NCBI GenBank assembly: GCA_009786195.1
Contig: WQTP01000040.1
Location: 1 to 35,834 of the forward strand
Length of the DNA stretch: 35,834 nucleotides
Direction of reading: 5' to 3'
DNA from: Candidatus Saccharimonadota bacterium
Lineage (GTDB): Bacteria; Patescibacteriota; Saccharimonadia; Saccharimonadales; Saccharimonadaceae
Below are positions 1 through 35,834 of the stretch, one piece after another. Positions within the stretch are counted from its first letter, which is position 1. Each line of letters opens with the position of its first letter. The translations under genes were made by a program, and so were the position numbers. Below the pieces are notes generated by a model. The model did not search any database. It was not told the DNA's origin and was given only the letters and a program-made list of their open reading frames with translations.

Positions 1-1
1 A

Positions 2-235
2 CTGACGGCGGGTATTTTTACGAATATCGTGGCGAATGCTAACGAAGAGCGCGATGGTAAAAATCCGACTGCTTGGTGGCGAACGCTGAAAGCGGATGGT
101 GAACTTAATCCGAAATACCCGAATTTTCCAGACATGCAGAAACAACTTTTAGAGCAAGAAGGTCACACAATTATTCAAAAGGGTAAACGATATTTCGTGG
201 CTGATTTTGAGAAAAAACTTTATAACTTTTCATAG
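2..235 (+). CDS. MGMT/alkyltransferase-like (Ada DNA-binding type) protein, C-terminal part; 5' end outside window
   Basis: Frame open to window start (LTAGIFTNIVANANEERDGKNPTAWWRTLKADGELNPKYP...LLEQEGHTI..KGKRYFV), resembles the C-terminus of MGMT-family proteins. Confidence 0.6.
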   Translation: MTAGIFTNIVANANEERDGKNPTAWWRTLKADGELNPKYPNFPDMQKQLLEQEGHTIIQKGKRYFVADFEKKLYNFS

Positions 236-306
236 ATTTTGTTTTTCGTAAGGTGAGTTTGATACGACGGTTGCCTTATCGGCCGTCTCGCTCGTTCGTT
301 CAGAAA

Positions 307-335
307 AATTAAATGTCCCCCGATGGGGAACATTT
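307..335 (-). terminator. Intrinsic terminator downstream of a duplicated tRNA 3' fragment
   Basis: Minus strand AAATGTTCCCC-atc-GGGGGACATTT followed by AATTTTT. Confidence 0.6.
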
Positions 336-336
336 A

Positions 337-363
337 ATTTCAATCTGGTACGCCCGATACGAT
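337..363 (-). repeat. Partial copy of tRNA-Arg 3' end (acceptor + CCA + flank)
   Basis: 27-nt exact copy ATTTCAATCTGGTACGCCCGATACGAT, also at 463-489 in the intact tRNA. Confidence 0.8.
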
Positions 364-426
364 GGTTCGCTACGCGAACGCTACGCCCGAACTACGTTCA
401 AATCGTAACTCGATATATCGAGTTTG

Positions 427-459
427 AAATAAAAACACCCCCACAAAAGCGGGGATGCT
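427..459 (-). terminator. Intrinsic terminator after tRNA-Arg
   Basis: Minus strand CATCCCCgcttttgtGGGGGTG followed by TTTTT. Confidence 0.75.
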
Positions 460-471
460 TTCATTTCAATC

Positions 472-548
472 TGGTACGCCCGATACGATTCGAACGTACG
501 ACCTTTGGCTCCGCAAGCCAACGCTCTATCCAGCTGAGCTACGGGCGC
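472..548 (-). tRNA. tRNA-Arg (anticodon GCG), CCA encoded
   Basis: Cloverleaf read by eye: GCGCCCG TA GCTC AGCTGGATA GAGC G TTGGC TTGCGGA GCCAA AGGTC GTACG TTCGAAT CGTAT CGGGCGT A CCA. Confidence 0.88.
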
Positions 549-628
549 GTACTTTGATTGTAAATCCACGCCGTTTCGGAACTTTTTCCACGTTGACGCT
601 AACGCTGTTCAACTTGCGTTTCACGCAG

Positions 629-648
629 CAGCTGAGCTACGGGCACGC
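629..648 (-). repeat. Partial copy of tRNA-Arg 5' end (acceptor + D-stem)
   Basis: CAGCTGAGCTACGGGC (629-644) identical to 531-546 in the tRNA; similarity stops in the D arm. Confidence 0.65.
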
Positions 649-700
649 ATGTGATTAAACCTGGGGTCGATTATAGCAGTTTTGTCGTCGCGGAGCAAGC

Positions 701-730
701 TTGACTGTTAATGGTAAAACGTGGTATAAT
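701..730 (+). promoter_or_regulatory. Sigma70-type promoter TTGACT-N18-TATAAT, start codon 8 nt beyond -10
   Basis: TTGACT 701-706, TATAAT 725-730, ATG at 739. Confidence 0.8.
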
Positions 731-738
731 CAGCGTTG

Positions 739-1740
739 ATGAAAAAACTGGGTGAAAAAACAAACAAAAAATCAAAATGGTTCATGCTCGGGCTTCTGGC
801 GGTATTTATTAGTGCGCCGAACCCGATGCTAACACGAGTGGCGCTCAGCGGCGATGCTAGTACTAACAGTCTGACTTTGATATTAGTCAAGTACACTATT
901 TTGTTGACAGTTTTCTTTGTTCCACTATATCGATTTGTCCGTGCTAAAAATTCAATTTTTCGAGCAGCGCTCAAAAACTTAGTGATTTATGCTGTTTGTA
1001 CGGCAGTGTCGACATATCTATGGATGGCGGCGATAGAGCAAAGCAATGCTAGTTATGCATCCATTATTAATCTATTATCACCGATTATTCTGGTGATATT
1101 GTCGGCCAAGTTAGTTAAGGATCGCATAACACGACGAGCGACTGCGGGGATTGTCTTAGCAGCGATTGGCGGTATATTAATAGTGATTCTGCCGACAATA
1201 CTCCAAGGCTCAGTGATGTCAAACTTTTACCCATTAGCTACCATACTGTTACTTCTTGTGTGTGTTTTGACTCCGTTGAACATTATTTATCAAAGACGTA
1301 CTAATGAACAAGGTGTGCCGTTCACGGTGTCGACTGGTTTCATGACTCTACTAACTGTGCCACTAATCGCAACAATTTACATTTTAACGCGCGGAGGTAC
1401 TGTGATGATTGAAACTATTAGCAGTCTGCCATGGCAAGTTTGGTTAGTAGCGATCTACTCGGCTCTGATGGTAACTTACGTTTCGCGCAGTTTAGCAATC
1501 AAAAGTTACGAATACACTGGCGCGGCGGTCAAGGGCAGCCTATCATATCTCGAAACATTGATGGCGATTACCTTACCATTAATAATTTTGGGTGAACAAT
1601 TATCAATCGAAATAGTAGCTGGCATGATGCTGATCTTGGTCGGCGTGTTTTTGGCTGAATCGGGCGGCAAGCATCATTTACTGAAATTGGGCTTTACGGG
1701 GCATCCACATCTCTTGCATCATCACGGGAGGATACGTTGA
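739..1740 (+). CDS. DMT superfamily (EamA-like) transporter
   Basis: 333-334 aa ORF with about 10 hydrophobic helices and two EamA-like halves. Confidence 0.75.
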   Translation: MKKLGEKTNKKSKWFMLGLLAVFISAPNPMLTRVALSGDASTNSLTLILVKYTILLTVFFVPLYRFVRAKNSIFRAALKNLVIYAVCTAVSTYLWMAAIEQSNASYASIINLLSPIILVILSAKLVKDRITRRATAGIVLAAIGGILIVILPTILQGSVMSNFYPLATILLLLVCVLTPLNIIYQRRTNEQGVPFTVSTGFMTLLTVPLIATIYILTRGGTVMIETISSLPWQVWLVAIYSALMVTYVSRSLAIKSYEYTGAAVKGSLSYLETLMAITLPLIILGEQLSIEIVAGMMLILVGVFLAESGGKHHLLKLGFTGHPHLLHHHGRIR

Positions 1741-2183
1741 ACATTTATTTTACTGATGGTTCAGCTAGTCCTAATCCGGGGCCGGGCGGTTTTGCGGTGA
1801 TCAAGGATGGTCAGCCGTGGTTGGTCGGCGGCGAAAGAATGACGACCAATATTCGGATGGAAGGATTAGCGCTGCTAACGGCGCTGGAGGACGCGAGTGG
1901 TGAGCGCTGCGAAATCATTACTGACAGCGAATTTTGGGTGAATGTCTTGACTAAATGGGCACCGCTTTGGGCGACGAATGGTTGGCAAAAGAAGGGTGGG
2001 ATCAAAAACTTGGACATCGTACAACCGCTGTTTGAAAAATATGAAAAATCGCGGGCCAAACTGATTTGGACACGCGGTCACGTTGGTACTAAGCTGAACG
2101 AACTGGCGGACGAATGGGCCAACAAAGCCCGACAGTTGCATTTGCGCGATGTGGTAAAAATTGATACAATTATACTTAGTTAA
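1737..2183 (+). CDS. rnhA: Ribonuclease HI
   Basis: FTDGSASPNPGPGG, RMEGLALLTAL, IITDSEFWV, TRGHVG..NELADEWA: RNase H acidic residues and layout. Confidence 0.9.
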   Translation: MNIYFTDGSASPNPGPGGFAVIKDGQPWLVGGERMTTNIRMEGLALLTALEDASGERCEIITDSEFWVNVLTKWAPLWATNGWQKKGGIKNLDIVQPLFEKYEKSRAKLIWTRGHVGTKLNELADEWANKARQLHLRDVVKIDTIILS

Positions 2184-2187
2184 ACTT

Positions 2188-3189
2188 ATGTCCAGTGAAG
2201 TTAAATTTGAATATCGGACGGCAGAATCAGTGTCGCCAAAACATCCCGACAAGTTGTGTGATCAAATCTCGGACGCGATTTTGGATGCGCATTTAGCTCA
2301 AGATAAGAATGCGCGCGTAGCGGTCGACGTAGCGGGCGGTCACGGTAAAGTTTTCATCACTGGTGAAGTAACGTCGCGAGCAACAGGGGTAAACGTGGAG
2401 AAAATCGCTCGTAGAATCGCCGGTGACGTCGAAGTTATCGCTAAGTTGGCCGAGCAAAGTCCCGAAATCGCGCAGGGCGTCGACACAGGTGGGGCGGGTG
2501 ATCAGGGTATCATGATTGGCTATGCTTGTGACGAAACGCCGGAACTTTTACCGTTGGAAGTAGTGTTATCGCGTCGTCTGAATCAATTTATTTTCGCTAA
2601 ATTCCCATTTGATGGTAAAACTCAAGTGACGTTAAAGGACGATCAAATCGACTCGATTGTGGCGAGTTTTCAAAATGCCACTGGGGTCGAATTGAAACAA
2701 GAAATTGAAAAATGGCTGAAAACCCCCCTTGCAGGGTCGTTCCTTGCAAAGGATATCAAAATTTTCGCCAATCCGGCGGGTGATTGGAGTAGGGGTGGTT
2801 TTGACTCTGATGCTGGCCTAACGGGGCGCAAATTAGCGGTGGATAATTACGGTCCGCGCATCGCGGTGGGTGGTGGATGTTTTAGCGGCAAAGATCCGTC
2901 CAAAGTTGACCGTAGCGCGGCCTACATGGCGCGTCGTATCGCGGTGGATTATCTACGCGAACGAAGTGCACACGAAGTTTTTGTGCGGTTGGCTTACGCG
3001 ATCGGTGTGGCTGAACCTTTGGAAAAATCAATTATCGTCGACGGTCAGCACGAAATTATCACTGATACTTATGATCTGACACCGCGCGGAATTATTGAAT
3101 TTCTAAATCTGAAACGGCCAATCTACGAACCAACCGCTCGGTATGGTCATTTCGGCGAAGGTTTTGATTGGGACTCGACCGAAACATGA
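2188..3189 (+). CDS. metK: S-adenosylmethionine synthetase
   Basis: ESVSPKHPDKLCDQISDAILDAHL, GAGDQGIMIGYA, DAGLTGRKLAVDNYG, GGGCFSGKDPSKVDRSAAYMAR. Confidence 0.95.
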   Translation: MSSEVKFEYRTAESVSPKHPDKLCDQISDAILDAHLAQDKNARVAVDVAGGHGKVFITGEVTSRATGVNVEKIARRIAGDVEVIAKLAEQSPEIAQGVDTGGAGDQGIMIGYACDETPELLPLEVVLSRRLNQFIFAKFPFDGKTQVTLKDDQIDSIVASFQNATGVELKQEIEKWLKTPLAGSFLAKDIKIFANPAGDWSRGGFDSDAGLTGRKLAVDNYGPRIAVGGGCFSGKDPSKVDRSAAYMARRIAVDYLRERSAHEVFVRLAYAIGVAEPLEKSIIVDGQHEIITDTYDLTPRGIIEFLNLKRPIYEPTARYGHFGEGFDWDSTET

Positions 3190-3268
3190 TTCGCGAAAGA
3201 TTTCAAGTTTTTACTCAAAAAACAAAGGGAGTTTATTTTCCGCTCGTTTTGTAGTAAAATAGAACTCA

Positions 3269-4264
3269 ATGGAAAAAATTCACGGTGCAAAGATTGTGGT
3301 TATCGGAGGTGGTACGGGTTCATTCGTGGTACTGTCGGGACTAAAAAATTACACAACCAACTTGACTGCGCTGGTTAGTATGGCGGACGATGGTGGTTCA
3401 ACTGGCGCATTGCGCGACGAACTTGGCGTGTTACCGCCGGGTGATGTTCGTCAGTGTTTGGTGGCGCTGAGTCATTCGCCGCGAGTACGAGATTTGTTCA
3501 ACTATCGCTTTGAAGAAGGTAGTTTCGCGGGGCACTCTTTTGGTAACTTGTTTTTAGCGGCCACCGAAAGGATGACGGGCAATTTCCGTGCTGGTGTGGC
3601 GTTGGCTAGCGAAATCCTTAACGTAACTGGTCGTGTCGAACCGATTACTACGAACCAAGTGACCTTACTGCTGGATGATGGCGAACAGGTGCTGCGTGGT
3701 GAAGACACAGTCGATAACGGTCAATTCGCACCGCGGCCAAGAATTTGGTTAGAACCGATACCAGAGGTCAATCCAGCTGCTATCGTCGCTATCGAACAGG
3801 CCGACGTGGTGGTGTTAGCACCAGGCAGCCTATATGAAAGTTTGGGCACTATTCTAATTACGCCGGGGGTCAGCAAAGCGTTGGCCAATACTTCGGCAAA
3901 AGTGGTTTATGTCTGTAACTTGGTTAATAAATTAGGACAAACGGACGACTTTTTTGTCCATGATTATGCGAGTGAGTTAGAACGAATCGCGGGACAAACG
4001 TTCATTGATTACGTGATTTACAATACTAACGAACCGAGCGATAGACTGTTAGAATTGTATGCTACTGAGGGTGGTCGACCAGTTCAAGTTGACATTAAAA
4101 CACTAAAAACAGCGCATTATCGGGCCAAGGGTGCGAATCTGTTGGCTGATCAAGTTTGGCAGAATCCAGGCGGTAAGGTTGATCGCAAAGCTAAACAACG
4201 AACACTAATTCGTCACGATCCTGATGCAGTGGCGCGCATAATAATGAAAATTTATTTCTCTTGA
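3269..4264 (+). CDS. yvcK: YvcK/CofD-like gluconeogenesis factor family protein
   Basis: VIGGGTGSFVVLSGL, SMADDGGSTGALRDELGVLPPGDVRQCLVALS. Confidence 0.9.
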   Translation: MEKIHGAKIVVIGGGTGSFVVLSGLKNYTTNLTALVSMADDGGSTGALRDELGVLPPGDVRQCLVALSHSPRVRDLFNYRFEEGSFAGHSFGNLFLAATERMTGNFRAGVALASEILNVTGRVEPITTNQVTLLLDDGEQVLRGEDTVDNGQFAPRPRIWLEPIPEVNPAAIVAIEQADVVVLAPGSLYESLGTILITPGVSKALANTSAKVVYVCNLVNKLGQTDDFFVHDYASELERIAGQTFIDYVIYNTNEPSDRLLELYATEGGRPVQVDIKTLKTAHYRAKGANLLADQVWQNPGGKVDRKAKQRTLIRHDPDAVARIIMKIYFS

Positions 4265-4289
4265 TTTAATGATAATAGGATTATAACGT

Positions 4290-4958
4290 ATGGGAAGAAC
4301 CTTAGTGCTGTCGGATTGGGACGACACCTTATATAAAACTGATGAATTTGTAGATGAAGTATTAAGAATTCTAGAAGAGCAAGGTTTAGAGCAGTTAGCG
4401 AATGAGATAAAAGGGGAAATCCAGCAACAACGAGATCTAAATGGTACGAGTGCTGGTTATGATTTAGTTCACAAGTTGCAAGATCACTGTGATATGTTAA
4501 TGGAAAAACTAGCGCTTACTAACTCGGAAAGAATTTTTGATGACGCGGGTCGATTTTATAACAAAATAACAGAGATGCCAAACGTTGATTTTCGGGTTTG
4601 GACACGTGGACAAGAATTATTGCAACAACTAAAGTTAACTGGCACGCCCTTTGCCGAGAAAGTTGAAATATTCTCTGATAAGGATAAGACCACACGATTT
4701 ATTGATAAAATCACCATAAAGAATAGCAACTTTTTGTTTGAGGGGATTTGGTATAGTAGATTGATTATGATCGACAACGATGCGAAGTATCTCGAGGATT
4801 TTTATCGTCTTAGGGACGCTGGCGTCCGAGCTCAGGGTTTCTTGGTTCATCACAATAATGAGCGGTTTATAGATGGGTTCGTAGAAGAAGGTGTGGAAAA
4901 AATGGCCAGTTTTGATGAAATTGATCCTAAACTATTAGTGGAAGATCAAACAGCCTAG
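4290..4958 (+). CDS. HAD-like hydrolase family protein
   Basis: N-terminal LSDWDDTLYKT resembles HAD motif I; MIDNDAKYLED late acidic motif. Confidence 0.6.
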   Translation: MGRTLVLSDWDDTLYKTDEFVDEVLRILEEQGLEQLANEIKGEIQQQRDLNGTSAGYDLVHKLQDHCDMLMEKLALTNSERIFDDAGRFYNKITEMPNVDFRVWTRGQELLQQLKLTGTPFAEKVEIFSDKDKTTRFIDKITIKNSNFLFEGIWYSRLIMIDNDAKYLEDFYRLRDAGVRAQGFLVHHNNERFIDGFVEEGVEKMASFDEIDPKLLVEDQTA

Positions 4959-5058
4959 TTAGTGTTAATACGTAGGGGTTTTTGATCTGTAAATTCAGAC
5001 TTTTCCACAGTTTTTGTGGAAATTCTTAAAAATGTGGGTAAAAAGTGGAAAAAAGGGC

Positions 5059-5088
5059 TTGCATGTGGGTGGTAGTGGGTAGTATAAT
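5059..5088 (+). promoter_or_regulatory. mraZ operon promoter TTGCAT-N18-TATAAT with GTGGG direct repeats in the spacer
   Basis: TTGCAT 5059-5064, GTGGG at 5065 and 5075, TATAAT 5083-5088. Confidence 0.75.
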
Positions 5089-5153
5089 ATGGTCAGTGGA
5101 AAATAAACAAACACCACTGAACCAAAAAATATCAACCTAAACCTGGAAAGGCG

Positions 5154-5543
5154 ATGAGCGAAATCGATTACTTTGAACGAAAACTCGACGACAAACGGCG
5201 CTTGACCGTGCCAGTAGAGTTGCGTGCAGAGTTCGAGGGCGGCATCGTTATCACGCGTGGTTTTGGCCAATACCTCCACCTCTATCCAAAAGCTATTTGG
5301 AACGAGGAAATGGAAACAGCATTGGCCGGCGACATCTTGGATGAGCGAATTGCTGATCTGAACGACAAGTTCCGTACCGGCAAAAGCGAAGCTGAGCTGG
5401 ATCTCAAACAGGGACGAATCACGCTAGAACGACACCTAGTCAATTACGCGCACATTGGCCGAAGTGTCGTCGCCGTGCGGGTTGGTAAATATTGGCGCCT
5501 ACGGGCAAAAAATCAGGGAGACATTGGTTCTGTAACTCCCTGA
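5154..5543 (+). CDS. mraZ: Transcriptional regulator MraZ
   Basis: ERKLDDKRRLTVPVELRAEFEGGIVITRGFGQYLHLYP, AbrB-like fold, directly upstream of rsmH. Confidence 0.85.
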   Translation: MSEIDYFERKLDDKRRLTVPVELRAEFEGGIVITRGFGQYLHLYPKAIWNEEMETALAGDILDERIADLNDKFRTGKSEAELDLKQGRITLERHLVNYAHIGRSVVAVRVGKYWRLRAKNQGDIGSVTP

Positions 5544-5804
5544 GTGGTTTCGACGAGGGAAATCTCGAACGAACCAGATAAGCACCTTAACAAAAACAGA
5601 GGACACCTACGCGACAATCAGCCAGAAATCGATCGCTGGCTAAAAGGATCGTCGCACTTGGTTTACTCCCCAGTAAACCTCCCCCAAAACTCCACCTCAC
5701 ACATAAGTCTCTCATATGATTACACTGCCGCATTTCGGCGACAGCGTGAACATCTTGAAACTATAAAACAAACAATCAGAAAACAAACACTGGTTGTCGC
5801 ATAG
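5544..5804 (+). CDS. Hypothetical protein between mraZ and rsmH
   Basis: 86-aa ORF, GTG start abutting the mraZ stop, fills the intergenic gap. Confidence 0.45.
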   Translation: MVSTREISNEPDKHLNKNRGHLRDNQPEIDRWLKGSSHLVYSPVNLPQNSTSHISLSYDYTAAFRRQREHLETIKQTIRKQTLVVA

Positions 5805-5824
5805 GTGACCTCCGTAAAAAGAAT

Positions 5825-6721
5825 ATGAAAAATACACCACAACAACTCCATATTCCAGTTCTACTCGACGCGGTTTTAGATTTGCTAAAACCCAAGGCGG
5901 GCGAACGCTACTTGGATTTGACGGCCGGTTATGGCGGTCATGCTCAGGCAGTTATTGCTCGCATTGGCGATGGTCATTTGGCCACGCTGGTTGATCGTGA
6001 CGAATTGGCGATCACTGAACTGAAAAATCTAGAACGTAACGGCGCAAAACTGATACATTCTGACTTTCATAGAGCGACTAAAAATTTAGCCGCAGCGGGC
6101 GAACAATTTGATATGATTTTGTTGGATCTTGGTGTTAGTTCGCCGCAACTTGATATGGCGGAGCGAGGATTTTCGTTTAGTCACAACGGTGCACTCGATA
6201 TGCGTATGGATCGTCGTCAGAGTTTAACAGCTGCGGAAATCGTTAATCGCTATTCAGAAAAAGACTTGGCGGACCTGATTCAAAAGTATGGAGAAGAATC
6301 ACCAAAAGTGGCGTCCAAAATCGCAAATAACATCGTGCGGAGTAGAACAAAAAATTTGTTCAAAACTACCAACGAACTAGCCGATTTAATCGCCAAGATT
6401 TCGTCGCGGCGGAACAAAATCCATCCCGCGACGCGCACTTTCCAAGCTCTCAGGATCGAGATCAACGATGAACTCGGACAGTTAGAAAAGACATTGCCGT
6501 TTCTGCCACGTCTGCTGAAACCGGGTGGGCGATTAGCGATAATATCTTTTCATAGCCTAGAAGATCGTTTGGTCAAAAACTTCTTCCGGGAGCAACAAAC
6601 CGCTGGGTACGAGGCCGAACTGGCTGTCATAACTAAACATCCCATCCCCGGCATCAATGATGTTCACAATCCGCGTGCACGTAGTGCAAAACTACGTGTC
6701 GCCGCAAAAATAAATAAATAG
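5825..6721 (+). CDS. rsmH: 16S rRNA (cytosine(1402)-N(4))-methyltransferase
   Basis: HIPVLLDAVLDLL, YLDLTAGYGGHA, LLDLGVSSPQLD, GFSF..GALDMRMD, GGRLAIISFHSLEDRLVKNFFRE. Confidence 0.95.
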   Translation: MKNTPQQLHIPVLLDAVLDLLKPKAGERYLDLTAGYGGHAQAVIARIGDGHLATLVDRDELAITELKNLERNGAKLIHSDFHRATKNLAAAGEQFDMILLDLGVSSPQLDMAERGFSFSHNGALDMRMDRRQSLTAAEIVNRYSEKDLADLIQKYGEESPKVASKIANNIVRSRTKNLFKTTNELADLIAKISSRRNKIHPATRTFQALRIEINDELGQLEKTLPFLPRLLKPGGRLAIISFHSLEDRLVKNFFREQQTAGYEAELAVITKHPIPGINDVHNPRARSAKLRVAAKINK

Positions 6722-6733
6722 AAAGGACTTGTC

Positions 6734-6793
6734 ATGTCAATCCGGATTATCGACAAGTCGCGCGCCCGAAAAGTTGTGGTTCGCCACAAATAA
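6734..6793 (+). CDS. Candidate 19-aa basic peptide MSIRIIDKSRARKVVVRHK
   Basis: ATG...TAA with upstream GAAAGGA Shine-Dalgarno-like sequence. Confidence 0.4.
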   Translation: MSIRIIDKSRARKVVVRHK

Positions 6794-6811
6794 CTAACTA
6801 ACGCGCGAATC

Positions 6812-6839
6812 GGTGAGCCACCCATAGTGGTGGCTCACC
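6812..6839 (+). other. Perfect 11-bp hairpin in the rsmH-ftsL intergenic region
   Basis: GGTGAGCCACC-catagt-GGTGGCTCACC; no U-tract. Confidence 0.75.
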
Positions 6840-6880
6840 AAGGGTTCTTTTGATGCGAGTAAAAAAGGAAAAATAAAAAT

Positions 6881-7249
6881 ATGACACAAAATCGACAACA
6901 GTTCGTTTCAACGCGTAAGCGACAACTAGCAACCGTTTCGGTTGGGGGGTGGGGGCGTAATCAAAACCTAACAGCTTTTACTAGCGGGATACGACTCGGA
7001 CCAATCACTAATGTAGTTTTGATCGTACTGTTAGTCGCTTTCTTGGGTTTGCTGTATTTGACGCAACTGACCAAAACATCAACTTTTGGTTACGAAATGA
7101 ATCAGATTAATATCGAAAAATCACAATTAGCGGCTGAACAGAATGATTTAAAACTTGAGAACGCGCGTTTACAATCGCTGATGCACGTACAAGATTCAAC
7201 AGTTGCGACAACCATGACAACTCCAGTTGATACTAATCACGTGGAGTAA
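6881..7249 (+). CDS. FtsL-like membrane-anchored coiled-coil division protein
   Basis: Single TM plus short coiled-coil, between rsmH and PBP. Confidence 0.6.
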   Translation: MTQNRQQFVSTRKRQLATVSVGGWGRNQNLTAFTSGIRLGPITNVVLIVLLVAFLGLLYLTQLTKTSTFGYEMNQINIEKSQLAAEQNDLKLENARLQSLMHVQDSTVATTMTTPVDTNHVE

Positions 7250-7252
7250 TCC

Positions 7253-9013
7253 GTGGAAGAAAAGTCAACAAAATCTCGTGCTCAATGGCTGACCATTGGT
7301 CTGTTTTTGGTGCTGATTATTTTTGTTGTTCGACTTTTCTATATTCAGGTAATTGAGTATGACAAGTACGCAGCTCAGGCCGACCAAATGCAAATTAGTA
7401 AACGCACTATCAACCCGACGCGAGGTGAATTTTTTGTACTCGACAAAGACGGCATATTATCACCACTAGTGCTTAATCAAACAGTTTACACAGTGTTTGC
7501 TGACCCAACTCAGATTGGTGATGGTAACATCGAAAAAATTCGCAATCTTATTCAGGACGTAGCTGGTGGACAAGCCATCACAAGTAATTTTGAAAAACTA
7601 AACGACACTGCTATGCAATACGTAGTGTTGGCCAGGCAGGTCACACACACTCAGGCTGAAAAGATTCGCGATGCTAACCTGAAGGGTGTAGGATTACAAG
7701 CAACATCGCGACGCGTTTATCCTGAAGGTAGCTTAGCGGCACAAGTGCTGGGTTTCGTGAATGTCGATGGCGAAGGACAATATGGTCTTGAGCAATTCTT
7801 AAATAAAGAACTAGCTGGTGAACCGGGTGTGCTGCAGTCGGTAACCGATGTGCGTCATATCCCATTAACGATTGGCGTACATGATGTGTCAATTCCGGCG
7901 AAAAATGGCACGAACTATGTTTTGTCGATTGATCGCGCTGTTCAAGCACACGTGGAACATTCCTTGGCGGATGGTCTGAAAAGAGTTAGTGCGACAAAAG
8001 GTAGTATCGTTATTATGGAGGTCGACACTGGTAGAGTTATAGCGATGGCTAACTTACCCTCTTATGATCCGGCCAATTATAACAAAGTGGATGATTCAGC
8101 AGTTTTTCAAAATACTATCACTATGTGGCCGTATGAACCTGGTTCGGTAATCAAACCATTCACTATCGGCGCAGCGATGGACACGGGTTCAATCGGCCGT
8201 TATTCAACTTTTCATAACACTGGTTGCGTAATGGTAGCAGATGCCAAGATTTGCAATCTCTATCGACAAGTCGACGGTGAAACAATAGACGTCGCTAACA
8301 TCTTAAGATACTCACTAAACACTGGGGCAATTTGGGCTCTGGAACAAATGGGTGGTGGTGATATTAATTTAATAGCTCGTCAACGATTATATAATTACTT
8401 TGCTGACAACTATCGATTTACTGAAAAAACGAACATCGAATCTACCGGCGAAGCTGTTGGTCTAATGATGAAACCGGATAATCCGAATGGAGCTAGAGTG
8501 ACTTATTCAAACATGACATTTGGGCAGGGTATGAATGTCACAATGATTCAAGTAGTCGCGGCTTTTGCAGCAACAATTAACGGAGGTACTTATTATCAAC
8601 CAACTCTAATTTTAGGTACAATTAACAAAAATGGCAAACTGGTTGAACAAAAACCAAAAGTCATAGCTAATGGAGTTTTGAAAACTGAAACATCCAAAAA
8701 CTTAAAAGAAATGTTAAGAGCAATCCGTGCTGGGAGCGTCTCAATGTCACAGATAGACCGAGGATATTATGTTGGTGGTAAGTCGGGTACTGCTGAGACA
8801 ATTGATCCAGCAACTGGCAAGTATGGTGGACCAACAATCGGATCATATTTGGGTTTCGTTGGGGACGAGACAGGTAATCCAAAATATGCGATAATGGTAC
8901 GGGTAGATGATGGGCACGTGGCAGCCGGTTCGACCACAGGGTCAGCTGCGGCACAACCAATCTTTGATGCAATTAGTCGATTCATAATAGAATACGAAGG
9001 AGTAACAAAATGA
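7253..9013 (+). CDS. ftsI: Penicillin-binding protein 2/3, FtsI-like transpeptidase
   Basis: GSVIKP (SxxK), SLNTG (SxN), KSGTAE (KSG), N-terminal TM, dcw position. Confidence 0.92.
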   Translation: MEEKSTKSRAQWLTIGLFLVLIIFVVRLFYIQVIEYDKYAAQADQMQISKRTINPTRGEFFVLDKDGILSPLVLNQTVYTVFADPTQIGDGNIEKIRNLIQDVAGGQAITSNFEKLNDTAMQYVVLARQVTHTQAEKIRDANLKGVGLQATSRRVYPEGSLAAQVLGFVNVDGEGQYGLEQFLNKELAGEPGVLQSVTDVRHIPLTIGVHDVSIPAKNGTNYVLSIDRAVQAHVEHSLADGLKRVSATKGSIVIMEVDTGRVIAMANLPSYDPANYNKVDDSAVFQNTITMWPYEPGSVIKPFTIGAAMDTGSIGRYSTFHNTGCVMVADAKICNLYRQVDGETIDVANILRYSLNTGAIWALEQMGGGDINLIARQRLYNYFADNYRFTEKTNIESTGEAVGLMMKPDNPNGARVTYSNMTFGQGMNVTMIQVVAAFAATINGGTYYQPTLILGTINKNGKLVEQKPKVIANGVLKTETSKNLKEMLRAIRAGSVSMSQIDRGYYVGGKSGTAETIDPATGKYGGPTIGSYLGFVGDETGNPKYAIMVRVDDGHVAAGSTTGSAAAQPIFDAISRFIIEYEGVTK

Positions 9014-10044
9014 ATGAACTATTAAGCCAACTAATCCCAGTAGCAACCAGAATATTTTTGCTCGGCGGTATAGCGTTTGTTATTGCCATGATCTTAACAC
9101 CAATTTACACGTACTTTGCGTACAAGTATAAATTTTGGAAAAAACAAAAAACCGTAGCGTTCGACGGCCGAAAATTAACGGTAGTTAGTAAATTGCACGC
9201 TGCTAAAATTGCTCACCACGTACCAACTATGGCTGGGTGCATTTTTGTGCTGGCTATTACCATTACTACGCTATTTTTTAACCTCAGCCGACCGCAAACT
9301 TGGTTACCACTAGCGGCTTTAATTGGTGGGGCACTGGTTGGGTTGATTGATGATATCTTGAACTTGCGCGGACATAGCGCAGTGGCTGGCCTTCGTGCGC
9401 CGGTGAAGTTTACGATGATCACAATTCTGGGATTAGGACTTGGTTGGTTCTTCTGGTACAAACTAGGTTTTACTGCAGTGCACATACCATTTATCGGCGA
9501 ATGGGACACGGGTATTTTCATAATACCACTCTTTGCTTTTGCGGTAGTAGCGGCTGGTAATGCGGTCAATATCAGCGATGGTCTAGATGGTTTAGCTGGC
9601 GGGTTAGCAGCCTCAGCTTTTTCGATGTTTGCGGTCATTGCTATTTTGGGTGAACAATTTGGTTTAGCTGGTTTTTGTTTAACAATAGTTGGCGCGCTAC
9701 TGTCGTATTTATGGTTCAATGTTTATCCAGCACGTTTTTTCATGGGCGACATTGGTTCATTTGCACTTGGCGTAAGCTTGGGTGTGGTAGCAATGCTGAC
9801 AGACTGTCTGTTCATCTTGCCAATTATTGGTGCAGTATTTGTTGTGGAAACTGGTTCAGTAATTATTCAACAAATCAGCAAAAAGTTGCGCGGCGGTAAA
9901 AAAATTTGGTCAGCAACACCAATCCACCATCATTTTGAAGCCAAAGGTTGGCCAGAGACCAAAGTCACAATGCGCTTCTGGGTAATCGGCAATATCGTCG
10001 GTATCGTCGGTATCATCGTAGCGTTAGCTGGAGGTAGCGTTTAA
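9010..10044 (+). CDS. mraY: Phospho-N-acetylmuramoyl-pentapeptide transferase
   Basis: Polytopic; GLIDDILNL, NAVNISDGLDGLAGG, FMGDIGSFALG, TPIHHHFEAKGWPETKV. Confidence 0.95.
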   Translation: MNELLSQLIPVATRIFLLGGIAFVIAMILTPIYTYFAYKYKFWKKQKTVAFDGRKLTVVSKLHAAKIAHHVPTMAGCIFVLAITITTLFFNLSRPQTWLPLAALIGGALVGLIDDILNLRGHSAVAGLRAPVKFTMITILGLGLGWFFWYKLGFTAVHIPFIGEWDTGIFIIPLFAFAVVAAGNAVNISDGLDGLAGGLAASAFSMFAVIAILGEQFGLAGFCLTIVGALLSYLWFNVYPARFFMGDIGSFALGVSLGVVAMLTDCLFILPIIGAVFVVETGSVIIQQISKKLRGGKKIWSATPIHHHFEAKGWPETKVTMRFWVIGNIVGIVGIIVALAGGSV

Positions 10045-11369
10045 TGGGTCGTTGGACTACGACTGACCATAATCAAAATAGTTCGGCGCGTCGAACTAAG
10101 TTAAATCTATCCAAAATTCGAACACTGTTTTTTGAGACGACTGATAGTTTAGAACTCAGTAGAAAACACCGACCAGATTACTTGTTGGTGGTGTTAATTA
10201 TGGCCTTGGCGTTAATTGGTTTGATTGTTTTGTTTTCGATCACACCAGCATTAACTAACGGCAATGATGCAGAATCGCTGAACTTCATGTTGCGTCAAGG
10301 TTTGTTTTTGACGATAGGTTTAGTAGCTTTTTTTATTGCCAGTAAAATCCCATTAGATTTTTGGCGAAAGCATGGTGTAAAAGTGTTCATCCTGGCGTTT
10401 TTTGTCTGTTTTATCCTGCCAATTATGGGTTGGTTAAATATTTCACTAGCACGTTGCACTTATGGCGCTTGTCGATGGTACAGTTTGGGTAATATTGGTA
10501 CGTTTCAGCCAGCTGAATTTTTAAAGTTTGGCACAGTACTTTTCGTAGCTGGATTTTTGGCAGTGCGAACAGCACAAAGTAAATTAAACTCAATTAAGGA
10601 ATCGTTGTTACCACTCGGTTTGATAACCTTTATGTCACTGTTTGTGATTGTTGTCATGCAAAAAGATCTTGGTACTGGTATATCGCTGGTGGCAATTGTC
10701 TTAACTCAGTTAATAATTGCTGGTGTCAAATTAAAGATGATTTTTCTATCGATAGCATCTCTTAGTATAACTGGTATAATGGCTATTTTAATTGCACCGC
10801 ATCGTTTGGCGCGCATCGCGACATTTCTAGGGCAGGGCAATGAAACGGCGGATTATCATATTAACCAAGCAATGATTGCGCTAGGGTCGGGCGGTATGAC
10901 TGGACGAGGTCTCGGTCAGTCAGTACAGGCCTTTGGCTGGTTACCAGAAGCGATCCACGATTCAATTTTTGCAATTTTAGGAGAAACGTTAGGCTTTATC
11001 GGATTAGTCGTAATCATTTTGATTTTTGCAATGTTGTTGAGACGAATTATCAGCAAAGTTGATTTTCTGGAAAATACTTATCTCAGACTAATAGTAGCTG
11101 GTATATTTGGCTGGCTGGTAGCACATGTAGTGATGAACATTGGTGCGATGACGTACCTGTTGCCACTGACTGGCATTACTTTACCACTAGTTAGTTTTGG
11201 CGGCACTTCAATGTTATTCATCATGATGAGTTTAGGTGTAGTATTTGGAATTTCGCGCTACACACTACATAATAAAGTGAAACTAGAGGAAGGAGGCGAA
11301 CATGCGAGTTCTGTGCGTGGGCGGCGGTTCGGGCGGCCACATTACACCAATCGTAGCGATAGTCGATGA
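10044..11369 (+). CDS. ftsW: FtsW/RodA/SpoVE-family glycosyltransferase
   Basis: ARCTYGACRWYSLGNIGTFQPAEFLKFG, FAILGETLGFIG, LPLVSFGGTSML. Confidence 0.93.
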   Translation: MGRWTTTDHNQNSSARRTKLNLSKIRTLFFETTDSLELSRKHRPDYLLVVLIMALALIGLIVLFSITPALTNGNDAESLNFMLRQGLFLTIGLVAFFIASKIPLDFWRKHGVKVFILAFFVCFILPIMGWLNISLARCTYGACRWYSLGNIGTFQPAEFLKFGTVLFVAGFLAVRTAQSKLNSIKESLLPLGLITFMSLFVIVVMQKDLGTGISLVAIVLTQLIIAGVKLKMIFLSIASLSITGIMAILIAPHRLARIATFLGQGNETADYHINQAMIALGSGGMTGRGLGQSVQAFGWLPEAIHDSIFAILGETLGFIGLVVIILIFAMLLRRIISKVDFLENTYLRLIVAGIFGWLVAHVVMNIGAMTYLLPLTGITLPLVSFGGTSMLFIMMSLGVVFGISRYTLHNKVKLEEGGEHASSVRGRRFGRPHYTNRSDSR

Positions 11370-12447
11370 ATTACGAAAACGAAAACCCGACGCTGATATT
11401 CGAGTGTGGTGCGATCGCAAATTCATTTCTCAAACGCGACAACTACTTAGTGCAGATGTACCCATTAATGTTATTACCAGCGGTAAATATCGACGCTACA
11501 CCAATCTCTCATTATGGTCGCACATTCGTTACCACCTGATAAAAACACATCTTGCGAATATAGTTGATATATTTAAAGTTGGTTTTGGTTTTTTGCAAAG
11601 CTTATTCAAGTTAATTATTTGGCGACCAAACGTAGTTTTTTTGAAAGGTGGATTTGTCTGTGTGCCAGTCGGCATAGCAGCGCACGTTTTGCGGATTCCA
11701 TTAGTGATTCACGATTCGGACGCTGTGCCGGGCCTAGCTAATCGCATTTTAGCACGATATGCTAACCGAATAGGAACTGGCTTGCCAGTCGAAAATTATC
11801 CTAATTATAAAAAAGACATAACCAAATATGTCGGCATTCCAGTTAGGAAAAACTTCAAAATCTTGAATACAAAACAAAAAGCAGATGTAAAAAAAGTGTT
11901 CAATTTCTCACCTAATAAAAAATTAGTTGTTATCATTGGCGGCGGGCTCGGTTCTCATAGTTTAAACAAAACTGCTTTAATAATCGCGCCAGACATCGCC
12001 AGAGCAGATCTACAGATGCTGATTGTTAGTGGTGCGGATGAATCGTTGACAATAGAAGATGATTTGACGATAAATATTCACACAGTACCATTTGTAACTG
12101 ATGGAATGTCGGAACTTCTGGGTGCAGCTGACGTTGTAGTAACACGAGCTGGTGCGACTTTTTTAGCGGAACTAGCAACTGTCGCTGCATCGGTTATCAT
12201 TGTGCCTAATCACCATTTGGCCGGCGATCATCAAACAAAAAATGCGGCAATTTATGAGATGGCTGGAGCGGCTCTAGTTATTGATCCGCGTGAATTAGAA
12301 AAATCAGCGACAGTGCTAAAAGATAACATCTTAAAAGTAGTGAACGACGAAAACTATAGTAAAAAACTTAGTCAAAATCTACATAAATTTGCTAAAGCTG
12401 ATGCACTTGAACGAATGGTTGAAATGATTTTAGGGGCTATAAAATGA
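11302..12447 (+). CDS. murG: UDP-GlcNAc:undecaprenyl-PP-MurNAc-pentapeptide GlcNAc transferase
   Basis: VGGGSGGHITP; HDSDAVPGLANRILA; VVTRAGATFLAELA; strong Shine-Dalgarno upstream. Confidence 0.92.
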   Translation: MRVLCVGGGSGGHITPIVAIVDELRKRKPDADIRVWCDRKFISQTRQLLSADVPINVITSGKYRRYTNLSLWSHIRYHLIKTHLANIVDIFKVGFGFLQSLFKLIIWRPNVVFLKGGFVCVPVGIAAHVLRIPLVIHDSDAVPGLANRILARYANRIGTGLPVENYPNYKKDITKYVGIPVRKNFKILNTKQKADVKKVFNFSPNKKLVVIIGGGLGSHSLNKTALIIAPDIARADLQMLIVSGADESLTIEDDLTINIHTVPFVTDGMSELLGAADVVVTRAGATFLAELATVAASVIIVPNHHLAGDHQTKNAAIYEMAGAALVIDPRELEKSATVLKDNILKVVNDENYSKKLSQNLHKFAKADALERMVEMILGAIK

Positions 12448-13319
12448 CAAAACCCAAACGTCGTGGTCAGTACAGCGACGAAATGCGCGCAGAACTGAAC
12501 ACAAATTTTACTCGTGGCATCACGTTATCAACTTTTCATGCAACTAAACACGAAAAGTCTGATCGTCAGAAAGAACATGATTTACGCGTCTGGCGACGCA
12601 AACTAGGTGGTGTTCTGCTAATCATAATATTAGTTTGTGGGTTAGGACTGCTGATTTTAACGCAGCTCAGCAGCTCTTTTTCGGATGTTACTAGTAATGT
12701 GTCAACTTTAAAAACTGCTGATGCTGACAGATATAAAGAAATTATTAACGAATACTTATCAAAAAATCCATTCGAACGATTTGAATTTGCCAGACGTAAT
12801 GACAACATGATTAACTATGTGGCCGAACAAGCTCCTGAAGTAAAAACAGTCGTAATCAAACAAGCCGGCATATTAACAGGTAAGTTGCACTTAGACTTTC
12901 GTGAACCCATAGCTATGTGGTCCATGGCTGACACCACCAGCTATGTTGACGCTGAGGGAGTTGTCTTTTCGCGTAATTATTTTGCAGCACCCACAATAAC
13001 AATTGCCGATAACAGCGGCGCAACGGCCAGTAGCGACACGGTGGCTTCATCGCGATTCTTGGGTTTCGTGGGGCAGGTGACTGCCGAGCTGAAAAAAAAT
13101 AGTGGTGGCATAGTGGAACGGGTAATCATTCCGACTGGCGCTATTCGCTATGTTGAACTTTACTTGATGGACCGCAATTATCCATTTAAAACGCAAATTG
13201 ATCGTGATGCTACTGCGCAGGCAGCGGACATCGCAGCAGTTATTAAATATCTTGATGCTAATTACTTAACACCTACTTATGTGGACGTTAGGGTAGCAGG
13301 GAAAGCTTACTGGAAATAG
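12444..13319 (+). CDS. FtsQ/DivIB-like cell division protein (POTRA-type)
   Basis: One N-terminal TM followed by extracytoplasmic region; last gene of dcw run. Confidence 0.6.
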   Translation: MTKPKRRGQYSDEMRAELNTNFTRGITLSTFHATKHEKSDRQKEHDLRVWRRKLGGVLLIIILVCGLGLLILTQLSSSFSDVTSNVSTLKTADADRYKEIINEYLSKNPFERFEFARRNDNMINYVAEQAPEVKTVVIKQAGILTGKLHLDFREPIAMWSMADTTSYVDAEGVVFSRNYFAAPTITIADNSGATASSDTVASSRFLGFVGQVTAELKKNSGGIVERVIIPTGAIRYVELYLMDRNYPFKTQIDRDATAQAADIAAVIKYLDANYLTPTYVDVRVAGKAYWK

Positions 13320-13349
13320 ATTTGTTTTGTGACTTTCGTCTAACCTCCC

Positions 13350-13371
13350 CACCCCTGTTATAACAGAGGTG
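13350..13371. promoter_or_regulatory. 22-bp near-perfect palindrome after the ftsQ-like gene
   Basis: CACCcCTGTTATAACAGaGGTG, one mismatch pair. Confidence 0.55.
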
Positions 13372-14139
13372 AGAAGACGTAATAGAGAATATATTTCATT
13401 AAATAACATTTTTTTAAAAAGTCAAATTACCAATAGTGATATGAGTGGGGGAGGGTAGAAAAGTATGAAATAACAATATAATAGAAAATTGTCAAATATC
13501 ATACCGACCAACCGAAACGTGGGGCTGTGGAAAACTATTTTTATAATAAAATAAATAAAAATGCAAATAATCAAACTTCATACAAAATCGTTGCAATTTT
13601 TGCTACAATGAAGTTACCTGTCCATTAAGTAATTAAATAAGGCTCGAAAAATAATATTAAATAGTTAATTATTTAATACGTCAGGAAAACCACACTCCCT
13701 ATAAGAGCCCTGCTTAAAAATACCTTATATAAGTAAAATTAGTAAAACGAAATCACTCGTCGAAGAACCTTTGATTGTCTTAGCGATATTTCTTATATGT
13801 CGTAAAAGATATATTGTGCGACATTACGTATTTGTACAAAAGACGATTCTCTATCCATTGTTGTTGGGACTATTTTTTCGTGTATCGGCAGTTTTTATTT
13901 TGAAATATATATTTTATCAAATTCCTACCCGACCCGATCATGCCATTGGTGTTTTGTTTGGTTTTAGGCCCTCTTTTGGCACCTCATGCTGTACTGGCCG
14001 TTCTGAGCGACTGCGAAGTAGTTATCTACAGGGGTGCAACAGAGATGACAGAATATAGAATATGAAGACCCCAACATCGTCATTAACGGGGGTGGGAAGT
14101 TGTGGCGACAGGGAAGAGTTATCGGTAGAATTAGCAAAA

Positions 14140-15729
14140 TTACTTCCCCGCTCTTATCTTTTCTATGTCGACGGAATTTTCACCAAAGAATTTTTGGATA
14201 CGAAGGGCGACGGAAACTGGAGAACGTCCGAGGGTTTTTACGAGTTGATCGATATTTTTACCAGATTTGAAATCCGTTTGCAAAGTTGCGTCGTCATCAG
14301 GTTTCCATTTTGTCCAAGCGTTGGGCCATTTGGCGCGATCGGACGCTTGACGTTTGGCGAAATCGGAATTTGGATTCGAAGTTTTCTTCTTAGTGGACAA
14401 ACGAGCTGACTTTTCCCTTCTCTGTTTATTAACACGTAAATATTCATATTTATTTTTGGCAATTTCCGCCGACTGGCGAAATTTTTGATCATGTTCTAAT
14501 ACTTCGGGGTGGATTTTGAAAGCATTGCTATGTAGTCCTAAAATTGATAATGAATTCAGCGAACGTACGCGCGATAACGCTACGTACCCCATACCCGGTT
14601 CAAAAACATTTTTCAGATTAATTTTGGCAGAATCGAGTGTCATACCTTGGGACTTATGCACAGTGATAGCATAGGCTGGACGCAAAGGGATTTGAGTTAT
14701 CGAAGCACGTTTTTTATCACCATCGCGCAGTTCCCAACTAACTTCGTGAACAGTGATTTTTCGACCGTTACGAAACTCTACGATTGGATTATTAAATGGA
14801 CCACCAAAACCCGTGATAACACCGATTGAACCATTAACGAAACCTTGTTCAGGATCGTTTTTGAGCGCCATAACCAGAGCTCCTTTTTTGAGTCGCAAAA
14901 TCTCGGGTGCTAGACATGATTTCTTTAAACGATCAACGTAATTAGACGAACCAGTATGACTCATTTCGAACGATAAAAAATCTCCCGGTAGAGCGTTCAT
15001 TTTGCGATCGTTGATAGAATCAACATCGCGGTTGGTAGTATGTAACTCAGTAATTTCCTGCGCGTCATCTAACTCTGCTTGAAATCGTTTGGCGATTTTT
15101 TCAGCGTCGGATCGTACGATTTCATCGCGACGAATTTTACCCAGGATTTCGAGAAACTCATCATCGTTTTGACGATGTTGTGAATCGAGATAAAGTATCA
15201 CTGGGTCGGCGTTTTGCCAAGAAAGTGCGTTATAAGCAAATTCAGTGCGCGGGATTTCATCATCGAATTCGGGTCGGTCGGTTGAACGTGTGACGGGTGG
15301 TAATTGGAAAAAATCTCCACAAAATACAACTTGTAAACCACCGAATGATTCGTCGACACCACGGACAGTGCGACAAACTGTGTCGATTAAATCCAATCGG
15401 TAATCATGCAACATCGAAATTTCGTCGATAATCAAAATGTCAGCTTTTTCGATTTGTTCACGACGACCTTTGGGTAATTTATCGAAAAAATATCGTGGTA
15501 AATTATCCAAAACACCCAAACCGCTCCAGGCATGAATCGTGTTTCCGTTTAAGTGTGTCGCTGCGATTCCAGTCGTGGCGGTGACCGCGACTTTTTTACC
15601 GGATTTTTTCGCTAGTCGCACAAATTCGTTCAGAGTGTATGTTTTTCCTGCCCCCGCTGGGCCGGTCAGAAACACGTTGTGCCCATCGAGCATAATTTCA
15701 AGTGCTAACTCTTGATCCATAACACACAA
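14140..15729 (-). CDS. PIF1/RRM3-like helicase (RecD-like C-terminus)
   Basis: NVFLTGPAGAGKTYTLNEF, TATTGIAATHLNGNTIHAWSG, LIIDEISMLH, AYAITVHKSQGMTLD, YVALSRV. Confidence 0.9.
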   Translation of the reverse strand: MCVMDQELALEIMLDGHNVFLTGPAGAGKTYTLNEFVRLAKKSGKKVAVTATTGIAATHLNGNTIHAWSGLGVLDNLPRYFFDKLPKGRREQIEKADILIIDEISMLHDYRLDLIDTVCRTVRGVDESFGGLQVVFCGDFFQLPPVTRSTDRPEFDDEIPRTEFAYNALSWQNADPVILYLDSQHRQNDDEFLEILGKIRRDEIVRSDAEKIAKRFQAELDDAQEITELHTTNRDVDSINDRKMNALPGDFLSFEMSHTGSSNYVDRLKKSCLAPEILRLKKGALVMALKNDPEQGFVNGSIGVITGFGGPFNNPIVEFRNGRKITVHEVSWELRDGDKKRASITQIPLRPAYAITVHKSQGMTLDSAKINLKNVFEPGMGYVALSRVRSLNSLSILGLHSNAFKIHPEVLEHDQKFRQSAEIAKNKYEYLRVNKQRREKSARLSTKKKTSNPNSDFAKRQASDRAKWPNAWTKWKPDDDATLQTDFKSGKNIDQLVKTLGRSPVSVALRIQKFFGENSVDIEKIRAGK

Positions 15730-15742
15730 AATTTCTAATTAA

Positions 15743-18718
15743 TTAACGACGACCCTTCTTTTTATTTTGACGTTGTTTTTTGCGCGCTTTAGCGGCTGTT
15801 TTTTTGCGATTTGGCAGAACTTTTTTTGGTTTAAAACTATCACTGGATTTTCTAGCTTCTGGTAAACCAACCTCGTTAACACCGCGCTCAACAGCCGATT
15901 CTGCTGCGCGCGTTAATTCACTTTCGTATTCGTCATCTTCAACTTTTTCTTCATTGATATCAGTTTTCTTGAGATGAAAAACAACTTTCAAAATTTCATT
16001 TTGTAAAGTTTCTTGGAGACTGTCGAACAATTTTTGTGATTCACTGCGATACTCAACCAGTGGATCGCGTTGACCGACTGACCGCCAGTGAATACCTTCG
16101 CGCAGATGTTGCATGTTTTCCAAATGTTGCATCCAAAGAACGTCCAGAACTTGCATGTAAATTTCGCGTTCAGCGCCACGCAACAATTCTGAACCAATTT
16201 CTTTTTCCTGTTGATTATAAAGTTTCAAAACTGCACTACGTGCTTCTGCTAAACGCTTTTTGTCATTTTTAATGCGTACAATTCTTTCGAGATTATCACG
16301 TAGGATCGGTAAAACTGCTAAAAATTCCTCAGCTACTTTATCATCAATTTTGCGTAGACGATGTGCGAAAAAGTTTTTAAGATGCGCATCAATCAAACGG
16401 AAAATTTCCGGACTAATATCATCACCCCCCAAGATTTTTCGACGGATGGCATATACAACTTTGCGATGACGATTGATAACATTGTCATATTGAACGACAT
16501 TTTTTCTAGTATCAAAGTTATAACCTTCAACGCGCTTTTGCGCCGCTTCGAGCGTTTTACTGACGGCTTTGTTCTCGATAGCTTTATCTTCTTCAACACC
16601 CAATCGATCCATTAATGTGGAAATACGTTCACCTTGAAAAATACGCATCAAATCATCTTCAGTTGAAACGTAAAACACCGAGTCGCCTGGATCGCCCTGA
16701 CGACCACCACGACCGCGCAGCTGGTTATCGATACGTCGTGCTTCGTGTCGTTCAGAACCGATCACTACTAGTCCGCCCTTCCCCGCGATACCTTCACCCA
16801 GCATAATGTCCGTGCCGCGTCCAGCGATATTGGTGGCTAAAGTAATCGCACCCTTTTGTCCAGCGCGAGCGACAATCTCAGCTTCACGTTCGTTATTCTT
16901 CGCGTTTAGCATTTCGTGTTTCAGGCCAGCCTTATCCAGAGCTTTGGAAATCATTTCATTTTTCGCGATTGATGCTGAACCAATTAAAACTGGACGACCC
17001 GCTTTATGGTATTCACCGACATCATCAACGAGTGCTTTGATTTTACCTTTCTCCGTTCGAAAAATTTTATCATTGTGGTCGCGCCGAACCATTGGTTTGT
17101 TGGTTGGAATTTGGATGACATCCAAACCATAAATTTGCTGAAATTCTTCAGCTTCAGTAAAAGCGGTGCCAGTCATGCCAGACAGCTTGTCGTATAAACG
17201 AAAGTAATTTTGAAACGAAATCGTTGCTAAAGTTTGCGATTCTTCACGCACTGTAACGTGTTCTTTGGCCTCGATAGCTTGGTGTAAACCTTCGTTATAA
17301 CGACGACCATGCATCAAGCGTCCAGTGAATTCATCAACGATAATTACCTCGCCATCATTCGTCACTACGTAATCTTTATCACGCTTGAACAAAGTTTGGG
17401 CTTTCAGCGCTTGATCCATATGATAAACAGCGCGAACGTGTTCTGGTGAGTACAGGTTGTTGAGCCCCAACATTTTCTGCACTTTTTCAACACCAGCATC
17501 AGTCAAAGTAACACTGTGTCGTTTTTCATCCAGTTCGTAGTCGCCATCGCTTTCCTCGTCTTCGCCATCAAGGCGCTTGCCAGTTAAAGGATTCTTCAAC
17601 CCAATGTTCAATCTAGTCTTGGTCGGTGGCGTTAATCCAGTGGCTACGGCGGCAAACTTGATGTACATATCAGGATTTTCCATTGCTGGTGCAGAAATAA
17701 TCAACGGTGTGCGGGCTTCATCAATCAAAATCGAGTCGACTTCGTCAACGATAGCAAAATTCAATTCGCGTTGACGTAATAGTTCTGGCTCAGAAACCAT
17801 GTTATCGCGCAGATAATCAAAACCGAACTCATTATTTGTTCCGTAAGTGATATCAGCGGCGTAAGCTTCTTTGCGTGAGCACGGCTTTAGGTGACTCATG
17901 CGTTTGTCGAAATGATCGGTATTCTCAAAATCCGGATCGTAAATAAATGACTGATCGTTGATGATCACACCAGTGCTGAGACCGAGCGCGTGATACAGCG
18001 AACCCATCCAACCACCATGCAACTGCGCTAAATAATCGTTGACTGTTACTAAATGCGCTCCTCTACCGGTCAAAGCGTTAAGGTAAAGTGGTGCGGTCGC
18101 CACTAAAGTTTTACCCTCACCAGTCTTCATTTCTGCCACATTACCCTCATGCATAACGATACCACCAATCAACTGAACATCAAAATGGCGCTGCTTTAAA
18201 ACTCTCGAGGCCATCTCGCGAATAACAGCGAAAGCTTCTGGTAGAATTTCATCCAGGGCATTTTTACGTTTCAGAGAAGAACGACGCTGACGAATAGCAT
18301 CGAGTGCATTGAAATCGTCAATCGTGGCTGTTCCAACGCGAGCATATTTTTCGCGGTCGCTATCACTCAGTTTATTAATAATTTTGCGCTCTAAAGTAAC
18401 ATCATCCTTGTCTGATTTAGCTGTCGCTTTGCTAACTTTTCCGCCCTTTTTTTCTTTAGTAGCAACTTGTTTAGCTAGTTTTCGATATTTTTTCTTTAGA
18501 ATTTCGGTCTGTTTGGCTAACTCATCGTCACTCATCTCAGCGTATTTTGATCCCAACGAGTTGATCTCGTTAATTTTTTTGTCAAGACGCCGCAAAATTT
18601 TCTTTTGCGGATCACCAAAAATTTTACCAAGAAGTCGCTGCTGACGCGAAGTTGGTGTTGCACCTGCCCCTGTTTCCACTTTATTTCTTGCCATAATTAA
18701 AATCCTTAGTTCCCTCAT
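15743..18718 (-). CDS. secA: Preprotein translocase ATPase SecA (probable start MARNK at 18694)
   Basis: MKTGEGKTLVATAPLYLNAL, TYGTNNEFGFDYLRDNM, DEVDSILIDEARTPLIIS, GRGTDIMLG, GRGGRQGDPGDS. Confidence 0.96.
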   Translation of the reverse strand: MRELRILIMARNKVETGAGATPTSRQQRLLGKIFGDPQKKILRRLDKKINEINSLGSKYAEMSDDELAKQTEILKKKYRKLAKQVATKEKKGGKVSKATAKSDKDDVTLERKIINKLSDSDREKYARVGTATIDDFNALDAIRQRRSSLKRKNALDEILPEAFAVIREMASRVLKQRHFDVQLIGGIVMHEGNVAEMKTGEGKTLVATAPLYLNALTGRGAHLVTVNDYLAQLHGGWMGSLYHALGLSTGVIINDQSFIYDPDFENTDHFDKRMSHLKPCSRKEAYAADITYGTNNEFGFDYLRDNMVSEPELLRQRELNFAIVDEVDSILIDEARTPLIISAPAMENPDMYIKFAAVATGLTPPTKTRLNIGLKNPLTGKRLDGEDEESDGDYELDEKRHSVTLTDAGVEKVQKMLGLNNLYSPEHVRAVYHMDQALKAQTLFKRDKDYVVTNDGEVIIVDEFTGRLMHGRRYNEGLHQAIEAKEHVTVREESQTLATISFQNYFRLYDKLSGMTGTAFTEAEEFQQIYGLDVIQIPTNKPMVRRDHNDKIFRTEKGKIKALVDDVGEYHKAGRPVLIGSASIAKNEMISKALDKAGLKHEMLNAKNNEREAEIVARAGQKGAITLATNIAGRGTDIMLGEGIAGKGGLVVIGSERHEARRIDNQLRGRGGRQGDPGDSVFYVSTEDDLMRIFQGERISTLMDRLGVEEDKAIENKAVSKTLEAAQKRVEGYNFDTRKNVVQYDNVINRHRKVVYAIRRKILGGDDISPEIFRLIDAHLKNFFAHRLRKIDDKVAEEFLAVLPILRDNLERIVRIKNDKKRLAEARSAVLKLYNQQEKEIGSELLRGAEREIYMQVLDVLWMQHLENMQHLREGIHWRSVGQRDPLVEYRSESQKLFDSLQETLQNEILKVVFHLKKTDINEEKVEDDEYESELTRAAESAVERGVNEVGLPEARKSSDSFKPKKVLPNRKKTAAKARKKQRQNKKKGRR

Positions 18719-18729
18719 TTCGTTAACAT
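18715..18729 (-). CDS. Candidate leaderless uORF MLTK* upstream of secA
   Basis: ATG 6 nt past extended -10 TGCTAAAAT (-10 at 18736-18741); stop overlaps the longer secA start (ATGA). Confidence 0.4.
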   Translation of the reverse strand: MLTK

Positions 18730-18805
18730 GCAGCTATTTTAGCAGATTTTTTGAGGAAATACTAGGATATATTCGCCGAGACATGAAGTTTATCGTTATC
18801 TTCTC

Positions 18806-19036
18806 CTAATGACCAATCGCACTGATTAGGTTGAAAGGATTATAACCACTTCCTGGTTTGTAGAATCGTGATTTTGGCGTATTTGTCGTGATCTCGCGGG
18901 GCGCATCATTATTATTAGACGTGATGGGCCGTTGCATAATAATACTAAAACCCGGACATCTGCCGAAAGCTCGTTCATCGCACATATTACAATTCACTTC
19001 ATTGCCAGCACATTTAAAATCATTGTTATTTTCCAT
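18806..19036 (-). CDS. Small Cys-containing hypothetical protein (76 aa)
   Basis: AAGGAGT Shine-Dalgarno, structured 5' leader and promoter; MENNNDFKCAGNEVNCNMCDERAFGRCPGF... Confidence 0.6.
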   Translation of the reverse strand: MENNNDFKCAGNEVNCNMCDERAFGRCPGFSIIMQRPITSNNNDAPREITTNTPKSRFYKPGSGYNPFNLISAIGH

Positions 19037-19057
19037 TTTTTACTCCTTATTAAACTT

Positions 19058-19141
19058 AAAAAGACTTCCTGATCGAAGCCTATTTTTCTGGCTGTGTTAT
19101 GCGAGTTTACGCTCGGGCTTCAATCAAACTAAAACACAGCC
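19058..19141 (-). ncRNA. Pseudoknot leader RNA, copy 1, with overlapping intrinsic terminator (cis-regulatory candidate)
   Basis: P1 19133-19141/19090-19098; pseudoknot GATTGAAGCC 19116-19125 with GGCTTCGATC 19071-19080; terminator GGCTTC-gatcag-GAAGTC-TTTTT 19058-19080. Confidence 0.75.
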
Positions 19142-19203
19142 TTGGCAACATAAGGCCTAGCAACAAGCTGTTATTTAGTTGATTAAAACCAATCATAAGA
19201 ACG

Positions 19204-19232
19204 ATTCTAGCACGGGTTTAATTCTTTGTAAA
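19204..19232 (-). promoter_or_regulatory. Promoter TTTACA-N17-TAGAAT with TGn extended -10
   Basis: -35 at 19227-19232, -10 at 19204-19209. Confidence 0.7.
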
Positions 19233-19260
19233 TAGGTAAATTTCAAGTTGTTGTTAACCC

Positions 19261-19370
19261 GCTCCCCCAACATTCCCCCAGCAAGCCCGTCTCCTCCTCG
19301 CTTCGCCTCGTCGTCAACTGTCTGGCGGTTTGGCGCCAGACTAGGCATGCTGGGAGAAGTTGGGGTCGCT
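19261..19370. repeat. Palindromic repeat family A, copy 1
   Basis: 110 nt, roughly 90% identical by eye to 30014-30123; self-complementary arms. Confidence 0.85.
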
Positions 19371-19399
19371 CTCGAAGAGAGATTTGGTGGCGCTCTGGT

Positions 19400-19786
19400 C
19401 TATCGATTTTTTCGTCGTAATAGAACATTTTTAGCACGTGCAACAATTCCACCACGTCTAACATTTTCAGTACGTTCGGTTTTGTAACGACGAATTTGAC
19501 TGCGCAATTTGGCCTCAACGATATCAATAGCTGCGAGAACATTGGGCGCAGCGTCCCCAGCTACTAGTTTTTTATCTGGCAAAGTTAAGACCACTTCACA
19601 TTCGTATTTATTGTTATTTTTCTGGTTAATTTGTTCAATTCGGATAGCCGCGAAAGCTACATCACGAGCTTTGCGCGGAATATAATCAACCAACTTGGTC
19701 ATTTTCTTTCGTATATAATTGCGCGATTTTTTATCGACCTCCAGGTGGATTCCAGTAATTTCGATATTCAAACCTTTGTTGCTCAT
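19400..19786 (-). CDS. hpf: Ribosome hibernation promoting factor / RaiA family
   Basis: NIEITGIHLEVDKKSRNYIRKKMTKL...VVLTLPDKKLVAGDAAPNVLAAIDIVEAKLRSQIRRYK. Confidence 0.88.
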   Translation of the reverse strand: MSNKGLNIEITGIHLEVDKKSRNYIRKKMTKLVDYIPRKARDVAFAAIRIEQINQKNNNKYECEVVLTLPDKKLVAGDAAPNVLAAIDIVEAKLRSQIRRYKTERTENVRRGGIVARAKNVLLRRKNR

Positions 19787-19809
19787 TGATCCTCCGACTG
19801 ATATTAAAC

Positions 19810-21114
19810 TTAGATAATTTTTTTACCACCCAAGTATGGTTGTAAAACTTTCGGCACGTTAACTGTCGCATCTTGGTTTTGAAAATTCTCAATGATGCCA
19901 ATTAGCGGTCGCTCAGAATAAGCTGTAGCGTCATTAGTGTGTGCTAATTCTAACGTACCATTAACGCGGCGCACACGAGTTTTCATAGCGCGCGCCTGGA
20001 AATCAGTGATGTAATCAGCAGTATGAGTTTCACGATATTTACCCTGCGACGGCAACCAAACTTCGATGTCAACACCCTTAGCGTTCGGTCGACCAATATC
20101 GAAAGTACATTTCTCAAGCACGCGATACGGCAACCCGAGCGCGGCGGTTAAGTATTCTTGGATAGCCACCATAAACAGATGTTCGTGATAACTCATTTCA
20201 GCCGCAGTGAAACTTTCCATTTCTAATTTGTTGAATTGATGCAAACGAAACATCCCCTCAGTATCTTTACCATAAGTGCCAGCTTCGCGTCGAAAGGCGG
20301 TAGTATAACCAAGAAGTCGAATCGGTAAATCCTTTTCGTCAAGAATTTCATCCATAAACATCGGACTCAAAGTGTGTTCGGCGCTGGCGTTGAGCCACAA
20401 ATCTTCTTCTTCAACTTTATAAGTTTGCTCCAGTTTATTCAGTCGACCAGTTGCTTCAAACACGGCGGTTTTAGCAACGGCTGGCGGTAAAACAAAAGTA
20501 AAAGCCCGATCGGAAACTTTATCAGTTAGATCAGCGTCAGCGATAATTTCGCGGATTTTTTCCTGGTTGGTCAGAGTATCAATACCAAACTGCCACAGAG
20601 CAAACTCTAATCGCGCTAAATCACCTTTAACATAAACGAAGCGTGAACCAGCAATTTTAACAGCACGATCAACATCTAACCAACCACGCTTCTCGGCTAA
20701 CTCTGCGTGCGATAATGGTGCGAAGTTGAATTTTGGTAAATCACCAACGATTTTGACAGCGACGTTCTCGTCTTCAGAAAAACCAACTGGCACTGAGTCC
20801 AACGCCATATTTGGGAATTTTTTCAATAATTCGATAAACTTTTCCTCAGTTGCGCGTAAATATTCTTCACGCTCAGCCAGCGCAATCTTGATTTGTTTTC
20901 CTTGATTAACTAAGTTCTGATCAGGTTTACCCTTCTTGATTTTAGTTGACACGACATTACGCTGTTCTCTTAGTTCGTCAACCTGCATCTGCAGATCACG
21001 TTTTTCAGCATCGAGCGTTAAGAGTTCTTTGACAGATAAATCGTTATAACCTTTATTGACAGCATTTTTTTGAACTTTCTCTGGATTTTCACGAATATAC
21101 TTAATATCTAACAT
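19810..21114 (-). CDS. serS: Seryl-tRNA synthetase
   Basis: MLDIKYIRENPEKVQKNAVNKG; class II motifs AFRREAGTYGKDTEGMFRLHQFNKLEM, GRPNAKGVDIEVWLPSQGKYRETHTADYITDFQARA. Confidence 0.96.
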   Translation of the reverse strand: MLDIKYIRENPEKVQKNAVNKGYNDLSVKELLTLDAEKRDLQMQVDELREQRNVVSTKIKKGKPDQNLVNQGKQIKIALAEREEYLRATEEKFIELLKKFPNMALDSVPVGFSEDENVAVKIVGDLPKFNFAPLSHAELAEKRGWLDVDRAVKIAGSRFVYVKGDLARLEFALWQFGIDTLTNQEKIREIIADADLTDKVSDRAFTFVLPPAVAKTAVFEATGRLNKLEQTYKVEEEDLWLNASAEHTLSPMFMDEILDEKDLPIRLLGYTTAFRREAGTYGKDTEGMFRLHQFNKLEMESFTAAEMSYHEHLFMVAIQEYLTAALGLPYRVLEKCTFDIGRPNAKGVDIEVWLPSQGKYRETHTADYITDFQARAMKTRVRRVNGTLELAHTNDATAYSERPLIGIIENFQNQDATVNVPKVLQPYLGGKKII

Positions 21115-21120
21115 AAAGAT

Positions 21121-21150
21121 ATTCTACCATGGTTGGTAAAATGCTACAAT
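21121..21150. promoter_or_regulatory. Fully overlapping divergent leaderless promoters (serS / membrane protein)
   Basis: Minus TTGTAG-N17-TAGAAT (21149-21121) and plus TTCTAC-N17-TACAAT (21122-21150); each ATG is 6 nt past its -10. Confidence 0.7.
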
Positions 21151-21156
21151 GTATTT

Positions 21157-21729
21157 ATGGTCAAAGTTCTTAAAAACCCTAACCAGGATTGGCGTCGACC
21201 GCAGTTTTGGCGCAACCTGTTCCTCTATTTCTGGGGATTTTCGTTTGTTGGGCATATTGTTGAGGTTTTTTGGGCGCTATTTGGTAATGCAGTCGGCCTA
21301 CGCAGTGTGCCAGCCAGCACTATCCCGTTGTTTTCCATTGCTGTTCCCTACGGTCTAGGGGCGGTGGCGCTGTTTCTTCTACTTTATCCATTAGCCAAGA
21401 AAAAACGAATCGGTCCAGTTATGATTTTCATTGCTGGTGCACTAGTTACGACAACTATCGAATTTACTTGTGCAGCCCTGTTGGTAGCGTTTACTGGACA
21501 CAACTATTTTTGGAATTACTCTGATCGTTTTATGAATCTATATGGTTATATTTGTCTGGGCAATAGTCTGTTATTTGGTCTGGGTTCGGTAGTGATAGTT
21601 TGGTGGATATTTCCAATGCTTGAAAAAATACTAAAGTGCACCAAAGAACGCTACATTAACATCATCTTCTGGATTTTATTCATCGGTTATATTTTGTCAC
21701 AAATCTACTTGCGAATTTTAATAACCTAA
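21157..21729 (+). CDS. Polytopic membrane protein, putative CmpB-like ABC-transporter type IV family
   Basis: WNYSDRFMNLYGYICLGNSLLFG and several TM helices. Confidence 0.6.
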   Translation: MVKVLKNPNQDWRRPQFWRNLFLYFWGFSFVGHIVEVFWALFGNAVGLRSVPASTIPLFSIAVPYGLGAVALFLLLYPLAKKKRIGPVMIFIAGALVTTTIEFTCAALLVAFTGHNYFWNYSDRFMNLYGYICLGNSLLFGLGSVVIVWWIFPMLEKILKCTKERYINIIFWILFIGYILSQIYLRILIT

Positions 21730-22947
21730 GTCATCCCCTTCGCATTTACGCAAAACTTCTACGCCGGATCGACTGATATTAATTTGACAAACATCTTCAT
21801 AAAAGCGCTGAATATGATGTGTCAAGTTCATCGGCAGTTGATAGTCGCGTGGAATATTCCACAACCAAACTACCATAAACATCGACGCAATAAAACCGAA
21901 CATCACAGTCCCACTGATTGTGCCAGCGATGTTAGTGGCGAAGTTACGACGCTGGTTGCGATTCATTAGAGCCTGACCGATTAGCACGAGAAAACCGACC
22001 ATAGACAACCCGGAAATGACCGCGGCGCCAACCGCCAACCATAACCAAATCTCTTGCGGGAACACTTCTTGCGCTAGAATAACGATAGCAATTACACCAA
22101 GGGCTATCACAGTGGCCATCGTCAAAACACCAATGATTCTAAAGATGACCCCAAAAATGATCGCCAGCGGATGAGCGCGCTCGGGACGATTAACTTCGTG
22201 ACGCTCGCGAATGCGCTTTTCTGGCACGGGGGCGCTGATCTCTTCTTCCTCGATTTCAGATTCAACATCAGCGGTAGAAGTTTTAACTTTACTTTTCTTA
22301 GCTTTGACTTTGACGGTATCGACTTTTTCTTTGACATCATCGACAAAAGCTTCAGCGTTATCGCGACTTTTTTTGGCAAAATCAGAGTTCTTTAAACTTT
22401 TGAGAGTGATTGGTTCACCGTGCATCTCGAGTTTTTCCGAAGCAGTTCGCGCTGGCGGTGTCGCAACCCAAGCGATAATATAAGCTAAAATTGCCCAACC
22501 GATAGAAAGAACGGCCACTAGTACAAAAGCCACACGCACTAGCGTCAAATCCCAGCCGGTATAAGCTGACAAACCAGCTGCCACACCACCCAAAATACCA
22601 TTTTCTTCGTCACGATAGTATTTACGAGAATTGTTTCTGTTGCCGTCTTGACCGCGAGTGAACAAGTTATTGCGCCAATCTTCGTTCGTGTCGCCATCAT
22701 CGGCGAAATCGTGCGGTTCGCCCAACTGCGCGCGGATGGCCGCAACGTCACTGGCGGTGATAACATCGTCTTTTTCAACGCCCCGCTCGGCCAAAATTTC
22801 GCTCATCCTTAGTTCGATATCATCTATAATTTCGGCATCGTTAAGCATTTTTTTGATCGCCGCGATGTACTTTTCTAAATCTTTTTTAGCGTCGATGTCG
22901 ATTTCGTACGTCGTGCGATACAAATATATACGAGTAACTTCGTTCAT
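21718..22947 (-). CDS. PspC-domain membrane protein
   Basis: KYYRDEENGILGGVAAGLSAYTGWDLTLVRVAFVLVAVLSIGWAILAYIIAWVATP. Confidence 0.85.
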   Translation of the reverse strand: MNEVTRIYLYRTTYEIDIDAKKDLEKYIAAIKKMLNDAEIIDDIELRMSEILAERGVEKDDVITASDVAAIRAQLGEPHDFADDGDTNEDWRNNLFTRGQDGNRNNSRKYYRDEENGILGGVAAGLSAYTGWDLTLVRVAFVLVAVLSIGWAILAYIIAWVATPPARTASEKLEMHGEPITLKSLKNSDFAKKSRDNAEAFVDDVKEKVDTVKVKAKKSKVKTSTADVESEIEEEEISAPVPEKRIRERHEVNRPERAHPLAIIFGVIFRIIGVLTMATVIALGVIAIVILAQEVFPQEIWLWLAVGAAVISGLSMVGFLVLIGQALMNRNQRRNFATNIAGTISGTVMFGFIASMFMVVWLWNIPRDYQLPMNLTHHIQRFYEDVCQINISRSGVEVLRKCEGDDLGY

Positions 22948-23306
22948 TTCTTTTCCTCCTTTTCTAAATTACTAATGGTTTTGGTCAAAAGACGCATTTC
23001 CTTCTTTAGTTCCGCAGTGACCGCTATGCCCAGCTCAGTCGCGGTGTAAAATTTGCGCGGCGGTCCGCCCGAACTATCGCGCCACTCGTGCCGCAGCAAC
23101 CCATCGCGTTGCAATCTGAGTAGTAACGGATAAATCGTGCCCTCCACCACTGTTGTTCCGGCCTCGTGCAGACGTCGAATAATATCCGACGGATTAGCCG
23201 GTTTACGCGTGATAATCAGAACCAAATAACTCAGGAGACCCTTGCGCATTTGCGTGGCCAACTGTTCGGCATATCGCCTTGCTATACCATATTCCTTGTA
23301 TTCCAT
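22944..23306 (-). CDS. PadR-family transcriptional regulator
   Basis: QMRKGLLSYLVLIITRKPANPSDIIRRLHEAGTTVVEGTIYPLLLRLQRDGLLRHEWRDSSGGPPRKFYTATELG. Confidence 0.93.
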   Translation of the reverse strand: MEYKEYGIARRYAEQLATQMRKGLLSYLVLIITRKPANPSDIIRRLHEAGTTVVEGTIYPLLLRLQRDGLLRHEWRDSSGGPPRKFYTATELGIAVTAELKKEMRLLTKTISNLEKEEKK

Positions 23307-23310
23307 ACCT

Positions 23311-23328
23311 CTATGTTATACAAGATAG
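23311..23328. promoter_or_regulatory. 18-bp imperfect palindrome over the PadR gene -10 region
   Basis: CTATGTTATACAAGATAG; contains -10 TATAAC (minus, 23320-23315). Confidence 0.5.
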
Positions 23329-23383
23329 TGAAAAAAGTCAAGAGTTTTTTTTCGACTATTTTTACCGCACTGATTCTCTACTA

Positions 23384-23599
23384 CTAGTTCCACCCGGATT
23401 CGTATGGACGAGATATGGGCCTGCGCCAGTCCTGGTCAAACTTTATGATCGCGCTAAGCCGTCGCGACAACTTGCCATTAACATCACCATTAATACCATC
23501 ACCCAGTATTTGTTCGCAATGCGCTGCAGTGATACCTATTCCAACAATGCTTTGAATTCTTTCCCGTTCATTAGTTGGTGGTAGTTCAAACATTTCCAT
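23384..23599 (-). CDS. Small hypothetical protein (71 aa)
   Basis: AAGGAGT Shine-Dalgarno; downstream of the second pseudoknot leader. Confidence 0.5.
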   Translation of the reverse strand: MEMFELPPTNERERIQSIVGIGITAAHCEQILGDGINGDVNGKLSRRLSAIIKFDQDWRRPISRPYESGWN

Positions 23600-23689
23600 T
23601 TCTTACTCCTTATCACCCAGCTCTCGAAACGTTCCGTTCGCCGGACAAACCAGCAAGTGACGGGGTTTGAGGGTGGGCTTATTAAACTT

Positions 23690-23775
23690 AAAAAGACTTC
23701 TCGATCGAAGCCCCTTCTCTGTCGGCTGTGTGGGTGGGCCTCAGGCCCGGGCTTCAATCAATTCTAAACACAGCC
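23690..23775 (-). ncRNA. Pseudoknot leader RNA, copy 2, with overlapping intrinsic terminator
   Basis: P1 23768-23775/23724-23731; pseudoknot 23750-23759 with 23703-23712; terminator GGCTTC-gatcga-GAAGTC-TTTTT 23690-23712. Confidence 0.75.
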
Positions 23776-23825
23776 GCCGGTATCCGTAAGTTAGATAATA
23801 TCGATGATTGAAACTCATGCCAGAC

Positions 23826-23854
23826 ATTTTAGCACGTCATTCGGCAGGATGCAA
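23826..23854 (-). promoter_or_regulatory. Promoter TTGCAT-N17-TAAAAT with TGn extended -10
   Basis: -35 at 23849-23854, -10 at 23826-23831. Confidence 0.7.
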
Positions 23855-23893
23855 GAGTTTAAAAAACGATTTTAATATGATACAATTAAGCTT

Positions 23894-24268
23894 ATGGATA
23901 AAGAAATTCTCGCTCACGCTGAATTTATCAAAGGCGAAATCGCCAAATTAAAGAAATCGCCGAATCGCGAAACCACTTCTGCCCTGTTAAATTATCACGA
24001 TATAATGACACGTAATTTTCAGCACGAACGGCAAATTCACCTCTATATCACACTATTTTTCGCTTGTTTGATGATGGGTTCGTGGGCGCTCGTTGTCGCA
24101 ACGATGCTGGCGCTTAGTGGGCCAGAGATGGTGCTTTGGCCACTGTGGCTGCTAGCGGCGATTCTAACGGTGTTGGAGGGTTTTTATATTCGTCATTATT
24201 ACTATCTCGAAAATCGAACGGAAAAACTGTACAAGTTGACACGCGAAATTTACGATTTGATTATCTGA
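23894..24268 (+). CDS. Small membrane protein, hypothetical (two predicted TM segments)
   Basis: 124 aa; promoter TTTAAA-N17-TACAAT with ATG 7 nt past the -10. Confidence 0.65.
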   Translation: MDKEILAHAEFIKGEIAKLKKSPNRETTSALLNYHDIMTRNFQHERQIHLYITLFFACLMMGSWALVVATMLALSGPEMVLWPLWLLAAILTVLEGFYIRHYYYLENRTEKLYKLTREIYDLII

Positions 24269-26942
24269 GATTAAAAGTATGTTCATCCGAGTCGACGAAG
24301 GTCGGTGGTGGTGGCAGGTTGGGCTGACTTGTTAGATCGCTAGTAGCGACTTTTTTACGACGACCACGTGCACGCTTGTGTTTCGGTGGTGGTGTTTCGT
24401 CTGGTGGTGCAACTGGTTTTGGCGCAGGTGATTTAGCTGGCGTTAAATGTTCGATACCCTGCGGGCTTAGGTCGGCAGCCGCTCGAGCGGCGGCGATTAA
24501 ACTACCAAGGTTGACGGGTGGCGCCGCGCTGGGTGTTGATGGCGGTATCATGGCAGCAGTTACCTTAGCTCCAACTGCAGCGTGATCGCGAGCATAACAG
24601 CTGCGGGTATTTTCAATCACCTGAGGCAAATAATTCACTTGCGCTGGCGGCAATTTTAGTGTTGTTCCCGAAAAAGCGGGTGTTTTTTCGCCCTGAATAA
24701 TCATCGAACAAATAAAAGCTCGATTACTCATCTGAAGAACATCGTTAACCTCGAATTGCGGTGCGAACTGAGCGGTAAGTAACGGTGCATCCTCGGCTGA
24801 GACGCGCATACTAATAATCGTACCAACATTACCAAAAACGGCGTTTCTAACGGATTCACTCATCTGGGAAACATATTGATTAGCCACTGTTAAGTTCAGT
24901 CCGTATTTGCGCGCTTCGGATAAAATCACGGCGAAACTATCAGTCGCGAAATTCTGAAATTCATCAACGTAAAGGTAAAACGGTCGGCGATTCTCTAAAT
25001 CTGGGATATCGCTGCGACTCATAGCGGCCAGTTGGATTTTGGTGACCATCAGCGCGCCAAGAATCGCGGCGTTGTCGTCACCGATTAAACCCTTGTTCAA
25101 ATTAACAATCAAGATTTTTCCTTGATCCATAATTTCACGAATATTAAAAGTCGATTTCGGCTGCCCGATGATATTTCGAATAATCGGATTAGCGACGAAC
25201 GCGCCGACCTTGTTCAGGACGGGTGCGATAGCTTCAGCGGCGAAACGATCATTCCATGAAGCAAATTCGGCGCGCCAAAATTGCAAAACCACAGTGTCGG
25301 TCACCTGCTCCAGCACTTTCTCACGGAACTTTTTATCAGTTAGCATGCGCGTAATATCAAGCATCGTCGTGTCAGGATATTCGAGCAGCGCCAGAATCGT
25401 GTAACGCAAAATATATTCGAGTCGCGGACCCCAACTATCACCAAACATACGTTTTAAAACACCAATAATTTCTGATGAAATATTGTTGCGCTGACTGGGA
25501 TTATAAACTTCCATCGGGTTAAAACCGAGCGGATAGGCCGTGTCAGCCGGATTAAAATAAACTACATCCTGGATTCGATTCGGCGGAATAAATTTAAGGT
25601 TGTTAACCGCGAAATCGCCGTGCGGATCGATGATAGCGTAACCCTCATTATGGAAAATATCCGATAGTGCGAACAGTTCGAGCAGCGCGCTTTTGCCAGT
25701 GCCAGTCTGACCGATGATATAAACGTGGCGGCTACGATCAGAACGCCACATACCAAACTGTCGCTGCACACCATCAACGTCAGCTACGCCAAAAGCAGAA
25801 ATCTGATCATCGTGAGTACGATCACCACTCAAAAGTGGTAACTTGCTCGGAGATTCAGCGTTATCAGCATCTGCCCAGACGATGCTCTGAATATCAGAAT
25901 CAGTGTGTGGTAAGTGAAAAATGCTGGCCAATTCTTCAGTGTTCAAAATAAAACCATTATCAGTGAAGAAACGCGAAACATATTTTTGCAGATCTTCACG
26001 CTTGAACGAGGGGCTGGCATCCGGACGAAAACCATTCAAATGCACCGCGTTAAACTGTTTAAAGGTAGAAGCGATGGCATTTAGTTGTGAACGTGCGGAG
26101 CTGGAATTATCGCCAAGATAAGCCAGACGGATTTTTACTCGATAACCAGTTTTTTGAGCTTTCTTTTCCACCTCAGAAACACGCAGTTTGTCGGTCTCGC
26201 TCATTTCGCGAGTGGTCGCCTGGTCAGCACCACTAGTTGGTGGTTTCCAGAGAGCTTCAATCATTTGAGCGAACCAAACCCAAGCGCCAGAACTAATTCT
26301 AGTACCGTAATTGGACTTGATCCGAGAAACAAACTGAGTTGCCTGATCATGCCACTCGTCAGTAACTGGCCGTGCTAAAATCTGCAACCAAACTTCTTCT
26401 TTATCATGATTCAACTTGAGCATGGTCGCCACGACGCTAGCTAAAGAATCGGTCTCTTCCGCCTCGAACGTCTTGATTGGCAAAAATTCATTATCAGTCA
26501 AAGTTAATTCAGTCATACCAACCACCGGGTGATTACTAGACCTAGCGGTGTAATCACTAGCAACTTCGACGATCTGGACACTTGAATACTGAGCGTGAAT
26601 TTGACCCTCAACGAAACTCTGCAAATGTTTCGGCATGCGCACATAGAAACGAATTTGCCCACCGATACTAGTTATTTCGAAACTAAGATGTTCTTGAATA
26701 CCACCAGAAATACGAAGTTCTTGACGGTCGCGCAAAATACCGTGCAGTAGTGTGAAAAGTTGTTCAGCGGTGGATTCTTTTTTATCGTTATCACGAGGAA
26801 CTTCCAACTCTAATAAAACATAACTATAAGCATCGAATACTCTAACTTTTCGGTAATTTTGCCAAGTCAAAAAAGCCAAAATACCCAGCAACGGCAACCA
26901 AATATACCACTGTAAAAGAAGTTGGAAAAACCATTCAAGCAT
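24261..26942 (-). CDS. Membrane-anchored DUF87/HerA-TraG-VirB4-like P-loop ATPase
   Basis: N-terminal TM; IGQTGTGKSALLELFALSDIFHNEGYAIIDPHGDF; PFYLYVDEFQNFATDSFAVILSEARKYGLNLTVANQY; basic proline-rich tail. Confidence 0.85.
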   Translation of the reverse strand: MLEWFFQLLLQWYIWLPLLGILAFLTWQNYRKVRVFDAYSYVLLELEVPRDNDKKESTAEQLFTLLHGILRDRQELRISGGIQEHLSFEITSIGGQIRFYVRMPKHLQSFVEGQIHAQYSSVQIVEVASDYTARSSNHPVVGMTELTLTDNEFLPIKTFEAEETDSLASVVATMLKLNHDKEEVWLQILARPVTDEWHDQATQFVSRIKSNYGTRISSGAWVWFAQMIEALWKPPTSGADQATTREMSETDKLRVSEVEKKAQKTGYRVKIRLAYLGDNSSSARSQLNAIASTFKQFNAVHLNGFRPDASPSFKREDLQKYVSRFFTDNGFILNTEELASIFHLPHTDSDIQSIVWADADNAESPSKLPLLSGDRTHDDQISAFGVADVDGVQRQFGMWRSDRSRHVYIIGQTGTGKSALLELFALSDIFHNEGYAIIDPHGDFAVNNLKFIPPNRIQDVVYFNPADTAYPLGFNPMEVYNPSQRNNISSEIIGVLKRMFGDSWGPRLEYILRYTILALLEYPDTTMLDITRMLTDKKFREKVLEQVTDTVVLQFWRAEFASWNDRFAAEAIAPVLNKVGAFVANPIIRNIIGQPKSTFNIREIMDQGKILIVNLNKGLIGDDNAAILGALMVTKIQLAAMSRSDIPDLENRRPFYLYVDEFQNFATDSFAVILSEARKYGLNLTVANQYVSQMSESVRNAVFGNVGTIISMRVSAEDAPLLTAQFAPQFEVNDVLQMSNRAFICSMIIQGEKTPAFSGTTLKLPPAQVNYLPQVIENTRSCYARDHAAVGAKVTAAMIPPSTPSAAPPVNLGSLIAAARAAADLSPQGIEHLTPAKSPAPKPVAPPDETPPPKHKRARGRRKKVATSDLTSQPNLPPPPTFVDSDEHTFNLR

Positions 26943-26951
26943 TACCTTTTA

Positions 26952-26980
26952 ATTATAGCACAACGAAGCGAAGAAGTCAA
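26952..26980 (-). promoter_or_regulatory. Near-consensus promoter TTGACT-N17-TATAAT, ATG 9 nt past the -10
   Basis: -35 at 26975-26980, -10 at 26952-26957. Confidence 0.8.
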
Positions 26981-27086
26981 GCATAAACGCTTAACTTTGA
27001 GCGGGGTGATGCTACATCAAAACGTAGTTTTGTTATAGTGCACTTTGCTCGAAAAATCAAAATAGACTTATAGGAAATTCCAGATT

Positions 27087-28139
27087 CTAACTTTCATCCA
27101 ACGCGTACTGCGCTTTGGCGACGCGTTTGAATTCTTTCTGATTCTGGAGGTTAAGAAGGATGGTGGCTTCGCGAACTTGACGAACTTTGAGCACACGACG
27201 AACGATTTCTTCGCGGTGCAATGGACTTTCTTCCTTTAGAATATCACGAATAACGTCAGTAATTGAACCCTTTTTATAACCCCATTCGCTCAGTGCATAA
27301 ATACCGCGACCGACCAAAATAAAACGATCATCCTTGATCAGTTCATTGTGAATCGCCTGTTCGGTAACATTATTACGACGAAAATTCTGCGATTTCACAG
27401 CGATAGCGATGTCGCTAAAATGAGTCGGTTTACCGGCCTGTTGCAACACAATATAGATTTTGTCGCGGATATTGCGCGGATTAACCAAAGGCCATTTGAT
27501 GAGACCCCATTTACCATCGAGACTGGCGATTTGCTTGCTGATACTAGCGATAGCGGCAGTTTCGTCGGGATGTTCGTACTTTAGGCCAATACTGCTAATT
27601 AGTTTGAACAGACCGTCTTTGCTCGTCGGTTCCCCGTGCTTTTTTAGCGCGTCGACAATTTTATCAACAGATTGCTTGATAGTTTTGTCCTCTTTGTCAT
27701 CAGACAACACAATCGCCGGGTAATAACGATCATTTTCAGTCGTCACTACCATTTTATTAGACAACTCAGCCAAGAAAGTAATAACACCGCGAGCCTTGAT
27801 GTCGCTAGCACCAAGCAACTTTTCGGCCAAAATATCAGTTTTAGCAGCACGGCCGAGTTCGTGCAAAGCCTTGACAATTTCCATTTCCACAGCGTCAAAA
27901 GCCAAGTTTTTACTATCATCGAGACTAATTTTAGTACGAATCAACGTAGCTTTTTCGATTTGTCGCACGCGCTCACGGGTAATGCCGAGCGTTTCGCCCA
28001 CCGATTCTAGAGTCTCTCGTGTACCAGTCAGACCGAAACGGCGCTCAATAACTTCACGTTCGCGCGGCCGGTCAATTGCGGCTAAAACTTTCCTTGCAAC
28101 ACTTTCTAATTCTTGTTTGGTGACGTTCGCATCAGACAT
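27087..28139 (-). CDS. Sigma-70 region 4 domain fused to HARE-HTH domains (regulator)
   Basis: REREVIERRFGLTGTRETLESVGETLGITRERVRQIEKATL then repeated HARE-HTH-like segments; AAAGGGAGA Shine-Dalgarno before MSDANV. Confidence 0.8.
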   Translation of the reverse strand: MSDANVTKQELESVARKVLAAIDRPREREVIERRFGLTGTRETLESVGETLGITRERVRQIEKATLIRTKISLDDSKNLAFDAVEMEIVKALHELGRAAKTDILAEKLLGASDIKARGVITFLAELSNKMVVTTENDRYYPAIVLSDDKEDKTIKQSVDKIVDALKKHGEPTSKDGLFKLISSIGLKYEHPDETAAIASISKQIASLDGKWGLIKWPLVNPRNIRDKIYIVLQQAGKPTHFSDIAIAVKSQNFRRNNVTEQAIHNELIKDDRFILVGRGIYALSEWGYKKGSITDVIRDILKEESPLHREEIVRRVLKVRQVREATILLNLQNQKEFKRVAKAQYALDES

Positions 28140-28193
28140 TCTGTCTCCCTTTGTTAAATTTGACTTAGTAAATTTTTCTCCCACATTGTATCT

Positions 28194-28222
28194 ATTATAC
28201 GATATATTGTATTTTCGTGCAA
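28194..28222 (-). promoter_or_regulatory. Promoter TTGCAC-N17-TATAAT upstream of the sigma4/HARE-HTH gene
   Basis: -10 TATAAT at 28194-28199, -35 TTGCAC 17 nt upstream. Confidence 0.7.
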
Positions 28223-28349
28223 GAACTTTTTATAAGTGTTTTATTAGATGAAGTTTTGTGGTATGGCAAAATTCTTGACAAAAGCTTATGCATGATTAGT
28301 CAATATTGTTAATATTAAGGATATAACGTGAAAATAAAATAACCATAAC

Positions 28350-28378
28350 TTGCGTATAGTAAAAATATGTGATATAAT
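28350..28378 (+). promoter_or_regulatory. Promoter TTGCGT-N17-TATAAT, ATG at 28387
   Basis: -35 28350-28355, -10 28373-28378. Confidence 0.7.
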
Positions 28379-28386
28379 AAGATCCT

Positions 28387-28739
28387 ATGACACATGAATT
28401 AAGCAAGGCTTGTTCGAAGTGCACGTGTGCCTATGACGTGGCGTATAATTGGCATATTAAACCTGTCTATGATGAAAAAAATGGGTTTAGGTGGGGGGGG
28501 CTGCGGATGATGTCGCAAAGGCATTTCGTGAAAATTGCGGACTTGTTTGCCCAAATAACCCGGTAAATGGTACGCCAGAGGAAAAGAACCTTGAATCAGA
28601 AGCTAGGCGTAGGTTTATATTTTGGACATCAATACGAGAATGGTATGATGATCGTGGTTTGGAAGTTAGCGAATATGTACACGAGCAGATAGCCGACGCG
28701 ATCAAAGAAGTTGCACTCAATAGTATAAATCACAAATAA
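28387..28739 (+). pseudogene. Hypothetical gene split by an 8-G homopolymer (frameshift, phase-variable or sequencing error)
   Basis: MTHELSKACSKCTCAYDVAYNWHIKPVYDEKNGFRWG in one frame continues as GAADDVAKAFRENCGLVCPNNPVNG... in another after G8 at 28493-28500. Confidence 0.65.
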
Positions 28740-31292
28740 TTATTTCTTCTTTCGACCGAATCGACCGCGTTTTGGTTTGTCGGGCGCGGTGGCGAGCATT
28801 TCTTTGGCCTGGTCGGCGGTGATTTTGCTGGGGTCGGTGTCTTTGGGGACGCGGACGTTTTTCTTACCATCGGTGATATATGGGCCATAGCGGCCGTTTA
28901 GGATCCTTAAACCACCGCCGAAATCAGCAATGTTTTTGGCTTGGTCGGCGGCTAATTTAGCGGTAATCAGGTCGCGAGCTTCGAACTCTGTTATGGTGAA
29001 CGGATCGTGATCTTTGATGCTAACAAAAGTCGAACCGACCTTGACATATGGTCCAAAACGGCCGATGTTGGCGATAATTTCTTGTCCATCATCGGTAGTG
29101 CCGACGCTGCGCGGTAGTCGGAACATGGTCAATGCTTGGTCGAGCGTGATTGTTTCGAGTCGTGCGTCGGTCGGAAAGTTCGCGAAACGTGGTTTTTCGG
29201 ATTTATCATCGGTCTCGCCCATCTGTAACATCGGACCGAATCGACCAATGCGCGCCAAAATGGGCCGACCGGTTTTCGGATCGACGCCGAGGTGCCTGGC
29301 GCCCGCGACGGCCGAACGGTCAATCGTCCGCGCACCATCGATTAATTTGTGAAACGGGCCGTAAAAATCGTGCAACATCTTGATTTTATCAAGTTTACTC
29401 TCGGCGATTTCGTCAAGTTCGGTTTCGATGCGCGCGGTAAAACCATAATCGACGATGTCGGTAAAGTGGTCGCCGAGGAAGTCGCTGAGCACCGTGCCGC
29501 TGGCCGACGGCAAGAGCTTGCCTTTGGTCGCGCCGGTTTTTTCGATAAGGATTTGACGTGCTAGAATAGGCTGTTTGGCCAGGGCCAAATCTCTCCCCTC
29601 AACACGCAATTTTCGCCCGTCGTCACGGGGGAAATCGCTCTCTCCTCGTCGTAACTGCGGACGGTTTCGGAGAGAAATCTGGCCCTGGCCAACTGGCGCT
29701 AGTCGAAGCTCAACCACCTCCCGCTCTACCCCGTCACTGTCGCCCCTCTCGGCGTAGCCGCGCGTCTGAATTGTGTCGATAATCGTGGCGTAAGTGCTAG
29801 GTCGGCCGATGCCTAATTCTTCTAATTTTTTAACCAAAGAACCTTCAGTATAACGCATCGGCGGCCGGGCGAAAGTCTGGCGCGCGATGATTTCTTTGGC
29901 ATTCAGTTCGTCACCAGCGGCCAGCGGCGGTAAAATCTCTTCCTTATTCGTACCATACATTTTAAGGAAACCGTCGAATAGTACGACTTCGCCCTTAGCG
30001 GTAAATTTGGGCTGCTCCCCCAACATTCCCCCAGCAAGCCCGTCTCCTCCTCGCTTCGCCTCGTCGTCGACCGTCTGGCGATTTGGCGCCAGCCCAGCCT
30101 TGCTGGGAGAAGTTGGACTCGCTTGTCTCGAGTCGATTTCGATCGTTGCGGTTGTTCGCTCGATTCTCGCGTCGGCCATTTGGCTGGCCAGCGTGCGGCG
30201 GCGAATGAGGTCGTAGAGTTTTTGTGCGCGCGGATCGTCGCCGGCCGTTTCGCGAGCGGGGTCGGTCGGGCGGATGGCTTCGTGGGCCTCTTGGGCGCCA
30301 GCGGATTTGGTTTTGAATTTGCGAATCTTTAGATAATCTTCGCCAAAATTCTTTTCAATATATTTACCCGCTGCGCCCAAGAATTGATTCGACAAATTCG
30401 GCGAATCAGTACGCATATAGGTAATCATACCCGATTGATAGAGTTGTTGCGCCAGGCTCATCGTTGTCCGCGCCGACATGCCGAGCCGAGCGTTGGCGTC
30501 CTGTTGCAGCGTCGACGTGGTGAACGGCGGCAGGGGTTTTCGCGTCGCGGCGTTGGTTTCGATATCCGCCACGGTGAATTTGGCGTCGATCAAACTTTCC
30601 AAGAATTCTTTGGCGGAATTTTCGTCCGGAAAATCGGTCGAGAGGACGGCCTTGACCGGCGCGTCATTTTTCGTAAATTCACCACTGATTTTGAAAACAA
30701 AGTTCGATTCGAATTCGGCGATTTCCCTTTCGCGCTCGACCAATAATTTGACGGCCGGTGATTGAACGCGGCCGGCCGATTTACCGCCGGGGACTTTGCG
30801 CCACACTACTGGGGACAGTTCGAATCCGACCAGGCGGTCGAGAATCTGGCGGGCTTGCTGGGCTTTAACTAAATCCATGTCGATTTTACGGGGATTTTTG
30901 ATCGCTTCATCGATGGCGGATTTGGTGATTTCGTGAAAAGCGATGCGGTTGGTTTTTATCGGGTCGAGTTTCAGCGCTTCGCACAAATGCCAAGCAATCG
31001 CCTCGCCTTCGCGGTCCTCGTCAGTGGCCAACCAAACGGTTTTTGCCTTCTTGGCGGCTGCGGCGAGCTGCACGACGGTTTTTTTCTTTTCCGAATCAAC
31101 TGTGTAAATTGTGGCGAAATCATGGTCGGTATCGATGGCTTTTTGCCCCTTACCCAGCTCCTTGTCGGTCGGAATACTGCGAATGTGCCCGATGCTGCTC
31201 ATCACCGTAAAATCCTTGCCCAAATAACCCGCAATAGTCCGAGCCTTGGCCGGGCTCTCAACGATAACCAAATTGTTTATGATTTCCGACAT
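28740..31292 (-). CDS. topA: DNA topoisomerase I carrying two in-frame repeat-derived insertions
   Basis: NLVIVESPAKARTIAGYLG, WLATDEDREGEAIAWHL, MITYMRTDSPNLS, EAHEAIRPTD, LEELGIGRPSTYATIIDTIQTRGYAER, C-terminal IGRFGPYVKVG repeats. Confidence 0.95.
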   Translation of the reverse strand: MSEIINNLVIVESPAKARTIAGYLGKDFTVMSSIGHIRSIPTDKELGKGQKAIDTDHDFATIYTVDSEKKKTVVQLAAAAKKAKTVWLATDEDREGEAIAWHLCEALKLDPIKTNRIAFHEITKSAIDEAIKNPRKIDMDLVKAQQARQILDRLVGFELSPVVWRKVPGGKSAGRVQSPAVKLLVEREREIAEFESNFVFKISGEFTKNDAPVKAVLSTDFPDENSAKEFLESLIDAKFTVADIETNAATRKPLPPFTTSTLQQDANARLGMSARTTMSLAQQLYQSGMITYMRTDSPNLSNQFLGAAGKYIEKNFGEDYLKIRKFKTKSAGAQEAHEAIRPTDPARETAGDDPRAQKLYDLIRRRTLASQMADARIERTTATIEIDSRQASPTSPSKAGLAPNRQTVDDEAKRGGDGLAGGMLGEQPKFTAKGEVVLFDGFLKMYGTNKEEILPPLAAGDELNAKEIIARQTFARPPMRYTEGSLVKKLEELGIGRPSTYATIIDTIQTRGYAERGDSDGVEREVVELRLAPVGQGQISLRNRPQLRRGESDFPRDDGRKLRVEGRDLALAKQPILARQILIEKTGATKGKLLPSASGTVLSDFLGDHFTDIVDYGFTARIETELDEIAESKLDKIKMLHDFYGPFHKLIDGARTIDRSAVAGARHLGVDPKTGRPILARIGRFGPMLQMGETDDKSEKPRFANFPTDARLETITLDQALTMFRLPRSVGTTDDGQEIIANIGRFGPYVKVGSTFVSIKDHDPFTITEFEARDLITAKLAADQAKNIADFGGGLRILNGRYGPYITDGKKNVRVPKDTDPSKITADQAKEMLATAPDKPKRGRFGRKKK
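29575..29702. repeat. Palindromic repeat family B, copy 1 (inside topA)
   Basis: Arms TTGGCCAGGGCCA/TGGCCCTGGCCAA; core nearly identical to 34555-34661. Confidence 0.85.
30014..30123. repeat. Palindromic repeat family A, copy 2 (inside topA)
   Basis: 110 nt, same length as copy at 19261-19370 and roughly 90% identical by eye. Confidence 0.88.
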
Positions 31293-31341
31293 ACGCGGAA
31301 AAGTTTAGCACGGTAGAGGGTTTTTGGCAAATGTGTATAGT

Positions 31342-31490
31342 TTAGGATGCTTTTTGGTGCGCCATACTCGCGGCTACCTCGTACATCTTCAGGACCTTTT
31401 CGGGGAACAAAGACGCGCCACCTATCAAACCCCCATCAATATCTGGCTGTTCGAGGAATGAGTGTATATTATCTTGGTCTACGCTACCGA
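31342..31490 (-). pseudogene. tpiA: Truncated triosephosphate isomerase C-terminal remnant
   Basis: Minus-strand translation GSVDQDNIHSFLEQPDIDGGLIGGASLFPEKVLKMYEVAASMAHQKAS*; TPI motif GSV...IDGGLIGGASL without the rest of the gene. Confidence 0.85.
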
Positions 31491-31647
31491 CACGATATGA
31501 TCAACATGGTGGTCGATTGTATTAATACAGAAGGACCGATTGATTGGCATAAAATTAATGAAATATACAAGTCTACCAATGAATCCGGGCACGATATTTA
31601 TTCGGCGATGATATTGCCTGAATATCGGATGGATCGACTTGACGTAA

Positions 31648-32577
31648 CTATTTGAGCGCCCACATATTCGCTCCCAGCGCACGGATGCGACCGTTCACTT
31701 CGAGCATGGTCATAGCGACGTGGTAATCGGCCGCGGAAAGTTTGGTGGTGCGGAGGATTTCATCGCCGTCCGCAACACCGCCGGCTAAGCAACGCAAAAT
31801 GGCGGTTTCAGCGTCAGTACGACCACGAATAGTTCGAACTAATTCGGCCGAAGATTGTTTGATAGTAGTTACGTCGGGAAAACTGGCGAGGAATTTCTCG
31901 GTGACAGGAGCGTTTCGACTAGCGTAAATGTCGCGCAACTTTTCCATCACATCGTCAACCGATAGGACTGGCGTCGCACCCTGAGCGATTAGGCGGTTGC
32001 AACCAATACTTAAGGGCGAAATGATGTTTCCCGGCACCGCCATCAACTCCTTGTTCTGGGTCAAAGCATGCGCCGCGGTGTTCAGTGTGCCAGATTGAGC
32101 GCCGGCCTCGACGACGATAACGACGTCACTAAGGGCGGTGATAAGGCGATTGCGCCACAAGAAATTACCGCGATAAACCGGCGTGTCGGGTTCGTATTCA
32201 CTGATAACTGCCCCACCCTGTTTAATAATTTCTTCGCGCAGTGCCCAAGTTGTTCGCGGATATTTATTAGCCAGACCGTTACCGACGATGCCAATGGTGA
32301 TGCCGTCGCCCTCGAGCGCACCCTGAGCCGCCAAACTGTCGTGACCAATTGCCAGGCCGCTGACGATGATAACACCGCGTGCCGCCAATGCCGCGCTGAG
32401 GCGCAGAGTCACCCCCCGACCATATTCAGTGGGTTTTCTCGACCCAACGATGGCCACAGATGGGCCTGGTTCAGGTAATTTTCCTTGATACCATAAACAT
32501 TTTGGTGGTTTGTCAATAACAGAGGTGCGCTGGAGAAATTTATCGTCCTGGGGTGAGATTTTCTTGATATTATTCAT
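31648..32577 (-). CDS. dprA: DNA processing protein DprA
   Basis: VAIVGSRKPTEYGRGVTLRLSAALAARGVIIVSGLAIGHDSLAAQGAL, AGAQSGTLNTAAHALTQNKELMAVPGNI. Confidence 0.93.
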   Translation of the reverse strand: MNNIKKISPQDDKFLQRTSVIDKPPKCLWYQGKLPEPGPSVAIVGSRKPTEYGRGVTLRLSAALAARGVIIVSGLAIGHDSLAAQGALEGDGITIGIVGNGLANKYPRTTWALREEIIKQGGAVISEYEPDTPVYRGNFLWRNRLITALSDVVIVVEAGAQSGTLNTAAHALTQNKELMAVPGNIISPLSIGCNRLIAQGATPVLSVDDVMEKLRDIYASRNAPVTEKFLASFPDVTTIKQSSAELVRTIRGRTDAETAILRCLAGGVADGDEILRTTKLSAADYHVAMTMLEVNGRIRALGANMWALK

Positions 32578-32595
32578 AATTTATTGAAAAAAGTA

Positions 32596-32624
32596 TTGAC
32601 AAATTAACCCGGCTGTGATACAAT
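32596..32624 (+). promoter_or_regulatory. Near-consensus promoter TTGACA-N17-TACAAT for ncRNA candidate
   Basis: -35 32596-32601, -10 32619-32624. Confidence 0.8.
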
Positions 32625-32630
32625 GTTCGC

Positions 32631-32972
32631 GTGATCGTGTGATATTACACACGAGATGTACCTTATACCCCCATTTTAACCTCAAGCGCGAATGTTGGCA
32701 AGTCCACATTTCGCGCCTGATGTGTTAGGTTACGCGCGGAGAAAGTATCTACCCTCCACTTTTCGCTACATCAGTTCGCAGTTCAATAACGAATCGCGAG
32801 CGCTCACGGTAGCAATCGGCGCGTATCTAACCCTCTCGACCGGCGGGCCCCAAGTGTGAGGTGGGTCGCGCTTGCGTCTCGTTTCGATGCAGCCCCTATG
32901 GGGTGTGTCGAGAGGTCGAATAACCCGCTAGTCGGAGCGATGCCCACCCTTGCTCAGGCCGGCGGGTTTTTT
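32631..32972 (+). ncRNA. Unidentified structured non-coding RNA, about 345 nt
   Basis: Own promoter and terminator (AACCCGC...GCGGGTT-TTTT), no ORF, many complementary segments including CCTCTCGAC/GTCGAGAGG and GCGCGAATGT/ACATTtCGCGC. Confidence 0.7.
32922..32972 (+). terminator. Intrinsic terminator of ncRNA candidate
   Basis: AACCCGC (32922-32928) pairs with GCGGGTT (32962-32968) followed by T-run; inner GAGC/GCTC. Confidence 0.7.
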
Positions 32973-32978
32973 GATGAC

Positions 32979-33008
32979 TTGACACGCTGGGCTAACGTCT
33001 GCTAGAAT
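32979..33008 (+). promoter_or_regulatory. trpB leader promoter TTGACA-N18-TAGAAT
   Basis: -35 32979-32984, -10 33003-33008. Confidence 0.8.
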
Positions 33009-33015
33009 ACTGACC

Positions 33016-33069
33016 ATGCTTAAACAAAATAACAACTTGTGGACCTGGCTCTGGCTTTTGCCGGACTAG
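33016..33069 (+). CDS. trpL: trp leader peptide MLKQNNNLWTWLWLLPD
   Basis: 17-aa ORF with three Trp codons within five (WTWLW), leaderless start, upstream of trpB. Confidence 0.85.
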   Translation: MLKQNNNLWTWLWLLPD

Positions 33070-33134
33070 GTTTGCTGTTGCTATTTTGCACCCACCGCGC
33101 GCCTAGTCTGGCCATAACTCGCCCAGACTATTTT
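33060..33134 (+). promoter_or_regulatory. Transcription attenuator with mutually exclusive hairpins
   Basis: A 33060-33070 GCCGGACTAGG pairs with B 33102-33112 CCTAGTCTGGC; B (33104-33111) alternatively pairs with C 33123-33130 CCAGACTA followed by TTTT. Confidence 0.85.
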
Positions 33135-33153
33135 AATTATAAGGAGAAAATTC

Positions 33154-34518
33154 ATGAAAACTATTCCACACAAAATCTATTTAAGTGAAAACGAAATGCC
33201 GCGCCAATACTACAATCTGCGGGCTGATATGCCGAAAAAACCAGCGCCCATGTTGCACCCAAAAACGCTGAAACCGGTAGTTGCGGCTGATCTCACACCA
33301 GTGTTTTGCAAAGAGTTAGTTCGGCAAGAGTTAGATGATACAACTCGATATTTCAATATTCCAAGGGAGATTCGCGATTTTTACAAGATTTTTCGTCCGT
33401 CTCCACTCATTCGCGCTTATGGGTTGGAAAACGAACTTAACACACCAGCCAAAATCTACTATAAATTCGAGGGTAATAATACCAGCGGCAGCCACAAACT
33501 AAATTCGGCGGCGGCCCAAGTGTACTATGCACGAGCTGAGGGCGTCGCAGCGTTAACGACTGAAACTGGCGCTGGCCAATGGGGGACGGCACTGGCCGAA
33601 GCCTGCGCTCATTTTGGCATGCCGTTGACCGTTTACATGGTGCAAGGTTCGTACGAACAAAAACCATTTCGAAAAACTATTATGCGTACTTTTGGTGCAG
33701 AAATCATTGCCAGTCCCAGTAATACCACCAACATTGGTCGTGAAATGTTAAAGAAATTTCCGGGTACTAGCGGCAGCCTCGGCTGTGCGATTTCTGAGGC
33801 AGTAGAAAAAGCTGTTTCATCAGAAAATACACGCTATGTGCTAGGTTCGGTACTTAATCAGGTCTTGCTACATCAATCAATTATTGGGTTAGAAGCTGAA
33901 GCGGCCTTTAATAAAATTGGTGATTATCCAGATGTGATTGTTGGTTGTGCTGGCGGCGGCAGTAATTTAGGTGGACTAATTGCACCATTTATGCGTGATA
34001 AATTACTGGGACGTAAAGATATTGACATTGTGGCTGTCGAACCGAAAAGTTGTCCATCATTGACGCGTGGTCAGTTTACTTATGATTTTTGCGATACGGG
34101 ACATCTGACACCACTAGCGAAAATGTATACTCTGGGTTCGGAATTTATCCCGGCGCGCGATCATGCTGGAGGATTACGTTATCATGGTATGTCGCCGATA
34201 GTTTCGCAACTCTACGCGGATGGCCAGTTGCGCGCTGAAGCTTACAAACAAACAGAAGTTTTTGAAGCGGCGACGTTGTTCGCTCGTGTTGAGCAAATCT
34301 TGCCAGCACCCGAGTCGGCTCATGCTATCAAAGGCGCAATTGAAATCGCTAAAAAATGTCGCGATAATAATCAGTCGAAAACGATTCTGTTTGGATTATC
34401 TGGTACTGGTAATTTTGATTTGTCAGCGTATGAGCAATTCCAAAATGGCAAAATGGTCGATATCATTCCGACTGATGCTGATATCGCGCGATCACTGAAA
34501 ACTTTACCGAAGGTTTAG
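33154..34518 (+). CDS. trpB: TrpB2-type tryptophan synthase beta-like PLP-dependent enzyme
   Basis: RPSPLIRAYGLENEL, KFEGNNTSGSHKLNSA, TETGAGQWGTALA, GCAGGGSNLGGLIAPF, GLRYHGMSPIVS. Confidence 0.93.
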   Translation: MKTIPHKIYLSENEMPRQYYNLRADMPKKPAPMLHPKTLKPVVAADLTPVFCKELVRQELDDTTRYFNIPREIRDFYKIFRPSPLIRAYGLENELNTPAKIYYKFEGNNTSGSHKLNSAAAQVYYARAEGVAALTTETGAGQWGTALAEACAHFGMPLTVYMVQGSYEQKPFRKTIMRTFGAEIIASPSNTTNIGREMLKKFPGTSGSLGCAISEAVEKAVSSENTRYVLGSVLNQVLLHQSIIGLEAEAAFNKIGDYPDVIVGCAGGGSNLGGLIAPFMRDKLLGRKDIDIVAVEPKSCPSLTRGQFTYDFCDTGHLTPLAKMYTLGSEFIPARDHAGGLRYHGMSPIVSQLYADGQLRAEAYKQTEVFEAATLFARVEQILPAPESAHAIKGAIEIAKKCRDNNQSKTILFGLSGTGNFDLSAYEQFQNGKMVDIIPTDADIARSLKTLPKV

Positions 34519-34554
34519 ATTCTGATTCTACTAATATCCCGCTTTGCCCGCCTT

Positions 34555-34661
34555 AGCCCCGGGTCTCTCACCTTTGGCACGCAATTTTCGCCCGTCGTCA
34601 CGGGGAAAATCGCTCTCTCCTCGTCGTAACGGCGGACGGTTTCGGAGAGAAACCCGGGGCT
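34555..34661. repeat. Palindromic repeat family B, copy 2 (between trpB and pth)
   Basis: Arms AGCCCCGGGT/ACCCGGGGCT; core matches 29575-29702. Confidence 0.85.
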
Positions 34662-34710
34662 TGGCTCGTTTGGGGCGAGAGCAGGATTCTATAAAGTCAG
34701 ATTTAATACC

Positions 34711-35241
34711 TTACTTATCAATTGGGCGAGTAATAAAATCTGCGATTTTATCAGCAGCCTCAGTCAGGACTTTGGATAATTGTGCGCGTTCGTCTTTGGA
34801 AAATTTACTGAGGACAAAATCAATATCGCCGATTTGGGCGCGCAGATCGTTATCAGTACCAATGCGCAAGCGAATGTAATTTTCGCCCAATATTGCCGAA
34901 ATGGATTTAAGGCCGTTATTACCACCATCACTACCCTTTTCGCGCAAACGGTGCGTGCCGAACGGTAAATTAATATCGTCGCAAATTACCAATAAATTTT
35001 CCGGTGGGATTTTATAAAATTGCATGATTTTCGCAACACTCTGACCAGTCAAATTATAGAATAATTGCGGTTTGGTCAACAGAACATCGTCGTGACGCGC
35101 GATTTCCGCCGACAACTTTTTGTCAAATTTCCATTTAACGTTCCATTTATCGGCCAAATAATCGCCGACCATAAACCCGATATTATGACGAGTCTTGCGA
35201 TACCCTAAACCCGGATTGCCGAGAAAAATGAGAAGTTTCAT
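34711..35241 (-). CDS. pth: Peptidyl-tRNA hydrolase
   Basis: MKLLIFLGNPGLGYRKTRHNIGFMVGD, LTKPQLFYNLTGQSV, VICDDINLPFGTHRLREKGSDGGNNGLKSI. Confidence 0.95.
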   Translation of the reverse strand: MKLLIFLGNPGLGYRKTRHNIGFMVGDYLADKWNVKWKFDKKLSAEIARHDDVLLTKPQLFYNLTGQSVAKIMQFYKIPPENLLVICDDINLPFGTHRLREKGSDGGNNGLKSISAILGENYIRLRIGTDNDLRAQIGDIDFVLSKFSKDERAQLSKVLTEAADKIADFITRPIDK

Positions 35242-35834
35242 TTCTTGTCCTCGCGATTATTCTTGATTTGTTTTTCATCGCGAAAACTAAATTTGATTGG
35301 CGTGCCGCCCCACCCAAACGCGTCGCGGAATTGTCGTTCGAGATAACGTTTGTATGACCAATGAATGAATTTAAAATGACTGCCGTAAATAACGAACCAC
35401 GGTGGCGACACATCAGTTTGGACGACGTAACGGAATTTCGGATGGGTGTTTTTGAGTCCCGCCGGCGGGTGGCGCAGCACGGCCTTTTGCAGGATTTTGT
35501 TCAGTTCACTCGTCGGAATTTTCTTTTCTCGTTCACGGGCGATGGCGGTCGCTAAGTCGAAAATTTTTGTAACGTTCTTTCCCGTTATGGAACTGGTAAA
35601 AATCACCGACGCCCACGGCACAAAATCAAAAGTCGCACTGATTTGGTGCAGAATTTCGTCGGACGATTGTTCGCCCACCATGTCCCATTTACTAATGACG
35701 ATAATCAGACCGCGACCAGCATCGGCAATCATCCCGGCCAGTTTTTGATCAACGGCCGTGTTTAATTCGCCCACATCCATGATAAGGAGGCAAACGTCGG
35801 ACTCTTCGATGGCGGCCACAGTACGAAGAACGCT
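35238..35834 (-). CDS. der: GTPase Der (EngA), C-terminal part; continues beyond window
   Basis: VISKWDMVG, C-terminal KH-like VVQTDVSPPWFVIYGSHFKFIHWSYKRYLERQFRDAFGWGGTPIKFSFR. Confidence 0.9.
   Translation of the reverse strand, partial: SVLRTVAAIEESDVCLLIMDVGELNTAVDQKLAGMIADAGRGLIIVISKWDMVGEQSSDEILHQISATFDFVPWASVIFTSSITGKNVTKIFDLATAIAREREKKIPTSELNKILQKAVLRHPPAGLKNTHPKFRYVVQTDVSPPWFVIYGSHFKFIHWSYKRYLERQFRDAFGWGGTPIKFSFRDEKQIKNNREDKK

Follow-up and report, generated by a model that had tools for sequence, protein, structure and literature searches.

The window analysed in this study is a stretch of 35,834 nt from a Candidatus Saccharimonadota bacterium (contig WQTP01000040.1). On its minus strand, a structured leader, referred to as copy 1, was found upstream of a gene for a 76-aa Cys-containing protein, and secA was located downstream. 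The 76-aa protein contained only one Leu residue, had no known link to leucine and gave no match in a Pfam search. The features of the leader and of the gene are listed below, with the regions numbered according to the pairings discussed later.

19204 to 19232, minus strand: promoter TTTACA-N17-TAGAAT, with -35 TTTACA at 19232-19227, a 17-nt spacer and -10 TAGAAT at 19209-19204
19107 to 19196, minus strand: putative leader-peptide open reading frame (ORF) of 29 codons, Leu type, MIGFNQLNNSLLLGLMLPRLCFSLIEARA then stop, without a Shine-Dalgarno (SD) sequence; the stop lies in the P2 loop
19165 to 19191, minus strand: region 1, 5' strand of the predicted protector, with its pairing partner at 19141-19116
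19133 to 19141, minus strand: P1 5' arm GGCTGTGTT, region 2a
19116 to 19125, minus strand: pseudoknot 5' strand GATTGAAGCC, region 2b
19102 to 19115, minus strand: P2, the inner hairpin, CGAG 19115-19112 with CTCG 19105-19102
19090 to 19098, minus strand: P1 3' arm AACACAGCC
19071 to 19080, minus strand: region 3, pseudoknot 3' strand GGCTTCGATC, whose GGCTTC doubles as the terminator 5' arm
19075 to 19080, minus strand: terminator 5' arm GGCTTC
19058 to 19068, minus strand: region 4, terminator 3' arm GAAGTC (19068-19063) and TTTTT (19062-19058)
18806 to 19036, minus strand: gene of the regulated 76-aa orphan protein, SD GGAG at 19046-19043, ATG at 19036

The original prediction had described P1, the inner hairpin and a competing terminator, together with the promoter and the small Cys-containing product, and all of them were present where it had placed them. 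The proposed 10-bp pseudoknot with one G-U pair was also found, with GGCTTC (19080-19075) common to pseudoknot and terminator, and the suggestion that these two structures exclude each other was borne out, both being conserved in relatives. The computed energies were -29.0 kcal/mol for the protector fold (region 1 with region 2), -7.6 kcal/mol for the terminator and -14.2 kcal/mol for the pseudoknot, the last approximated as a duplex. Such a set of structures is far beyond chance. The earlier riboswitch reading overlooked that the leader is an open reading frame, which crosses P1 and the pseudoknot 5' strand and ends in the loop of the inner hairpin.

A second copy had been announced as well and was located at 23775-23678, and a third copy was found on a different contig of the same genome. 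The features of copy 2 are as follows.

23741 to 23818, minus strand: leader ORF, Tyr type, MSFNHRYYLTYGYRRLCLELIEARA then stop, predicted leaderless, -10 TAAAAT at 23831-23826; automatic assignment had put the start 9 nt farther upstream
23678 to 23775, minus strand: P1, P2, pseudoknot and terminator
23384 to 23599, minus strand: 71-aa ORF, with an insertion-like stretch between the terminator and the ORF

In copy 2, this stretch adds about 65 nt (window 23677-23613, minus strand) between terminator and SD; it has CCCACCC...GGGTG ends, is flanked by ATAAG on both sides and resembles a small insertion with target duplication. Copy 3 encodes MNLNRTQFFFNFVFPRLCSDLIEARV then stop. The variable portion of the three leader peptides was a run of Leu, Tyr or Phe, and their common ending RLC..LIEARA was the translation of P1 and the pseudoknot strand.

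Several other elements were observed in the window. A classical Trp attenuator, which has no pseudoknot, precedes trpB (32979-33154, plus strand), and its leader is kept in the sister genome G001 as MSKRNSNLGAWLWPMPD then stop.

33016 to 33069, plus strand: leaderless leader of trpB, MLKQNNNLWTWLWLLPD then stop
33061 to 33070 and 33102 to 33111, plus strand: antiterminator arms CCGGACTAGG and CCTAGTCTGG
33105 to 33111 and 33123 to 33129, plus strand: terminator arms AGTCTGG and CCAGACT, followed by a T run

A dispersed repeat of about 110 bp occurs at 19261-19370 and 30014-30123, with at least eight copies in the genome; one copy lies in frame within topA and one between the Leu attenuator and an hpf/raiA-like gene. 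An 80-bp repeat with 95% identity was found inside topA (29603-29682) and downstream of a peptidyl-tRNA hydrolase-like gene (34578-34657), and a 39-nt direct repeat (325-363 and 451-489), one copy of which overlaps the 3' end of tRNA-Arg (472-548, minus strand), is perhaps an integration remnant.

The motif and its covariation were sought in relatives, and both were found. A DNA search of the window genome and 60 relatives revealed copies in five genomes; a marginal 18-nt match in a sixth did not hold up as a copy. Going by sample labels, we infer that the genomes closely related to that of the window are MAGs from termite guts. With the covariance model R1, at least 14 copies were detected in at least 7 of 394 genomes of the family, and a covariance search of the order gave copies in at least 93 of 393 genomes at E<=0.05, these genome counts being lower bounds with 10-12 candidates scored per genome. 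A set of 97 elements from the order Saccharimonadales was assembled, in which P1, the pseudoknot and the terminator covaried. A pattern scan of an 85,462-species collection returned 46 stretches, all in Saccharibacteria-type MAGs except one labelled Chlamydiae, and a phylum-wide covariance search, in which 10-12 candidates were scored per genome, gave matches in the same order alone. Within the sensitivity of these searches, the element thus occurs in Saccharimonadales only. The exception (L133, CAJCIR010000029.1, titled 'Chlamydiae bacterium') corresponds to G521:C29 of the order and is probably mislabelled in its public title. The idea that a repeat had recently dispersed was rejected as the sole origin of the copies, since they span many families with compensatory changes.

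Covariation was evaluated on 95 distinct aligned relatives. P1 was paired in 98.6% of cases. Compensatory changes affected all 8 of its pairs, 9 of the 10 pseudoknot pairs and 6 of 6 terminator pairs; the observed covariation scores of these helices were reached by 0 of 500 shuffles. Since P1 and the terminator were used in fitting the alignment, the figures for these two lean towards the model and those for the pseudoknot do not; in some elements the pseudoknot alignment was weak or misregistered. Full swaps of the pseudoknot were found among elements (GATTGAAGCC/GGCTTCGATC, TACTGAGGCC/GGCCTCAGTA and GAGTGAAGCC/GGCTTCACTC), and the native pseudoknot duplex had an energy of -17.6 compared with -14.5 for foreign partners (p=6e-13, with the energy approximated as a duplex). 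The P2 hairpin varied between elements yet was far more stable than shuffles (p=3e-16). Upstream of P1, region 1 forms the 5' half of the ORF, often encodes MSFN..KQ or KH, and pairs as a protector with region 2, the 26 nt from the P1 5' arm through the pseudoknot 5' strand. The protector duplex scored -17.4 for native pairs, -14.5 with foreign region 2 (p=6e-12) and -10.8 with shuffled sequence (p=7e-16), and the pairing accounted for the conserved unpaired bases of the linker that joins P1 to the pseudoknot. A short hairpin formed by the last control codons with the P1 5' arm also scored above shuffles and was set aside, the longer protector fitting the data better. The protector pairing therefore yields the classical set of an attenuator, namely protector 1:2, antiterminator 2:3 (P1 plus pseudoknot) and terminator 3:4. 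The best reading of these data is that the pseudoknot would act as the antiterminator.

The coding content of the leader was conserved in the same set. In 87 of 97 elements, an in-frame leader peptide carried, at a distance of roughly one ribosome footprint ahead of P1, a run of Leu, Ile/Val, Phe or Tyr, and the stop codon of the peptide lay 14-44 nt past the P1 start; this conservation suggests that the leader ORF is translated. The 12 residues preceding xLC were 30.6% Leu, compared with 6.1% in the downstream proteins. A Leu codon was located five codons ahead of CTG in 78 of the 87 elements; given the usual size of a ribosome footprint, a ribosome with that codon in its A site would therefore have its leading edge at about the first base of P1. 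The control residue fitted the regulated pathway wherever the gene was known. At isopropylmalate synthase-type (leuA) loci (n=15), the runs were pure or nearly pure Leu, while Ile/Val runs were found at threonine deaminase (ilvA) or acetolactate synthase (ilvB) loci (n=5, one with ilvB second in line); leader composition differed between the two groups (Mann-Whitney p=3e-4). Control residues were assigned by simple counting, and the labels of mixed L/I/V leaders are fuzzy. A DAHP synthase leader contained the Phe run FFFFFAF, and a Rossmann dehydrogenase gene preceded by a YYYAPPY leader was read as a candidate prephenate-dehydrogenase-like gene.

Only 5 of 87 elements had an SD-like motif ahead of the leader ATG, compared with a strong SD before 90 of 96 downstream genes. 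A TAnnnT hexamer mostly ended 6-9 nt upstream of the leader ATG, and a gap of 7 nt between -10 and ATG was counted by eye in the three copies of the genome and in the trpB leader. Because the -10 is close to the ATG and an SD is rare before it, we predict that the leader ORF is translated from a leaderless mRNA.

We also analyzed the composition of the regulated proteins. Proteins made under scarcity of an amino acid should use little of it, and depletion was found: relative to expectation, the sensed residue had a mean frequency of 0.83 (permutation test with each homology cluster represented by one protein, p=0.0004). Small Leu-sensed proteins contained 4.2% Leu, compared with 6.3% in other small proteins and 9.8% in the protein set of the window. 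The two small Phe-sensed proteins had zero Phe, and the DAHP synthase ORF had 2 Phe in 338 residues. Since regulated proteins, orphans included, are depleted in the sensed residue, these results support a response that would be on when the cell is starved. Many regulated genes encode 50-130-aa orphans, for which no family match was obtained in the sample tested. The small regulated proteins of termite-gut relatives (L002, L007, L009, L013) and that at 18806-19036 in the window contain Cys in the arrangement C-x2/3-C ... C; those tested had no Pfam match, and they are perhaps candidate small metal-binding proteins.

About a quarter of the elements (25) lay within 2 kb upstream of rplJ, and Rfam identified L10 leaders downstream in two leuA/ilvA loci. 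At such sites (e.g., L030, L043, L048, L070, L071 and L098), a small variable ORF or leuA/ilvA accompanied the attenuator immediately ahead of rplJ and the L10 leader. Some of the small ORFs share a 'V.PYAGTE...ANMP' pattern, and the cargo gene there is exchanged from genome to genome.

Every testable defining feature of leader-peptide attenuators was found, including an ORF with a codon run, the fit of residue to pathway, mutually exclusive and conserved terminator and antiterminator, and a protector. On this sequence evidence, we interpret copy 1 as a ribosome-mediated transcription attenuator that would sense leucine through charged tRNA-Leu, with a probability of about 0.9. Transcription would start at the AUG of the leader ORF or within a few nucleotides of it, and the first ribosome would therefore load on a leaderless mRNA. 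If no ribosome loads, region 1 would pair with region 2 (the P1 5' arm and the pseudoknot 5' strand), region 3 would remain available for pairing with region 4, and transcription would terminate. If leucine is ample, the ribosome would pass the Leu codons to the stop in P2 and sit on region 2, so that the pseudoknot is blocked and the terminator forms. Where the stop lies at +38 to +44, the terminating ribosome would cover P2 and the P1 3' arm more than the pseudoknot strand, and the blocking step would therefore differ in detail. If leucine is scarce, we infer that the ribosome would stall on the Leu run and mask region 1, with its leading edge at about the first base of P1 and region 2 left free. 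P1 and the 10-bp pseudoknot could then form and trap region 3, termination would not occur, and the small downstream protein would be made. Sister elements with Ile/Val, Phe or Tyr runs would control genes for those amino acids in the same manner.

Three other explanations were weighed against leader-peptide attenuation. Saccharibacteria commonly live on Actinobacteria, and the element could belong to the actinobacterial LEU elements or descend from them, possibly acquired from such hosts, a proposal that we regard as unlikely. LEU elements are located upstream of leuA and combine a Leu-run leader peptide with a pseudoknot fold; their Leu codons pair with the SD box in a base stem, and a terminator is absent (Seliverstov et al. 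2005, PMC1262725). Among our elements, however, a Leu-run leader ORF upstream of leuA was found in the leuA subset only, and the Leu-run:SD stem was unsupported (native -7.55 vs. foreign -7.65, p=0.24). In addition, the Saccharibacterial elements have a covarying terminator, and the scan of the 85,462-species collection found the motif in no actinobacterium. Because the base stem is unsupported and LEU, as described, is set apart by having no terminator, the element was not filed as LEU.

The original prediction had proposed a riboswitch or other attenuating RNA. The second term stands, but a ligand-binding riboswitch does not agree with an RNA that is almost wholly coding and whose runs fit the regulated enzymes. 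On the riboswitch account, the P1/P2/pseudoknot core would be an aptamer for a metabolite or ion, and the ORF would be incidental. A compact, conserved H-type pseudoknot overlapping a terminator is indeed found in many transcriptional riboswitches. However, the ORF and its residue-specific runs are conserved and fit the genes, the linker bases are conserved though unpaired because they are protector partners, and a single aptamer could not serve genes for Leu, Ile/Val, Phe and Tyr as this one fold does. The original prediction had not recognised the motif as a named riboswitch class, and this was upheld: searching the element against Rfam at the gathering threshold and at relaxed ones produced no match. 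Likewise, neither T-box nor the leader families of Rfam (Leu, Phe, Trp, His and Thr) gave a covariance-model match at the gathering score. Thus the element is probably not a metabolite-binding riboswitch, and we consider that explanation very unlikely. A nascent-chain arrest peptide of the SecM/ErmC type, in which the C-terminal RLCFSLIEARA or GLCFSMVEA would stall the ribosome, is more improbable still: the C-terminal sequence looks conserved in 87 of 97 elements and secA lies downstream of copy 1, but the sequence that encodes the conserved residues is that of P1 and the pseudoknot strand, the stop positions vary and some come ahead of 'IEA', the variable part of the peptide fits gene function, and at least six further elements hold the run in another reading frame with the same conserved RNA and a different C-terminus, so that the C-terminus is not what matters.

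Leader-peptide attenuation by the Saccharibacterial element is thus a known mechanism in what is, on computational support, a well-supported new form. A literature search, with subscription papers and preprints outside its scope, returned no paper on amino-acid attenuation in Saccharibacteria, and a Saccharibacterial attenuator family with Leu, Ile/Val, Phe and Tyr variants appears to be previously undescribed. Gene regulation in Patescibacteria is little understood. The codon runs provide a readable label of the amino acid for each gene, dozens of orphans included, and therefore give functional clues for proteins without homologues. Leader-peptide attenuation would here employ a pseudoknot as its antiterminator, with transcription and translation coupled from the first base by a leaderless leader ORF. 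Saccharibacteria are very small, and most of them live on other bacteria. We tentatively suggest, while judging it somewhat doubtful, that a portable, residue-swappable sensor on one pseudoknot scaffold controls a hidden starvation regulon of largely unrelated small orphans poor in the scarce amino acid, which may help these mostly host-dependent bacteria to obtain it or to limit ribosome production. If this regulon exists, the quarter of elements just upstream of rplJ would hint at a limit on ribosome production. Inducible expression has been called a missing tool in Saccharibacteria (PMC11665869), and the elements are natural candidate parts for it.

The nearest published element combining a leader peptide with a pseudoknot is the actinobacterial LEU element (PMC1262725). 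Upstream of leuA, both combine a leader ORF that contains a Leu run with a conserved pseudoknot, whereas the Saccharibacterial element has a terminator and also serves other amino acids and genes. The SAM-II, preQ1 and fluoride riboswitches likewise use an H-type pseudoknot that excludes the expression platform; the Saccharibacterial leader differs from them in being coding and in having no Rfam match. In mycobacteria and corynebacteria, leaderless uORFs provide a regulatory peptide read from a leaderless mRNA, and the leaderless peptide ORF is shared with these systems, whereas the RNA structures differ. The enterobacterial trp, his, leu, ilv and phe attenuators have in common with the Saccharibacterial element a short ORF with control codons, the 1:2, 2:3 and 3:4 pairings and the fit of residue to pathway. 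In contrast to their simple hairpin antiterminator, the Saccharibacterial one is an H-type pseudoknot (P1 plus the 10-bp pseudoknot), the leader ORF is leaderless, and one conserved scaffold carries varied codon runs upstream of many orphan genes.

Follow-up and report, generated by a model that had tools for sequence, protein, structure and literature searches.

The interval between dprA and trpB in the genome of a Candidatus Saccharimonadota bacterium raises the question of what is encoded there, the earlier note having placed in this interval a structured non-coding RNA of unknown class with its own promoter and terminator. Judged from sequence, with transcription inferred, the segment 32596–32972 of the window (the whole 35 834-nucleotide stretch of DNA analysed) is a stand-alone non-coding RNA gene, and it is nearly certain that a real, conserved, structured RNA is specified by this locus. 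Both the near-consensus promoter and the GC-rich terminator that had been claimed are present (TTGACA-17-TACAAT and T6), and the TTGAC -35 element together with the TG-extended -10 element of this promoter is found in all 55 relatives compared. The transcription start, at about 32631, is a prediction from the position of the -10 box. The folding energy of the stretch is -139.3 kcal/mol (z -3.7 relative to dinucleotide shuffles, none of which, out of 100, was equal). The region contains only short ORFs, the longest of 55 aa, and its changes among the relatives are compensatory changes and frame-breaking indels. The locus is far beyond chance because homologues across an order share the promoter, helices, loops and terminator (Table 1).

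Table 1. Predicted features of the RNA locus and the adjoining gene (window coordinates)
Feature	Position	Strand	Remarks
dprA, divergent neighbour of the RNA	31648..32577	-	Pfam DNA_processg_A
Promoter TTGACA-N17-TACAAT, TG-extended -10	32596..32624	+	11/12 consensus
Non-coding RNA transcript (predicted), ~340 nt	32631..32972	+	Homologues, fold, promoter/terminator
P1, 5' leader hairpin	32635..32655	+	CGTGTG..CACACG
E1, conserved single-stranded ACCUUAUACCCCC, between P1 and P2	32660..32672	+	
P2, UUAAC/GUUAG closing a variable hairpin (32683-32719)	32676..32728	+	99.6% of cells paired
P3, UACGCGC (32731-32737) with GCGCGUA (32819-32825)	32731..32825	+	
P4 hairpin, GAAAGU/ACUUUUC	32741..32764	+	
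E2, P4 loop AUCUACCCUCC	32747..32757	+	Resembles the anti-Shine-Dalgarno end of 16S rRNA
CUAAC, second possible partner of GUUAG 32724-32728; candidate alternative to P2	32827..32831	+	
P5, CCUCUCGAC (32832-32840) with GUCGAGAGG (32907-32915), around a lineage-variable domain	32832..32915	+	
GGUGGGU, candidate pseudoknot partner of the terminator loop	32860..32866	+	
Intrinsic terminator, GC-rich stem and U6	32924..32972	+	
E4, conserved terminator loop GAUGCCCACCC	32939..32949	+	

When 61 related genomes were searched at the nucleotide level, copies with 74–80% identity were found within the same genus, and many other genera yielded short blocks of conservation. With a covariance model built on the 5' domain of the RNA only, the RNA was detected in 119 of the 148 sampled Saccharimonadales genomes (95 of the 115 good ones), almost always in one copy per genome. 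A scan of 380 Patescibacteria genomes with the model yielded 24 matches, all within Saccharimonadales; the sampled Patescibacteria outside this order, including five genomes from other orders of the class, gave no match, an absence that rules out only relatives close enough for the models used. A second covariance model, again limited to the 5' domain, recovered further members of the family missed by the nucleotide search, as well as weak matches in some genera that were negative with the first model. In the variant genera (L009, L010, L011 and L020), the 3' part of the RNA is kept and the 5' part is altered, with E1 lost and the P4 region changed. The named carriers include Candidatus Saccharibacteria, Microsaccharimonas and the oral TM7 taxa HOT 348, 350 and 352. 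Thus delineated by sequence comparison, this is an order-wide RNA family of Saccharibacteria with a conserved fold and a length of about 260–420 nt (~340 nt at the present locus).

The usual gene order around the RNA is topA<-dprA<- RNA-> <-pth<-der, with trpB located between the RNA and pth in the present genome and in its closest relative. Upstream of trpB (32979–33153), there is a second promoter, TTGACA-18-TAGAAT, in front of a short ORF, MLKQNNNLWTWLWLLPD (33016–33069), that contains three Trp codons and belongs to a strongly folding leader (z -4.0) ending in TAGTCTGG..CCAGACTATTTT; this region has the appearance of a Trp attenuator of the classical type, here in a Saccharibacterium. A separate observation is that the -35 region of the RNA promoter is a palindrome, TTGAC-N4/5-GTCAA, in 23 of the 55 relatives (L012, L013, L014, L018, L039 and others; e.g. 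TTGACATAATGTCAA), which could be an operator for a dimeric regulator. A regulon sharing this palindrome was considered and rejected, only one other TTGAC-N5-GTCAA site being found in genome G156.

The extracted copies of the RNA follow a recurring plan, in which the promoter is succeeded by P1, E1, P2 (YUAAC/GUUAG) and P3, which contains P4 with the E2 loop, and, in the 3' part, by CUAAY, P5 (CCCUUURACC/GGUYGAAGGG) around a family-variable domain and the terminator with the E4 loop. Over 57 distinct sequences, 92.6% of the cells are paired, compared with 74.6% in column shuffles and 26–46% with slid partners, and there are 218 double-change cells, against 64 in the shuffles. These counts are inflated inasmuch as the alignment was fitted to the tested structure, but the slid controls and the variety of pair types are far apart nevertheless, so that the predicted fold has evolutionary support. 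This support comes from the many compensatory changes in P3 (10 of the 11 model pairs), P4 (4 of the 5 model pairs) and P5 (five positions over the 57 sequences). P1 and P2 are consistent with the fold: in every one of the 55 relatives, P1 forms a leader hairpin with 5 bp or more whose sequence varies (mean z -3.1), and the five core pairs of P2 hardly vary and show few double changes. The domain inside P5 differs strongly between families.

Most of the complementarities previously picked out by eye are parts of this fold. The CGTGTG..CACACG hairpin is P1, GCGCGAATGT/ACATTtCGCGC is the extension of P2, CCTCTCGAC/GTCGAGAGG is P5 and the long-range GGTTACGCGC/GCGCGTA..TAACC pairing corresponds to P3 plus an alternative extension; all four are helices conserved in the family. 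The letters of the CTGATGT/ACATCAG helix are present as well, but this helix was left out of the fold because it would be non-nested with P2 and neither L002 nor L003, the closest relatives, shows it. Two further pairings remain hypotheses. The two GUUAG–CUAAC pairings are nearly equal in predicted ensemble probability (0.41 and 0.53; 55 relatives), and a bistable CUAAC–GUUAG–CUAAY exchange is possible. Outside the terminator loop, GGUGGG occurs in 54 of the 57 sequences, the other three keeping, by inspection, a 6-nt complement, which makes a pseudoknot with the terminator loop GCCCACC a candidate.

The suggested Rfam scan revealed no known family. There was no match in 32596–32972 to Rfam 15 at its own thresholds, the search of all 4227 families with E up to 10 produced only two chance matches, on the other strand, and 17 diverse relatives of the RNA had no match either; the models of 6C/B11 and LhrC, in particular, match neither the RNA nor its relatives. 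No earlier description was found in the open-access literature, subscription papers not being covered. By these searches, the RNA is a new family, unrelated to any in Rfam, and the proposal of a new lineage-specific RNA is borne out by the lack of an Rfam match, the strong covariation and the restriction to one order; the novelty of its mode of action is not settled.

What this RNA does is a separate question, for which the C-rich elements offer a lead. All three (E1, E2 and E4) are order-wide and invariant or almost invariant, and they are predicted to be single-stranded: the mean unpaired probability is 0.70 for the C tract of E1, 0.93 for E2 and 0.84 for E4, compared with a background of 0.35. 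The order-wide P4 loop is CUACCCUCC, with the invariant core UACCCUCC, and the terminator loop GCCCACCC is found in 57 of 57 sequences; in E2, two variant genera carry exactly AUUACCUCC, the 16S 3' end sequence of a relative. As far as predicted pairing goes, the presence of C-rich motifs in unpaired loops meets the criterion of C-rich-loop antisense regulators. The preferred mechanism, adopted tentatively and by analogy, is that of a trans-acting base-pairing translational regulator, its expression and repressive effect being inferred without data; pairing with ribosome-binding sites is preferred because the same layout of C-rich elements is found in Listeria LhrC. Specifically, E1 (the P1–P2 spacer), E2 (the P4 loop) and E4 (the terminator loop) would be exposed as C-rich single strands, would pair in trans with the G-rich Shine-Dalgarno regions of mRNAs and would keep ribosomes off the message, as LhrC and 6C/B11 do, with the bistable CUAAC–GUUAG–CUAAY segment and the GGUGGG–E4 pseudoknot as possible modulators.

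The analogy is partial. LhrC likewise has its own promoter and terminator, but is a multicopy regulator, whereas the RNA described here is mostly present in one copy of about 260–420 nt, has a large variable domain in addition to P3 and P5, its conserved long-range helices, and shows no sequence relation to LhrC in Rfam. In the actinobacterial 6C/B11, the C-rich loops are similarly able to meet ribosome-binding sites, and those of B11 act on such sites (PMC10470900), but 6C/B11 consists of two hairpins with C runs, compared with ACCCCC, ACCCUCC and GCCCACCC set in a multi-helix RNA. The larger size and more elaborate folding of the RNA relative to the known C-rich-loop regulators count against an antisense mechanism, as does the candidate intramolecular partner of E4.

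The target searches lend little help. Complements of E1 and E2, counted as 6-mers, are 7 and 4 times, respectively, as frequent in ribosome-binding regions as within genes, and those of E4 are hardly enriched there; shuffled motifs of equal composition scored at least as high in 87 (E1), 91 (E2) and 112 (E4) of 300 cases. General complementarity to ribosome-binding sites was therefore rejected as evidence, since C content explains the preference. When orthologs were compared in three genomes to find conserved mRNA targets, the outcome was no better than with shuffled motifs: the best conserved candidates, secY (E2), a likely ribonucleotide reductase gene (E1) and pilT (E2), did not clearly beat the shuffles (5/60 and 11/60), nor did secY over 30 genomes (6/100 shuffles), and all three are suggestive only. 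Pairing with 16S and 23S rRNA, analyzed in one genome, was no better than shuffles either. As an aside, many Saccharimonadales secY leaders (L319–L348) carry GAGGG, not GGAGG, before the start codon; GAGGG matches CCCUC in the E2 loop, without significance relative to shuffles.

These null results are among the points in favor of the main rival, which is almost as likely as the translational regulator, namely, a lineage-specific housekeeping RNA. In this reading, the RNA would either scaffold a ribonucleoprotein or form its active part, and E1, E2 and E4 would make contacts with protein or within the tertiary structure instead of pairing with mRNA. Such a role would also be in keeping with the order-wide, mostly single-copy occurrence of the RNA at a fixed genomic place behind a very strong promoter, with exact conservation outside the C runs (e.g. 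ACCUUAUAC), with the large lineage-variable P5 domain and with the candidate terminal pseudoknot. No partner protein is known, however, and the variant genera L009–L011 and L020 keep the RNA despite the loss of E1 and the alteration of P4, a pattern easier to reconcile with redundant C-rich sites than with a fixed active centre. OLE, raiA, GOLLD and ROOL are examples of large lineage-specific structured RNAs that are long and strongly covarying and whose functions are not evident from sequence; the Saccharibacteria RNA resembles them in these respects but has no Rfam match and differs in lineage and architecture.

Far less probable is a cis element acting on dprA, or on the topA–dprA–pth cluster, through divergent or antisense transcription, an explanation that draws on the adjacency of the divergent dprA in 56 of the loci tested but is largely refuted by the fate of that gene. 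Four genomes that are 99–100% complete (G024, G131, G054 and G066) contain the RNA with no DprA domain detected genome-wide; in G024 and G006 (L014 and L015), only a 5'-end stub of dprA remains beside the RNA promoter, no intact dprA being found in G024 and the sole DprA-like match in G006 being partial and located on a different contig; no dprA was detected beside the RNA in L009, and in G013, dprA is on another contig. Because the RNA persists in nearly complete genomes without detectable dprA, it outlives this gene and, most likely, acts in trans. The slightest chance is left to a diverged form of RNase P RNA, tmRNA, SRP RNA or 6S RNA, the divergent essential RNA of the earlier note, even if the locus has a size and a degree of conservation comparable to theirs and the SRP and 6S models give nothing convincing in the sampled genomes. 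Apart from the lack of Rfam matches, RNase P RNA (RF00010) and tmRNA (RF00023) are refuted: neither matches the locus, and the true genes are on another contig (G000:C43:24791-25170, 252.9 bits, and G000:C43:21582-21985, respectively). A missed SRP RNA is very unlikely because neither SRP RNA (RF00169 and RF01854, small and large; 21 and 31 related genomes) nor the Ffh M domain (0 of 13 related Saccharimonadales genomes; controls positive in 14 of 14) was found in relatives, and SRP subunits have been reported absent from many CPR bacteria (PMC8080830). The 6S identity is unsupported: RF00013 does not match at the locus, its only match in 21 genomes is sub-threshold and on a different contig from that genome's copy of the RNA, and there are no data on RNA polymerase binding.

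The failure to detect either SRP RNA or the Ffh M domain in the sampled Saccharimonadales (relatives G000–G048) is an observation in its own right, known in outline for CPR bacteria. It remains conceivable, if doubtful, that in this lineage without detectable SRP, the RNA represents a new, possibly essential class, either forming the core of a ribonucleoprotein as yet unknown or acting as a global regulator that switches as GUUAG alternates between two CUAAC partners.

Saccharibacteria are epibiotic parasites of wide distribution, and their genomes are small (mostly 0.5 to 1.3 Mb in the sample). That this RNA is retained across their main order in a constant position, even where its neighbouring gene has been lost, points to an important, undescribed function. 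The family belongs in Rfam, and annotation pipelines that depend on Rfam will miss it. Its exposed C-rich loops may allow it to block the translation of other messages, and given that several oral human taxa carry the RNA, its role is testable in cultured strains.
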